Positions 1 to 45,602 of a stretch of DNA of 45,602 bases are shown one piece after another (positions within the stretch are counted from its first letter, which is position 1; every line of letters begins with the position of its first letter). Both the position numbers and the translations under genes were made by a program. The DNA is from a virus: positions 1 to 45,602 of IMG/VR virus record IMGVR_UViG_3300023240_001167. One strand, 5' to 3'. Below the pieces are notes generated by a model, which saw only the letters and a list, made by a program, of their open reading frames with translations, did not search any database and was not told where the DNA came from.

Positions 1-1066
1 CACCTAAATCTTTAATGATGAATGTCTTCTTGCCAACTTTGCCTGAATCCATATTATTATCCATCATTTGGTTAATAACTTTCTTATCATGTGCCGTTAA
101 GTGCCCATCTAATACTTTTATTCGTCGATTATTCTCAACTATGCTTTTTTTTTTAGATTCATTTTTAGGAACGCAGTTATTAACTCTTTTACCAGATGAA
201 GAGGATGTTTTTGTTTTAGGAGATCCGACTTTATAATCATCCCAACATGGATCATCTTCATTAAGAGATTCATTTGCAGATGCTTTCATATCAACTATGC
301 TAGCCGCCATATCACCAATGGCTAATTCAATCATATCTTTTCCGTTGTTTGTTTTTCTGTGATAGAGAAAACATCGATTACCACCTGCAATTCCACTTTT
401 TAGTTTAAGAGAAATTCGTTCAACTTTTCGTTTACCAACTGTGGTTTTACCCTTTGATACTATGAAAGTTTTGTAATCATCACCCTTTCTAATTGATGAA
501 TCAAACTTTATGTCAACAAAGTCACCTTTCTTTAAATTATTATAGATTTTTAATTTATCAGAAGTTGATATAGATTCAATTACTATAGATTCTTTTTTCG
601 GTTGTTTTAATTTAACAGCTATGTTGTTAAATAATGTAATTGCTTTGATCTTAGGTAATCCTATTCTAATGACAGGAATTAATACATCATCACCCCATTT
701 GTAAATAGCAGCTGCCCATCTATGATGCCCATCTACTATGAAATTATCAGAAGATATCACTAATGGTTTTAAATCTTTAGCATTTTTGAATGATTTGGAT
801 ATACCAATTATCTTATTCTTATGAAGTTCTTTCTGTGATTTCTTTAATTTCCCAACTGCTATTTTCTCACTACTAACCTTAACCTTATCGGATGCAAGTT
901 TAATAGCTTGTGGTAAATTATCACTATCAACCTGTGGCATGTTTTTTCTGCTGATATCACCCTCTGATAGTATATATGCTTCAAGTATGGTTACTTCATC
1001 GAAATTGAAATTGAAATTATTTAATTCCTCTTCAATTATATTTTTTATTTGTTCTATCTTATTCAT
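1..1066 (-). CDS. ParB-like N-terminal domain protein (partial, 3' end outside window)
   Basis: The frame starts at ATG 1066 and stays open to base 1, giving 355 residues with the C-terminus missing. A ParB/Srx-like domain lies near residues 60-150: a run around MPQVDSDNLPQAI is followed by VISSDNFIVDGHHRWAAA, the DGHHRW signature of ParB-type domains. The rest is lysine- and serine-rich with no recognised domain. In phages such domains occur both in DNA-binding or nuclease proteins and as appendages of structural or processing proteins, so the role is open. It follows the L,D-transpeptidase-like gene by about 10 bp, as in one operon. The domain call is good; the function is unknown. Confidence 0.7.
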   Translation of the reverse strand, partial: MNKIEQIKNIIEEELNNFNFNFDEVTILEAYILSEGDISRKNMPQVDSDNLPQAIKLASDKVKVSSEKIAVGKLKKSQKELHKNKIIGISKSFKNAKDLKPLVISSDNFIVDGHHRWAAAIYKWGDDVLIPVIRIGLPKIKAITLFNNIAVKLKQPKKESIVIESISTSDKLKIYNNLKKGDFVDIKFDSSIRKGDDYKTFIVSKGKTTVGKRKVERISLKLKSGIAGGNRCFLYHRKTNNGKDMIELAIGDMAASIVDMKASANESLNEDDPCWDDYKVGSPKTKTSSSSGKRVNNCVPKNESKKKSIVENNRRIKVLDGHLTAHDKKVINQMMDNNMDSGKVGKKTFIIKDLG

Positions 1067-1075
1067 TAGAATACC

Positions 1076-1675
1076 TTATATATCTCTATGGTTTATTAAT
1101 GTGTATGTGAATGAATTACCGTAAAAAGATGCCGCGTTATGTAATATACCCATAAATCTATCAAAATCACTAACTCTTTTGAAAACCTGACAACCTGCCG
1201 ACCATTTATTTACATAATATGATTCTGAATACGGATTTGACCTATGTATGTTTATACCAAACAATCCATTTTGAATAGTATCTGGATCTAAATCATACTC
1301 ATTATCTAAATCATTATCCCTATAAACCTTTACGGGCTTTCTTTGGCATAATGCTTCATATTTACCTTGATGTAAGGCTATTTTGTATGATGATCTATAT
1401 TGACCTGGAACAAGAATTGCAGTTCCATCTGAATTTAACGGGTGATTCATCCAATGTTTGCCTGGATCAGTAGTTGCTTTATATTCGTGGTAATTCCACT
1501 TACCATTTGAACCTCTGTATGAAATAGTTAATACATCATCAAATACATTTGTGATATCATTACTTCGATTACGACGTACACCAATTACATTTACATCGTA
1601 ATTTTTACCAGTAAAAAAAGAATATCCTTTTGATTTCACTGCTCTATTTATCAATTTTAAACTATAATAACTCAT
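1076..1675 (-). CDS. L,D-transpeptidase/YkuD-like peptidoglycan-active protein
   Basis: A 199-residue protein. Near residues 139-166 the string GLFGINIHR, about 15 residues, then KWSAGCQVF matches the H...SAGC catalytic pattern of YkuD-type L,D-transpeptidase folds, with the Cys as nucleophile. Small phage proteins with this pattern are usually taken as cell-wall-active, perhaps lytic. No signal peptide or membrane segment is visible, so export would need a holin or virion delivery. It lies between a 53-residue unknown and the ParB-like gene, and a second wall-active gene lies at 16722-17219. Fold assignment is moderate; hydrolysis versus cross-linking is undecided. Confidence 0.6.
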   Translation of the reverse strand: MSYYSLKLINRAVKSKGYSFFTGKNYDVNVIGVRRNRSNDITNVFDDVLTISYRGSNGKWNYHEYKATTDPGKHWMNHPLNSDGTAILVPGQYRSSYKIALHQGKYEALCQRKPVKVYRDNDLDNEYDLDPDTIQNGLFGINIHRSNPYSESYYVNKWSAGCQVFKRVSDFDRFMGILHNAASFYGNSFTYTLINHRDI

Positions 1676-1686
1676 AAGATATCTCT

Positions 1687-1848
1687 TTAATTTTCCGCAC
1701 TTTTTATGTACCTTCGTAAATCAATAACATCAGTAGAATCAGCTAACTTCCGTTGAAGCATACTCACTGATGAACGTGGTATGTGTCCTAACTTAACAGA
1801 TAACACAAACTCCCATTGATCTTTCGATAATTTACATTTAGATGTCAT
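1687..1848 (-). CDS. Small hypothetical protein (53 aa)
   Basis: ATG at 1848 and TAA at 1687-1689 enclose 53 codons, beginning MTSKCKLSKDQWEF and ending RRYIKSAEN. It fills the gap between the transpeptidase-like gene (11 bp downstream) and a 97-bp spacer. It is basic with no recognised domain. The upstream TATAAATA element at 1874-1881 suggests it starts a transcript. Only the open frame and good gene spacing support it. Confidence 0.5.
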   Translation of the reverse strand: MTSKCKLSKDQWEFVLSVKLGHIPRSSVSMLQRKLADSTDVIDLRRYIKSAEN

Positions 1849-1873
1849 ATCACCCTTTAAATAATACCCTAAG

Positions 1874-1881
1874 TATAAATA
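1874..1881. promoter_or_regulatory. Candidate AT-rich promoter element (class 2)
   Basis: TATAAATA on the plus strand (TATTTATA toward the gene) lies 25 nt before ATG 1848, inside the 1849-1945 spacer. It is one of six such elements before minus-strand starts. It equals the T4 late -10 sequence only when read in the opposite direction to the genes, so the functional orientation is unresolved. Confidence 0.3.
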
Positions 1882-1945
1882 TAGAACATTTTTATTTAAC
1901 GCACTGGTCTATGATGGATGGCACCTCATTGATGGGATTTTTACC

Positions 1946-2158
1946 TCAACCGTTCCAATTCCGTCTTTTCTTTTCTATACCGATGTGAGTATCACCCTTT
2001 CGACCTCTAGTAGATTCCCTTTGTGATTCGTGAAAGTTTTGATCATACGGATCTTCTTTATACACCCCACCATCATTTTTGGATTTTTTAATTGGCTCTG
2101 TACCACCATACTCATCATCAATTTGATCATAGTCAATATTAATCGGTATCTTTCCCAT
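1946..2158 (-). CDS. Small hypothetical hydrophilic protein (70 aa)
   Basis: A 70-residue, strongly charged protein with no recognised domain. It begins MGKIPINIDYDQIDDEYGG and ends KKRRNWNG. It directly abuts the 73-residue gene upstream (stop at 2159), so the two are probably co-transcribed. The composition looks disordered. Function unknown. Confidence 0.5.
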   Translation of the reverse strand: MGKIPINIDYDQIDDEYGGTEPIKKSKNDGGVYKEDPYDQNFHESQRESTRGRKGDTHIGIEKKRRNWNG

Positions 2159-2380
2159 TTAATTTTGTATTACGTTTAGATTTACCAAAAAATCTATAAA
2201 TTCTTCTACATTATATTCTTTTGATTGTTCATCTTTTATCTTCATTGATTCAATAAGATGTGGTTTTTTGAAAACTATTTCTAATAGTAAATCATATCCC
2301 TGATCTGTCCAAAAGTTTTTAAATGATTTTTCTCCAATAGATAAATGATTACCATCTTTTACTTCTATATAATATTTCAT
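2159..2380 (-). CDS. Small hypothetical protein (73 aa)
   Basis: A 73-residue protein beginning MKYYIEVKDGNHLSIG, with mixed charge and no signal peptide or recognised motif. It lies 4 bp after the FISUMP gene and abuts the next small gene, so it could be an accessory or chaperone for the FISUMP protein. That link is positional only. Confidence 0.55.
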   Translation of the reverse strand: MKYYIEVKDGNHLSIGEKSFKNFWTDQGYDLLLEIVFKKPHLIESMKIKDEQSKEYNVEEFIDFLVNLNVIQN

Positions 2381-2384
2381 CAGA

Positions 2385-3176
2385 TTATGTTAGTAAATCC
2401 CTATCCCCATTTGTATAATCCCACGCACCTACTGATGTCGATCCCCAATCAGATGTACTTAGATTTGTTATAATTTCATCAGTGTTATTATATCTGGTCG
2501 TTTTCAAAGCCTGCTGCAACCAATATAGAGATCCTATTTTAATCCACGAATAGACATTTCCTGATGCATCTTCGATCACATCATTTCCTGGCTCATTGCT
2601 TGATACACATCTAATTGTGGCTCCAACGTTTTTGTCATAAGTAACAGCTGCAACTGTTGAGGTGGCTGCGGTTCCCCAAACTTCGGCATCATCACCATCA
2701 TCATTGGATGCCCAATTAAAAGATCCGTTTGTGAAATTACCAAAAGAACCATTAGTATTTTTTATTCCAGATGGATATAAATTCAACATCGATGAATTAG
2801 TACCATCCCAAATTGGCGATACTGCTCTCAATTCTTCTGCGGTGAAATTATTTATAATATCGTCATAATCACTTTCTGTTGGAATTCTAAAACCAATGGG
2901 TGCAATACCACGACTATCTGCACTGGCGAACCAATTATAAAGTAATCCATATCCTGAATGCGGAACTGGTAGAAAGGTGTTACCACCAATACCAACACTA
3001 TTCTGTACGGTTTGATTTTCATTTGCCACTTCATTTAAAGTTTTATAATAATCAAACTTCTGTTGACGTTTACTTAATTGAAACCCGTACTCTCTTAAAG
3101 CTTGTTGTGGGTTTTCATCGTAAAGTTTTCTATTGTTAGCTTCGGAAATCCAATGTTTCCAATTATATTCACTCAT
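2385..3176 (-). CDS. FISUMP-domain protein, possible virion adhesin
   Basis: A 263-residue protein. From about residue 75 it carries the Fibrobacter succinogenes major-paralogue (FISUMP) signature: YGLLYNWFAS, then GWR-like GIAPIGFRIPTESDY, later WASNDDGDDAEVW, and near the C-terminus VYSWIKIGSLYWLQQALKTT. FISUMP domains occur almost only in Bacteroidota and Fibrobacterota surface proteins and their phages. The N-terminal 70 residues are hydrophilic, with no signal peptide or lipobox, which fits a virion protein better than an exported host lipoprotein. Placement after the glycosyltransferase cluster fits a tail-fibre or receptor-binding part, by inference. Confidence 0.7.
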   Translation of the reverse strand: MSEYNWKHWISEANNRKLYDENPQQALREYGFQLSKRQQKFDYYKTLNEVANENQTVQNSVGIGGNTFLPVPHSGYGLLYNWFASADSRGIAPIGFRIPTESDYDDIINNFTAEELRAVSPIWDGTNSSMLNLYPSGIKNTNGSFGNFTNGSFNWASNDDGDDAEVWGTAATSTVAAVTYDKNVGATIRCVSSNEPGNDVIEDASGNVYSWIKIGSLYWLQQALKTTRYNNTDEIITNLSTSDWGSTSVGAWDYTNGDRDLLT

Positions 3177-3192
3177 AGTTATTACCGTTTAT

Positions 3193-4407
3193 TTACCTAT
3201 AAATATTAGAATTTATATTAATCAGGTCAGTTTCATATGTTTTTACACTATTCACTGTAAATTTAAATATCTCAAGAATAAATTCACCAGATTCTAAATC
3301 CGATCTGTTTAAGATTTCTGAAAATTGTGTAATTAATTCAAACATATAATTACTCACACCCATACAATCGAATTCTACAACAATATCATGCTCAGTATGT
3401 GGATCATTAATACCTAACTGAGATACCCGAGTCTTTAGATTAAATTTAGTATTTGGTTGCTCTAATGTAATATAATCACCCACCAACTTTACATTATTAT
3501 CTTTTAGATATATTGCAGAACACCACGGCTCCAATAAAGATATCAATTCACTACTACAATTATCCACTATAAATGCTATATCATATTTAGGTGGTATGAT
3601 TGGTTTCATCATTGTATCATGTTTGACAAAGTGCCCCCATTTCCTAATAAAGTTTCTTGTGGATTTTATATTCTGCTTTTGCCATTCATCCGATGCAATT
3701 CCAACTTCGGTGATTGTTGGATTAAATCGACTTCCCCTACAAGTCATATGATACACACACCCATCCCAGGTTTGTACAAACTCACACCCATTTAATTGAA
3801 ACCTATTGAAAATATCAGAATCTTCTTTAGATTGTGGTGCATATAATACATCATGCCCACCTATCTCTTGAAAATCATCTTTGTACAAAAACCAAGGGGC
3901 AAATATCCCATTTGTGATCTTACCAGTGGCGGGGATTTTTAATGAATTTAATAACTTTTCTTCATCAAAAGTTTCTGGCTCAGTTCCACAATCTAATAAA
4001 ATCTTCTCAGGGCCATCAGGATGTAATGGTGGTTCAATTCTAGTTAAAGATACAATTGTTTTAGGTTTTATGTTCTCAATTACAGATTCCAATGATCCTG
4101 GGCAAAGATACATATCAGCGTGGAAAATACCAACTATCTTTGTAGGTGCAACTTCATTAATCAATCTATCATATAATATAGTATGTCCTAATCTATCAGG
4201 CCCTTCATTTCTAATAGCTAGAAAGTTTGGATCTATTTTCATTGTAGATTGACACCATTCCCAGGTCCCATCTGATGAAAAATCATCTGCAACACATATA
4301 TGTGGATCGGGCCCACCATTCTTTCTGATCGAATCATATGACCATTTCAGATATTTTAAATTATTTCGACTGGGTTGAATAAAACTTATATCTTTTTTAC
4401 TTATCAT
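3193..4407 (-). CDS. Family 2-like glycosyltransferase (404 aa)
   Basis: The N-terminal 230 residues look like a GT-A fold: an FIQPSRNNLKYLKWSYDS entry, ICVADDFSSDGTWEWC for the nucleotide-binding strand, then IFHADMYLCPGSLESV where HAD replaces the usual DxD metal site. Near residues 185-230 there is a C-terminal GT2-like block with WDGCVYHMTCRG. The last 150 residues resemble no enzyme I know and may be a binding domain. Its ATG overlaps the stop of the upstream gene by 4 bp, showing tight coupling. Donor and acceptor sugars cannot be read from the sequence. Confidence 0.7.
   Translation of the reverse strand: MISKKDISFIQPSRNNLKYLKWSYDSIRKNGGPDPHICVADDFSSDGTWEWCQSTMKIDPNFLAIRNEGPDRLGHTILYDRLINEVAPTKIVGIFHADMYLCPGSLESVIENIKPKTIVSLTRIEPPLHPDGPEKILLDCGTEPETFDEEKLLNSLKIPATGKITNGIFAPWFLYKDDFQEIGGHDVLYAPQSKEDSDIFNRFQLNGCEFVQTWDGCVYHMTCRGSRFNPTITEVGIASDEWQKQNIKSTRNFIRKWGHFVKHDTMMKPIIPPKYDIAFIVDNCSSELISLLEPWCSAIYLKDNNVKLVGDYITLEQPNTKFNLKTRVSQLGINDPHTEHDIVVEFDCMGVSNYMFELITQFSEILNRSDLESGEFILEIFKFTVNSVKTYETDLININSNIYR
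3198..3205. promoter_or_regulatory. Candidate AT-rich promoter element (class 2)
   Basis: TATAAATA on the plus strand lies 21 nt before the FISUMP start (3176), overlapping the end of the glycosyltransferase gene 3193-4407. It shares sequence and spacing with the elements at 1874, 16311, 24820, 32536 and 37459. Confidence 0.3.
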
Positions 4408-4982
4408 AACTTCATTTTCTGTTTAAATACACTCTCACTGTAATGTTTTATGTATAATTCTTTTGTTAAAATACAATTTTCTTCGTAGAAATCTAAATCA
4501 TTCCACAATTTATCTACTAACCGTCTTGCAGTAACCATATCACCATCTTTAACTGATAAATTAGGGTGTAATATTCGTTGTGTATCTAATGTATCATATC
4601 CAATGGATGGAATTCCTAAGAAACTACAGTTTAACGAAAAAGTTCCAGCTGCATGAGTTCTCATCATATGAATACCTAACCTTCTTTTTGACAATTCAGT
4701 GATCCAATCCTGCCACACTAAATAAGGTAATTGGTTAATACCCAGTGATGTTTCACTTTCTGCACGTCGACCCATCATAGGTTGATGTATATCATCAGTA
4801 ACACTACTAGCTAACATAAACGAATCAAATCCACCATACCACGATTTCATATTACCACCTATCATAATACCAGTACGTTCATCAGGCCTCATTATATCAT
4901 CTGGTACAGCATCACTTATCATAAGTGATTGCAATACCCTTACATCTTTATGATTAGTCAATCCCCTTCCACGTTGCACCAT
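4404..4982 (-). CDS. GT-B glycosyltransferase C-terminal-like fragment
   Basis: A 192-residue protein resembling only the C-terminal, donor-binding half of a GT-B enzyme: RTGIMIGGNMKSWYGGFD, HMMRTHAAGTFSLNCSFLGIPSIGYDT, and a trailing helix with KHYSESVFKQKMK. No N-terminal Rossmann half is present. Its ATG lies 29 bp inside the preceding GT2 gene in another frame. It may be a stand-alone domain, a subunit acting with its neighbour, or a truncated gene. Expression is probably coupled to both neighbours, since its stop also overlaps the next start. Confidence 0.5.
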   Translation of the reverse strand: MVQRGRGLTNHKDVRVLQSLMISDAVPDDIMRPDERTGIMIGGNMKSWYGGFDSFMLASSVTDDIHQPMMGRRAESETSLGINQLPYLVWQDWITELSKRRLGIHMMRTHAAGTFSLNCSFLGIPSIGYDTLDTQRILHPNLSVKDGDMVTARRLVDKLWNDLDFYEENCILTKELYIKHYSESVFKQKMKL

Positions 4983-5589
4983 TGGTGGTATAATAATGAT
5001 TCACTCCTATTGATGGTGTATATAAATATGATTTTTTCTTTGATAAGGCGGATATGGCCCAATATCGATCTTCTTTAGTAGAATAACTCTCAACAAATGG
5101 AATATCCATTAAATCTGCTTTATTGTAGAAACAAAATGCATTATGTAAGAATGGTCTATCTTCAATTGATGACCACATATTTACCGTCTCAATTTCTGTA
5201 AAATGAGACCATATGTATCGTTTTGAGATCCGTTTCCCATAATAAATTGGTGTTTGATTTCCAAAGACAGCGGCGTGGGTTTTTAATTTCTCAACCACAT
5301 ACGGAACATCCATATCTGTAATCTGAGAATGTGCTGATAAAATCAATATAGTTTCATTAGAACACATCTTAACTGCCGTATTAATTGATTTACCTGGAGT
5401 ATAATTGGATATCTCAACCACTGATATGTTTAATCTATCATTAAATAATGCAACCAAATCCAATGAATCATCGGTTGAATTATTATCAATAACAATTACC
5501 TCTGCATCGGGAATATAATCACATATGGATTGTAATGCAAATCCTATATGATTGAATTCATTTTTATTTCTAAGTATAATACTAACCAT
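4954..5589 (-). CDS. Family 2 glycosyltransferase (211 aa)
   Basis: A compact GT-A domain: MVSIILRNKNEFNHIGFAL, then VIVIDNNSTDDSLDLV for the UDP-binding strand, ILILSAHSQITD at the usual DxD position (AHS here), and a C-terminal NHYYTTNGATWKG typical of GT2 ends. The length is near the minimum for a GT2 catalytic domain. It lies about 20 bp after neuB and overlaps the GT-B-like fragment by 29 bp. The family is clear; the missing canonical DxD and the substrate remain uncertain. Confidence 0.7.
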   Translation of the reverse strand: MVSIILRNKNEFNHIGFALQSICDYIPDAEVIVIDNNSTDDSLDLVALFNDRLNISVVEISNYTPGKSINTAVKMCSNETILILSAHSQITDMDVPYVVEKLKTHAAVFGNQTPIYYGKRISKRYIWSHFTEIETVNMWSSIEDRPFLHNAFCFYNKADLMDIPFVESYSTKEDRYWAISALSKKKSYLYTPSIGVNHYYTTNGATWKGID

Positions 5590-5609
5590 ATTAATTATTT
5601 TTTTTAAAA

Positions 5610-6407
5610 TTATGCATCAAATCTACCAGTATAATTTATCCTAGAATCCAATTCACTCAATTGGTAGTTTGACCCTAAAGGAAATAACATTTTATCTCTC
5701 ATATTAATATAATCCGTTAAGTTTTTCATTTCATGTGGTAATATTGCGAATTCATTATCTCGACCTGGTAGGTTATTATCGGTTGTAAAATGCTTTTCGA
5801 TAACCATTGCACCCTCACCAATTGCTATTTTTGCCGATTCAACTCCTTGAATGTGATCTGAGTATCCAACCGTTGATAGGTATTTGAATTCACCCATCCG
5901 TGATATGTTAGCCATTTCTGGTTTACATGGGTACGTTGAAACACAATGAAGTAAGTATAACTTTGCTTTGTTAATATGTGTAACACTGAATACGATTTCT
6001 TGATGCTCCGATGTACCAGTCGACATGAATATAGTATCGAAGTTATCATTACAATATTTTATAAGATCTATATTTCTAGATTCAAAACTTGGAATTTTAA
6101 CTTCTTTCAATCCCAATGAAAATAATAATTCAGCATCTCTAATACTGAATACACTTGATAAGAACTTAATACCAACTTTGTTACAATAATCAATTAACTC
6201 TATATGTCGATCTTTTGTTAGTTCCGCTTTTTGATATATTTCACGGCGACCATCTACATCCCATTTGCCTGGTTTTAATTTACTAACAGACCAACTTTGA
6301 AACTTCGCATATGTTGCACCACTTTCTTTTGCAGCGAGTATCATTTCTTTGGCTAGGTTCATATCCCCACCGTGATTCCATCCTAATTCTGCTATTACTT
6401 TAATCAT
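5610..6407 (-). CDS. neuB: NeuB-like nonulosonic acid synthase, SAF domain absent
   Basis: A 265-residue TIM-barrel protein of the NeuB family, which condenses PEP with an N-acetyl-hexosamine-type sugar to make sialic, legionaminic or pseudaminic acid-like nonulosonates. Visible motifs are VIAELGWNHGGDMNLAKEMI at the N-terminus, AKFQSW, PSFESRNIDLI, FMSTGTSEHQEI, LLHCVSTYPC, VGYSDH and IEKHFTTDNNLPGRDNEFA. Bacterial NeuB is usually about 340 residues with a C-terminal SAF domain closing the active site. That domain is missing here, so activity or oligomerisation may differ. Its start overlaps the end of the neuA-like gene by 8 bp. Confidence 0.85.
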   Translation of the reverse strand: MIKVIAELGWNHGGDMNLAKEMILAAKESGATYAKFQSWSVSKLKPGKWDVDGRREIYQKAELTKDRHIELIDYCNKVGIKFLSSVFSIRDAELLFSLGLKEVKIPSFESRNIDLIKYCNDNFDTIFMSTGTSEHQEIVFSVTHINKAKLYLLHCVSTYPCKPEMANISRMGEFKYLSTVGYSDHIQGVESAKIAIGEGAMVIEKHFTTDNNLPGRDNEFAILPHEMKNLTDYINMRDKMLFPLGSNYQLSELDSRINYTGRFDA

Positions 6408-6963
6408 TATTTTTCATTTTTAGTTTTGTTTTATTTAGGTCACTCTCAGTGTGTATATCAATAGCCGAGTCCATTATACAACCTAGTCGTTTACTAACCT
6501 GCCCATTTTTTAAGTAATGGTATTTGAAAATACGAACTGATCCACTTCTCTTATATTCAGGGTTAACAGTAACTAAATCATCGTAATTATTTTCCAACAT
6601 ATAGTCAATACAATCATCTAATGTCTGCCATCTATTAGGATTATCAGGTTGCAATCCAACTACCAAATCATAATTAACAGTGGGTTTATCGGCAAGTACA
6701 CTCATATACACATCCACAACTTCCACATCACCACAGAGGGATATATCTCTATTATGAAATTGCACAATATCACCATACTTACCTTCAAATGATTCCATAA
6801 CTTCCGAACTTTCCGATGAAACAACCACATGGATCTGATTCTTGCTATTCAATGCATATTCTATAGAATGCTCAACTAATGTCTTTCCATTAATCTCACG
6901 GATATTCTTTTTTTCTAATCTAGTGGAATCTAATTTTGCTGGTATGATTACTAATACTTTCAT
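6400..6963 (-). CDS. neuA: NeuA-like CMP-nonulosonate cytidylyltransferase
   Basis: A 187-residue nucleotidyltransferase. The N-terminus, VIIPAKLDSTRLEKKNIREI with GKTLVEHSIEYAL after it, is a variant of the IPAR...K-N-I signature of acylneuraminate cytidylyltransferases, which activate nonulosonic acids with CTP. A DLVGLQPDNPNR-like stretch replaces the usual LLQPTSPLR. It is shorter than bacterial NeuA (about 220-230 residues), with a trimmed C-terminus. The 8-bp overlap with neuB makes a two-gene synthesis-activation unit, strong context for a CMP-nonulosonate pathway. Confidence 0.8.
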   Translation of the reverse strand: MKVLVIIPAKLDSTRLEKKNIREINGKTLVEHSIEYALNSKNQIHVVVSSESSEVMESFEGKYGDIVQFHNRDISLCGDVEVVDVYMSVLADKPTVNYDLVVGLQPDNPNRWQTLDDCIDYMLENNYDDLVTVNPEYKRSGSVRIFKYHYLKNGQVSKRLGCIMDSAIDIHTESDLNKTKLKMKNND

Positions 6964-6968
6964 ATTAT

Positions 6969-7898
6969 TTACAGTTTGTTAATTGCCCACATATAGGCTT
7001 TTGTTTGTCCTTGTATAGTCATACCCCCAATATGAGGTGTAACTATACAATTTAATTTTGAATTTTCCAAATGAAAGAGTGGTGAATTTTTAATATCATC
7101 AAATTCATCTTCAATGACATCAGATGCATATCCAATTAATTTAGATTCCTGTAATGATCTGACAACATCGGATTCATTTACAATTTCACCACGAGATGTA
7201 TTTACTAAAAACTTAACATTACGGGAAAGTAATTTGTAATCGATCATATATTTAGTCTCATCGTTAACATGGACATGCAATGACACAGCATCACACTTAT
7301 CAAATAACGATTCTAAGGTATCAACAGTTGATTCGTTTGAATATGGGTCGTAGATATCCACTGTAGCATCAAACGATCTACAATACCCAGCCATCATCTT
7401 CCCAAGCCGACCATACCCCACTATACCCACTCTATAACCTTTCATCTGCTGCCCTACGAATGGTAGGTAATCCCAACTCAGATCACGTTTTGTAATATTA
7501 TTTGATTTTGTGATATTTCTCATCAAATCTAAAAGTAAACCAAATGCAAGTTCAGATGTAGATGGTAAATCATTAATAAGCCCCATATCATTGGTTAATG
7601 AATATATTAAAATACCACTATCCTCACAATATTTGATATCGATGTGGTTCATTCCTGTTGAGCACGTATTGATTAGATCAATATCAGTACCATCTAATAA
7701 CTCCTTATCAATTTTATACGTTTGTTGATTTGGATTACATAAGATGGTATTAACACCACTACTTAGTAATATCGATCTCACATCCATTTTTGATGCTTCT
7801 TCATAAAAAATCACATCACCCTTTGATTGTAAAAGTTCAACTGCACCCACTATATGCTTTATTGGTGTTATTACTATTATTTTTCTATCTATCATCAA
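6969..7898 (-). CDS. D-2-hydroxyacid dehydrogenase family protein
   Basis: A 309-residue NAD-dependent enzyme. Near residues 158-175 it has GYRVGIVGYGRLGKMMAG, the GxGxxG Rossmann motif; then VDIYDPY, FLVNTSRGEIVNESDVVRSL with the catalytic Arg, DVIEDE, and VTPHIGG with the catalytic His. The family includes phosphoglycerate and related 2-hydroxyacid dehydrogenases. Its place between neuA and the epimerase suggests a role in sugar-precursor metabolism, perhaps in making an acidic or reduced building block. The reaction is inferred from position only. Confidence 0.8.
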   Translation of the reverse strand: MMIDRKIIVITPIKHIVGAVELLQSKGDVIFYEEASKMDVRSILLSSGVNTILCNPNQQTYKIDKELLDGTDIDLINTCSTGMNHIDIKYCEDSGILIYSLTNDMGLINDLPSTSELAFGLLLDLMRNITKSNNITKRDLSWDYLPFVGQQMKGYRVGIVGYGRLGKMMAGYCRSFDATVDIYDPYSNESTVDTLESLFDKCDAVSLHVHVNDETKYMIDYKLLSRNVKFLVNTSRGEIVNESDVVRSLQESKLIGYASDVIEDEFDDIKNSPLFHLENSKLNCIVTPHIGGMTIQGQTKAYMWAINKL

Positions 7899-7917
7899 TT
7901 TAATTTTACTTTAAATT

Positions 7918-8865
7918 TTAGTGGGTACTACTAACTGACCAGATATTGATCATTTCGTTTACTATATCAATTAATTCCTCATCGAAAGTAACACCTAAAA
8001 CTCTCCGAGCCTTATCCGTGTCGGCAAATCTTATCTGAATTTCAGGATATTCACCAAATGCCTCAGTGGTACTTATATATTTTATTTTTGAGTTATTCCC
8101 TGCGATTGTATTAATTAATTCCGCTGCATCACGAACTGACATTTGTTTATCAGAACCTAAATTAAATATCTCAGATCGGGTCAACTGCTTCCGATCATAC
8201 ATTCGGATTAATCCAGTAGATATACTTTCTGCATGGCAAATACTTCTCGTTTGAAGACCATCACCATGTATGATAATATCATCACCTTGCATTGCCTTAT
8301 GTAAAAATAATGGGATATGACCACCACTCCACCCTTTGGCTGCTCTGGGGCTAGTACATCCGAATATTCTTGCAATTGATCCTTCAATATAACCCTCTTT
8401 AAATAAATCCATATAATACTGTTCTTCCCATAATTTGGTTACAGCATAACTATACCGTTTTATATTAGGTGGGCCAATTGTTAATCTATCAGTTTCATTG
8501 AATGTGGTTGAATTTGAATACACATCAGATGTACTACTAAATATGAGGAATGCACCCGTTGATTTACATATAGATTTAATCCTCTCTGCCATTGTAACAC
8601 TATTTATCATAACTTCGGATGCATCACATTTCACCCCACTGAATGTTTTCTTTAGTGTTGCTAAATGGAAAACTGCATCCAATTCACCTACGTTTGTAAA
8701 ATCTTGAACTTTACTTTTTACAAATTTAAAGTTCGGATGCCCATTCATATTCGATCCATAACTTAAATCATCAACTCCGATCACATAATGATCTGCTTTT
8801 AAAAGCGTTTCTACTACATGACTTCCAATCAGGCCTGCGCAGCCTGTTACTAATATCCTACCCAT
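7918..8865 (-). CDS. NAD-dependent NDP-sugar epimerase/dehydratase (extended SDR)
   Basis: A 315-residue extended short-chain dehydrogenase. It starts ILVTGCAGLIGSHVVETLL, a GxxGxxG NAD-binding motif, followed by VIGVDDLSYGSN. The active site shows SSTSDVYSNS and YSYAVTKLWEE (YxxxK), then ARIFGC and HGDGLQTRSICH, typical of GalE/RmlB/GDP-mannose dehydratase relatives. It acts on nucleotide sugars; epimerisation and 4,6-dehydration cannot be separated by eye. Its start overlaps the upstream glycosyltransferase by 16 bp. Confidence 0.85.
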   Translation of the reverse strand: MGRILVTGCAGLIGSHVVETLLKADHYVIGVDDLSYGSNMNGHPNFKFVKSKVQDFTNVGELDAVFHLATLKKTFSGVKCDASEVMINSVTMAERIKSICKSTGAFLIFSSTSDVYSNSTTFNETDRLTIGPPNIKRYSYAVTKLWEEQYYMDLFKEGYIEGSIARIFGCTSPRAAKGWSGGHIPLFLHKAMQGDDIIIHGDGLQTRSICHAESISTGLIRMYDRKQLTRSEIFNLGSDKQMSVRDAAELINTIAGNNSKIKYISTTEAFGEYPEIQIRFADTDKARRVLGVTFDEELIDIVNEMINIWSVSSTH

Positions 8866-9812
8866 ATTGGTCCGTTTTTTATATTGTGTGTATAGTACTG
8901 ATCTATTAGAGTACCAGTATATTTATGTTTTACGATTGGGAATGTTCCTTTTACATTCTCATAATCCCACCCCCATCTTTTTTTGAAATTAATCAAATGG
9001 GGGCCGTATTCCCCAAAATGATAATTATTACCAGCTTTAGCACCATGAGCACTATTCACATCTATTCCAAACTTCAATTTCAAGCTCTGATCATTCATAC
9101 AATATAAATTTGGCAGAATTACTGACATGTAATTTTTGAAATTGAATTGAAATGCTACATCAGGAGCCCATAAATGAAATTGGTAATCCTCTGTGGGATT
9201 AATTACATCATTCCATGCTTTTACATTAATACCAAGTGCAGCCCACATCGGGAATTCTATTGCAAATGGTCGGTTGAATTTAATGTGTTTAATTAACTCA
9301 GGCTGTCTAACGGGACATAACCATCGTTTGCGATTATCCTTTATGCTTAAATGGCATAACCCAAGTATTCCCTTAACATTATCTTCATTTCGATTATATC
9401 GTTTCAATGCATCTCCTGTGTAAGATCCATTATCTAAGTGATTAAATCCAATTAAACCCACTTTTTCATTTTCCAATAATTTAACCTGATGTTCCATCGA
9501 ATCAAAGAAATTATCAGTTATTGGGTAGTTGTCATGTTGAAAACAAACTACGTATTTACAATTAGGTCTATTTTCATTTACCCAATCGATCACTGTTTGA
9601 GTTGCGTATTGTACCCCACACTTCTTATTTTCTAGGAATGTGAATCCAATTCGTTTTGATTGCTCTTTACCTTTAGATATCTCAATATCACTACTACCAT
9701 CATCTACATTGACAAATTCATAACCATTTAATTTAATATTTTTTAAAACTGCACCCTCAACCATATCATAGTTATTTCTAGATGAAACATACACTATTAT
9801 ACTTTCTTTCAT
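8850..9812 (-). CDS. Family 2-like glycosyltransferase (320 aa)
   Basis: A GT-A type protein. IIVYVSSRNNYDMVEGA opens the fold, FVNVDDGSSDIEISKGKEQS gives the nucleotide-binding acidic strand, and YVVCFQHDNYPITDNFFDSM carries HDN where DxD is expected. The C-terminal half has MWAALGINVKAWND and LWAPDVAFQFNF, resembling acceptor-loop regions of other phage GT2 proteins. It is followed within 16 bp by the sugar dehydratase. Family good, specificity unknown. Confidence 0.65.
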   Translation of the reverse strand: MKESIIVYVSSRNNYDMVEGAVLKNIKLNGYEFVNVDDGSSDIEISKGKEQSKRIGFTFLENKKCGVQYATQTVIDWVNENRPNCKYVVCFQHDNYPITDNFFDSMEHQVKLLENEKVGLIGFNHLDNGSYTGDALKRYNRNEDNVKGILGLCHLSIKDNRKRWLCPVRQPELIKHIKFNRPFAIEFPMWAALGINVKAWNDVINPTEDYQFHLWAPDVAFQFNFKNYMSVILPNLYCMNDQSLKLKFGIDVNSAHGAKAGNNYHFGEYGPHLINFKKRWGWDYENVKGTFPIVKHKYTGTLIDQYYTHNIKNGPIWVGY

Positions 9813-9828
9813 ATTTTTTAACTGTTTA

Positions 9829-10821
9829 CTATATAAATTGCTTTATAGTGCTAATCACAACATCAGTACTATTAAATAATAAACCACCTTCGATTGAATT
9901 TAATATCCAATCATTATTATTAATATTATGTGATAGGTGCGGTAATATATTTGTATTAATATCAAATAAATAATTGTAATCAGAAAAGCTACCCTCTTGG
10001 CCCGTACCTTTTATTAAAACAGTAGGTATACCAATCTGAATTGGTTTAAATGCAAGAGTCGATGGTGCTGAAATAACACATTTACTTTCCGATATTAGTT
10101 TATTATCATTATCAGTATCAACTACTATTTTATAATCTAACCCAACTGGTAGTATTTTACGTAGGTATGTGATATTTCCTGCATAACCACCATCATTAGC
10201 CCTACTCTTTAATTTTATAATTACGATAAGATTAAAATGCTTTTGTATGTTTAATATATCAATCTTTTTGAAAAAGGATTCATCAAAGTTTTGCTTAAAC
10301 GGTGAACTTCTATTACCTAAGAAGTTAACTATAACTAATATATGTTTTTTGGGTATATTTTTATAGTTAATAAGAGTGTCATTAGCGGGTATACCACTAG
10401 CTATACAATCACTATGGATGATGTCTTTTTTACCGAAAACCATACATTTATCAAATACAACCATATGCCCTTGTTTAAAATAGGGTTTTTCAGAGTTACC
10501 ATGCTCAAACGCTATAAGTTTACAATTCTTTTTAGAATACACATCTTTTAGATTAGTCTTTGCATTATTTCTATTATCATCGGATATAATAAGATCATAG
10601 TTTGATACATCACACTTATGTTGATATATATTCTGGAAGTATTCTGAATATTTTTTATCAAACACTTGCCTCATGTCAATATCACCAACCCACTTATGAT
10701 TACCAGCCATCTGATACACTTTTAGTAAATCAATATTATACTCAGATGCAAGATTTGGTATTATTGGATAAATTCTCTCACCAGTCCGATATTGTGATGT
10801 TATAAATAATATACGTTTCAT
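9829..10821 (-). CDS. GT-B/CDP-glycerophosphotransferase-like protein
   Basis: A 330-residue protein with two Rossmann-like halves. The N-terminal half begins MKRILFITSQYRTGERIYPI. The C-terminal half has KCVISAPSTLAFKPIQIGIPTVLIKGTG, which resembles the donor-binding SAPSTLAFEA-like segment of UDP-GlcNAc 2-epimerases, CDP-glycerol transferases and other GT-B enzymes. No membrane segments are seen. It sits 17 bp before the GT2 gene and 6 bp after the DUF616 gene. A nucleotide-sugar or polyol-phosphate transferase is the best guess. Confidence 0.5.
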   Translation of the reverse strand: MKRILFITSQYRTGERIYPIIPNLASEYNIDLLKVYQMAGNHKWVGDIDMRQVFDKKYSEYFQNIYQHKCDVSNYDLIISDDNRNNAKTNLKDVYSKKNCKLIAFEHGNSEKPYFKQGHMVVFDKCMVFGKKDIIHSDCIASGIPANDTLINYKNIPKKHILVIVNFLGNRSSPFKQNFDESFFKKIDILNIQKHFNLIVIIKLKSRANDGGYAGNITYLRKILPVGLDYKIVVDTDNDNKLISESKCVISAPSTLAFKPIQIGIPTVLIKGTGQEGSFSDYNYLFDINTNILPHLSHNINNNDWILNSIEGGLLFNSTDVVISTIKQFI

Positions 10822-10826
10822 ATTAA

Positions 10827-11528
10827 CTACTGTCTACCACTATGCTTTCCCATACTCATAAAGTATTTATTAGACCGAGAATCACCTTCTAAATATGTGA
10901 AATTGAAATCATTTTTCCAAGCAACATAGTTAAAACTTAATTGATCACGTTTTGAATAATACTTTATCTCAGCCCACCAATCTTCGTTATGTTTTATTAC
11001 ATCAACATCATTATGATTTCTAACTACTATTGGTGTGGTGGCTTGACCGTTGTTTGATGGATATCCGATGGATTTATACAACCTCATTTGTTTCTCAATT
11101 ACAGTAGGGTCATCTTTCCAATTAGAAATACCCCGATCTGGTGTTTTTTTTGAATTAATTTCACCATATTGAATTATCATATTAGCTTCATCATATACAC
11201 AATTCCACTTGTCCATCACTTTCATATGATCGTAAGTCTTACACGAATTACCAGTACATAATTCTGTAATATCCGACTTTATTTTTATATTACCATCTAC
11301 CCAAATTGACCAATCATATCCTTTCAAATATCGATGTGATAGTGTTTTGTATTTTCTGGCAGTTCGAGTATTATCATCATATAAAGGTAAAACTTTTCGG
11401 ATTTCCCATACATCACTACTAATATCTCTATCAGTAAAACAAATAAAATCAACACCATCTGGCTTCACCAATGGGTCAGTTAATGTATCATACCCACCTA
11501 TAATTGCTGTATAAACTACTATTTTCAT
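10827..11528 (-). CDS. DUF616 (TOD1/MUCI70-like) glycosyltransferase domain protein
   Basis: A 233-residue protein. MKIVVYTAIIGGYDTLTDP, then FICFTDRD, WEIRKVLPLYDDNTRTARKYKTLSHRYL, and YDWSIWVDGNI (DxD-type WVDG) form the signature of the DUF616 family, a GT-A-like group linked to polysaccharide synthesis. NNGQATTPIVVRNHN and WWAEIKYYSKRDQLSFNYV complete the conserved C-terminal part. Its start overlaps the upstream gene's stop by 4 bp. The domain call is confident; the sugar is unknown. Confidence 0.75.
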   Translation of the reverse strand: MKIVVYTAIIGGYDTLTDPLVKPDGVDFICFTDRDISSDVWEIRKVLPLYDDNTRTARKYKTLSHRYLKGYDWSIWVDGNIKIKSDITELCTGNSCKTYDHMKVMDKWNCVYDEANMIIQYGEINSKKTPDRGISNWKDDPTVIEKQMRLYKSIGYPSNNGQATTPIVVRNHNDVDVIKHNEDWWAEIKYYSKRDQLSFNYVAWKNDFNFTYLEGDSRSNKYFMSMGKHSGRQ

Positions 11529-12367
11529 AAATAATTCTGATTATGGATTATATTAGAACCGAGATTAGGCCGTGCCACCGTGAAGGTTGGTGTGTAATTT
11601 GCAATCGTATCATTAACACCTGATTGATTACCTACATTGAATTGTGCTTTTCTTTTAATGTATAATTGAATACGAATATTCACATGCCTCATATCTAGAG
11701 CTTTTGTAAATTCCAATCCTTCAATTTCAGGCGATTTAATCCAATAAAACATGGGTAAATCATATTGATCAATCACATCTTGGATTCTATCAATACCCAC
11801 ACCATCAAACCGATTCGATATAAGGAGAGTGCCAAATATACCATCAGAATGCTCTTTAATAATCTTATCACCAAGTTCACATTCTTCTTTTGACCAATAT
11901 AATTCTGGTTCGATATTATCGAAATTGTCAAACTGCCAGAATCGAAGGATTTCTTCCATTAAAGGCACATCATCAGTGCCATATATTCGATAGTGATCAT
12001 TGAAAACATCACCTTCAAAGGAATCAATAAACCCATCAACGTAGGGGTTATTGTCAAATATAGTATGAACTACATTAAATGGATCATCCCATGAACTCCA
12101 GTTTTTCTCCAGTCCACCGAAAAGATTTCTAAGTAATTTTGGTGATGGTATTAAAACCTTACAGTTTGGATATTTCTCTTTAAGTTTAAAAGGGAAAGCT
12201 GATAATATTCCCCAATCACCCACACCAAATGCAGTCCTTAGAATTACAAATTCACCATTTTCTAAATATTCATCAGGTATATATGATGGATCGTTAGTAG
12301 AGAATCCCAATTTGTCGGTTTCCTGAATTGAGTACACTTTATTATTATAAGTTCTCCAGAATATCAT
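11525..12367 (-). CDS. Heptosyltransferase (GT9)-like protein
   Basis: A 280-residue protein. FVILRTAFGVGDWGILSAFP followed by LKEKYPNCKVLIPSPK recalls the start of GT9/ADP-heptose LPS transferases (R..GlGD...t.P....L...yP...i). The C-terminal part has QFNVGNQSGVNDTIANYTPT, similar to the donor-site region where GT9 enzymes have a D-SG...H-A pattern. The usual catalytic residues are not all evident. It is coupled to both neighbours by 4-bp overlaps. Confidence 0.5.
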   Translation of the reverse strand: MIFWRTYNNKVYSIQETDKLGFSTNDPSYIPDEYLENGEFVILRTAFGVGDWGILSAFPFKLKEKYPNCKVLIPSPKLLRNLFGGLEKNWSSWDDPFNVVHTIFDNNPYVDGFIDSFEGDVFNDHYRIYGTDDVPLMEEILRFWQFDNFDNIEPELYWSKEECELGDKIIKEHSDGIFGTLLISNRFDGVGIDRIQDVIDQYDLPMFYWIKSPEIEGLEFTKALDMRHVNIRIQLYIKRKAQFNVGNQSGVNDTIANYTPTFTVARPNLGSNIIHNQNYL

Positions 12368-12981
12368 AATTCATTATAATATTTGTTTTGTTTCTCCTGT
12401 ATATCAATATCCTTTGAATGAAAAAATGCCCATACTTCTTCCATTGGTAAAAGTGATGATGTCTTATACCCATCTATTTTTTCATGCACTTTGTTGATCC
12501 ATTTTATAGATGGATCATTTCTATAGATTCTCATCTGATAATCGGGGAAATTTATCCAACCCTTTTCGTTTATCTTCCAATTCCATTGGGTGATATGATC
12601 TGTGGTTATCCCACTAACCATATTAATTCTAGGAACTGCTATCAAATCAATATCTTTATTGAGTTTTAATACATCATGTATATGCTCAATTAAAAACCCA
12701 CTAGGCAGTTCATCTGCATCTATGTTTATTATGTAATCTCCCGAACACATTGAGTTTAGTTTATTCTTCCACTCTGAAAAATCATCATTAAATTTCAATC
12801 GATTTAAACACCCCAAAGAATGTTCTATTGATATTAGAAAGTTCCAAACTGATTCAGGGCCCTTATCATCCATAAGAACAACTATTTCATCTGAATTTTT
12901 GATTCTCTTTAAAAGATATGGTATTAGATTTCGTATCGAATCTAATTCATTGTGGACTGTAATTGCGTAACTGATTTTCAT
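12364..12981 (-). CDS. Family 2 glycosyltransferase (205 aa)
   Basis: A short GT-A protein. KISYAITVHNELDSIRNLIP starts the fold, EIVVLMDDKGPES is the acidic strand, FSEWKNKLNSMCSGDYIINIDADE shows the DxD motif (DADE), and MRIYRNDPSIKWINKVHEKI with FFHSKDIDIQEKQNKYY marks the catalytic C-terminus of WaaE/KdtX-type GT2 proteins. It ends in the 4-bp overlap with the GT9-like gene. This is one of the better-conserved transferases here. Confidence 0.8.
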   Translation of the reverse strand: MKISYAITVHNELDSIRNLIPYLLKRIKNSDEIVVLMDDKGPESVWNFLISIEHSLGCLNRLKFNDDFSEWKNKLNSMCSGDYIINIDADELPSGFLIEHIHDVLKLNKDIDLIAVPRINMVSGITTDHITQWNWKINEKGWINFPDYQMRIYRNDPSIKWINKVHEKIDGYKTSSLLPMEEVWAFFHSKDIDIQEKQNKYYNEL

Positions 12982-13418
12982 ATATTATCGTATTTTCCGT
13001 AATCGTAATTAACTGCTGATGTGATACCCACTCTCTTTAAATCAAATACCCTATAAGCTCCTTTAAATTCAGGGTTACTTTTTATCTCTGTAATATAGAA
13101 TCTTCGTGAAGATTTATCTATCTTTAACTTTGGTATGTTTAGTTTACGTACTCTTGTAGATGTGGCCATTACCTCATTATAATCTTTTGCGAATTTCATA
13201 AAATCCTCAGGCTTTACATTGTCTAATGAAAGAGCGTGTAATTTTCCCTTAGAATCCTTCGGAAATTTAGGTTGTAAAACAAACAATAAGTATGGTTTTG
13301 ATACCATCTCATCGATTGGTTTGTATCTGAGAATAACAACCATACCCCTCTCCAATCGACTGGTAGCCACTACCTTTGGTTCTTTAGTCTTACTTAAATG
13401 CTCAGTATAATACCCCAT
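12978..13418 (-). CDS. Conserved phage-type hypothetical protein (146 aa)
   Basis: A 146-residue basic protein with no enzyme motif I recognise. The central part SKPYLLFVLQPKFPKDSKGK and the C-terminal FKGAYRVFDLKRVGITSAV suggest a small beta-rich, possibly SH3-like fold. It is embedded between two glycosyltransferase genes with a 4-bp overlap on one side and 3 bp on the other, yet looks unrelated to sugar metabolism. Function unknown. Confidence 0.5.
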   Translation of the reverse strand: MGYYTEHLSKTKEPKVVATSRLERGMVVILRYKPIDEMVSKPYLLFVLQPKFPKDSKGKLHALSLDNVKPEDFMKFAKDYNEVMATSTRVRKLNIPKLKIDKSSRRFYITEIKSNPEFKGAYRVFDLKRVGITSAVNYDYGKYDNI

Positions 13419-13421
13419 TAT

Positions 13422-14744
13422 TTATTTTATTTTTTTCAATTTAGGTAATTGTATCTTAGGTGTTTCTGTTTTTTTCAATTTAGGTAATTGCAACGGTACG
13501 TTTTTTGGTACGTTATCACCAACTTCGTTTGGTATTAACTGAGAAATAACACCTACCATATGTGTATATGTGAAGTTATCTTTAGTGAATTTTCGATGCT
13601 TTCTTGATAATGCAAGGTATTTATCGTAATTTTTAACTACATCTCTCATATACCCACCAGCTTCACTGTAATCGATTGTAAACCATTCTGAATCTTTCAG
13701 TATAAAATTATCAACTGCTGATGAATGTACCTTATCGAATGTTCCCTTTACAAATGTTACATATTCTGGGTGTAAAAAATCAACAGGACCCGACCACTGT
13801 GATACGATTATAGGTTTCCCACTTATAGTTGCTTCTAACAAAGGTCTACCAAATCCCTCACCACGAGTAAATGAAACATGGGCCTTTACTTTATTATGAT
13901 TGTAAAGTGCATTCATTTCAGAATCAGTCAAATCTGAATGGATTAAGTATATATTTGGTAACGTTCTAGCATCGATACTTTCTTTTATAATTTTTATTTT
14001 CTTCTCAATTGCGACACGATCAACCAATGATGTTCCACCACTATTTGTTTTTAAAATAAGAGCTGGTCTATTTTTCTTATTTTTGAATGTTTCGAGAAAA
14101 GTCCAAATTAAACCACCTACATTTTTTCTATCTTCTCTGAAATCACCTTTCAACCAATGGCCTACAAATAGAAATGCGAAATCTTCACTAACAGTAGAAA
14201 GTGCATCATTCACTCTAGGCTCACTATCGGATTTATTATCATATATGTCGGTATTAATACCCTCAAATAAGACATCAATTTTAGTAGATGATTTCAAGTT
14301 ACCAACAATCTTGCCACTATTTTTATCCTTTTTATCAAAGTTAGTTTGCTCAATAACGGTTTTAGTAAATTCAGATGATACAATTATCTGATCCATTCGG
14401 TTAATACCCTCAATACACTCAGGAGGCATTATACTAGTCTCAACACCCGCAGTTACACCGATGTTATAATAACCAACTGCTTGAAATTCATTAGGTACTG
14501 TTATCTGAAACCAAACATCTGGTTTTTTAGGTAAATTCCCAGTTAGGATTAATCGATTGATTAAATCACTATCAACATTTTCTACCAATGCATCCATTGG
14601 TGTTGAACCCCATCGTTGCGGTAAGATGTGAATATCCCATTCAGGTTTTGCCTCAATTAATGCTCTTATAAAATCTCTACTTCTTGCACCATAACCACTT
14701 CTGGTTGCTACTGGTGCTGATATAACTACGTATTTCTTATCCAT
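13422..14744 (-). CDS. Family 4-type glycosyltransferase (440 aa)
   Basis: A full-length GT-B enzyme. The N-terminal domain begins KYVVISAPVATRSGYGARSR, a glycine-rich acceptor-side loop. FAFLFVGHWLKGDFREDRKN starts the donor domain near residue 190, and VSFTRGEGFGRPLLEATISG with PIIVSQWSGP is the conserved EGFG..L.EA donor-binding signature of GT4. The last 40 residues carry two PKLKK-type repeats, encoded by a 21-bp direct repeat at 13431-13451 and 13470-13490; they form a basic tail. It follows the split GT pair in the same orientation. Confidence 0.8.
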   Translation of the reverse strand: MDKKYVVISAPVATRSGYGARSRDFIRALIEAKPEWDIHILPQRWGSTPMDALVENVDSDLINRLILTGNLPKKPDVWFQITVPNEFQAVGYYNIGVTAGVETSIMPPECIEGINRMDQIIVSSEFTKTVIEQTNFDKKDKNSGKIVGNLKSSTKIDVLFEGINTDIYDNKSDSEPRVNDALSTVSEDFAFLFVGHWLKGDFREDRKNVGGLIWTFLETFKNKKNRPALILKTNSGGTSLVDRVAIEKKIKIIKESIDARTLPNIYLIHSDLTDSEMNALYNHNKVKAHVSFTRGEGFGRPLLEATISGKPIIVSQWSGPVDFLHPEYVTFVKGTFDKVHSSAVDNFILKDSEWFTIDYSEAGGYMRDVVKNYDKYLALSRKHRKFTKDNFTYTHMVGVISQLIPNEVGDNVPKNVPLQLPKLKKTETPKIQLPKLKKIK

Positions 14745-14774
14745 TATTTTTAATATTATCTATTTCTTTTAATT

Positions 14775-15698
14775 TCATATTTTCCAAATTACTATAGATT
14801 TTTTGGGTTTCCATTCATTTAGAACGGTATCCATTGCATTTATAAATCTATCACCCATAAGATCTGCACTCATTCCAACTTCTGCTAATTTTACGTATTC
14901 AGATCCCTCAATACCACATTCAATTCTTACACTTTCATCGGTATCATACCATTTTCGCAATGCCTTAGCAACATCTAAAAATGAACACCTATCATCAAAA
15001 ATATAAGGTGTAGTGGGTGATCCCTGTAGTGATCGGTTTGTCGGCCATACTGGATTCACCCAACGACCCCAACTCAAATTATGAGGTAGGTTTTTTATAT
15101 CATGCAGGGATGGTTTATTCACATAATCAATTTTATTCAAATACTCACCATTGACAGTAAACCCACACTGATCTTGCAATCCACCAGTTACGTTAACAAT
15201 TATAGGTGTGCCTGATGCTAATGATTCAGCAGTTGCCAATCCAAAACCCTCATTTGAAGAAATGTTTAAAGTGACATCTGCTAAATTATATAAACGATTA
15301 AGATTCTGAGTATCATATTTTGTCATTGTAAATACAACATCATAATCAGGGCAGAGCATATCTACTATTGATAATATATCAGTACCATTCATATCAACAG
15401 GCTCAGTATGCATTAGTAAAACACATTTATCTGATTGTTCTTTTGGTAAGGTATCACAAAATTCCTTATACGCTAGTATTAAATCTCCTGGCTGCTTTCT
15501 TCTAATATTTCTATTGTTAAATAAAATTACAAAGTCTTTAAGAATTATACCTAACTTTTCTTTTAGTTTCATCACTTCTAAATACTCATCACATAGGTGA
15601 GGTATTGGTTTGAATTGTGCTGAGACACCATGCGGTATGTATGCGGTATATGTTGTATTACCCTCTAAATGTTTACTATACTTTTCTTTCATTACCAT
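14775..15698 (-). CDS. GT4-type glycosyltransferase, C-terminal half of a split gene
   Basis: A 307-residue donor-binding half: YTAYIPHGVSAQFKPI, FVILFNNRNIRRKQPGDLI, VTLNISSNEGFGLATAESLA and GTPIIVNVTGGLQDQCGF are the GT4 signature. An N-terminal acceptor domain is missing and appears to be the product of the next gene upstream (15692-16294). The two overlap by 7 bp in different frames (TGGTAATG). Either a single gene was split by a frameshift or two subunits are made by stop-start coupling. Confidence 0.7.
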   Translation of the reverse strand: MVMKEKYSKHLEGNTTYTAYIPHGVSAQFKPIPHLCDEYLEVMKLKEKLGIILKDFVILFNNRNIRRKQPGDLILAYKEFCDTLPKEQSDKCVLLMHTEPVDMNGTDILSIVDMLCPDYDVVFTMTKYDTQNLNRLYNLADVTLNISSNEGFGLATAESLASGTPIIVNVTGGLQDQCGFTVNGEYLNKIDYVNKPSLHDIKNLPHNLSWGRWVNPVWPTNRSLQGSPTTPYIFDDRCSFLDVAKALRKWYDTDESVRIECGIEGSEYVKLAEVGMSADLMGDRFINAMDTVLNEWKPKKSIVIWKI

Positions 15699-16294
15699 AA
15701 GTTTTTACCTTCAATTTCATTCCAATCTACTAATTCATCAAAATTCCCAATTACCGACCCATCACTATCTAATGGTATAACCGATCCGTTATTGTTTTTA
15801 AGTACCCTGTGGTGAATACCATATGATTGCTTTGAAATACCAAATATAGCATCACAACTTCCATAGAATGGGTGATTATAATCAGGATCAGGGCCATCAT
15901 CCCAGATTGAATAATACATTATCGGGCAGACTCTTCTTACTTCATCTTCCATAGCATACAACCAATCCCAAAATCTAGGATCTGTAAAATGCAATATTGC
16001 ATCTGGACGTTCGGATGCGAGAATTTGTCTTATTAAATCCTGATTCCCATACCCATCATGGGGTATTAATCTAACGTTCGCATCGTGGATGTTGGTTTCT
16101 TTTTTAACTGAATCTGAAATATCAAAGAATTTACCCTTATCGGGGTGGTTGATGGCAGCTGCGACTTGAATCCAATCAAATTTCTTAACAGTATTAAATA
16201 CTATTTCACGGGACATAGTGGCTATACCACTATGTAATCTCAAATCATCTGAAAGAAGTAGTATTAATGGCTTTTTTCTTTTATTATTATTCAT
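15692..16294 (-). CDS. GT4-type glycosyltransferase, N-terminal half of a split gene
   Basis: A 200-residue Rossmann-like acceptor half: PLILLLSDDLRLHSGIATMS opens with the loop motif typical of GT-B N-termini. Later parts include AAAINHPDKGKFFD, RPDAILHFTDPRFWDWLYA and CDAIFGISKQSYGIHHRVL. It stops after GKNLW, where the following ORF takes over in another frame with MKEKYSKHLEG. Intact relatives would be near 500 residues. A TATAAGTA element lies 16 nt before the ATG. This gene begins the large glycosylation operon. Confidence 0.7.
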   Translation of the reverse strand: MNNNKRKKPLILLLSDDLRLHSGIATMSREIVFNTVKKFDWIQVAAAINHPDKGKFFDISDSVKKETNIHDANVRLIPHDGYGNQDLIRQILASERPDAILHFTDPRFWDWLYAMEDEVRRVCPIMYYSIWDDGPDPDYNHPFYGSCDAIFGISKQSYGIHHRVLKNNNGSVIPLDSDGSVIGNFDELVDWNEIEGKNLW

Positions 16295-16310
16295 ACATTG
16301 TAACTTTATA

Positions 16311-16318
16311 TATAAGTA
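16311..16318. promoter_or_regulatory. Candidate AT-rich promoter element (class 2) of the glycosylation cluster
   Basis: TATAAGTA on the plus strand (TACTTATA toward the gene), 16 nt before ATG 16294. It lies in the only clear intergenic gap ahead of the 13-kb glycosylation cluster, so it is the best candidate start for that transcript. The motif is short and AT-rich. Confidence 0.35.
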
Positions 16319-16329
16319 TTATTTTCTAT

Positions 16330-16725
16330 TCAATTAACGTAAACAACTGTCTTACCCGATCGTTTCAGTAACCTTTCAAAGTGGGTTTTTTCAGTTTTTT
16401 TAATTCCACCGAAGTAGACTATTTTATTACAATTCTTAACAATACAATCGTATTGATGTAATCGTTGCGTTGGGTGATATACTTTCCCATAGTAATCATC
16501 AGGCATACCACTATATAGTGTTCTTTGTGTATGGGCTGGATTATACTCTGCATAATCTAATCCAAATTCAAGTGTATATTTTTTCACCCAAAACTCACAA
16601 CCCACACGTTTCCCTCGTGTCACAATTTTAATATCAGTTCCTATCTTTTTCTTTATATTAAAGATAAACTCTCTTATTTTCCTAATATCATCATATCGTT
16701 CACCACCTATTATTGCAATCTTCAT
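16330..16725 (-). CDS. DUF2493/SLOG (cpYpsA-like) family protein
   Basis: A 131-residue protein with a Rossmann-like start MKIAIIGGERYDDIRKIREF, then IKIVTRGKRVGCEFWVKKYT and DYAEYNPAHTQRT. This is the order seen in the SLOG superfamily DUF2493 (cpYpsA-related), where GGxR and the T-x-G loop bind nucleotide-derived ligands. VYFGGIKKTEKTHFERLLKR ends the fold. Such proteins are common in phages and are thought to sense or process nucleotide ligands. It overlaps the upstream transglycosylase gene by 4 bp. Confidence 0.65.
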   Translation of the reverse strand: MKIAIIGGERYDDIRKIREFIFNIKKKIGTDIKIVTRGKRVGCEFWVKKYTLEFGLDYAEYNPAHTQRTLYSGMPDDYYGKVYHPTQRLHQYDCIVKNCNKIVYFGGIKKTEKTHFERLLKRSGKTVVYVN

Positions 16726-17219
16726 ACTTTAAGGTTTCTTTTTACTTTATTCCAATACAGTTTAGTCTGTTTTTTCTTAGACCATTTAGGCCCACCATTC
16801 CAAAACCGAGCAATAGATTCATAAGTAGAGTATTTGTTATGGTAATTAGATACTATTTTAAATATAGTTATTGATTTATCACGATCCCATCTATCTGATG
16901 GTAGATATCGGTGTGGTGAGTTTTGAATCTTTAGAATTCGATTACACTCAGCTAACATGATAGGTCTTATTTGTAAACATCCGACTGCTTTTTCTTTTTT
17001 ACAATACGCAGAATCATTACCACTACTTTCCACCATAATAATAGCATTAATTAATGATTCTAAATTAGTATAATCAACAACCTCAATTTTCAATTCAGGA
17101 GATTCCTCTACCAACTCAATGGTTTTAATGGGTATTGAATCTATATAAACCTCTGGCGTTGTACTTACCAACGTATAGGATGTTAAAAATAACGATGTTA
17201 TTAATATCAAATATTTCAT
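16722..17219 (-). CDS. Secreted lysozyme-like (SLT) muramidase
   Basis: A 165-residue protein. The first 20 residues, MKYLILITSLFLTSYTLVS, form a signal peptide without an obvious lipobox Cys. The domain follows from residue 52: LINAIIMVESSGNDSAYC with the catalytic Glu in VESSGN, AVGCLQIRPIM as the G-LQI motif, then YSTYESIARFWNGGP. This is the soluble lytic transglycosylase/lysozyme-like fold that cuts glycan strands in the periplasm, so the protein is probably a lysis enzyme. A promoter of the shared TTTGG-N19-TATATTG type lies 24 bp upstream. Confidence 0.75.
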   Translation of the reverse strand: MKYLILITSLFLTSYTLVSTTPEVYIDSIPIKTIELVEESPELKIEVVDYTNLESLINAIIMVESSGNDSAYCKKEKAVGCLQIRPIMLAECNRILKIQNSPHRYLPSDRWDRDKSITIFKIVSNYHNKYSTYESIARFWNGGPKWSKKKQTKLYWNKVKRNLKV

Positions 17220-17242
17220 ATTATGAATTTAAATTATTACTA

Positions 17243-17273
17243 CAATATACGTATTATTATTCACTTATCCGAA
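17243..17273 (-). promoter_or_regulatory. Promoter P1 of the shared bipartite class
   Basis: On the minus strand TTCGG (17273-17269), exactly 19 bp, then TATATTG (17249-17243), 23 nt before ATG 17219. It matches six other sites in sequence and spacing. Confidence 0.7.
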
Positions 17274-17358
17274 TGAATTCACACATAAGATGTGCTTCGA
17301 TTTCAGTTTGTCTTTTTGAATCTTTTTCAATCTGACTAGGTATTGTTATACCTTTGGA
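17257..17358 (-). other. 33-codon open frame continuing past the nuclease stop codon
   Basis: After the TAA of the nuclease gene (17359-17361) the same frame stays open for 33 codons to a TAA at 17257. It reads like protein (GITIPSQIEKDSKRQTEIEA, then CEFIRI). No ATG lies near its beginning; the only internal ATG would give nine residues. It may be a relic of a small gene that lost its start, or a readthrough extension. It overlaps promoter P1. Confidence 0.3.
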
Positions 17359-18342
17359 TTATTTAGGTGCTTTAGGTGCTTTAGGTGGTGTAGGTGGTTT
17401 TGTTCTGTTCTCTTTTGGACACCGTTCGAAATCATCTTTAAAAACACAATATTTACAATTTTTTGAATTCTTACCCACCTTTGCTGGGAACTTACCACTT
17501 TCTGTAAAACTACCATCAGGATTATATGCGTTTTTCACAAATGATTCAAACTTTTTAGTAAGTTCATTCACTGTTACACTTCCGTTTGCAGGTGAAAACA
17601 TTTGCACACGTTTCTGTGCAAACATCATCCCCTCATATAGCTTTCTTTTAACTATAAAATATTTAACATCAATACCATCCACTGGATATCCAAACTGCTT
17701 AGAAAGGTATATCTTATAAAGAATTAACTGCGCTATCTTAGTCTTATCGGCCTTTTGATATTTATTCCAACCCTTAGTTGAGGTTTTTATATCCCATATC
17801 TCAATCTTACCTGTGTATTTATTCTGAAAAACTAAATCTAGATACCCTTTAATGTAAACTGAATAACCATCTACTGCCTGACTGTATATTGGTAACTCTA
17901 TAGCCACCAACTCCAATTGCTTTGTGCTAAAATAATCTGACCTTCGGTTTGTAACAAATTCTATGATATCACATCCATCTTGAAAGAACTCTTCTAGCTC
18001 AGATGGTGTAGAGAAATGATCACCACCACACTCTTCCTGCATTTTCACATACTGAAATATCAACTTATCATGTAACATCTGACATAAATTCATTTCAGAT
18101 GCTTCATTTATTGATTTAGTATATAATGTATGTAACCAATCTTGCAATACCTCATGCATTGCCGTACCAAATACCAAATGCACACTTGGATCAAACTTCC
18201 GAATCTTATCCTTATATGCTAACTTCCATTGATGTGGGCATTTAGCGTACATCGTATATTGTGAATACGATACAGATTTCTCACCATCTTTTGGTTCAAC
18301 TATATTAAATGATAGTATATTATTTATCTTACTTTCTTTCAT
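17359..18342 (-). CDS. PD-(D/E)XK nuclease, RecB/Cas4-like
   Basis: A 327-residue nuclease. The N-terminal part has SYSQYTMYAKCPHQWKLAY and HLVFGTAMHEVLQDW, the S..Sy...CP..y / G...H motif of RecB-like nucleases. The core is YIKGYLDLVF then EIWDIKTSTKGW, supplying the catalytic D...D-x-K. Near the C-terminus NCKYCVFKDDFERC, with the N-terminal Cys, could hold a 4Fe-4S cluster as in Cas4 and AddB. It ends in a Pro/Lys/Ala tail encoded by short repeats. It probably processes DNA ends during replication or recombination. Its start overlaps the upstream small gene by 4 bp. Confidence 0.8.
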   Translation of the reverse strand: MKESKINNILSFNIVEPKDGEKSVSYSQYTMYAKCPHQWKLAYKDKIRKFDPSVHLVFGTAMHEVLQDWLHTLYTKSINEASEMNLCQMLHDKLIFQYVKMQEECGGDHFSTPSELEEFFQDGCDIIEFVTNRRSDYFSTKQLELVAIELPIYSQAVDGYSVYIKGYLDLVFQNKYTGKIEIWDIKTSTKGWNKYQKADKTKIAQLILYKIYLSKQFGYPVDGIDVKYFIVKRKLYEGMMFAQKRVQMFSPANGSVTVNELTKKFESFVKNAYNPDGSFTESGKFPAKVGKNSKNCKYCVFKDDFERCPKENRTKPPTPPKAPKAPK

Positions 18343-18530
18343 AATTGAATTTTAATCATTGCTAAATATTCAAAATCAGATATTAAGAACGTCTCAGTTC
18401 TTCCGTATGTTGAATTTAAATATTCAACGATAACAATAGTATCGGTAATATCCTTAACTTTTACTAAAACTGGCGATGAATTGCTCAAATCTAATGCAAA
18501 TTCCTTTCCTATTATTTCAACCTTCTTCAT
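18339..18530 (-). CDS. Small hypothetical protein (63 aa)
   Basis: ATG at 18530 is chosen because the longer frame from a TTG at 18575 would run back through the promoter and terminator. The product begins MKKVEIIGKEFALDL and has beta-rich composition with VLVKVKDITDTIVIVEYL, perhaps a small barrel. Its stop overlaps the nuclease ATG by 4 bp, and P2 lies 15 nt upstream. Function unknown. Confidence 0.55.
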   Translation of the reverse strand: MKKVEIIGKEFALDLSNSSPVLVKVKDITDTIVIVEYLNSTYGRTETFLISDFEYLAMIKIQL

Positions 18531-18545
18531 AATTATATGTGCATA

Positions 18546-18576
18546 CAATATACAAAAAAAGCCTGGATATACCAAG
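18546..18576 (-). promoter_or_regulatory. Promoter P2 of the shared bipartite class, embedded in a terminator
   Basis: On the minus strand CTTGG (18576-18572), 19 bp, TATATTG (18552-18546), 15 nt before ATG 18530. The TTGG box lies in the ascending arm of the hairpin at 18554-18581, so terminator and promoter share bases. Confidence 0.7.
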
Positions 18577-18581
18577 CTTTT
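18554..18581 (-). terminator. Rho-independent terminator after the DUF1599 operon
   Basis: The minus strand reads AAAAGCTTGG, loop TATAT, CCAGGCTTTT, followed by three more T. The stem is 10 bp with one G-T pair, and the U-run is seven long. It lies 19 bp after the stop of the gene ending at 18601 and closes the clamp/clamp-loader transcript. Confidence 0.75.
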
Positions 18582-18600
18582 AATGTTAAAAATTTATTAA

Positions 18601-19002
18601 TTACTTACCCCACTTACCCCTTCCTACTATCTGAGAAATAATACTATAGTTTGATAAATCACTATAGGTGTCTTCTAACGATTCACCTACTAAATCATCT
18701 TTTGATAACACTACCAATTGCTTTAATCGGTTTATTTTATCTTGCATCCTAAACCAAATACCAGTCAATGATAATTTAACATCATCAGATGTTTCAAGTG
18801 TACTTCCTAAAGATATGTTTCCTGTGCCATAATTTAAGGATTTTCTACAAAATAATTCATATTGTTCTTGTTGAATTTTGCGGAATTCTTCTGTCATTAA
18901 CGGGTATCTAGTTGCACACTCCACCATTGGTGAAACTGAAAAACCATCCTCTGTGTCAGCAATGATTATACCATTATTACGTTCATTTATCATATTATCC
19001 AT
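18601..19002 (-). CDS. DUF1599 (nucleotide-modification-associated) domain protein
   Basis: A 133-residue protein. From about residue 45, YELFCRKSLNYGTGNISLG, LTGIWFRMQDKINRLKQL and ESLEDTYSDLSNYSIISQIVGRGKW match the DUF1599 family (k..dYG, R..DKi.Rl, E...DT..D..NY). DUF1599 proteins are phage-associated, MazG-like all-alpha proteins, which suggests nucleotide metabolism. It ends the operon of replication genes just before a terminator. Activity not shown. Confidence 0.7.
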   Translation of the reverse strand: MDNMINERNNGIIIADTEDGFSVSPMVECATRYPLMTEEFRKIQQEQYELFCRKSLNYGTGNISLGSTLETSDDVKLSLTGIWFRMQDKINRLKQLVVLSKDDLVGESLEDTYSDLSNYSIISQIVGRGKWGK

Positions 19003-19216
19003 TTAATAGTTGTTTTGTATTTCCGTTGATGATATATTTATTCATCATCTGTATGTGTGCATCATATCTAGCAAGTTCATCAAGTAAATATCCTGTGGTG
19101 ACATACGTCGAATCTGTAGGATTAGTATTGTTTAAATTACTTTGAATTTCATTTGTAAAACTTCTAATTCTACTTCTAGCGTATTCAATTGTTTTTTCAA
19201 TTTCTTTATCTTTCAT
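18995..19216 (-). CDS. Small hypothetical helical protein (73 aa)
   Basis: A 73-residue, probably all-helical protein beginning MKDKEIEKTIEYARSRIRSF. No recognised motif. It overlaps the gp62-like gene upstream by 4 bp and DUF1599 downstream by 8 bp, so it belongs to the replication operon. Function unknown. Confidence 0.6.
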   Translation of the reverse strand: MKDKEIEKTIEYARSRIRSFTNEIQSNLNNTNPTDSTYVTTGYLLDELARYDAHIQMMNKYIINGNTKQLLNG

Positions 19217-19662
19217 TTTAATAACTTTTTAGCTTCTTTATTACTCAATCCATATTTCATTACAATTTCAATCACCGCATCTTTAGATAAGATACCCAAA
19301 TAATCAATAGTTTCACGTTGAGATACACCATACCATTTGGATAAGTACATCAATAAATCTTTATTGTATTTCTCAGATTTATCACCTTTGATGTACTTAT
19401 CAAATGTTTTCTTCTTAGGTAGGAAATCCAAATACAACTTATAAACCTCACGTGGCTTTAATAACCCTATAGTATATTTCTGCAACTCATTTATAATTGG
19501 CAGATAATCCATATTCATGGAAATCGATCTATTAATAATGAATGGTGAGAATGATTTCCTATCCATTTCGGTTAGGGTATCCCACTTTACTTTCTGCTCT
19601 TTTATTCCTGAGAGGTGCTGAAATATACTACGGGGTTTCTTCACTGTGGATTTAGCACCCAT
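19213..19662 (-). CDS. 62: Clamp loader small subunit (T4 gp62-like)
   Basis: A 149-residue protein with the gp62 pattern: SIFQHLSGIKEQKVKWDTL, DRKSFSPFIINRSISMNMDY, LPIINELQKYT, and PREVYKLYLDFLPKKKTFDKY then IKGD. T4 gp62 forms the clamp-loader complex with gp44 and opens the gp45 clamp at primer ends. The gene lies in the same operon as gp44 and gp45, and overlaps its two neighbours by 1-4 bp. It is slightly shorter than T4 gp62 (187 residues). Confidence 0.85.
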   Translation of the reverse strand: MGAKSTVKKPRSIFQHLSGIKEQKVKWDTLTEMDRKSFSPFIINRSISMNMDYLPIINELQKYTIGLLKPREVYKLYLDFLPKKKTFDKYIKGDKSEKYNKDLLMYLSKWYGVSQRETIDYLGILSKDAVIEIVMKYGLSNKEAKKLLK

Positions 19663-19913
19663 TAGATTAGATTAATTGGTGATAAATCTTCATGCGGTTG
19701 CCCACACTGCTTGCAAATAATCATTGGAATTGGTAACATTGATTTCTGCCCATTTGGTGATTGCATAGCGGGTACTCTTTTGAACAATGTAACTTCCTCA
19801 AAAAATATACCATCACAATTAGAACATTTCAATGTCTCCAATTTCGTCGGATCTAACTTAGTTGGTGGTAACTCCGACCCGTTACCACCATTCATATCTA
19901 TAAGTTTACCCAT
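19662..19913 (-). CDS. Zinc-ribbon small protein (83 aa)
   Basis: An 83-residue protein with LKCSNCDGIFFEEV near residue 30 and MIICKQCGQPHEDL near residue 65, two CxxC pairs forming a probable zinc ribbon. The 30-residue N-terminus is glycine- and proline-rich. Its ATG overlaps the stop of the H1-like gene by one base. A DNA- or protein-binding accessory of the replication operon is plausible but not shown. Confidence 0.6.
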   Translation of the reverse strand: MGKLIDMNGGNGSELPPTKLDPTKLETLKCSNCDGIFFEEVTLFKRVPAMQSPNGQKSMLPIPMIICKQCGQPHEDLSPINLI

Positions 19914-20092
19914 TATTTTGATTCATTTACAGATTCTTTTCTATAATCAGTTACTAACTTCTTCAATTCACCAATGTGTTTTCTAGCCCTACCTTTCGAT
20001 GCTTTTGTTGTACCGTAATGCTCTTTTTCAAATGCTTCGAATAGAGCTTTCATTTCTTGGAATGTTATTTCCGATTGTGTTTGTGGTTCCAT
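19913..20092 (-). CDS. Histone H1-like small basic protein (59 aa)
   Basis: ATG 20092 to TAA 19913-19915, 59 residues. It begins MEPQTQSEITFQEMKALFEA and continues FEKEHYGTTKASKGRARKH, then IGELKKLVTDYRKES. This resembles the short H1/Hc1-like proteins of Bacteroidota (F..LK..v..FEkeh.K...KaaG.RaRK....LK.l....RK), which bind DNA. It sits between gp44 and the zinc-ribbon gene, with a 17-bp gap and a one-base overlap. The family call rests on pattern only. Confidence 0.6.
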   Translation of the reverse strand: MEPQTQSEITFQEMKALFEAFEKEHYGTTKASKGRARKHIGELKKLVTDYRKESVNESK

Positions 20093-20109
20093 AATTTTAC
20101 TTTTTTTGT

Positions 20110-21042
20110 TTATGATTTTATATCTATTATAATTTCGAGTAACATAGCCATGATAGCTATCTCTTTGTCGACAACGGCAGATTCTTTATATTGACCATCT
20201 GCTATTTTTAGGATAGTATTACCCACCTTACCGTTTGCATATTCATCTACGTTCTGATATAAGAAACTATAGAATGGTGTAAAATCTCTTACCTTCGAAT
20301 CTGCAATTATCTTACGTATGTTCATAAAACATACCTTAGTATCACTACTGGATTTTAATTCAGATATCACCTCACCCATATAGTTAGCCTGTATAGTTGA
20401 TTGCTTATCTATCTGAATTTCACCATCTACAATTTGTCGTTGTGCTGAGTTTAATACTCTTCTAATATCAGGATACCCACTATTAACTAAGGTTGCCAAA
20501 TCTTCCATCTGATATGATACTTTCTCAGTATCAAGAATGTCTTTCAATCGTTTAGCTACCTCTGCCTTTGATGGTGGTATGATTCCAAATGTCTGACATC
20601 TACTCTGAATTGGATCAATTATCTTTTCAACATAATTACAAGTCAAAATAAATCTCGTTGTTCTTGAAAAGGTTTCCATTAGATTCCGTAATGCAGCTTG
20701 TGCATTTGGTGTTAGATAATCAGATTCATCTAATATGATAACTTTCCATGTTCTAAATCCCATTGATGATGCGAAGCCACGGATCTTATCTCTAACAGTA
20801 TCTACGTTGTTTTCATCAGATGCGTTAATATACATCACATCACAATCAATTGAGTTTGTAATGATTTTTGCTAATGTGGTTTTACCCGTACCTGCACCAC
20901 CATATAGAAGTAGATGTGGTACATCTTCATTCTTAATATACCCTCTGACTTTTTGTAGTATGGTTTCATTACCAACGTAACCATCTAATGTATCAGGACG
21001 ATACTTTTCCACAAAAAGTGAATGTTCATTATTATTTGTCAT
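20110..21042 (-). CDS. 44: Clamp loader ATPase subunit (T4 gp44)
   Basis: A 310-residue AAA+ ATPase. Walker A is LLLYGGAGTGKTTLAKII near residue 45, Walker B is WKVIILDESDYLTPNAQAAL, sensor 1 is FILTCNYVEKI, and DPIQSRCQTFGI is the SRC motif of clamp-loader subunits with the arginine finger. It opens with KYRPDTLDGYVGN, standard for RFC/gp44. With gp62 it loads the gp45 clamp. The first 11 bases overlap a 22-codon macro-domain-like relic. Confidence 0.93.
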   Translation of the reverse strand: MTNNNEHSLFVEKYRPDTLDGYVGNETILQKVRGYIKNEDVPHLLLYGGAGTGKTTLAKIITNSIDCDVMYINASDENNVDTVRDKIRGFASSMGFRTWKVIILDESDYLTPNAQAALRNLMETFSRTTRFILTCNYVEKIIDPIQSRCQTFGIIPPSKAEVAKRLKDILDTEKVSYQMEDLATLVNSGYPDIRRVLNSAQRQIVDGEIQIDKQSTIQANYMGEVISELKSSSDTKVCFMNIRKIIADSKVRDFTPFYSFLYQNVDEYANGKVGNTILKIADGQYKESAVVDKEIAIMAMLLEIIIDIKS

Positions 21043-21100
21043 AATTTCCTTCTTCTGCTAATTTAATCAAATCACCATGTATTTCTCTATAATCCATCAT
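21032..21100 (-). pseudogene. 22-codon relic resembling a macro-domain N-terminus
   Basis: The frame ATG 21100 to TAA 21032 reads MMDYREIHGDLIKLAEEGNY then DK. The part IHGDLIKLAEEGNYD matches how phage macro-domain (ADP-ribose-1''-phosphatase type) proteins begin, before their HGcN motif. Here it stops at once by running into the gp44 start. It overlaps the DruA-like stop (ATGA) and the gp44 ATG, so it may now serve only as a coupling peptide. The identification is tentative. Confidence 0.35.
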
Positions 21101-22308
21101 CTACCTATTTCTTTTAACCGTTCTTTTTTAAATGTCTCCCAATCCTTTCCAATACCATCACCATAAAATAGATGATCTGGTTTCAATCTACCCTCTGAAT
21201 GTAATTTCTTATATCTGCGTATTGCTTTTGGCTTCCACCATTTAGTAATATAATCAATACCTTCGATAAACTTCTTCTTCATTACCAAATCATCTTCATT
21301 GATTGTATCACAAAGAAATTCATTCCCATTATCATACATCATTGCCAAATACACCCCCCTATGAAATCCATGATGATATTCAGATTGTTTGATACCACAC
21401 TCTTTAAGTATTTTTGATAGTATCTTTTGTTTAATACCACTCACAGGCCCATTTCGATCATAACCCATACTTTCACCATTACGTGCTCTTTCTTCGGTTA
21501 TATTTGTCTCATACCACTCACTATGGTTTTCTTTTAACCACTGATGCCACGGATCGTAGAACTTATCATCAGGTTTAATTGATATCTTACCTGCAGATTC
21601 CCCAACTGTTTTGAAATGTGGTATACCATTATACTGCGAATGTATTCCATATAGAGATGTAGTACCCACTGCTATCAAAGTTTGACCGTAATTAGATTTC
21701 CAATAATCACGAATCTCTGAAACAGTAGCCATAGCTGCGATAAGTTTACCACCCAAAAAGTTATAACCCAACGGTTGAGTACATACTATAGTTGATGCTA
21801 TAGATGTGTGGTTTAACTTACCTTTCTTAAACCGATCATCACGTGTCCACCCTATGTAATTATCCCGTGCCGCCATTGAAGTAACATCAGATGCTAATGA
21901 TATCTGACCTAACAGTTTACCACTAACCCTATCCTTTACATTAACTTTAACGTTGCGGCCTGGATTTGCTACAAAACTCATAGAATGAATCATTTTTCTA
22001 AGATAAGACCATTGAGTTGAATCATTCGGATCATCTACGATTTGAACATACGGATCAATATTTTCAATTTCTTTTACCGTTTGTTCAACGTCATTGATGT
22101 CAGTAGGATTCCATTGTGAATCGTATAATTCAGTAATATGAGATTTATTAACCATCATTACTTCCTCTTGCAACTCTACCCACTTTTTGTATAGAGTTTG
22201 TTCCTCTACCGTCATAGTGGATAAGTAATCCATATTCTCAATTAACAACCTCTTTTGATCTTCAAAAACAAACTCAGGTTTGTCTGGCGTACTATCCCAA
22301 AACTCCAT
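21097..22308 (-). CDS. DruA homologue (DUF4338, Druantia family)
   Basis: A 403-residue protein. KLLGQISLASDVTSMAARDN then YIGW (residues 131-154), LNHTSIASTIVCTQPLGYNF, LGGKLIAAMATVSEI (185-199), SNYGQTLIAVGTTSLYGIHS and the later YHHGFHRGVYLAM follow the DUF4338 pattern, the domain of Druantia protein DruA, whose molecular function is unknown. The first 90 residues are helical and acidic. It lies between gp45 and gp44, 7 bp after the clamp, overlapping a short relic by 4 bp. No DruB-E genes are visible, so this is not a full Druantia system. Confidence 0.75.
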   Translation of the reverse strand: MEFWDSTPDKPEFVFEDQKRLLIENMDYLSTMTVEEQTLYKKWVELQEEVMMVNKSHITELYDSQWNPTDINDVEQTVKEIENIDPYVQIVDDPNDSTQWSYLRKMIHSMSFVANPGRNVKVNVKDRVSGKLLGQISLASDVTSMAARDNYIGWTRDDRFKKGKLNHTSIASTIVCTQPLGYNFLGGKLIAAMATVSEIRDYWKSNYGQTLIAVGTTSLYGIHSQYNGIPHFKTVGESAGKISIKPDDKFYDPWHQWLKENHSEWYETNITEERARNGESMGYDRNGPVSGIKQKILSKILKECGIKQSEYHHGFHRGVYLAMMYDNGNEFLCDTINEDDLVMKKKFIEGIDYITKWWKPKAIRRYKKLHSEGRLKPDHLFYGDGIGKDWETFKKERLKEIGR

Positions 22309-22315
22309 ATATCTT

Positions 22316-23026
22316 CTATTTCATTTGAACTAATAGATAGGTACTCTCAATTTCATCTGTTTTAAATACAAGCCTACACAGCCCCTTAGTGGATATTTCC
22401 ATTGTTGCTGATTTAGAACCTCGATTTGATGTCAATATTTCTTTAAGATAATTTGAAGAAAATGAAATTGGATCTACATCAGTGGCACATTTACAATCAA
22501 TCTGAATTGATACACGGTTTGTATTCCGTGATGAGTAACCTAAAACGATTTCAGCATCTTTTTCATTTCGAATGAAAGTAAACTTATCAGAACTGATACC
22601 CGATTTAGCTTTGGTGTACTTAGAAATGAAATCATCATCTATGTCAATTTTTACCTCAAAATCAGGAATTGCCTTCAAAGGTGGTACTACTGGAATTACA
22701 GATGGCTCACATAACATATAAGTAACAGATGTAGATTTATCTGAGAACTTAATGAATGCCTCTTTACTCGCCTCATTAACTTTACTACCAACGGTTATGC
22801 TAGATTCAAGAATATTTAACATAGCTTTAAGTTGCGATGTTGTGTATATACTGAACTCACCATCGGGAAAGCCCACTACATCAGAGGTAACAGTTCCTAA
22901 TAATGTTTTATCATCTGATATGAAATTTACACTCATTTTGTCTGAATCAACTTTTATTGTAACTGATTCTACCTCACCACCAATACTATATCGGTTTATA
23001 AAGTTTTCAATTGTCTTTTTATCCAT
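22316..23026 (-). CDS. 45: Sliding clamp (T4 gp45)
   Basis: A 236-residue protein with gp45-like organisation: TIENFINRYSIGGEVESVTI, MSVNFISDDKTLLGTVTSD, FSIYTTSQLKAMLNILESS, a PVVPPLKAIPDFEVKIDID linker and the C-terminal STYLLVQMK. The T4 clamp has 228 residues and works as a trimer that holds the polymerase on DNA. It is first in the operon gp45-DruA-gp44-H1-Zn ribbon-gp62, behind promoter P3, 21 nt upstream. Confidence 0.88.
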   Translation of the reverse strand: MDKKTIENFINRYSIGGEVESVTIKVDSDKMSVNFISDDKTLLGTVTSDVVGFPDGEFSIYTTSQLKAMLNILESSITVGSKVNEASKEAFIKFSDKSTSVTYMLCEPSVIPVVPPLKAIPDFEVKIDIDDDFISKYTKAKSGISSDKFTFIRNEKDAEIVLGYSSRNTNRVSIQIDCKCATDVDPISFSSNYLKEILTSNRGSKSATMEISTKGLCRLVFKTDEIESTYLLVQMK

Positions 23027-23047
23027 TTATAATTTGTTTATTTTATA

Positions 23048-23078
23048 CAATATACGAATTTATTTTCGATTATCCTAA
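23048..23078 (-). promoter_or_regulatory. Promoter P3 of the shared bipartite class, before gp45
   Basis: On the minus strand TTAGG (23078-23074), 19 bp, TATATTG (23054-23048), 21 nt before ATG 23026. The upstream box overlaps the stop codon of the PolB C-terminal gene. The leader is almost identical to that of P5 over about 35 bp. Confidence 0.75.
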
Positions 23079-23893
23079 TTAAAGTCGAAAAACTCTGCTG
23101 CTTTATCTAAGTTTGGGTTTGGTAAATCCCATTTCATTGCATCATAGAAATCATCTAATTTATTTTGAAGTTCTTTTTCCCAAATTAATTCGAAATCTAT
23201 GTAGGTTTTAATGAACTCAATTATTTCATCAGGATCATTATACCCATTCAATGCAACCCCATTCAATCCCAATGGATTATTCTTTAAATACACCCATTTA
23301 ACCTTATCACCATCTTTAATTGGTTCGTATTTAAAAGCAGTATTGAACTTTTTTAATAATTGATTATAAGTTATTGCTGCTTTAACGTGAGCGGGTGTTC
23401 CCTTTTGAAACTCACCAAGAGCTTGGTTTTTAAATAAATGCTTACTCATATCCGTAATTGCTGAATTCTTTGCAATATCAACATAGTAGTAATTTTCCAT
23501 ACCATCTTTATAATCTAATATCTTTTTATCGATGTTCAATTTCGCATCATCTTTTAGAATAGACCATAATATTTCAGACATCACTTCCTTAAAGTATACA
23601 GGAAATGAACTTCGTTTTACATCTAACCCCTTTACATCCAACTTATCACAATTAACAGAGTTATCATTTATAATCCACTGAGCGTATCGTTTTTTAGATA
23701 CCCAAAATCCACCCTTTGCGATTGTTTCTTGCTTTATGTCAAATCTATGGTTACTGGTATTAAACATGGATTTAGCCATCACATCATATGTTTTATTGAT
23801 GTGATCTTGCACTTCTTTTGCAACACTAAGAATGGCAGGTATCATTTCTTCATCAGAATTAACATCGATTTTAGGATTTCTAGCCTTAACCAA
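23075..23893 (-). CDS. 43: DNA polymerase B C-terminal half (thumb), C-extein of a fractured gene
   Basis: The frame has only a TTG start at 23893, but polymerase homology begins 30 bp earlier with TDSVFYEAAPL (ACT at 23923-23921), the catalytic motif C of family B polymerases. It then shows HRFDIKQETIAKGGFWVSKK followed by RYA, the KKRY motif, ITYNQLLKKFN, NPLGLNG, IDFELIWEKELQNKL and the terminal AAEFFDFN, which resembles the T4 gp43 clamp-binding tail. The 272 residues fit the thumb plus the end of the palm. Upstream there is no complete IntC in frame and no ATG, so how it is expressed or joined to the N-terminal half is unclear. Confidence 0.85.
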   Translation of the reverse strand: MVKARNPKIDVNSDEEMIPAILSVAKEVQDHINKTYDVMAKSMFNTSNHRFDIKQETIAKGGFWVSKKRYAQWIINDNSVNCDKLDVKGLDVKRSSFPVYFKEVMSEILWSILKDDAKLNIDKKILDYKDGMENYYYVDIAKNSAITDMSKHLFKNQALGEFQKGTPAHVKAAITYNQLLKKFNTAFKYEPIKDGDKVKWVYLKNNPLGLNGVALNGYNDPDEIIEFIKTYIDFELIWEKELQNKLDDFYDAMKWDLPNPNLDKAAEFFDFN

Positions 23894-23922
23894 TGGAGCT
23901 GCTTCATAAAATACTGAATCAG

Positions 23923-23988
23923 TTACGTGTCGACGTAGATGTTGTAATCTACGCCGACGTTTGTTTTTTTAATTGTTTTTATTTTCAT
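23923..23988 (-). pseudogene. Truncated intein C-terminal (IntC-like) fragment of PolB
   Basis: ATG 23988 overlaps the end of the endonuclease gene. The 21 codons read KIKTIKKT, then VDYNIYVDT, then TAA. This aligns with the start of the helicase IntC (EIESIE...IDITVEDT), but the following HxFFAN...HN segment with the catalytic Asn is absent. Five bases after GAC, in another frame, the PolB motif TDSVF begins. An alternative reading is that DYNIYVDT is polymerase sequence before DS with a 5-nt insertion (ACGTA). Either way the frame is broken. Confidence 0.5.
23929..23970 (+). terminator. Strong GC-rich hairpin with plus-strand U-run
   Basis: The plus strand has GTCGACGTAGAT (23929-23940), loop GTTGTA, ATCTACGCCGAC (23947-23958), then GTTTGTTTTTTT. 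The 12-bp stem has one G-T wobble. By form it is an intrinsic terminator for plus-strand transcripts, yet no plus-strand gene is present. On the minus strand it has an upstream A-run and no U-run. It coincides with the junction between the homing endonuclease and the PolB C-terminal half. Confidence 0.6.
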
Positions 23989-24796
23989 ATTTTGTTATAT
24001 TGCCCTTATAATCGATTCTTACAAACACACACTTTAATTTCGATATAATCAAGTTCATTCTCCATATATCTTTTGGATGCAATTCTCCGTTTCTAAAATG
24101 TCGTTGTTCATCATATTCAATCACTACATTATTTGATCTATCATACCCATCTACAAAAAACGTATTATCTGGTATTTGATACTCACCACCATTTTCAGCA
24201 TGCTGAAATGTATATCCATTATCCAACCCATACCGTTCTATAATTGGAATTGAATTTGGATTATATGAATGTGGCATCCCATTACGTTTTACACGCTCTA
24301 TTGCAGATACACTCATTCGTTTCAGTTCATCAGGTCTTTTTGATCTCTTATAGTTACCATTATCTTCACCATGTCTAGCTTTACGTTTAGATAACTGAAA
24401 ATTCATATCATCTGCCACATCTCTACCATACTTTTCAATCCAAATCTGATAATACGATGACCCATGATTACCATTCAACTCACCAAAACTACCTCTCTTT
24501 TTATTATACGCATTGAACTGATCCTCATCCCAACCACAAATATCACGTTTGTATTCAAATGTATTCGTATACGCCTGTTTTTGTTTATAATCTTCCCATC
24601 TAATATTACCTTGAACATCACCATGCCTTCGTATCATATTTTCTAATGAGTGAACTCCCCTCTGAATCATCCCATCTGATTGGATTGGTACATTGGGAAA
24701 TTTAGTTCGATAATCTGCCATACTAATACCATGTGTCTTTAAATGAGTTGCTGTGATGGTGTTATACTTCTTATTACATATTTTACATTCAATCAT
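23969..24796 (-). CDS. Homing endonuclease, MucR-type zinc finger plus Vsr/EDxHD-like nuclease
   Basis: A 275-residue protein. The N-terminus MIECKICNKKYNTITATHLK followed by THGISMADYRTKFP is a MucR/ROS-like zinc finger. The middle has RRHGDVQGNIRWEDYKQK, matching the G-x3-G-x3-W repeat of the other endonuclease here. The C-terminus FFVDGYDRSNNVVIEYDEQR, HPKDIWRMNLIISKLKCV and FVRIDY form a Vsr-like D...E-x-D...D fold. It sits between the two PolB halves, as free-standing endonucleases do in fractured genes with split inteins. Its own TATAAGTA element lies 23 nt upstream. Confidence 0.75.
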   Translation of the reverse strand: MIECKICNKKYNTITATHLKTHGISMADYRTKFPNVPIQSDGMIQRGVHSLENMIRRHGDVQGNIRWEDYKQKQAYTNTFEYKRDICGWDEDQFNAYNKKRGSFGELNGNHGSSYYQIWIEKYGRDVADDMNFQLSKRKARHGEDNGNYKRSKRPDELKRMSVSAIERVKRNGMPHSYNPNSIPIIERYGLDNGYTFQHAENGGEYQIPDNTFFVDGYDRSNNVVIEYDEQRHFRNGELHPKDIWRMNLIISKLKCVFVRIDYKGNITKYENKNN

Positions 24797-24819
24797 ACGT
24801 TGATACCCCCGTTTCTATA

Positions 24820-24827
24820 TATAAGTA
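24820..24827. promoter_or_regulatory. Candidate AT-rich promoter element (class 2) before a homing endonuclease
   Basis: TATAAGTA on the plus strand, 23 nt before ATG 24796, in the 38-bp gap after the PolB N-terminal stop. It would let the endonuclease be expressed separately from the polymerase. Confidence 0.35.
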
Positions 24828-24834
24828 GTATTAA

Positions 24835-26787
24835 TTATAATAAAACATCATCTTCTTCTGTTAATTCTGAAACTTTCTTTATCATTCCATTAGTTAACGT
24901 AACAGGTAGATTACCACCCATACTAACAGTTTCACCATTTTCTAATTGAATTACATAAGCATCGCCCGTTACACTATTATAATAATTATTAGCTATTAAC
25001 TCAGTGGTTTTAATTACAGTCTGCCCTGTAAGTGTTACCGCTTCCGCGTTTTTCACATTATAGAATCTAAATGACTCCAAACCAAGTACACCATAAAGGG
25101 AATTGAGCATAATCTTCTGCACGGATTGCCGTTGATTGTAAAATTTATACTTATCATCATCACCTGCTTTTCCGAACTTCTTCATCAAATCTTTATATTC
25201 AACTCTCTTGTCGAACCAAACATTCAAAATTTCAGGAATTATACCAACTTTACTTTGGTCGTATAATGTACCATTAGCAGCTACACTTAGATTCATCTTT
25301 GTAATGAATGCATCATACTCAACCCTATCCATCGGATCTGATATATTACCATGAATATCTGTTATTTCAAACTTAGAAATATCATGCCGCATATAAGCCT
25401 CTGTGGAATAATTTGTTATATTACCCACTTGAGTTTCGGGTGATATGTTAATAGTCATAATGATACAGGGATATATTGATGTTAAATCTAAATCATATAC
25501 CCATTTATATAGTCCTGGTTTTGGTTCTTTTACATAAGCCCCCTCAAAATCAAGTTTAAGTATCCATTCTTTTTTTAAGGTTTCCTTTAATGGGTGCTTC
25601 AATATAAATGAATTGGTAGAGAAATCAATATCATCATACTCTACTGATATCTTAGATGATTTCGATTTCCAAATCTTTAGTTTCCCTGATCGGGGTGTTA
25701 GATTCGGTAAATTCTCTAAATAGATTCGATTTTCACCTTTTTTACCTGAGTTTATCTTTAGTGAAACTCTATTGGGTTTATTCGGTGCAACCCTACCACT
25801 TCTACGTAGAAATGTGAGCATAGCCCCCTCTAACCACTTTGAAGAGAAAAGAAAATCCTCATAAGCAACATGGCCTGTGTGGCATATTGCCCTTGCCAAA
25901 TCAATAAACTGTAACTTCTTATCTAAATCAACAACCAACTCAACATCGACTAGGTTATATTCAATAAACTTTTCAATATCATCTCTGAATAATTGATCTA
26001 AGTTACCATCATATTCAATCTTACCACGACCTAACTCTAAAGTTGCTATAGTATCAAGTCTATAATTCGGGTGTTCTGTGTATGTGAAGTTTTTAAACAA
26101 TGCCATATAATCTAAACAAGATACACCTGCTATAAGGTAACGTTTTCTATATTTATTATACTTTATTTTACCAATTGGTGACAATCTGTTAGCCTCAGTC
26201 GTTGAGAATACATTACACAATCGGTTGTAAAGATATGTAACATCAAAGTAATCAATATTCCAACCCGTCACTATTGTTGGCGATATATCTACCCATTTAT
26301 TTAAAAATGCAGATAGCATATCAGCCTCAGTGTTAAAGGATTTTACATTAGCACCTTTTATTTTCCTATCAATTTCTTTACCCGTATGAACTACATAAAC
26401 ACCTTTGTCATTTGTTATAGAATCGTGAAATGCTATTGCAGTTACTTCATTTTCAGCTTTAGTGGTATCGGGTAAACCTGAATTCATTTCTACCTCAATA
26501 TCAAATGTAAGTGTACAATGATTTTTAGATACTTCATCAGATTCCCCATACTTATCTATTAGAAATCTAGTAATTTCATTTACATCAGATTCAAATAGAT
26601 CATTAGGATTGTAATCTTTCCAATAGGTTACTTTCTTAACCCTATCACCATATATTGAAGTATGCGCACCATTACCATCTCTTACGTATGCATATGGTGA
26701 ATACTTACTCGTTTCGTAACCAAGAACATCATCCCATGAATGAATTATTCTAGTATCACTATCATAAAATACGTTCTGATATGCCAT
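24835..26787 (-). CDS. 43: DNA polymerase B N-terminal half with intein-like tail (T4 gp43)
   Basis: 650 residues. Exonuclease motifs are TFDIEVE (residues 94-100), GWNIDYFD (175-182) and YNLVDVELVVDL (277-288). Polymerase motif A is YDLDLTSIYP (431-440) and motif B is QKIMLNSLYG (557-566). After IANNYYNSVTGDAYVI the polymerase sequence ends without motif C. The last 37 residues, LENGETVSMGGNLPVTLTNG then KKVSELTEEDDVLL, resemble the block B end of split-intein N-fragments (compare HPVYTKN...ADELTDDDELV in NrdJ-1). The intein's first block with Cys1, and the block B His, are missing. PolB alone cannot be active without the half at 23075-23923. Confidence 0.9.
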   Translation of the reverse strand: MAYQNVFYDSDTRIIHSWDDVLGYETSKYSPYAYVRDGNGAHTSIYGDRVKKVTYWKDYNPNDLFESDVNEITRFLIDKYGESDEVSKNHCTLTFDIEVEMNSGLPDTTKAENEVTAIAFHDSITNDKGVYVVHTGKEIDRKIKGANVKSFNTEADMLSAFLNKWVDISPTIVTGWNIDYFDVTYLYNRLCNVFSTTEANRLSPIGKIKYNKYRKRYLIAGVSCLDYMALFKNFTYTEHPNYRLDTIATLELGRGKIEYDGNLDQLFRDDIEKFIEYNLVDVELVVDLDKKLQFIDLARAICHTGHVAYEDFLFSSKWLEGAMLTFLRRSGRVAPNKPNRVSLKINSGKKGENRIYLENLPNLTPRSGKLKIWKSKSSKISVEYDDIDFSTNSFILKHPLKETLKKEWILKLDFEGAYVKEPKPGLYKWVYDLDLTSIYPCIIMTINISPETQVGNITNYSTEAYMRHDISKFEITDIHGNISDPMDRVEYDAFITKMNLSVAANGTLYDQSKVGIIPEILNVWFDKRVEYKDLMKKFGKAGDDDKYKFYNQRQSVQKIMLNSLYGVLGLESFRFYNVKNAEAVTLTGQTVIKTTELIANNYYNSVTGDAYVIQLENGETVSMGGNLPVTLTNGMIKKVSELTEEDDVLL

Positions 26788-26808
26788 TTACAATTTGCTT
26801 ATTTTATA

Positions 26809-26839
26809 CAATATACGAATTATTTATGAGATTACCAAA
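26809..26839 (-). promoter_or_regulatory. Promoter P5 of the shared bipartite class, before PolB
   Basis: On the minus strand TTTGG (26839-26835), 19 bp, TATATTG (26815-26809), 21 nt before ATG 26787. The upstream box overlaps the stop of the Mom-like gene. Confidence 0.75.
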
Positions 26840-27629
26840 ATTTAGTTTCTAAATCCGAATCAGGTTCGTATGTCGTATGTGTTGTTATTTCTTTATTAAA
26901 ATCACTTGCGTTTTTCGGATATGGATAAATTTTATGTTTCAACTTTTTCATCAATTCACGCTTTTCTTTTTTATTCTGTGATATCAGTTGGATGTACCGA
27001 TGTTTTGGTGATTCCATTTTTCTCCAGAATACGGTATGACCTTGTTTACCAATTTCTTTTTTCAAATGTTCTACGTTACTAGAACCCCAAAGTGAATATA
27101 CAGTTCTACTATGAATCCAATTATAAGGATCGTTTGATAATGATATTCCATAAGTTGGCATGAGTGCTATCATATCATTAGTACCTTGATATACCCAATT
27201 AGTAGCTTGATAGATTGAACCTAAGTGATTTTGCTCCGTATCTGCATATGATAAAAGTAGTTTGATATTCTTATCATGTTCTTTTAACCATTTAAAACTC
27301 TGACCCATTGCATATGATTCTATATTAGAACCGTAACCATCATCTATATACAATCTGGTCAACTCCAATGCGTTATCCTTTGTCAATCCATCACAAATAG
27401 ATGTGGCTGCCCTGGAACCCACTGGAAATCCATATATAAGACACCCAATTAACTTACTATCACCGAATTGTGAGTCATCTTCTGTTTTATAATAAATTCC
27501 CAATGAATACCTACAAGCAGTCCATGAGTGGCTGTAATGTTTTTTTATGATAATACTCTTAGCTATTGATTTAGCAATAGGTGCAATATGCACCCTGCTA
27601 ATATCAACATATAATTTATTTTCTTTCAT
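26832..27629 (-). CDS. Mom-like DNA adenine-modification (GNAT-fold) protein
   Basis: A 265-residue protein. HYSHSWTACRYSLGIYY (31-47), LIGCLIYGFPVGSRAATSI (60-78), ALELTRLYIDDGYGSNIESY (87-106), KLLLSYADTEQNHLGSIYQA (123-142) and TNWVYQG match the Mom family, GNAT-fold proteins typified by phage Mu Mom, which adds a carbamoylmethyl group to adenine and protects DNA from restriction. The last 90 residues are basic. It lies between a small HTH protein and PolB. The fold is well supported; substrate and product are assumed from family. Confidence 0.75.
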   Translation of the reverse strand: MKENKLYVDISRVHIAPIAKSIAKSIIIKKHYSHSWTACRYSLGIYYKTEDDSQFGDSKLIGCLIYGFPVGSRAATSICDGLTKDNALELTRLYIDDGYGSNIESYAMGQSFKWLKEHDKNIKLLLSYADTEQNHLGSIYQATNWVYQGTNDMIALMPTYGISLSNDPYNWIHSRTVYSLWGSSNVEHLKKEIGKQGHTVFWRKMESPKHRYIQLISQNKKEKRELMKKLKHKIYPYPKNASDFNKEITTHTTYEPDSDLETKFW

Positions 27630-27832
27630 TATTGATAATCATCAAATTTCCCAAATGTCAAATGAACCCATGTCTCGTTTCTAACAATCCTACGGATATT
27701 AGAAGTAGTAACTCCGTTGTTTCTAGCAATTACTTTGAGATTCCTATGTCCAATTCTCCACAACTTTCTAATGGATATTACTTGCTTTGCCGTTAGTTTA
27801 TGTTGAGGATGCTGCTCTCCACGAAGTGCCAT
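27629..27832 (-). CDS. Small HTH DNA-binding protein (67 aa)
   Basis: A 67-residue protein with HKLTAKQVISIRKLWRIGHR, then VIARNNGVTTSNIRRIVRNE and TWVHL. This is the helix-turn-helix often found at the ends of HNH homing endonucleases and in stand-alone phage regulators. No nuclease domain is attached. It overlaps the Mom-like start by one base, so it may regulate or accompany that gene, or be a leftover of an endonuclease. Function open. Confidence 0.6.
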   Translation of the reverse strand: MALRGEQHPQHKLTAKQVISIRKLWRIGHRNLKVIARNNGVTTSNIRRIVRNETWVHLTFGKFDDYQ

Positions 27833-27834
27833 TC

Positions 27835-28263
27835 TTAATCCCCTGTTGAACCAAATCCATCAGATCCACGTTCGGTTTTTGATAAATCATCTACTAAGTT
27901 AAATTCAATTTGCGGATAGGGTACTATAATTATTTGCATTACCCTATCACCAATATCATATATATTAGTGCCTAACGCAGTCGAAGTTCTGTTAAAAGTG
28001 GCTTGAATTTCACCACGATACCCACTATCAATAACACCAACTGAATTACTCAATTGTAAATCCATCTTACGTATTGATGATCTCGGAAAAATCAAACCAA
28101 CGAATCCAGATGGGATTTCCATTGCCACACCAGTACCGTATGTTATTTGATTATTATCCCATTTTATAATATGGGTTGCGTACATATCCATACCAGCATC
28201 ACCGAATTTTGCATAAGTCGGTAATACTGCATCTGAATTTAATAACTTTATATTTACATTCAT
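27835..28263 (-). CDS. dut: dUTPase (trimeric type)
   Basis: A 142-residue protein with all five dUTPase motifs: DAGMDMYA (motif 1), PRSSIRKMDLQLSNSVGVID (motifs 2 and 3, SSIRK and the catalytic GVIDSGY), IYDIGDRVMQIII (motif 4) and the C-terminal RGSDGFGSTGD (motif 5). It hydrolyses dUTP to dUMP, limiting uracil in DNA and feeding dTMP synthesis. It follows the ribonucleotide reductase by 18 bp. Confidence 0.95.
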   Translation of the reverse strand: MNVNIKLLNSDAVLPTYAKFGDAGMDMYATHIIKWDNNQITYGTGVAMEIPSGFVGLIFPRSSIRKMDLQLSNSVGVIDSGYRGEIQATFNRTSTALGTNIYDIGDRVMQIIIVPYPQIEFNLVDDLSKTERGSDGFGSTGD

Positions 28264-28281
28264 AACTTTTTTTATTTAAAA

Positions 28282-30921
28282 TTAACCGCATTTACTTGAA
28301 CCGCAGTCAAGGCACTTATTACAACCTTCCTCAAATATAACATTATCAGATCCACAATCATTGCAAGTTACAGTTGATTTAGAACCATCAGGAATATATT
28401 TCTTCAAAACACGAGATAGTGATTTGATAAATGTAAACATATTTTCCGAAGATGTTTTATTTAACTGTTCTACTATAAATTTAATATCAACACCATGTCT
28501 TAGATTTGTACTGACCAATCGTGTGATTGCTTCTTGCTCATCAGTCATATCCATTGTAATACTTTCATAGATTAGAACATCATCTTTTAATAAATCATAA
28601 CGACCTCGTTTGATTTTTTTCAACTCAAGTTGATTTTCAGTTGTGATGAATGATGTTATAAATGTTTCATATGGCTTACCATCTAATAATCCAATAAACA
28701 CATTATATTTCTTTCCAGCAGATGTCGTTGTATGAACATCACACATTAACGATGTAGGCCGTTTTATTGCATCCATTTGTTTAAAAACTCCATTTGGGTT
28801 CTTCTCATCATTAGATACGAGAACGCCAGATCTAGATCCATCCACATAAACAGTTTGTCCTTTCAATCCGTATTTCCAGCCAGATAAATATATATCAGAT
28901 ACTTCACTCTCAGTTACAGTTGAGGGTAAATTGATAGTAGATGAAATTGCGTTTGTAGTGTATTTCTGTAAAACTGATTGGATTTGATTTCGTTTATTCC
29001 AATCAATATCATTAGCTGTAGATTTAAACCAAGGGGATGCTTTGAAATAATCCTCTAATACCCCTTTTTTATTAATAGTATTATTGAAATCATCATCATC
29101 ATAGAAGAAATGTGAGGTTCTAATCCACTTTCTAAATTGTTCATGTATCACCGCAAATTCTTGCCAACTATCACCTATATCATCTACAAAATCAACCCTA
29201 ACACCCTTTTGGCTTGGGTTAATCTTCTTACGTCTCATGTAATATGGTTGAAATAGAGGTTCACATCCCGAACTGGTCTGTGTCATTAAACTAACCGTTC
29301 CTGTCGGTGCTATTGTAGACCAAGACACATTTCTACGTCCAAATAACTGCATTCTAGCTACCTGCTCTGGGAATTCATTAAGTAAAGTATTATAAAACTT
29401 ATTTCCTGGAACTATAACACCATCTATTGTTGGAAATTCCATTTCATTATCCCACCCTTCAAATGGCTCTCTTAATATTGAAAGGTCAATTGAACAATCG
29501 AGTTCTGCTCTCATTTTAGCCGCCATTACTTTATCGATAATAGCAATACCATCATCTGAATCATATGCTAAATTTAGACTTGCGATCATATCTGCTAATG
29601 CGGTAATTCCCAATCCAACTCGCCTACCTGCTTTAGTATTATTGTATGATTTTTCCCAAAGTTCCATTTCATCACGTTTAATATAATCGGGCTCAGGATC
29701 AGATTTTATTTTTTCTATAATTCGTAGTATATATTCTAATTCCAAATCAACAAGACCATCACCAAGTCGTGTATGTTCATAACATACTTCATATAGTTTG
29801 TCAAAATCAATTTCAGCCCCATCGGTGTATGGTTTATTTACAAAACTGAGTAAATTTAGTGCCATCAACCTACATGAATCATATGGATTTAAGAATTGCT
29901 CCCCGCATGGATTTGAGCTCTTTGGTGTAAATTGTGGGTATACCGCTGCTGGATCGTTATTGATAACAGTATCCCAATACATAAGGCCTGGCTCAGCATG
30001 ATTCTTTGCTGAATTTATAATCTCATTCCAATATTCTTTTGCTTTTATTCTTTTAACATACCCTTTAAAGGAATAATTATCACCATCCTCACCTTCAACT
30101 TCACCATAATCAATTGTAGTTAATTTACCATACTCTAATGTTTCGATTGGTGTAGCTAAATCTAGCTGACCATCACACGGGAATTGTAAGATATAATCTT
30201 CATCATTCTCAACCGATTTCATAAACTTATCATTAAGTCTAATTGAAATGTTAGCCCCTGTTACGGATGTTCCATCTCTCTTAATTTTGATAAACTCCAT
30301 CACATCAGGATGGTTAATAGAGATTGATAACATTAATGCACCACGCCTACCTTCCATTGCAACTTCTCTAGTTGTTGATGAAAATCTATGCATAAATGAA
30401 ACTGCACCTGTAGTTGCTTTTGCCGTATTTTTTGTTAGTGTTCCCTCAGGTCTTAGGTTTGAAATATCAACACCGACACCACCCCTTCGTTTATAGTAAT
30501 AAGCAAGGTCTGAATCTGTTTTTAAAATACCACCATATGAATCATACGGACTTTCAGTTACCCAACAATTAGAAAGACTAGCAATTATAGGGGTGCCTAA
30601 CGTAGCCATAATTGAACCCTGCGGTACTATGTATTTAAAATCTTTAAAAAGACCATATATACTATTAAAAGTTAATTCATTTCGTGATCTACCGTATAAT
30701 GATAAGTCCTTAGATCTTCTGACATCCAGATGTCGTTCTAATTTCTCATGGATTTCATCAACCCTAAAGAACTCAGCGGCCATTCTCTTATGCATCGCAT
30801 CTGGATTTATTTCACCATCAGCTGCATATTTATCTAACCATACATTTGCGGCTAAATCATCACCCTTAAAATACTCTAATGGTGGTTGTGTAGATTCTAT
30901 ATCTATCTTATCGTTATTCAT
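28282..30921 (-). CDS. nrdJ: Adenosylcobalamin-dependent (class II) ribonucleotide reductase
   Basis: An 879-residue protein. LSNCWVTES and YYYKRRGGVGVDISNLRPEG form the substrate-binding start of the barrel, SSNPCGEQ holds the catalytic finger-loop Cys with its NPCGE motif, and WSTIAPTGTVSLMTQTSSGC is the PTG nucleotide-binding segment. The last 45 residues form a zinc ribbon (CNDCGSDNV, then GCNKCLDCGSSKCG) with the reducing Cys pair, as in class II enzymes. Unlike the helicase and polymerase it is uninterrupted. No NrdB partner is visible in the window, which agrees with class II. It makes dNTPs for phage replication. Confidence 0.88.
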   Translation of the reverse strand: MNNDKIDIESTQPPLEYFKGDDLAANVWLDKYAADGEINPDAMHKRMAAEFFRVDEIHEKLERHLDVRRSKDLSLYGRSRNELTFNSIYGLFKDFKYIVPQGSIMATLGTPIIASLSNCWVTESPYDSYGGILKTDSDLAYYYKRRGGVGVDISNLRPEGTLTKNTAKATTGAVSFMHRFSSTTREVAMEGRRGALMLSISINHPDVMEFIKIKRDGTSVTGANISIRLNDKFMKSVENDEDYILQFPCDGQLDLATPIETLEYGKLTTIDYGEVEGEDGDNYSFKGYVKRIKAKEYWNEIINSAKNHAEPGLMYWDTVINNDPAAVYPQFTPKSSNPCGEQFLNPYDSCRLMALNLLSFVNKPYTDGAEIDFDKLYEVCYEHTRLGDGLVDLELEYILRIIEKIKSDPEPDYIKRDEMELWEKSYNNTKAGRRVGLGITALADMIASLNLAYDSDDGIAIIDKVMAAKMRAELDCSIDLSILREPFEGWDNEMEFPTIDGVIVPGNKFYNTLLNEFPEQVARMQLFGRRNVSWSTIAPTGTVSLMTQTSSGCEPLFQPYYMRRKKINPSQKGVRVDFVDDIGDSWQEFAVIHEQFRKWIRTSHFFYDDDDFNNTINKKGVLEDYFKASPWFKSTANDIDWNKRNQIQSVLQKYTTNAISSTINLPSTVTESEVSDIYLSGWKYGLKGQTVYVDGSRSGVLVSNDEKNPNGVFKQMDAIKRPTSLMCDVHTTTSAGKKYNVFIGLLDGKPYETFITSFITTENQLELKKIKRGRYDLLKDDVLIYESITMDMTDEQEAITRLVSTNLRHGVDIKFIVEQLNKTSSENMFTFIKSLSRVLKKYIPDGSKSTVTCNDCGSDNVIFEEGCNKCLDCGSSKCG

Positions 30922-30965
30922 AAATTTCCTTTTAATTGTGTGTTAATAAATATCATCTCAAAGTA

Positions 30966-31436
30966 TTAAAAGTTAACTTTGTTGTTAATTTCTTTATACT
31001 TTTGAAATAAATTCTGTCTAACAAAAGTCTCCCCCTCTTTCATATCTTTTTTTGTATTTTGACCATCAACTGAATTATCTGAAAATATCTCTATTTTACC
31101 GCTGGACATATTAGCTTTGGATGGTAATGTAGTACCATCGGGCCCGAAACGGTTCTTTATAACATGCCATCGACCCGTACCTGCTAACTTATCTTCAATT
31201 TTTCTACTCAGTGAAACTACAAAATCAGCAGTCATAAGTTTTGAGAATGAACCTGCTATTTTGGTACCTGTAATAATATCATCATCTGCGCCTGAATTAT
31301 GACTATATACCCCATTAGCGAAGAACATATGTGTATCCTCTACGGTAATATCAATAGTATCTGAATCGCCGATTAGCTCAATACTCTCAATTTCGACCAA
31401 ATCAAAATCATCTGGATTTAAATTATGTTTATTCAT
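30966..31436 (-). CDS. 41: Split intein IntC plus helicase gp41 C-terminal half
   Basis: A 156-residue protein. Residues 1-47 are an intein C-fragment: LVEIESIELIGDSDTIDI, then TVEDTHMFFANGVYSHN, ending in the His-Asn required for C-terminal cleavage. The next residue is Ser, the +1 nucleophile. Residues 48-156 are the helicase C-extein (SGADDDIITGTKIAGSFSKL, TADFVVSLSRKIEDK, WHVIKNRFGPDG), matching the end of T4 gp41/DnaB. Trans-splicing with the product of 32564-33874 should give a helicase of about 452 residues. Its ATG overlaps the endonuclease stop by 8 bp. Confidence 0.92.
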   Translation of the reverse strand: MNKHNLNPDDFDLVEIESIELIGDSDTIDITVEDTHMFFANGVYSHNSGADDDIITGTKIAGSFSKLMTADFVVSLSRKIEDKLAGTGRWHVIKNRFGPDGTTLPSKANMSSGKIEIFSDNSVDGQNTKKDMKEGETFVRQNLFQKYKEINNKVNF

Positions 31437-32520
31437 TTTCTAAAAACTTTTTACATTTGTTTATGATATCACTCCCATTCGCATTATACTCCGATTCCCA
31501 TACAACTAAGACATCATAACCAGCTTTTTCTAATAAATCAATTCTATTGGAATCACGATGCCATATTTCACTAGCGGTATATTCCTTTATCATATCAGAT
31601 TCACTATACAGATTAGGATTTGCATGCCAATAATCACCATTGAATTCTATAATCTTTTGTTTATACTTAAAATCAACCTTAATCAACTTATTACCAAAGT
31701 AGAATGATTGTTCATTATTTAATTCATAAAATTGTGTATCATTTATTGATAAATTTAGCGAATCATACAAATTCCAACAGAATGTCTGTGATATCTTACT
31801 ATAACTTTTATATCCATACTTTGTTACCACCTCAACCCATTTTAAATATTTAACTAACCCAACTTCTTTACCATATCGTTTTGTAAATGATGATAACGAT
31901 GTATTATTCTGATACTCTGATAACGATTGCGTTGCTAACTCAATATCACCATTATGGTACGTTAACCAATAATCAATACACCTCTTTGATGCGTTCTTCA
32001 TCAGTTCAACGTGCTTATTATAATGAACTAAACCATCTACATCACCGTATTGAATTTGATACGCCTCTAAAGATGTGTTATCTTTTATCTTTCTTATTAT
32101 ATCATACCCATCTTCACCAAATTCATCCAAATAACGTTGAGTTGATGCCATATAGGATTGATGCTTATTCCGTTTATCCCACCTACTGTAACCATCCGCT
32201 ACCCCGTATCTAAGTTGATATGATTCTAAGGTTCTACCATTATTCCATTTTTTGTTTTTAAAATTAACAGATTGTGTTTTTAACTTGGTTTTTAATCTAT
32301 CATTCCACTTAACAGCACCATCAACTTTTCCATATTTGGCAATACACCCTTTTAATGAAAATGTATTTTTCTTCTTTGCTAACGATTCAACGTAATCATT
32401 ACCGTGTTTCGTTCTCAATTCATCATGTGTTTTACCATATTTCTTTTTTTGTATTTCCCACATACGAAGACCTTCCCCTTCTCCGTATCTAGTTATCCAA
32501 GCTTGCTTTACTGATGCCAT
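31429..32520 (-). CDS. Free-standing homing endonuclease (Vsr/EDxHD-like) inside the fractured helicase gene
   Basis: A 363-residue protein. The first 240 residues hold about five repeats of the type YG-x2-x-G-x3-W/Y: RYGEGEGLRMW, KYGKVDGAVKW, RYGVADGYSRW, QYGDVDGLVHY and RYGKEVGLVKY, probably DNA-recognition modules. The C-terminal 110 residues are Vsr-like: KVDFKYKQKIIEFNGDYWHA, then IWHRDSNRIDLLEKAGYDVL and VVWESEY, giving the D...E...H...D active-site pattern. The gene lies between the two split-intein helicase halves, the arrangement called a fractured gene. It is expected to cut intein-free helicase alleles and spread the insertion. Confidence 0.88.
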   Translation of the reverse strand: MASVKQAWITRYGEGEGLRMWEIQKKKYGKTHDELRTKHGNDYVESLAKKKNTFSLKGCIAKYGKVDGAVKWNDRLKTKLKTQSVNFKNKKWNNGRTLESYQLRYGVADGYSRWDKRNKHQSYMASTQRYLDEFGEDGYDIIRKIKDNTSLEAYQIQYGDVDGLVHYNKHVELMKNASKRCIDYWLTYHNGDIELATQSLSEYQNNTSLSSFTKRYGKEVGLVKYLKWVEVVTKYGYKSYSKISQTFCWNLYDSLNLSINDTQFYELNNEQSFYFGNKLIKVDFKYKQKIIEFNGDYWHANPNLYSESDMIKEYTASEIWHRDSNRIDLLEKAGYDVLVVWESEYNANGSDIINKCKKFLENE

Positions 32521-32535
32521 ATTATATCCTTTTTA

Positions 32536-32543
32536 TATAAGTA
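32536..32543. promoter_or_regulatory. Candidate AT-rich promoter element (class 2) before a homing endonuclease
   Basis: TATAAGTA on the plus strand, 15 nt before ATG 32520 in the 43-bp gap between helicase N-half and endonuclease. The same element precedes the other endonuclease at a similar distance. Confidence 0.35.
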
Positions 32544-32563
32544 TATAACTGCATGGCAAAACC

Positions 32564-33874
32564 TTACTTTTTTCCACTCTTTTTTACAAATAATTTCTCA
32601 CCTACTGAAAGTCCATCTGCTATGGATTTTATTTTGTTGTATTGGGTTGGTATCATATGTTCTGCTGAAACATTTATCTCTCTACCATCTTTAAGCTTAA
32701 TACGATAGGTTGGTTGTCGTTCAATTGGGAATACATTTGTTATTTTCTTAAATCCCTTATGTGTTAATATTTGGTCTCCAATCTCCACATCACCAATCCT
32801 TTTATCACCAGTTGGAGTTTCCACGTTATCATTTACATTATGACAACGATTTATTTGAGATGCTGTATATAATGGTACTTCATACTCCCCTGCCAAACCT
32901 CTAAGTTCCTCAACTACTTCTTCAATTTCTTCATGCTTCTCTCGCTTCGAATTGCCTTTAAGTAAATCTGCATAATCAACTATAATGATATCAGGCTTCT
33001 TTCCTTGTAATATGAGCTTATCAACCGATGCCCTTACGGAATTAACGGATGCTGATTTTGTGGGCCAATATTTTATTATAAGCTCACCTGATAATTCTTT
33101 AATACTAGATTTAACATCATCTATGTTATATTTCAAATTAGTAACTGCCATATTAGTTAACACAGCATCATATCTCTGACCAACATATCCCTCGTTTAAC
33201 TCTAAAGTATAATGTACCACCGTTTTTCCAGCTCTGACAGCAGCCATACCCACATTAATAAGAGCCCATGATTTACCAATTCCTGGCGGTGCTGCGAAGA
33301 TAATTAATTCACCTTTTCCGAAACCACCATCTACTAATTCATCAATTGCAGGCCATCCTGTTGTAATTACATTCCTAACACTATCGGCATAACGTTCATC
33401 AATACTAATATTATACTCATGCCCGATATCAGTATCCTGCCCAGCCTTCATAGCTGCGGTTATTTTAGATTGAATTTCTTCGTAGTTACCACTCTCAAGC
33501 AAACCTACCGATTCAAGGATAGCATTTTTAACTTCCTGATTCTTACAAAACTCTAGTGATTGCTCTTTTATGTATTCTAACTCAGTGGATTCTAATCCAC
33601 CCCATACATTTCTAAGGTTATCTGATACAGATTGTCTTAGAATATCAGAACTAAGTGCATCTGATTCCGTTTTAAATACATCTAAGGTTGGTATTTGTTT
33701 GTATTTATCAAAGTGGGTTAATATTTTACTTAAAATCCATTGATTTGCATCAGAATCGAAATAATCATCTTTTATAATATCATAAATAGTCTGTAAAAAT
33801 ATCCTATCTGATAATAATGCTGATAGAATTTTTATTTGGAAACTTGAACCAAATCTCTTTCCGAATGTATCCAT
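32564..33874 (-). CDS. 41: Helicase gp41 N-terminal half plus split intein IntN
   Basis: A 436-residue protein. Residues 1-343 are a DnaB/gp41 replicative helicase: Walker A is FAAPPGIGKSWALINVG (193-209), Walker B is PDIIIVDYADLL (294-305), and motif H3 is LYTASQINR (335-343). At residue 344 a Cys starts a 93-residue intein N-fragment: CHNVNDNVETPTGDKRIGDV, EIGDQILTHKGFKKITNVFP, INVSAEHMIPT (block B His) and the end GEKLFVKKSGKK. The site NR/SG equals, as I recall, that of the known gp41-8 split intein. Promoter P4 lies 36 nt upstream. Confidence 0.93.
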   Translation of the reverse strand: MDTFGKRFGSSFQIKILSALLSDRIFLQTIYDIIKDDYFDSDANQWILSKILTHFDKYKQIPTLDVFKTESDALSSDILRQSVSDNLRNVWGGLESTELEYIKEQSLEFCKNQEVKNAILESVGLLESGNYEEIQSKITAAMKAGQDTDIGHEYNISIDERYADSVRNVITTGWPAIDELVDGGFGKGELIIFAAPPGIGKSWALINVGMAAVRAGKTVVHYTLELNEGYVGQRYDAVLTNMAVTNLKYNIDDVKSSIKELSGELIIKYWPTKSASVNSVRASVDKLILQGKKPDIIIVDYADLLKGNSKREKHEEIEEVVEELRGLAGEYEVPLYTASQINRCHNVNDNVETPTGDKRIGDVEIGDQILTHKGFKKITNVFPIERQPTYRIKLKDGREINVSAEHMIPTQYNKIKSIADGLSVGEKLFVKKSGKK

Positions 33875-33910
33875 ATATTTTCATGTGATTTAGTGTAGGT
33901 ATATTAGAAG

Positions 33911-33941
33911 CAATATACAAAAAACTATTCAGTAATCCAAA
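33911..33941 (-). promoter_or_regulatory. Promoter P4 of the shared bipartite class, before helicase
   Basis: On the minus strand TTTGG (33941-33937), 19 bp, TATATTG (33917-33911), 36 nt before ATG 33874. The TTGG is the loop of a perfect 6-bp hairpin AGTAAT-TTGG-ATTACT (33931-33946), followed by GAATAG and six T, so a weak terminator of the exonuclease gene may share these bases. Confidence 0.7.
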
Positions 33942-34982
33942 TTACTTATGAGTAGTTTTAGCATATTTATCTAAATCAGTCCAAGTATTACCGATCCAAT
34001 ATTCAATATTTTTAAATGCAGTATATAATTTATCAATCATAAACTGCTTTTTGAATAGAAATGTGTTTAATCTATTCACAGGAGATTCTAATATCCCCCG
34101 AATATTGGATTTTATAGATGCACCGATGTCTGGATCTCTCAATTGCATTAACCTATCATTCAACTCCATCTGCTCTACAGATTCCCTTATCTTTAGTATA
34201 GCTTTATTAGGCTTTTCAAGTCCATCTAATTCATTAACTAAAGTGTCAATAGTGAGTACTTTATCAGTGGCGAAATCGGGGAAGTATTTTAGTAAGGTCT
34301 TTTTACCAATTCCACTTACTCCTGGAATCTTATCTCCCGAATCCCCCTCTATTACACGATATAGTAGGAAATTAGTTGAACTAATACCATATTCATCTAA
34401 TAGTGATTGCTCAGTATACATTCGCTTCTTTGTAGGTGCCCAAATTGAAATTCTTTTATTGATTAACTGTAAGAAATCCCTATCAGATGATACAATATTA
34501 ACTTGTTTTTTGAAGATGTGATTCGCTGCATATGCAATAACATCATCAGCCTCAACGTGATCTATGTATAAAACATCAACTGGCAACATCTGTAAATATT
34601 CAATTAATGTTGAAAATTGCACTTTCATTGATCTAGATTGATCTTCTAAATCCTCATAACCAGCCAAACGATTTAGTTTAGTTAAACCAGATCGACCTGC
34701 TTTATAATTCGGAAATATCTTTTTACGTTTTGCCGAACCACCCTTACCATCAAAGACCAGTACGACCCTCGTTGGGTTGTAATCCCTAATACGAGCACCG
34801 AGGGATAACAGAAAACCTGTTATTCCCCCGATGTGTTGTCCATCATCATTTAATGTCGGTACTGCACCGAACACTCTGATAAATGCATTCAAACCATCCA
34901 CTATCATCACTCTATCATTAACATTTTTATCATCCGATGTCTCTGATAGGTTATTTAGCATTTCCTTATAATTACTCTTCAT
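33942..34982 (-). CDS. 5'-3' exonuclease / RNase H (PIN/FEN family)
   Basis: A 346-residue FEN-type nuclease. DRVMIVDGLNAFIRVFGAVP gives the first metal-binding Asp, VVLVFDGKGGSAKRKKIFPN with YKAGR follows, then VEADDVIAYAA and IVSSDRDFLQLI provide acidic clusters. RVIEGDSGDKIPGVSGIGKK then TLLKYFP is the H3TH DNA-binding motif. It corresponds to T4 rnh, which removes RNA primers. It overlaps uvsX by 11 bp and ends the gp32-uvsX-exonuclease operon. Confidence 0.88.
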   Translation of the reverse strand: MKSNYKEMLNNLSETSDDKNVNDRVMIVDGLNAFIRVFGAVPTLNDDGQHIGGITGFLLSLGARIRDYNPTRVVLVFDGKGGSAKRKKIFPNYKAGRSGLTKLNRLAGYEDLEDQSRSMKVQFSTLIEYLQMLPVDVLYIDHVEADDVIAYAANHIFKKQVNIVSSDRDFLQLINKRISIWAPTKKRMYTEQSLLDEYGISSTNFLLYRVIEGDSGDKIPGVSGIGKKTLLKYFPDFATDKVLTIDTLVNELDGLEKPNKAILKIRESVEQMELNDRLMQLRDPDIGASIKSNIRGILESPVNRLNTFLFKKQFMIDKLYTAFKNIEYWIGNTWTDLDKYAKTTHK

Positions 34983-36084
34983 CGGTTGTTTCTATCTTAA
35001 TAGTTGATACATCTGGCTGTTTATAACTTAGTATATAAGCTTCACAAATTTCATCGTATATTTCTTTTTTAATCTCAGAATCACTATCTATTAGTTTTTC
35101 AAAATCCCTACTTAGAAATTTATGTACTTCGCCAGTGGATTTACTCACCCAAGTATACCAAGCACCACCCTGATTTACCAACTCATAAGCCTTCATCGTA
35201 CTCAACCAAGAACCATACTTATCAATACCTCTGTCGAAGTATATGTCAAATTCTGTAGTTCTATGAGGTGGCCCCATTCGATTTTTAGAAACCTGTACTC
35301 TAGTTTTGATACCAATTGGTTGATCTTTACCACCGATTTTGGCATTTATCTTACCCATTTGCTTCATTCTAAGTCTACAACTTGCATGGAACCCAAGAGC
35401 TTTACCACCTGATGTGGTGTACGGGTCACCAAAAGTTACACCCATCCGAACTCTAAGTTGATTTGTAAACACTAATAAGATACGTTCTCTACCAATTACA
35501 TTGGTAATCTTACGTAAAGCTTTAGATATGATAATTGCTTTTTGAGTAGCCCAACCTGCTTGATCGTAATCTGCGGCTATCTCTACCTTAGTAGATGCGG
35601 CTGCTACTGAATCCACAACTATTGTAACTAATCTATCTTTATCAGATTTTCTAATAGTATCAATTATAGAATCCATACTTTCGAATATATCCTCAACCGT
35701 TTCTAACGGCAAGTATAACATTTCTTTTGTATCAACACCAATTGCTGATAAAAAGTCCTCACTAATAGCAGTTTCTGTGTCAATATACACTGCCAATCCA
35801 CCTTTCTTTTGTGTGTTGGCTAACGTATGTGCTGCTAATAGGGATTTTCCACTCGCTTCTAAGCCTGTAATCTCAATAATTCTACCAACGGGAAAACCAC
35901 CATGTGGTCTATTTGATATCGCTAAATCCAACATATCATCTCCCGTGGACACCCACTCTGTTAAATCAGTGGGTGTCTCTTCGGAACCGTCTAAAAAGTA
36001 GGCATGCTGCCCTGTTTTTTTGAATTTAGTATTGAGATTGTCAGCTAATAGCGATGCTAATTCATCACGATTATTTTTTGACAT
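34972..36084 (-). CDS. uvsX: UvsX/RecA-type recombinase
   Basis: A 370-residue protein. RIIEITGLEASGKSLLAAHT is the Walker A region near residue 67, LVTIVVDSVAAASTKVEI gives Walker B, and RILLVFTNQLRVRMGVTFGD plus YTTSGGKALGFHASCRLRMK correspond to DNA-binding loops L1 and L2. The acidic end (IKIETTDEE) resembles that of T4 UvsX. It promotes strand exchange and recombination-dependent replication. It lies 7 bp after gp32. Confidence 0.9.
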   Translation of the reverse strand: MSKNNRDELASLLADNLNTKFKKTGQHAYFLDGSEETPTDLTEWVSTGDDMLDLAISNRPHGGFPVGRIIEITGLEASGKSLLAAHTLANTQKKGGLAVYIDTETAISEDFLSAIGVDTKEMLYLPLETVEDIFESMDSIIDTIRKSDKDRLVTIVVDSVAAASTKVEIAADYDQAGWATQKAIIISKALRKITNVIGRERILLVFTNQLRVRMGVTFGDPYTTSGGKALGFHASCRLRMKQMGKINAKIGGKDQPIGIKTRVQVSKNRMGPPHRTTEFDIYFDRGIDKYGSWLSTMKAYELVNQGGAWYTWVSKSTGEVHKFLSRDFEKLIDSDSEIKKEIYDEICEAYILSYKQPDVSTIKIETTDEE

Positions 36085-36091
36085 ATTTTAT

Positions 36092-36898
36092 TTATTTCTT
36101 ATTGAATAGTTGATCAAATGCATCATTCACACCCGCTGTTGATTTTACAACCGTTTTAGTGTCGGCTTCAAATGGGACATCGGTTGATGAATTTCCATTT
36201 GTAGATGTGCTAACTGGAGATTCCTCAGTTTCTTCATCAGATACATCACCAGTCTCTAGCCACTGCTCAAGATTAGATTTCATCTCATCATAAGTGTACT
36301 GCTTAAACATCTTTGGTAATTCAACCTGATCTTTCAACATTTGGATAACGTTTTGGTCAGAAGTAATTGGTGTTTGTTTAGGCTTGACTCTAATGTAAGT
36401 CTCTGGATAGGTTTTACCCAACTCTTTTGCTGTTTTGAACTCCACTGTAATATCCCTACCATTTATAGGATCGGTTAAATCACCATAATCTGGATCGGAG
36501 AAAAATGATAATAGTTCTTGGTACACTGTTTTACCAAATCCCCAAAACTTAACCCCCTCACTTTCCTCACCACGTACTACAACAGGAACATATGTTCTCA
36601 ATTTTGGTGTCAGTTTTTTAGATAAGTTCCAATCATTTTTATCACCAGTCGACTTCAATTGCTCTGCAAATTCCAATAATGGGTCAGGCTCACCGTGGGT
36701 TTGTGGTGATAGCATATTTTTACCACCGAATCCATAGTGGAAGAGTAATTCAATAAAAGGATTGGATTCATTATGAATGTAAGGTACTATTCTTACTTGC
36801 TGTGTTCCTGGTTTCGGTTTCCACAGGTTATCATTCTTTGTAGTTTTTGTCTGTAGACTGTCTAGACGATTTCGAATTGCGTTTAAATCAATTGCCAT
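36092..36898 (-). CDS. 32: Single-stranded DNA-binding protein (T4 gp32-like)
   Basis: A 268-residue protein. An N-terminal basic stretch (LNAIRNRLDSLQTKTTK) corresponds to the gp32 cooperativity region, then WKPKPGTQQVRIVPYIHN, FIELLFHYGFGGKNMLSPQT, RTYVPVVVRGEESEGVKFWG and PINGRDITVEFKTA form the OB fold. The acidic, Ser/Thr-rich tail ends FDQLFNKK, like gp32 tails that recruit replication proteins. The Cys residues of the T4 zinc finger are not conserved. It is first in the gp32-uvsX-exonuclease operon, 30 bp behind promoter P7. Confidence 0.85.
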   Translation of the reverse strand: MAIDLNAIRNRLDSLQTKTTKNDNLWKPKPGTQQVRIVPYIHNESNPFIELLFHYGFGGKNMLSPQTHGEPDPLLEFAEQLKSTGDKNDWNLSKKLTPKLRTYVPVVVRGEESEGVKFWGFGKTVYQELLSFFSDPDYGDLTDPINGRDITVEFKTAKELGKTYPETYIRVKPKQTPITSDQNVIQMLKDQVELPKMFKQYTYDEMKSNLEQWLETGDVSDEETEESPVSTSTNGNSSTDVPFEADTKTVVKSTAGVNDAFDQLFNKK

Positions 36899-36927
36899 AA
36901 TTTTTAGTTTTTATTATTTATTTTGTA

Positions 36928-36958
36928 CAATATAGTGATTATCTTTGTGATAACCAAG
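36928..36958 (-). promoter_or_regulatory. Promoter P7 of the shared bipartite class, before gp32
   Basis: On the minus strand CTTGG (36958-36954), 19 bp, TATATTG (36934-36928), 29 nt before ATG 36898. It lies at the end of a very AT-rich 50-bp gap (36959-37007) in which I see no other gene or hairpin. Confidence 0.7.
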
Positions 36959-37007
36959 CTTTTTTTAATATTTATTTTTTAATTTTTAATTTTCTTTTAT
37001 AATTACT

Positions 37008-37439
37008 TTATTTCCAGCCCCGAGCCTTCAATGATTTTGCCACTTTCAAAAATGGTTTTAACATTTTTTGATATGTTTTCATATCCGTATCCATGTCATA
37101 TGTAGGTTTGAATTTGAGTACCTTATCGAGTATCACCGTACCATCATATGACTCAATCCTAATGGGTAGATGTGGATTATGATCCCAGAATGGGGTTGCT
37201 AGTATAGTTGCATCATGCTTCGGACTTTCTCAGGTTACGGTTCCTGAATGCGAATCCATATTAGGTGTAAACGAACCCACCTTCGAGCTAGTACCTACTT
37301 TGATTTGAAAATCAAGTACGTATTTATCTATATCAACTCCATTTTTGGATGGTGGCATTGTTCCATATTCAGTTAAGAGTTTTCTAATAGAACCCATTTG
37401 CTCAACCATTAATTTTCTATTCTTTTGTATATTAGCCAT
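37008..37439 (-). pseudogene. Hypothetical gene interrupted by an in-frame TGA
   Basis: ATG 37439 opens 69 codons (MANIQKNRKLMVEQMGSIRK ... FTPNMDSHSGTVT) to TGA at 37230-37232. The same frame then continues for 73 codons (ESPKHDATILATPFWDHNPH ... KVAKSLKARGWK) to TAA at 37008. Both parts look like real protein with no shift at the junction, so the gene probably encodes about 143 residues and carries a nonsense codon or a recoding event. No domain is recognised. A TATAAGTA element precedes it. Confidence 0.6.
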
Positions 37440-37458
37440 AGTAGTTTCCTTGTGTATG

Positions 37459-37466
37459 TATAAGTA
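37459..37466. promoter_or_regulatory. Candidate AT-rich promoter element (class 2)
   Basis: TATAAGTA on the plus strand, 19 nt before ATG 37439, in the 37-bp gap after the 129-residue gene. It belongs to the group of six such elements. Confidence 0.3.
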
Positions 37467-37476
37467 TCAAATAATT

Positions 37477-37866
37477 TTAATTCAATCTAAAAATGTTGTG
37501 CAATTGTGTACCAATTACCCTATAACCACCACCATCACTAAGTATTACTGAATTTTGATAATTACCCCAATCAACTATGAATGAGTTATCTAATTCACCA
37601 TAATTTAAATCACGAATTAAATTATTTAGTGAGTTTATAGTATATAATGTGTTTGTTTCCTTTTTTCTATGTACTAAAATAGTATCTTTTAAAAATTGGA
37701 AGTTTCCACCAGCCATTACATTATAAGTTATTATATACTTATCATCATCATCTAATTTAAGTATAAATATCATATCTGTAAATAGTTGATATTCTTTTTG
37801 TATTTTTTCTATCGTTTCATCGATTTGACTTTCGTTTGTGAAAGTACATAGTAGTTGCGTTCTCAC
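37477..37866 (-). CDS. Hypothetical protein (129 aa), GTG start
   Basis: The only start in frame near the beginning is GTG at 37866. The protein begins RTQLLCTFTNESQIDETIEK and has ILKLDDDDKYIITYNVM, then KKETNTLYTINSLNNLIRDL and VDWGNYQNSVILS. This looks like a conserved small phage protein of mixed alpha/beta fold, but I cannot name the family. It lies 14 bp after the large acidic gene. Function unknown. Confidence 0.55.
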   Translation of the reverse strand: MRTQLLCTFTNESQIDETIEKIQKEYQLFTDMIFILKLDDDDKYIITYNVMAGGNFQFLKDTILVHRKKETNTLYTINSLNNLIRDLNYGELDNSFIVDWGNYQNSVILSDGGGYRVIGTQLHNIFRLN

Positions 37867-37880
37867 CCATTCTCTCCGTT

Positions 37881-40193
37881 TTACTTATCAAAACATTTTT
37901 GCATATCAGGTGACCATTGAATTGTATTTGTAGTTTTACCTGTTGCGCCTGATCTTGAACGATATCGTTTTTCACCAATAAACTTTCTACTACTATCTTT
38001 CTGGTCAACTGCGTATATATAAACAACTTTACCAGTAGTAAGTGTTTTTTCTTTATTTTTTATTAATTTTTCATCACTAACAACCACAAAGTTATCCTCT
38101 GCATCTTTTAGATTATCTACACCTAAACATTTTTTTAGTGCTTTTGGTGTAACATCCTTACCTGCCATTACTAACTGAGTATTTCTTTTTAACACTTGTT
38201 TAAAATCACCCGCATCAGCTTCTTTAATTTTATCTAAGTGTAAGAAATCTATTGTTTCTTGGAAACCTATAATAGCACCTAATGGTTTTTCTTTACCACT
38301 TGATGTTTTTCCTGTTATCTCATTTAGTTTGTTATGAGTTTCCCTTTGAAGTGATAATGCCTTTTCTCTAGATGAAGATATTAGCTTATTAGTATCTAAC
38401 TCATTAGGAACTTCATTACCATTAACTTTTTGGAACTTCCTTTCTTCTCCTGCTAATCTAGAAATAAGTCTCAATCTATTTGATGATGATTTACCCCTAC
38501 CTGCTTCATCAGATAGTTTATCTAATAGTTCATCGTGAGATTTAACTTTATATTTTTTCATAGCATCAGCTACATCATTTTTTATACCAGATGATTTAAA
38601 ACCAGCTTCTAACTTTTTAAGATTCTTAACTAATCTACCCCTATCCTCACCCGTATAAGTTCCTAAAAACTTAGCTTCTTGTAAAGCCGCATTATTATAG
38701 TTCTTTTCAATTTCAGAACTTTGTTTTTTAGAATCCTCTACAATAGATTTTGCTTTGGATGCATCTTCTTTACTAACTCTACCACTTTTTTCTAATGAAT
38801 CGATATTTTTAGTTTGTTTTGTATAATCATCATTTAGAGTAGAATTCCCTTGAATATCACTAAATCCTTTTTTATCACTCCAACCATCGTAAATTAAATT
38901 ACCATTTTCATCTTCCGTAATAACTACCGTATCGGATGCGTTTTCACCACCACCTGAACCATCTACCCATTCTTGCATTGCATCTTTAGGTACTTCGATT
39001 ACCCCCCCATCATCTGTAACATATATCTTTTCAGCTGAATCTATTTTTTTTTTTAGATTTTCTTTATCCTTAGTAGTACCACCAAATGATGATATTTTAG
39101 TTTCTTTACCAAACCCAACTTTTTCTTGTGCTAATTTAGCACCTTCATTTGCTCTTTTTGATTTTGTTACACCTGATCGAGCTGCTATAATACATGCTCT
39201 ATATAAATCCCTCTCATTTGCTGATATAGAAGATGGTATTTCACCCCTATCATTTTGACTTGGACTTTGAATTATTGTTTTTTTTTGTTGCTTACCTAAT
39301 TTAGTATTTTTACTTTTTTCAAAGATAATAGATGATAATTCAGATTCACTAATATCAGAATATTTTTCAATGATTAGAGATGCCTCATTAGACATATTCT
39401 CATTAAAGTTTGAACCAGCATTTCCTCTCGCTACCCAATCTTTTCCTTCTTGGAACCCCTTATTTAATGATTGATCGGAAGTTTTTGAGTTTTGAAGTAA
39501 CTTACCACCATCACCATATAGTTCTTTTACTTTTTGCTTTGCCGATTCGTATGATTTATCAGTATTAGATTCTTCCTTTTCATTTTTTTGAGCTTTTTCT
39601 AATGCTGTTAATGAATTTACTTTTATATCAGCTTCCGCTTTATCTCTCGCATCAGTATCCTCATCTGGCTGATCGGCTTGATTATCATCATTCGAATCAT
39701 TATCATCAGATGTGGTATCATCTTTACTACTTTGCGAATCACCTTCTTTTTCTTTCTGACTTATTTCCTGATCAGATGGTTTTGTTTGTGTTTTGGGATT
39801 AAGTTCTTTTGCTTTATATACGTTACCTGATTTAATATTCTTAACCCAAACTTCTTCATTTAATTCATCATCTTCATTTTCTTCATCATCAGTTTCCTCT
39901 TCATCTTCATCAAAACCATCAATGTGAGCTGATACTGATGTTTCATCATCCTCTACATCTATACCAGAATCAGTAGGGCCTTTGCGATCAAGATGTGTTG
40001 GTGTCGGTCGAGATGGTGTTTTCATCAACTCAGTTACATAATTTATTGCATGTTCTGAGAAATCATATTTATCACGTAGCATAGTTTCCAATATGGATAG
40101 GCATCTGCTATTATTCGGGTCTAAATAAATTTCCTTAAATCTACATTCAACCCACCAATCACCCACTAATTCATCTATAAATCCATCTAACAT
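37881..40193 (-). CDS. Large acidic, low-complexity phage protein (about 770 aa)
   Basis: ATG 40193 (MLDGFIDELVGDWWVECRFK) is preferred; a longer frame from GTG 40238 would overlap the polymerase gene by 38 bp. Residues 70-220 are extremely acidic and Ser/Gln-rich (DEDEEETDDEENEDDELNEE), probably disordered. The middle is helical and lysine-rich (KNLKKKIDSAEK, SSSNRLRLISRLAGEERK). The last 60 residues are basic (FIGEKRYRSRSGATGKTTNT). No catalytic motif is seen. A virion-internal, scaffold-like or DNA-associated role is possible. It sits between polymerase-like and small unknown genes. Confidence 0.6.
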   Translation of the reverse strand: MLDGFIDELVGDWWVECRFKEIYLDPNNSRCLSILETMLRDKYDFSEHAINYVTELMKTPSRPTPTHLDRKGPTDSGIDVEDDETSVSAHIDGFDEDEEETDDEENEDDELNEEVWVKNIKSGNVYKAKELNPKTQTKPSDQEISQKEKEGDSQSSKDDTTSDDNDSNDDNQADQPDEDTDARDKAEADIKVNSLTALEKAQKNEKEESNTDKSYESAKQKVKELYGDGGKLLQNSKTSDQSLNKGFQEGKDWVARGNAGSNFNENMSNEASLIIEKYSDISESELSSIIFEKSKNTKLGKQQKKTIIQSPSQNDRGEIPSSISANERDLYRACIIAARSGVTKSKRANEGAKLAQEKVGFGKETKISSFGGTTKDKENLKKKIDSAEKIYVTDDGGVIEVPKDAMQEWVDGSGGGENASDTVVITEDENGNLIYDGWSDKKGFSDIQGNSTLNDDYTKQTKNIDSLEKSGRVSKEDASKAKSIVEDSKKQSSEIEKNYNNAALQEAKFLGTYTGEDRGRLVKNLKKLEAGFKSSGIKNDVADAMKKYKVKSHDELLDKLSDEAGRGKSSSNRLRLISRLAGEERKFQKVNGNEVPNELDTNKLISSSREKALSLQRETHNKLNEITGKTSSGKEKPLGAIIGFQETIDFLHLDKIKEADAGDFKQVLKRNTQLVMAGKDVTPKALKKCLGVDNLKDAEDNFVVVSDEKLIKNKEKTLTTGKVVYIYAVDQKDSSRKFIGEKRYRSRSGATGKTTNTIQWSPDMQKCFDK

Positions 40194-40200
40194 ATCAATC

Positions 40201-41445
40201 TCATTTATTAAAACTTTCCATTTTGGAATAATTTTCACCTATTTCAATCTTACTGGGGAAATTACCCTCATCTATAAGTATTTTCAATTTAGATAATACA
40301 CCAGCTTCATCGGGTGATACATCAAATAAGTATGAATCGTAGGTATATAAAACTAACTTAGATTTATAATCCTCTAATTGTTTATTTATTTCTAAAACTT
40401 TCTGTAGGTTCTTTTCAGTCTCAGTCGATTGTAATAAGTAATTGAATAGTTTATTCTTATTGAAATCAGTATAGTATTCTTTTTTCATTTTTCTACCTAA
40501 TTCAGTTTCTATATAACCATTTTTTTGAAAATCATCCCAAAGAATATCTTTGAAATTCTCAATTCTTTGATAGAATGGAATATGTGCGTACTTATCTTCA
40601 ACGCCACCGTATAATTGTCTAAATGTGATACCCTTTGCATCACCATATGATACATCACCATAGTATTCTTTCAAAATCTTATGAGCCGATTGATCGATTG
40701 GTAATTCAAACCCTATCATTTCAGCTATAATACGAACGTGATATGCATCATAATCGAATTGAATCAGTTTACCATCTACAAATCTGGAAATGAATCTACT
40801 ACGGGTATCATCATCTTTTTTAAGTGCCGCATAGTTTGTACCATTAAATGTATTTGATGGTCTGGATGTCAAAGTATATGGGTTGTAGTGGGTATATTCT
40901 AACCCTGTTGTTGTCATAATACCATTAGACTCCACACCGTACAGTGATTTGCAGTAATACTTTGAAAATTTCTCTAACAATTCACCATCTCGATTTTCGT
41001 AGAATTTCAAAAAATCATCTAAAGATTCACGTATTGATTCTAAATGCTTTACAATCGGTATATAATTATTTATCAATTGTAGGTTTCTAAATTTCCTATG
41101 GAAAAACGTATGAGCTGTTGTAAATTCATCGATCAACTTTTCGTTTTTCTGTAAGTACTTCAACATATCAGCATCATACATATTATTAAACCTAAGTTCT
41201 GAGTTTAATGCTGATTTCATATTGTATATAAAAGCCGTGTCGATATCCAACTGAACATCATTTAACGTAGTTTTATCAGAATCCATATGATTTATATTTA
41301 TAATATATTCCTTTTCAGAATCCAAATCATATATGTATATAATTGATAACCCAACTACTGCTGAGTGTATAGTATCACTCATCCACAATGGATACACAAA
41401 TGCATTTGTAGTGGATATTGAACCACTCATTATATAGTTAATCAT
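40201..41445 (-). CDS. Divergent family A DNA polymerase domain
   Basis: ATG 41445 overlaps the upstream stop (ATGA), giving 414 residues. The polymerase-domain signatures are YTLTSRPSNTFNGTNYAALK (191-210, for TGRLSS...NLQNIP), motif A LIQFDYDAYHVRIIAEMIG (227-245, Asp231), motif B DAKGITFRQLYGG (269-281), LFNYLLQSTETEKNLQ (333-348, for the N-P-I-Q-G-T-A-A-D helix) and motif C VLYTYDSYLFDV (365-376, YDS replacing HDE). No 5' nuclease domain and no clear 3'-5' exonuclease are present. The phage also encodes PolB, so this is a second polymerase, perhaps for repair or a special replication step. Promoter P6 precedes its operon. Confidence 0.75.
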   Translation of the reverse strand: MINYIMSGSISTTNAFVYPLWMSDTIHSAVVGLSIIYIYDLDSEKEYIININHMDSDKTTLNDVQLDIDTAFIYNMKSALNSELRFNNMYDADMLKYLQKNEKLIDEFTTAHTFFHRKFRNLQLINNYIPIVKHLESIRESLDDFLKFYENRDGELLEKFSKYYCKSLYGVESNGIMTTTGLEYTHYNPYTLTSRPSNTFNGTNYAALKKDDDTRSRFISRFVDGKLIQFDYDAYHVRIIAEMIGFELPIDQSAHKILKEYYGDVSYGDAKGITFRQLYGGVEDKYAHIPFYQRIENFKDILWDDFQKNGYIETELGRKMKKEYYTDFNKNKLFNYLLQSTETEKNLQKVLEINKQLEDYKSKLVLYTYDSYLFDVSPDEAGVLSKLKILIDEGNFPSKIEIGENYSKMESFNK

Positions 41446-41696
41446 AGTACTGGATCTTTTACCCACTCACCTTGATGTTTTTTTTCTTTCTTACGACACG
41501 TCCAACATATTCTATGTAACCGATCAGCCTTACCATATTTCCAATAAAGCCATTCGCAGTGATGGAATGGATTCCACACTAATGGTAATGATAATAATAA
41601 AAGTAATGAATTTCGGGAATAACTACGTTGAAATGGAACTGGGGCGTATTTTTCGTATAATTCTTGCTGATCTTTTTCTGTAATTGGAGTATCCAT
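41442..41696 (-). CDS. Small His/Cys-rich hypothetical protein (84 aa)
   Basis: An 84-residue protein beginning MDTPITEKDQQELYEKYAPV. Its second half has WNPFHHCEWLYWKYGKADRL then HRICWTCRKKEKKHQGEW, with Cys and His spaced as in a small zinc-binding site. It is first behind promoter P6 and is coupled by ATGA overlap to the family A polymerase. It may be an accessory of that enzyme; no family is recognised. Confidence 0.55.
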   Translation of the reverse strand: MDTPITEKDQQELYEKYAPVPFQRSYSRNSLLLLLSLPLVWNPFHHCEWLYWKYGKADRLHRICWTCRKKEKKHQGEWVKDPVL

Positions 41697-41712
41697 ACTT
41701 TTTGATTTGGTA

Positions 41713-41743
41713 CAATATACGAATTACTTTATGAAATTCCAAA
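41713..41743 (-). promoter_or_regulatory. Promoter P6 of the shared bipartite class, before the PolA-like operon
   Basis: On the minus strand TTTGG (41743-41739), 19 bp, TATATTG (41719-41713), 16 nt before ATG 41696. The TGG is the loop of the short palindrome AAATT-TGG-AATTT. It marks the boundary between the tail genes and the replication region. Confidence 0.75.
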
Positions 41744-41744
41744 T

Positions 41745-42380
41745 TTACGGTTGATAAAATTCAGTTAGATTTGTTAAAATACCCCTTAATGTCGGATAAT
41801 CCTCTGATAGTAAATCAATTGTACGTTTATTTGTGGATATAACTCCAGGTTGATTAATAGTTCCATTTGGATTGAGTATATCATCAATTTGACCCGATAC
41901 CTTCCATCTTAATAAGAATGAATTCCAAAGTAGTTTTGGTAATCCATTTGACTTACCAACTTTTTTAAAATCTTTTTCAGATAATTCTATAACACGATCT
42001 TCATTTACTTTTGTACCGAAATATCTAATAACATACCCTTTGTAATAATCACTATCTATTGGTTTATTTTTTGAAGAATTAGGCATCGAAGATGATGGTA
42101 TCTCAATTTCTTTTATACCATCATATTCAAATGATTTTCCTAAATCTATAGAAATTCCATTTATTGATGTAACATCATTATTCAAATCTACATATGGAAT
42201 CAACTTTGATGATTTACCATCTATATAGGTTGCTTCTGTGAATACCTCTCCAGTGCTATATTTATGATATTGACCTTTGTACTCAATACCACTAGTCGAC
42301 ATAAATTCTTCACCATCGGTTAATAACCCATCGGTGATTTGATCTTTTGTATAATATACTCTTCTTCGATTATCAGCCAT
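41745..42380 (-). CDS. Baseplate-associated hypothetical protein (211 aa)
   Basis: A 211-residue protein beginning MADNRRRVYYTKDQITDGLL. SGIEYKGQYHKYSTGEVFTE followed by SSKLIPYVDL looks like a beta-rich structural motif seen in proteins next to baseplate genes of large phages. The C-terminal half has YKGYVIRYFGTKVNEDRVIE and LPKLLWNSFLLRWKVSGQID. It overlaps the hub-like gene by one base. A virion or tail-assembly role is inferred from position. Confidence 0.5.
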   Translation of the reverse strand: MADNRRRVYYTKDQITDGLLTDGEEFMSTSGIEYKGQYHKYSTGEVFTEATYIDGKSSKLIPYVDLNNDVTSINGISIDLGKSFEYDGIKEIEIPSSSMPNSSKNKPIDSDYYKGYVIRYFGTKVNEDRVIELSEKDFKKVGKSNGLPKLLWNSFLLRWKVSGQIDDILNPNGTINQPGVISTNKRTIDLLSEDYPTLRGILTNLTEFYQP

Positions 42381-44440
42381 TATATTATCCTCATAACAGT
42401 TTTAAGTGAAGTATCCCAATTTCCCTGCCCATCGAATGCATGATCTGCCGCGATCACTGAGAACTTAACACCCTTCTTTTTAAATGATGTTGGTATTCGA
42501 TCTATAATTATCGGTGATAGTAAGGGAATTCCCCAAATACCATCAATAGTGACTCCTAAATCAAGAGTGAATAAGATTTCAGAATATCTATTTTCTTTTA
42601 ATTGTCGATCAGTTCTTGCGTTTTGCAATATATGATTCTTGCAAGCATTTGCATATGATGTTATATTGAAATCATCCATTCCCAATTGTCCGTATTTATG
42701 CCGTATATCTCTCAAATTAGTAGCTGATGTTTTTACCTCAACTGGGGGTGCTGGTATATCACCCGCACTGTAATCACCTATTTGTTTTTCAAATGATAGC
42801 TTCACATCTTTCACTAAGCCTGGCCCATTATTAAAATTATTAATATTTCGTTGACCCGTGGTGTTATCATTTTCAGATTCAGTATTTGGTGTGGTAAGTG
42901 TTTCGATTGGTTCTGGGCATGTAAAAATGCCAAGTGCTGCTTTATAATTAGATGAATTAGCACTCAGTGATTTCCGACTCGCCATCATAATGTAATCTGA
43001 ATCAAAATTACTTTCCAATGAAACTGATTTTAAAATAGAATCATCACCTAATGTTTTAAATTCATAAACAGTGCTTTTATTAAATAATGATTTATTTGTA
43101 ACATTTTTTCTATTTATTAACTTCATTATAATAGTATCAGTGCTATCACTGAGTTGTGTGTGTAGGTTTCCATCACTATCAGTAGGAACAAACCCCAAAC
43201 TTAACAAACCACCCGTTAAATATTCCAATTCTTCAAATATTTTAGTAAAAAATTCACTTATTTTGGGATTTTGCTTTAGGCCACCTTTAGTTTCAGCAGA
43301 TTCTGCTGCATCATTCCACACCCTATTACAATACCCAATGGAAACTGCTATTGATGCTATTCTCGAAACATCAACATCATCTGTTAGTTTCTCAGGCCAA
43401 GATGCCATATTTGTCTGCCGATCATCATCTTTAAATCGTTTACCATATGATGATTGTATACCTGGCAATATGAATTTAGTAGGATCGGCAGAACCTATTT
43501 CTTCTAATTGTGGGAAATCCGAACCTGGCTCTCCAGCATTGGTTGTCTCATATTTAAAATCAGGATTCTCACCACCAATGGTTAATTTTAATTGCTTATC
43601 ATTAATATATCTAATTAACGTACCTAATGTTGTATATTTTATAAACGTATCATCACCAAATAAGGAATAAAATGGCGCAGTATCCATTACAATATATAAG
43701 AATTTCGGTTTGTAAGTTCTTTCTAATTGTAATACATCTGACATTTCACCTATATCTGATACTGCGCCATCATCTGATGATGCAGCTGATAAGGTGTCAT
43801 CTGAATCTTCAACACCAAAAGCAATTTTAAGTTCGTTTTCCAAATCTTCAAAATAATTAACTATAGGTGGAACAGTACTACCCAATTCATCAGATTGCCA
43901 TAAAGCAGATGGGCTTATAGCCTTAACTTCACAATTATAACCACCATCACTGTCTATTGAGTATGAAAAGTTATAAATATTAGCGTATACTACACCACTA
44001 TCACCATCACTAGTTCGATTTCTCCACCCAAATTCCACTTTCATTTCTGCACCGATTCTGAAAAAGGATTGCTCTACCAATTCTAAATCTACCAATGTAA
44101 ATACTTTAAATGATGCATCTACTTCATATAAATATGCATCTACATAATCACCACCAGCAGCATTATTGGATATATTAACTGAATTTAAAGTTGGTTTGTA
44201 TTTTCTTACAGATCCCTCAGATGTGTATAATGATGCAGCTCCACCCGATCTAATATTACCATCACCAATACTCATTTTTTGAGTACATATAATAGATTTT
44301 GTTTTGCCTGTAGTGGATATATTAACCCAAGCATACTTTTTGTAATTCCAATTCTTTTCCCGATTAGACACGTTACTAGCTCTACTGTTTAGAGTAGAAC
44401 TTATATCTTTTGGAAAATCTGGATTAAAATTTAAGCTCAT
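42380..44440 (-). CDS. Baseplate hub-like structural protein (686 aa)
   Basis: A 686-residue protein. The N-terminal 180 residues are beta-rich: KPTLNSVNISNNAAGGDYVD, FFRIGAEMKVEFGWRNRTSD, ANIYNFSYSIDSDGGYNCEV then KAISPSALWQ. The pattern of a gp27-like hub domain (FGW...G.I.NFSYSI...G.YnC....) recurs in hub proteins of large myophages. A central acidic linker (residues 210-240) is followed by a long C-terminal domain ending in IIIDRIPTSFKKKGVKFSVI. It lies 1 bp after the LysM-like baseplate gene and one base before the 211-residue gene. Hub identity is inferred from pattern and neighbours. Confidence 0.6.
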   Translation of the reverse strand: MSLNFNPDFPKDISSTLNSRASNVSNREKNWNYKKYAWVNISTTGKTKSIICTQKMSIGDGNIRSGGAASLYTSEGSVRKYKPTLNSVNISNNAAGGDYVDAYLYEVDASFKVFTLVDLELVEQSFFRIGAEMKVEFGWRNRTSDGDSGVVYANIYNFSYSIDSDGGYNCEVKAISPSALWQSDELGSTVPPIVNYFEDLENELKIAFGVEDSDDTLSAASSDDGAVSDIGEMSDVLQLERTYKPKFLYIVMDTAPFYSLFGDDTFIKYTTLGTLIRYINDKQLKLTIGGENPDFKYETTNAGEPGSDFPQLEEIGSADPTKFILPGIQSSYGKRFKDDDRQTNMASWPEKLTDDVDVSRIASIAVSIGYCNRVWNDAAESAETKGGLKQNPKISEFFTKIFEELEYLTGGLLSLGFVPTDSDGNLHTQLSDSTDTIIMKLINRKNVTNKSLFNKSTVYEFKTLGDDSILKSVSLESNFDSDYIMMASRKSLSANSSNYKAALGIFTCPEPIETLTTPNTESENDNTTGQRNINNFNNGPGLVKDVKLSFEKQIGDYSAGDIPAPPVEVKTSATNLRDIRHKYGQLGMDDFNITSYANACKNHILQNARTDRQLKENRYSEILFTLDLGVTIDGIWGIPLLSPIIIDRIPTSFKKKGVKFSVIAADHAFDGQGNWDTSLKTVMRII

Positions 44441-44441
44441 A

Positions 44442-44738
44442 TTATGAATTTATTTTATTATATTCATCGATTACACTAAGATGTTCTTGTGGTATTCTCA
44501 ATTGGATTCCATTAGGCACATTTAAGTCACCCTTACCAATATTATTTGCTCTGGCTATAATCCACCAGAATCGAGTATCACCATAATACATATATGATAG
44601 GTTATCTAACCTATCACCAATTCTACCGATGATGTATATATCAGTAGGTTTATTTCTTATGATAGGGTACTTTACGGTAGATCTATATCGTCTACCTCTA
44701 TCTGTATTTCGAATTTGTATTTTATCATATCTATTCAT
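44442..44738 (-). CDS. LysM-like baseplate wedge protein (gp53/tail protein X type)
   Basis: A 98-residue protein with RIGDRLDNLSYMYYGDTRFW, then WIIARANNIGKGDLNVPNGI and QLRIPQ. This is the small LysM-like module of gp53 and tail protein X (D-x-L..lA...YGd...WwiIa.aN.i..g...v..G..LriP), used in baseplates and hubs of contractile tails. Its neighbours are a tail protein 4 bp upstream and the hub-like gene 1 bp downstream. Confidence 0.75.
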   Translation of the reverse strand: MNRYDKIQIRNTDRGRRYRSTVKYPIIRNKPTDIYIIGRIGDRLDNLSYMYYGDTRFWWIIARANNIGKGDLNVPNGIQLRIPQEHLSVIDEYNKINS

Positions 44739-44742
44739 TGGA

Positions 44743-45602
44743 TTATAAATAAGTTGTTATAAAATTAGCATCATAAACTTTTTGGCCGATTTCAGGTCTT
44801 AGATTATCTAATATTCTAAAGGATATGTTTACATCAATTCCCGTTGGTATTACTGCTAAATTATCATCATGGTTAATATCCCAAGGTAATTCATCAGGCA
44901 TAGTGTAATTCAGAGATTCCACAAATGCTAATTTCTTTTTATACAAATCACCTAATGTGAAATTAACTAACGTACCTTCATATCCAGGAGAACCACCATA
45001 TTTAGGCATAGTCATCGTTGCTAAGTAATTTATTTTATTCCAAATCGGTTTCATTTCAACCCTGGATGTTGCATATACTTGAAAATTGAAAGTTACAGAT
45101 CGTTCGAATGTACTGTATTTATATGATTGATCTGCACGACCGTTATATTTAAAAGAATCCCATCCTGGAGAAAATGTGTCATTGAGACCATTAATAGTTC
45201 CTCTAAATTGAACACTCTCACCACCATCAGCTTTTATCCAAAATTTAACTAAATCATTATGCTCTTTAGCTGAAACATCTGATGCGTTTAAACTATCATG
45301 CAGTTCCCGATCAATGGATAACTTTGCAGATGTGGTTTTAGATATACTAACCAAATCCTTATCAACTTTACCTGGATTTCCTAATAAAATTCCTTTACTT
45401 GTATTGATATCTAAATTAAGAATCGGTAGCGACTCGTAACCGATTCTTATCTTCTGAAAATCATAGCCCGCATCCTGCGCCAACTGTCTGTGTTGATTCC
45501 CCAATGATAAGCTCAATCTGAAATCATTATATCTATTAGAGTTACTTTTTACTAATTTATCAAGAGGTAATGTTTCATATCCAGTATTCTTTTCATTCCC
45601 AA
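44743..45602 (-). CDS. Baseplate/tail protein (partial, 5' end outside window)
   Basis: The frame is open to the right edge, at least 286 residues; a TTG at 45516 is only an internal codon, since coding-like sequence (NEKNTGYETLPLDKLVKSNS) continues upstream. Features are SVQFRGTINGLNDTFSPGWD, STFERSVTFNFQVYATSRVE and FVESLNYTMPDELPWDINHD, typical of tail-tube or baseplate proteins next to LysM-type modules in large myophages. The C-terminus ends IGQKVYDANFITTYL. The structural role is inferred from pattern and context. Confidence 0.6.
   Translation of the reverse strand, partial: GNEKNTGYETLPLDKLVKSNSNRYNDFRLSLSLGNQHRQLAQDAGYDFQKIRIGYESLPILNLDINTSKGILLGNPGKVDKDLVSISKTTSAKLSIDRELHDSLNASDVSAKEHNDLVKFWIKADGGESVQFRGTINGLNDTFSPGWDSFKYNGRADQSYKYSTFERSVTFNFQVYATSRVEMKPIWNKINYLATMTMPKYGGSPGYEGTLVNFTLGDLYKKKLAFVESLNYTMPDELPWDINHDDNLAVIPTGIDVNISFRILDNLRPEIGQKVYDANFITTYL

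Follow-up and report, generated by a model that had tools for sequence, protein, structure and literature searches.

A putative miniature translational bypass in the catalytic motif of split phage DNA polymerase genes

We analyzed the DNA polymerase gene (polB) of a viral DNA of 45,602 nucleotides (IMG/VR record IMGVR_UViG_3300023240_001167; ‘the window’ refers to this whole stretch), in which the gene lies in two pieces and the downstream piece is interrupted, inside motif C, by five out-of-frame nucleotides that include a stop. The C-terminal half is probably read by programmed translational bypassing, with the two halves forming a two-subunit T4-type polymerase. Comparison of related loci establishes, at the sequence level, the anatomy of the junction, its recurrence, the covariation of a stem, selection on the coding sequence and the existence of in-frame counterparts, and the arrangement is that of one predicted protein from two open reading frames (ORFs) with an undecoded gap between them. 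With somewhat less confidence, we favor the broader view that phage polB genes carry miniature, horizontally moving bypass elements, in which a covarying stem drives a hop of 5 or 6 nt over a stop between DT and DS; the element looks transferable.

The split polB locus and its junction

ORF analysis of the window places both parts of polB on the minus strand, the N-half at 26787-24835 and the C-half ending at 23075. Family B polymerase profiles were matched (PF00136, PF03104 and phrog_262), and the predicted N-half model matches the fold of RB69 gp43 (Z 43.5, rmsd 2.4, 485 aligned), the best rows aligning up to model residue 602-606. From the family B domains and this modeled fold, we class polB as a predicted T4-type family B DNA polymerase. 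The features of the locus, all on the minus strand, are as follows.

24835..26787, minus: polB N-half ORF, 650 aa, with exonuclease, palm 1 and fingers, stopping short of motif C (profile matches; predicted model against RB69 gp43)
24838..24960, minus: non-polymerase tail of 41 codons that closes the N-half (AYVIQLENG...DDVLL) and is predicted to form a small beta unit (relatives; predicted structure)
23969..24796, minus: 275-aa ORF with a zinc-finger-like N-terminus between the polB halves, its 3' end sharing 20 bases with the leader ORF
23923..23988, minus: leader ORF, a short ATG ORF that reads MKIKTIKKTNVGVDYNIYVDT and then a stop just before TDS; coding part 23988-23926 (in-frame counterparts in L230, L257 and LR756508)
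23947..23958, minus: left arm of a hairpin, GTCGGCGTAGAT (stem score, covariation, folding)
23929..23940, minus: right arm of the hairpin, ATCTACGTCGAC (codons I-Y-V-D), abutting the takeoff codon (stem score, covariation, folding)
23926..23928, minus: putative takeoff codon ACG (Thr), which the stem adjoins
23921..23925, minus: 5-nt gap TAACT, comprising the stop TAA (23925-23923) and the putative landing codon ACT (23923-23921) (junction comparison)
23075..23920, minus: polB C-half as resumed at GAT TCA (DSVF...), the remaining palm and thumb (profile matches)

The gene is continuous in 174 relatives, and in the window it is in pieces, with a putative endonuclease gene between the halves. 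This 275-aa ORF is probably a free-standing homing endonuclease. L093 and L098 have a similar ORF in the same position and L060 has a NUMOD3/GIY-YIG-like gene there; an endonuclease-like ORF separates the halves in these loci, in the window and in others, and is absent in L091 and L094. The two halves look like a two-subunit enzyme. An intact polB elsewhere in the genome, which the first-pass annotation of this DNA had named as evidence against its reading, did not appear: there was no other PF00136 match in the window or in a 174,750-base contig with an identical locus. Each of ten gap-bearing contigs has two PF00136 matches, together covering both halves of the model, and the same search found no additional polB in these contigs, which may be fragments. 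The window contains no tRNA genes.

At motif C, unbroken relatives read ...DYNIYVDTDSVF or DYNVYTDTDSVF. Compared with the window's leader, this indicates that VDYNIYVDT, which had been annotated as an IntC-like start, is native polymerase sequence, namely the motif-C strand also seen in those relatives. As VDYNIYVDT belongs to the polymerase, the break is an out-of-frame gap of 5 nt between DT and DS (ACG-TAACT-GAT, with a stop) rather than the loss of an IntC before TDS. The break into two ORFs reported earlier is real, but its site lies within the motif and not ahead of TDS. We propose that the leader is the N-terminus of the C-half polypeptide and carries the first half of motif C. In L230 and L257, polB is likewise split, and the leader runs in frame into TDS with neither gap nor stem. 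The lysine-rich leader is thus also present in gap-free split relatives; in the predicted structure of the L230 C-half it has a pLDDT below 50.

The N-half ends in its tail, which is predicted with pLDDT 77-85 and four short strands. Of the loci found by pattern, 15 include the end of the N-half, and all 15 have a similar tail, as do L214 and L230; the tail is absent from the 174 continuous relatives, which have 52 or 53 residues between motif B and TDS. In the structure comparison, the alignment of some RB69 rows continues through the tail as far as model residue 650; a portion of the tail may therefore overlie strands of the polymerase.

Recurrence of the junction and its stem

Among 260 IMG/VR loci, we distinguished 180 distinct junctions that are in frame and 11 that are broken. 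Every broken junction has a leader, a Thr codon, a stop and resumption at GAY; the gap is 5 nt in ten and 6 nt in one (L214), and in every case D-T-D-S is recovered by one rule, namely that re-pairing takes place on the codon immediately preceding GAY. Eight were first found by patterns in which Thr takeoff, stop and gap were prescribed; that these eight agree in such features is by construction. The window, L060 and L214 first surfaced in C-half protein searches that were blind to the junction. Three such searches (the best 80 of 137 matches in one, at least 80 each in the others) listed 240 loci, among which were seven distinct broken junctions, all of this kind; four of the seven were already known from the patterns, and their C-halves were among the queries.

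The leader was found in 17 of 17 stretches from a pattern search that required neither leader nor stem. TAA or TGA stands directly 3' of the takeoff codon in all 11 junctions, a feature that the patterns demanded of eight but not of the window, L060 or L214. Across ten distinct junctions, takeoff and landing codons agree in all three bases in three and in the first two in nine, a match partly expected because both codons represent the Thr of DT and TDS. In L214, takeoff is ACG and landing is ATG, so that re-pairing would be possible only via a middle G-U, and this ATG could be a start codon.

Several broken junctions occur in more than one contig, and split polB genes are scattered across the tree. 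The C-halves are under purifying selection, with pN/pS of 0.08-0.37 in nine comparisons including a gap locus. A scan of the collected loci that ignored polB sequence and sought stem, stop, matched landing and a gap of 4-11 (4.73 million strand-bases, including duplicates) gave 11 distinct matches, eight of them polB junctions, all with gap 5, and three weak hits elsewhere, with gap 11. Among the best 30 of 2554, 40 of 2047 and 25 of 861 matching records of named phages, no isolate carried the gap; the nearest named phage among the matches listed, Microcystis phage Mel-JY01, has an unsplit polB. In cellular genomes, the pattern matched twice, in an unrelated gene that looks ankyrin-like on inspection.

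The window hairpin (23958-23929) has 12 base pairs with no mismatch and one G-U, and folds at -18.7 kcal/mol (z -7.1). Stem scores reach at least 8.5 in 10 of the 11 gap loci and at most 8.0 in 176 in-frame controls. The exception is L086: by the one-mismatch rule it reaches 6.5, short of the best control, although its folded helix, while interrupted, is long (-26.3 kcal/mol). Folding z-scores range from -3.3 to -7.1 in six gap loci examined, against -1.5, 0.2 and -0.2 in three controls. The stem covaries: pairing holds in 96.7% of cells, both partners have changed in 5 of the 12 pairs, and slid versions reach at most 44.4%. The stem overlaps coding constraint. The third base of the right-arm codons is C in 9, 11, 10 and 7 of the 11 gap loci, compared with 29, 79, 39 and 5 of the 176 controls. 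The first-pass annotation had not noticed the hairpin.

Candidate bypassing and its alternatives

We propose that polB was split into two cistrons at the loop just before motif C, and that both halves would assemble into a working two-subunit T4-type polymerase. Translation of the C-half would start at its own ATG, yielding MKIKTIKKTNVGVDYNIYVDT, until the stop codon entered the A site with the Thr codon ACG in the P site. The peptidyl-tRNA-Thr would then quit ACG and re-pair on ACT, 5 nt further 3', passing over the stop, and GAT would be the next codon read; resumption there would give ...YVDT-DSVF, with motif C restored exactly. As the 3' arm of the stem lies directly against the takeoff codon, it would be inside the ribosome when that codon is in the P site, and completion of the stem behind the ribosome may pull the mRNA forward (as has been proposed for the stem-loop 5' of takeoff in T4 gene 60). 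The earlier suggestion of an unusual joining mechanism would then have been right in spirit, with the ribosome, and not protein splicing, apparently doing the joining as it reads the C-half mRNA.

Termination followed by re-initiation is an unlikely alternative, in which the leader is a separate small peptide, a start codon that overlaps the stop opens the C-half, and the polymerase consists of three polypeptides. L214 does have an ATG directly after the stop, and L087 and L092 have a GTG and a TTG, respectively, in the TDS frame. However, 8 of the 11 gap junctions have no ATG, GTG or TTG in that frame from the last stop to TDS; the nearest start beyond is 5 to 26 codons away, and its use would forfeit the catalytic DS. 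Leader and C-half form one chain in L230 and L257, and re-initiation leaves the stem unexplained. Ordinary ribosomal frameshifting at the stop is less probable still: in the ten loci with a 5-nt gap, a -1 or +2 shift does lead into the TDS frame, but it would insert extra residues in DTDS, and inspection of the junction sequences revealed no slippery heptamer at the stop. Moreover, the 6-nt gap of L214 leaves the frame unchanged, so a frameshift would ruin that locus. We give just as little weight to removal of the gap from the RNA, whether as an intron or by hairpin-guided cutting and ligation. A conserved hairpin does sit at the junction, but no Rfam family, group I intron included, was found across 23600-25200 at E up to 1, and the piece to excise would be just 5 or 6 nt.

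That a degenerate split intein still trans-splices the polB halves, we regard as highly improbable. The window's DnaB gene, which we take to be a fractured gene with a split intein, does use one, and the pattern YxIxLENGxxxxxGxN in the polB tail resembles part of IntN block B by eye, although hhalign aligned the tail with the DnaB IntN over only 21 columns at 5% probability. Profile searches of the same kind recovered the DnaB pair but matched no intein in the N-half or leader (NCBIfam) or in the tail (Pfam on 10 tails; PDB sequences), and a two-row tail alignment used as query matched only two already known loci. Measured against the DnaB pair, the polB flanks lack the Cys/Ser1 of block A, the block B His and the C-terminal HN, and the supposed IntC end is polymerase sequence. 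The first-pass annotation was correct that the tail is foreign to the polymerase and has no Cys1; its intein-like character finds no profile support, although, judged by eye, it may still have a remote intein origin. The two small deletions invoked earlier, from Y-V-I to Y-V-I and from VDT to TDS, are unsupported, as is the intein reading of both flanks. Least credible of all is a decaying gene or an assembly or sequencing error, for which a stop and frame break in a catalytic motif might speak and which had been offered as a dying gene or a collapsed assembly, since random break positions would be expected instead of the same layout in ten further junctions, several in more than one contig, the C-halves are under purifying selection, and no other polB was found in the records searched, which may be fragments.

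Relation to known coding gaps and split genes

Synthetic stop hops have lengths of +5 and +6. As described, they place matched codons around a stop as the polB junctions do, but in artificial constructs (PMC5009743). Described cases of programmed bypassing include T4 gene 60 and one yeast mitochondrial group, joined by a few candidates such as phage Hau3, and a 2016 review notes that counterparts of shorter distance had long been presumed (PMC5009743). Among the open-licence articles listed, we found no report of bypassing in phage polymerases. T4 gene 39, mobA and gene 60 form a split replication gene with a 50-nt translational bypass (PMC5009743, PMC3014915, PMC11194080). By that account polB is similar in being a replication gene divided by a putative homing endonuclease gene, with unsplit relatives, and in having a coding gap near the start of the downstream cistron, a stop that follows the takeoff codon without a break and a stem-loop 5' of takeoff, in L086 only as an interrupted helix; takeoff and landing codons, matched in gene 60, agree here in three bases in 3/10 and in the first two in 9/10. 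It differs in that the gene encodes a DNA polymerase and not a topoisomerase, the codon is Thr and not Gly, and the gap is 5 or 6 nt, about a tenth of the 50 in T4, which leaves no room for a takeoff stem-loop within it. Gene 60 uses a nascent peptide signal; the polB leader is K-rich, as is that of gap-free split relatives. Also unlike gene 60 as described, the polB element recurs in 11 junctions scattered through the polymerase family.

The byps of Magnusiomyces mitochondria are seemingly independent of mRNA context (PMC5009743, PMC11194080). They too are short blocks bypassed during translation, but in many places and genes and on a mitochondrial ribosome, whereas polB has one gene site with a covarying stem. 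The terminase gene of Streptomyces phage Hau3, in which bypassing is described as likely, is a different phage gene with a short coding gap, accompanied there by an SD-like sequence and a UUA codon (PMC5009743). Gene 43 of Aeromonas phages 25 and 44RR likewise encodes a T4-type polymerase from two cistrons (43A/43B), and the phage 25 halves are reported to co-purify with activity (PMC2988022). In the 44RR record, unlike in the window, the break falls about 110 residues ahead of motif C, and DTDS is in frame. In fractured genes with split inteins, an endonuclease gene lies between the two parts of a replication gene. The polB halves flank an endonuclease-like gene in the same way, but without intein ends.

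If the proposal is right, these junctions extend natural bypassing beyond T4 gene 60 and yeast mitochondria and do so in many variants. A minimal element in an essential enzyme, present in ten distinct natural versions and accompanied by natural gap-free controls, makes the need for matched codons, stop, 5' stem and nascent peptide testable, and gene finders may label such polymerases broken. The same set allows one to ask whether the gap protects a favored homing site, as the element may shield motif C from homing elements in the way suggested for T4 gene 60. The junction would then be a translational intron at a site also used by an intein: in LR756508, polB is similarly split without a gap, and the in-frame leader enters a cis intein that ends in VVHN directly before TDSVF. 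The earlier remark that an intein before TDS would depart from the classic DTD/S site was apt, and the LR756508 intein matches the NCBIfam intein_Cterm profile above its cut-off.

A polymerase gene interrupted within motif C

The window, a virus record of 45,602 bases, carries polB as two minus-strand ORFs, both family B polymerases (phrog_262) that cover adjoining parts of the protein by Pfam and PHROGs.

Features of the window discussed here (coordinates, strand, description)
26787-24835, minus: polB N-half ORF, 650 aa (Pfam, PHROGs, predicted structure)
ending at 23075, minus: polB C-half ORF (Pfam, PHROGs)
23969-24796, minus: 275-aa ORF, by position between N-half and C-half
30966-33874, minus: fractured DnaB-type helicase gene with a canonical split intein

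The predicted N-half model aligned with RB69 gp43 over 485 residues (Z 43.5, rmsd 2.4), the best rows ending at model residue 602-606 and some continuing to 650. After residue 602-606 the model passes into a tail of 41 residues, for which a small beta unit is predicted (pLDDT 77-85).

The first-pass annotation had described an IntC-like start before TDS. Among the best 80 of 137 loci from an IMG/VR search with the window C-half, unbroken relatives read ...IANQYYSKNIGETKDYNIYVDTDSVFYEA at the junction, so the short ORF of the window, MKIKTIKKTNVGVDYNIYVDT, includes the motif-C strand of the polymerase itself and not an intein start. DT and DS are separated by five additional bases (GAC ACG TAACT GAT TCA), which create a stop. 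L060, a locus with a C-half 72% identical to the window's, reads GAT ACG TGACA GAT TCT; its endonuclease-like gene differs, and its tail and leader (the short ATG ORF before the gap) are of the same kind. The window's DnaB split intein has an IntN with Cys1, an IntC ending HN|S and an endonuclease-like gene between its halves.

Gap junctions and their stem

C-half alignment searches of IMG/VR added at least 160 loci, and pattern scans returned first 4 stretches, next 17 and last one already known. All 17 stretches were polB junctions of the gap kind with a leader, under a pattern that asked for neither leader nor stem. The 260 loci classified comprised 180 distinct in-frame junctions, 11 broken ones, 65 duplicates and 4 too short. 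Every broken junction has a leader, a Thr codon, a stop and resumption at GAY; the gap is 5 nt in ten and six nt in L214 (ACG TAA ATG GAT), present in two contigs. The window, L060 and L214 were first met blind to the junction, the other eight by pattern. Protein searches alone (240 loci) gave seven distinct broken junctions, all of the gap kind, four being from lineages already among the queries. Scanning the collected loci without polB sequence recovered eight of the 11, plus three weak others; in cellular genomes the pattern matched twice, both in one unrelated gene.

A stem scoring at least 8.5 precedes the gap in 10/11 loci (best of 176 controls, 8.0), and the exception, L086, scores 6.5 under the one-mismatch rule and folds at -26.3 kcal/mol. 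The last base of the 3' arm directly adjoins the takeoff Thr codon in ten loci; L092 is one base off. Pairing holds in 96.7% of cells over 10 distinct arm pairs, compared with at most 44.4% in slid controls, and 5/12 pairs have changed on both sides. Folding z-scores were -7.1, -5.8, -7.0, -3.3, -4.4 and -4.9 in six gap loci, versus -1.5, 0.2 and -0.2 in gap-free L230, L257 and L080. C-ending codons are commoner in the right arm of gap loci than in controls. Because gap and stem go together, these comparisons support a role for the stem in decoding. The L092 and L094 leaders carry AGGAGG just 5' of the stem; if the L094 stem were folded out, roughly 9 bases would separate this sequence from the takeoff codon.

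Proposed reading across the gap

Among the in-frame junctions, 174 run continuously into the N-half, 3 reach a contig end and 3 have a stop close by. One of these last, L058, shows a single stop in polB sequence that is otherwise continuous. In L230 and L257 polB is split, the leaders MIIKKIERVEVPVEKLEQSDWNIYID and MKIKKIYRDTIVTDASGQVDSNIYID are in frame with TDS, and no comparable stem was found at the junction (scores 4.0 and 3.0). LR756508, the record of a large phage, has a leader, MKTKKIKNI...EYCVYTD, that reads in frame into a cis intein ending VVHN|TDSVF, with intein_Cterm over its cut-off at residues 317-340. Since the leader is in frame with TDS or the cis intein, it is, as read from these sequences, the start of the C-half chain in all three; hopping over the gap, where there is one, would yield the same kind of chain. 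A further break in the L230 N-half (L230:1-2287), made by a gene judged HNH-like by eye, would leave its polymerase in three pieces. LR756508 polB (L089:3998-7051, L267:484-2349) has an N-half tail and, close to motif B in the N-half, an intein whose intein_Nterm match (E 0.002) falls below the cut-off; a second cis intein, in the C-half cistron, ends at TDS.

In the proposed bypass, the P-site tRNA-Thr would re-pair at the codon before GAY, giving D-T-D-S for both gap lengths. Re-initiation of the C-half after the leader stop lacks a start codon at 8/11 gap junctions, and frameshifting at the stop cannot account for L214. Like T4 gene 60, the gap loci have a stop after takeoff and a 5' stem, whose completion in gene 60 has been modelled as a motor (PMC5009743); the takeoff and landing codons, which match in part, may be a further parallel. 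Gene 60 and yeast mitochondria are named as cases of bypassing (PMC11194080, 2024), with further candidates such as phage Hau3 (PMC5009743).

Selection, history and homing

The first-pass annotation also offered a dying gene. Nine comparisons involving a gap locus gave C-half pN/pS of 0.08-0.37, and two pairs of unbroken loci gave 0.08 and 0.19; in several comparisons silent sites approach saturation. Each of ten contigs with a gap, one of them 174,750 bases long, holds two PF00136 matches, which are the halves. Both observations speak against that suggestion, and the gap loci do not appear to be decaying. A split T4-type polymerase is reported to work in Aeromonas phage 25 (PMC2988022); in its relative 44RR the polymerase is split at another place.

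A 184-row tree, built with the 'quick' method and containing some long branches, includes 12 split rows, of which 10 have the gap and 2 lack it. Explaining their placement takes 9 changes, at least 6 of which fall on well-supported branches; the shuffled mean is 11.8, so on this tree the split rows are somewhat clustered but not one clade. As they are scattered, some beside unbroken relatives (L087 beside L080), the split or element seems to have been repeatedly gained, moved between phages or repeatedly lost.

The 275-aa ORF is probably a free-standing homing endonuclease and may be EDxHD/Vsr-like; Pfam, NCBIfam and PDB sequences gave no convincing family match, and its matching PHROG is one of unknown function. 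A NUMOD3/GIY-YIG-like gene takes its place in L060. In L091 and L094 only 75 and 72 bases, respectively, separate the N-half stop from the matched pattern, with no ORF of at least 29 codons between, so an endonuclease gene in place is not needed to keep the element. The LR756508 intein, which sits at D|TDS, shows that spot to be a homing site in a relative. The gene 60 gap has been suggested as protection against an endonuclease (PMC5009743); by analogy, the gap here might shield the motif-C site from homing elements.

The endonuclease-like ORF and the leader start share 20 bases (window 23969-23988, minus strand), an overlap that suggests translational coupling. The L086 contig (9,058 bases) holds four related endonuclease-like genes with the common block HAENGGE..IKELGY.VDGYSK.KN.
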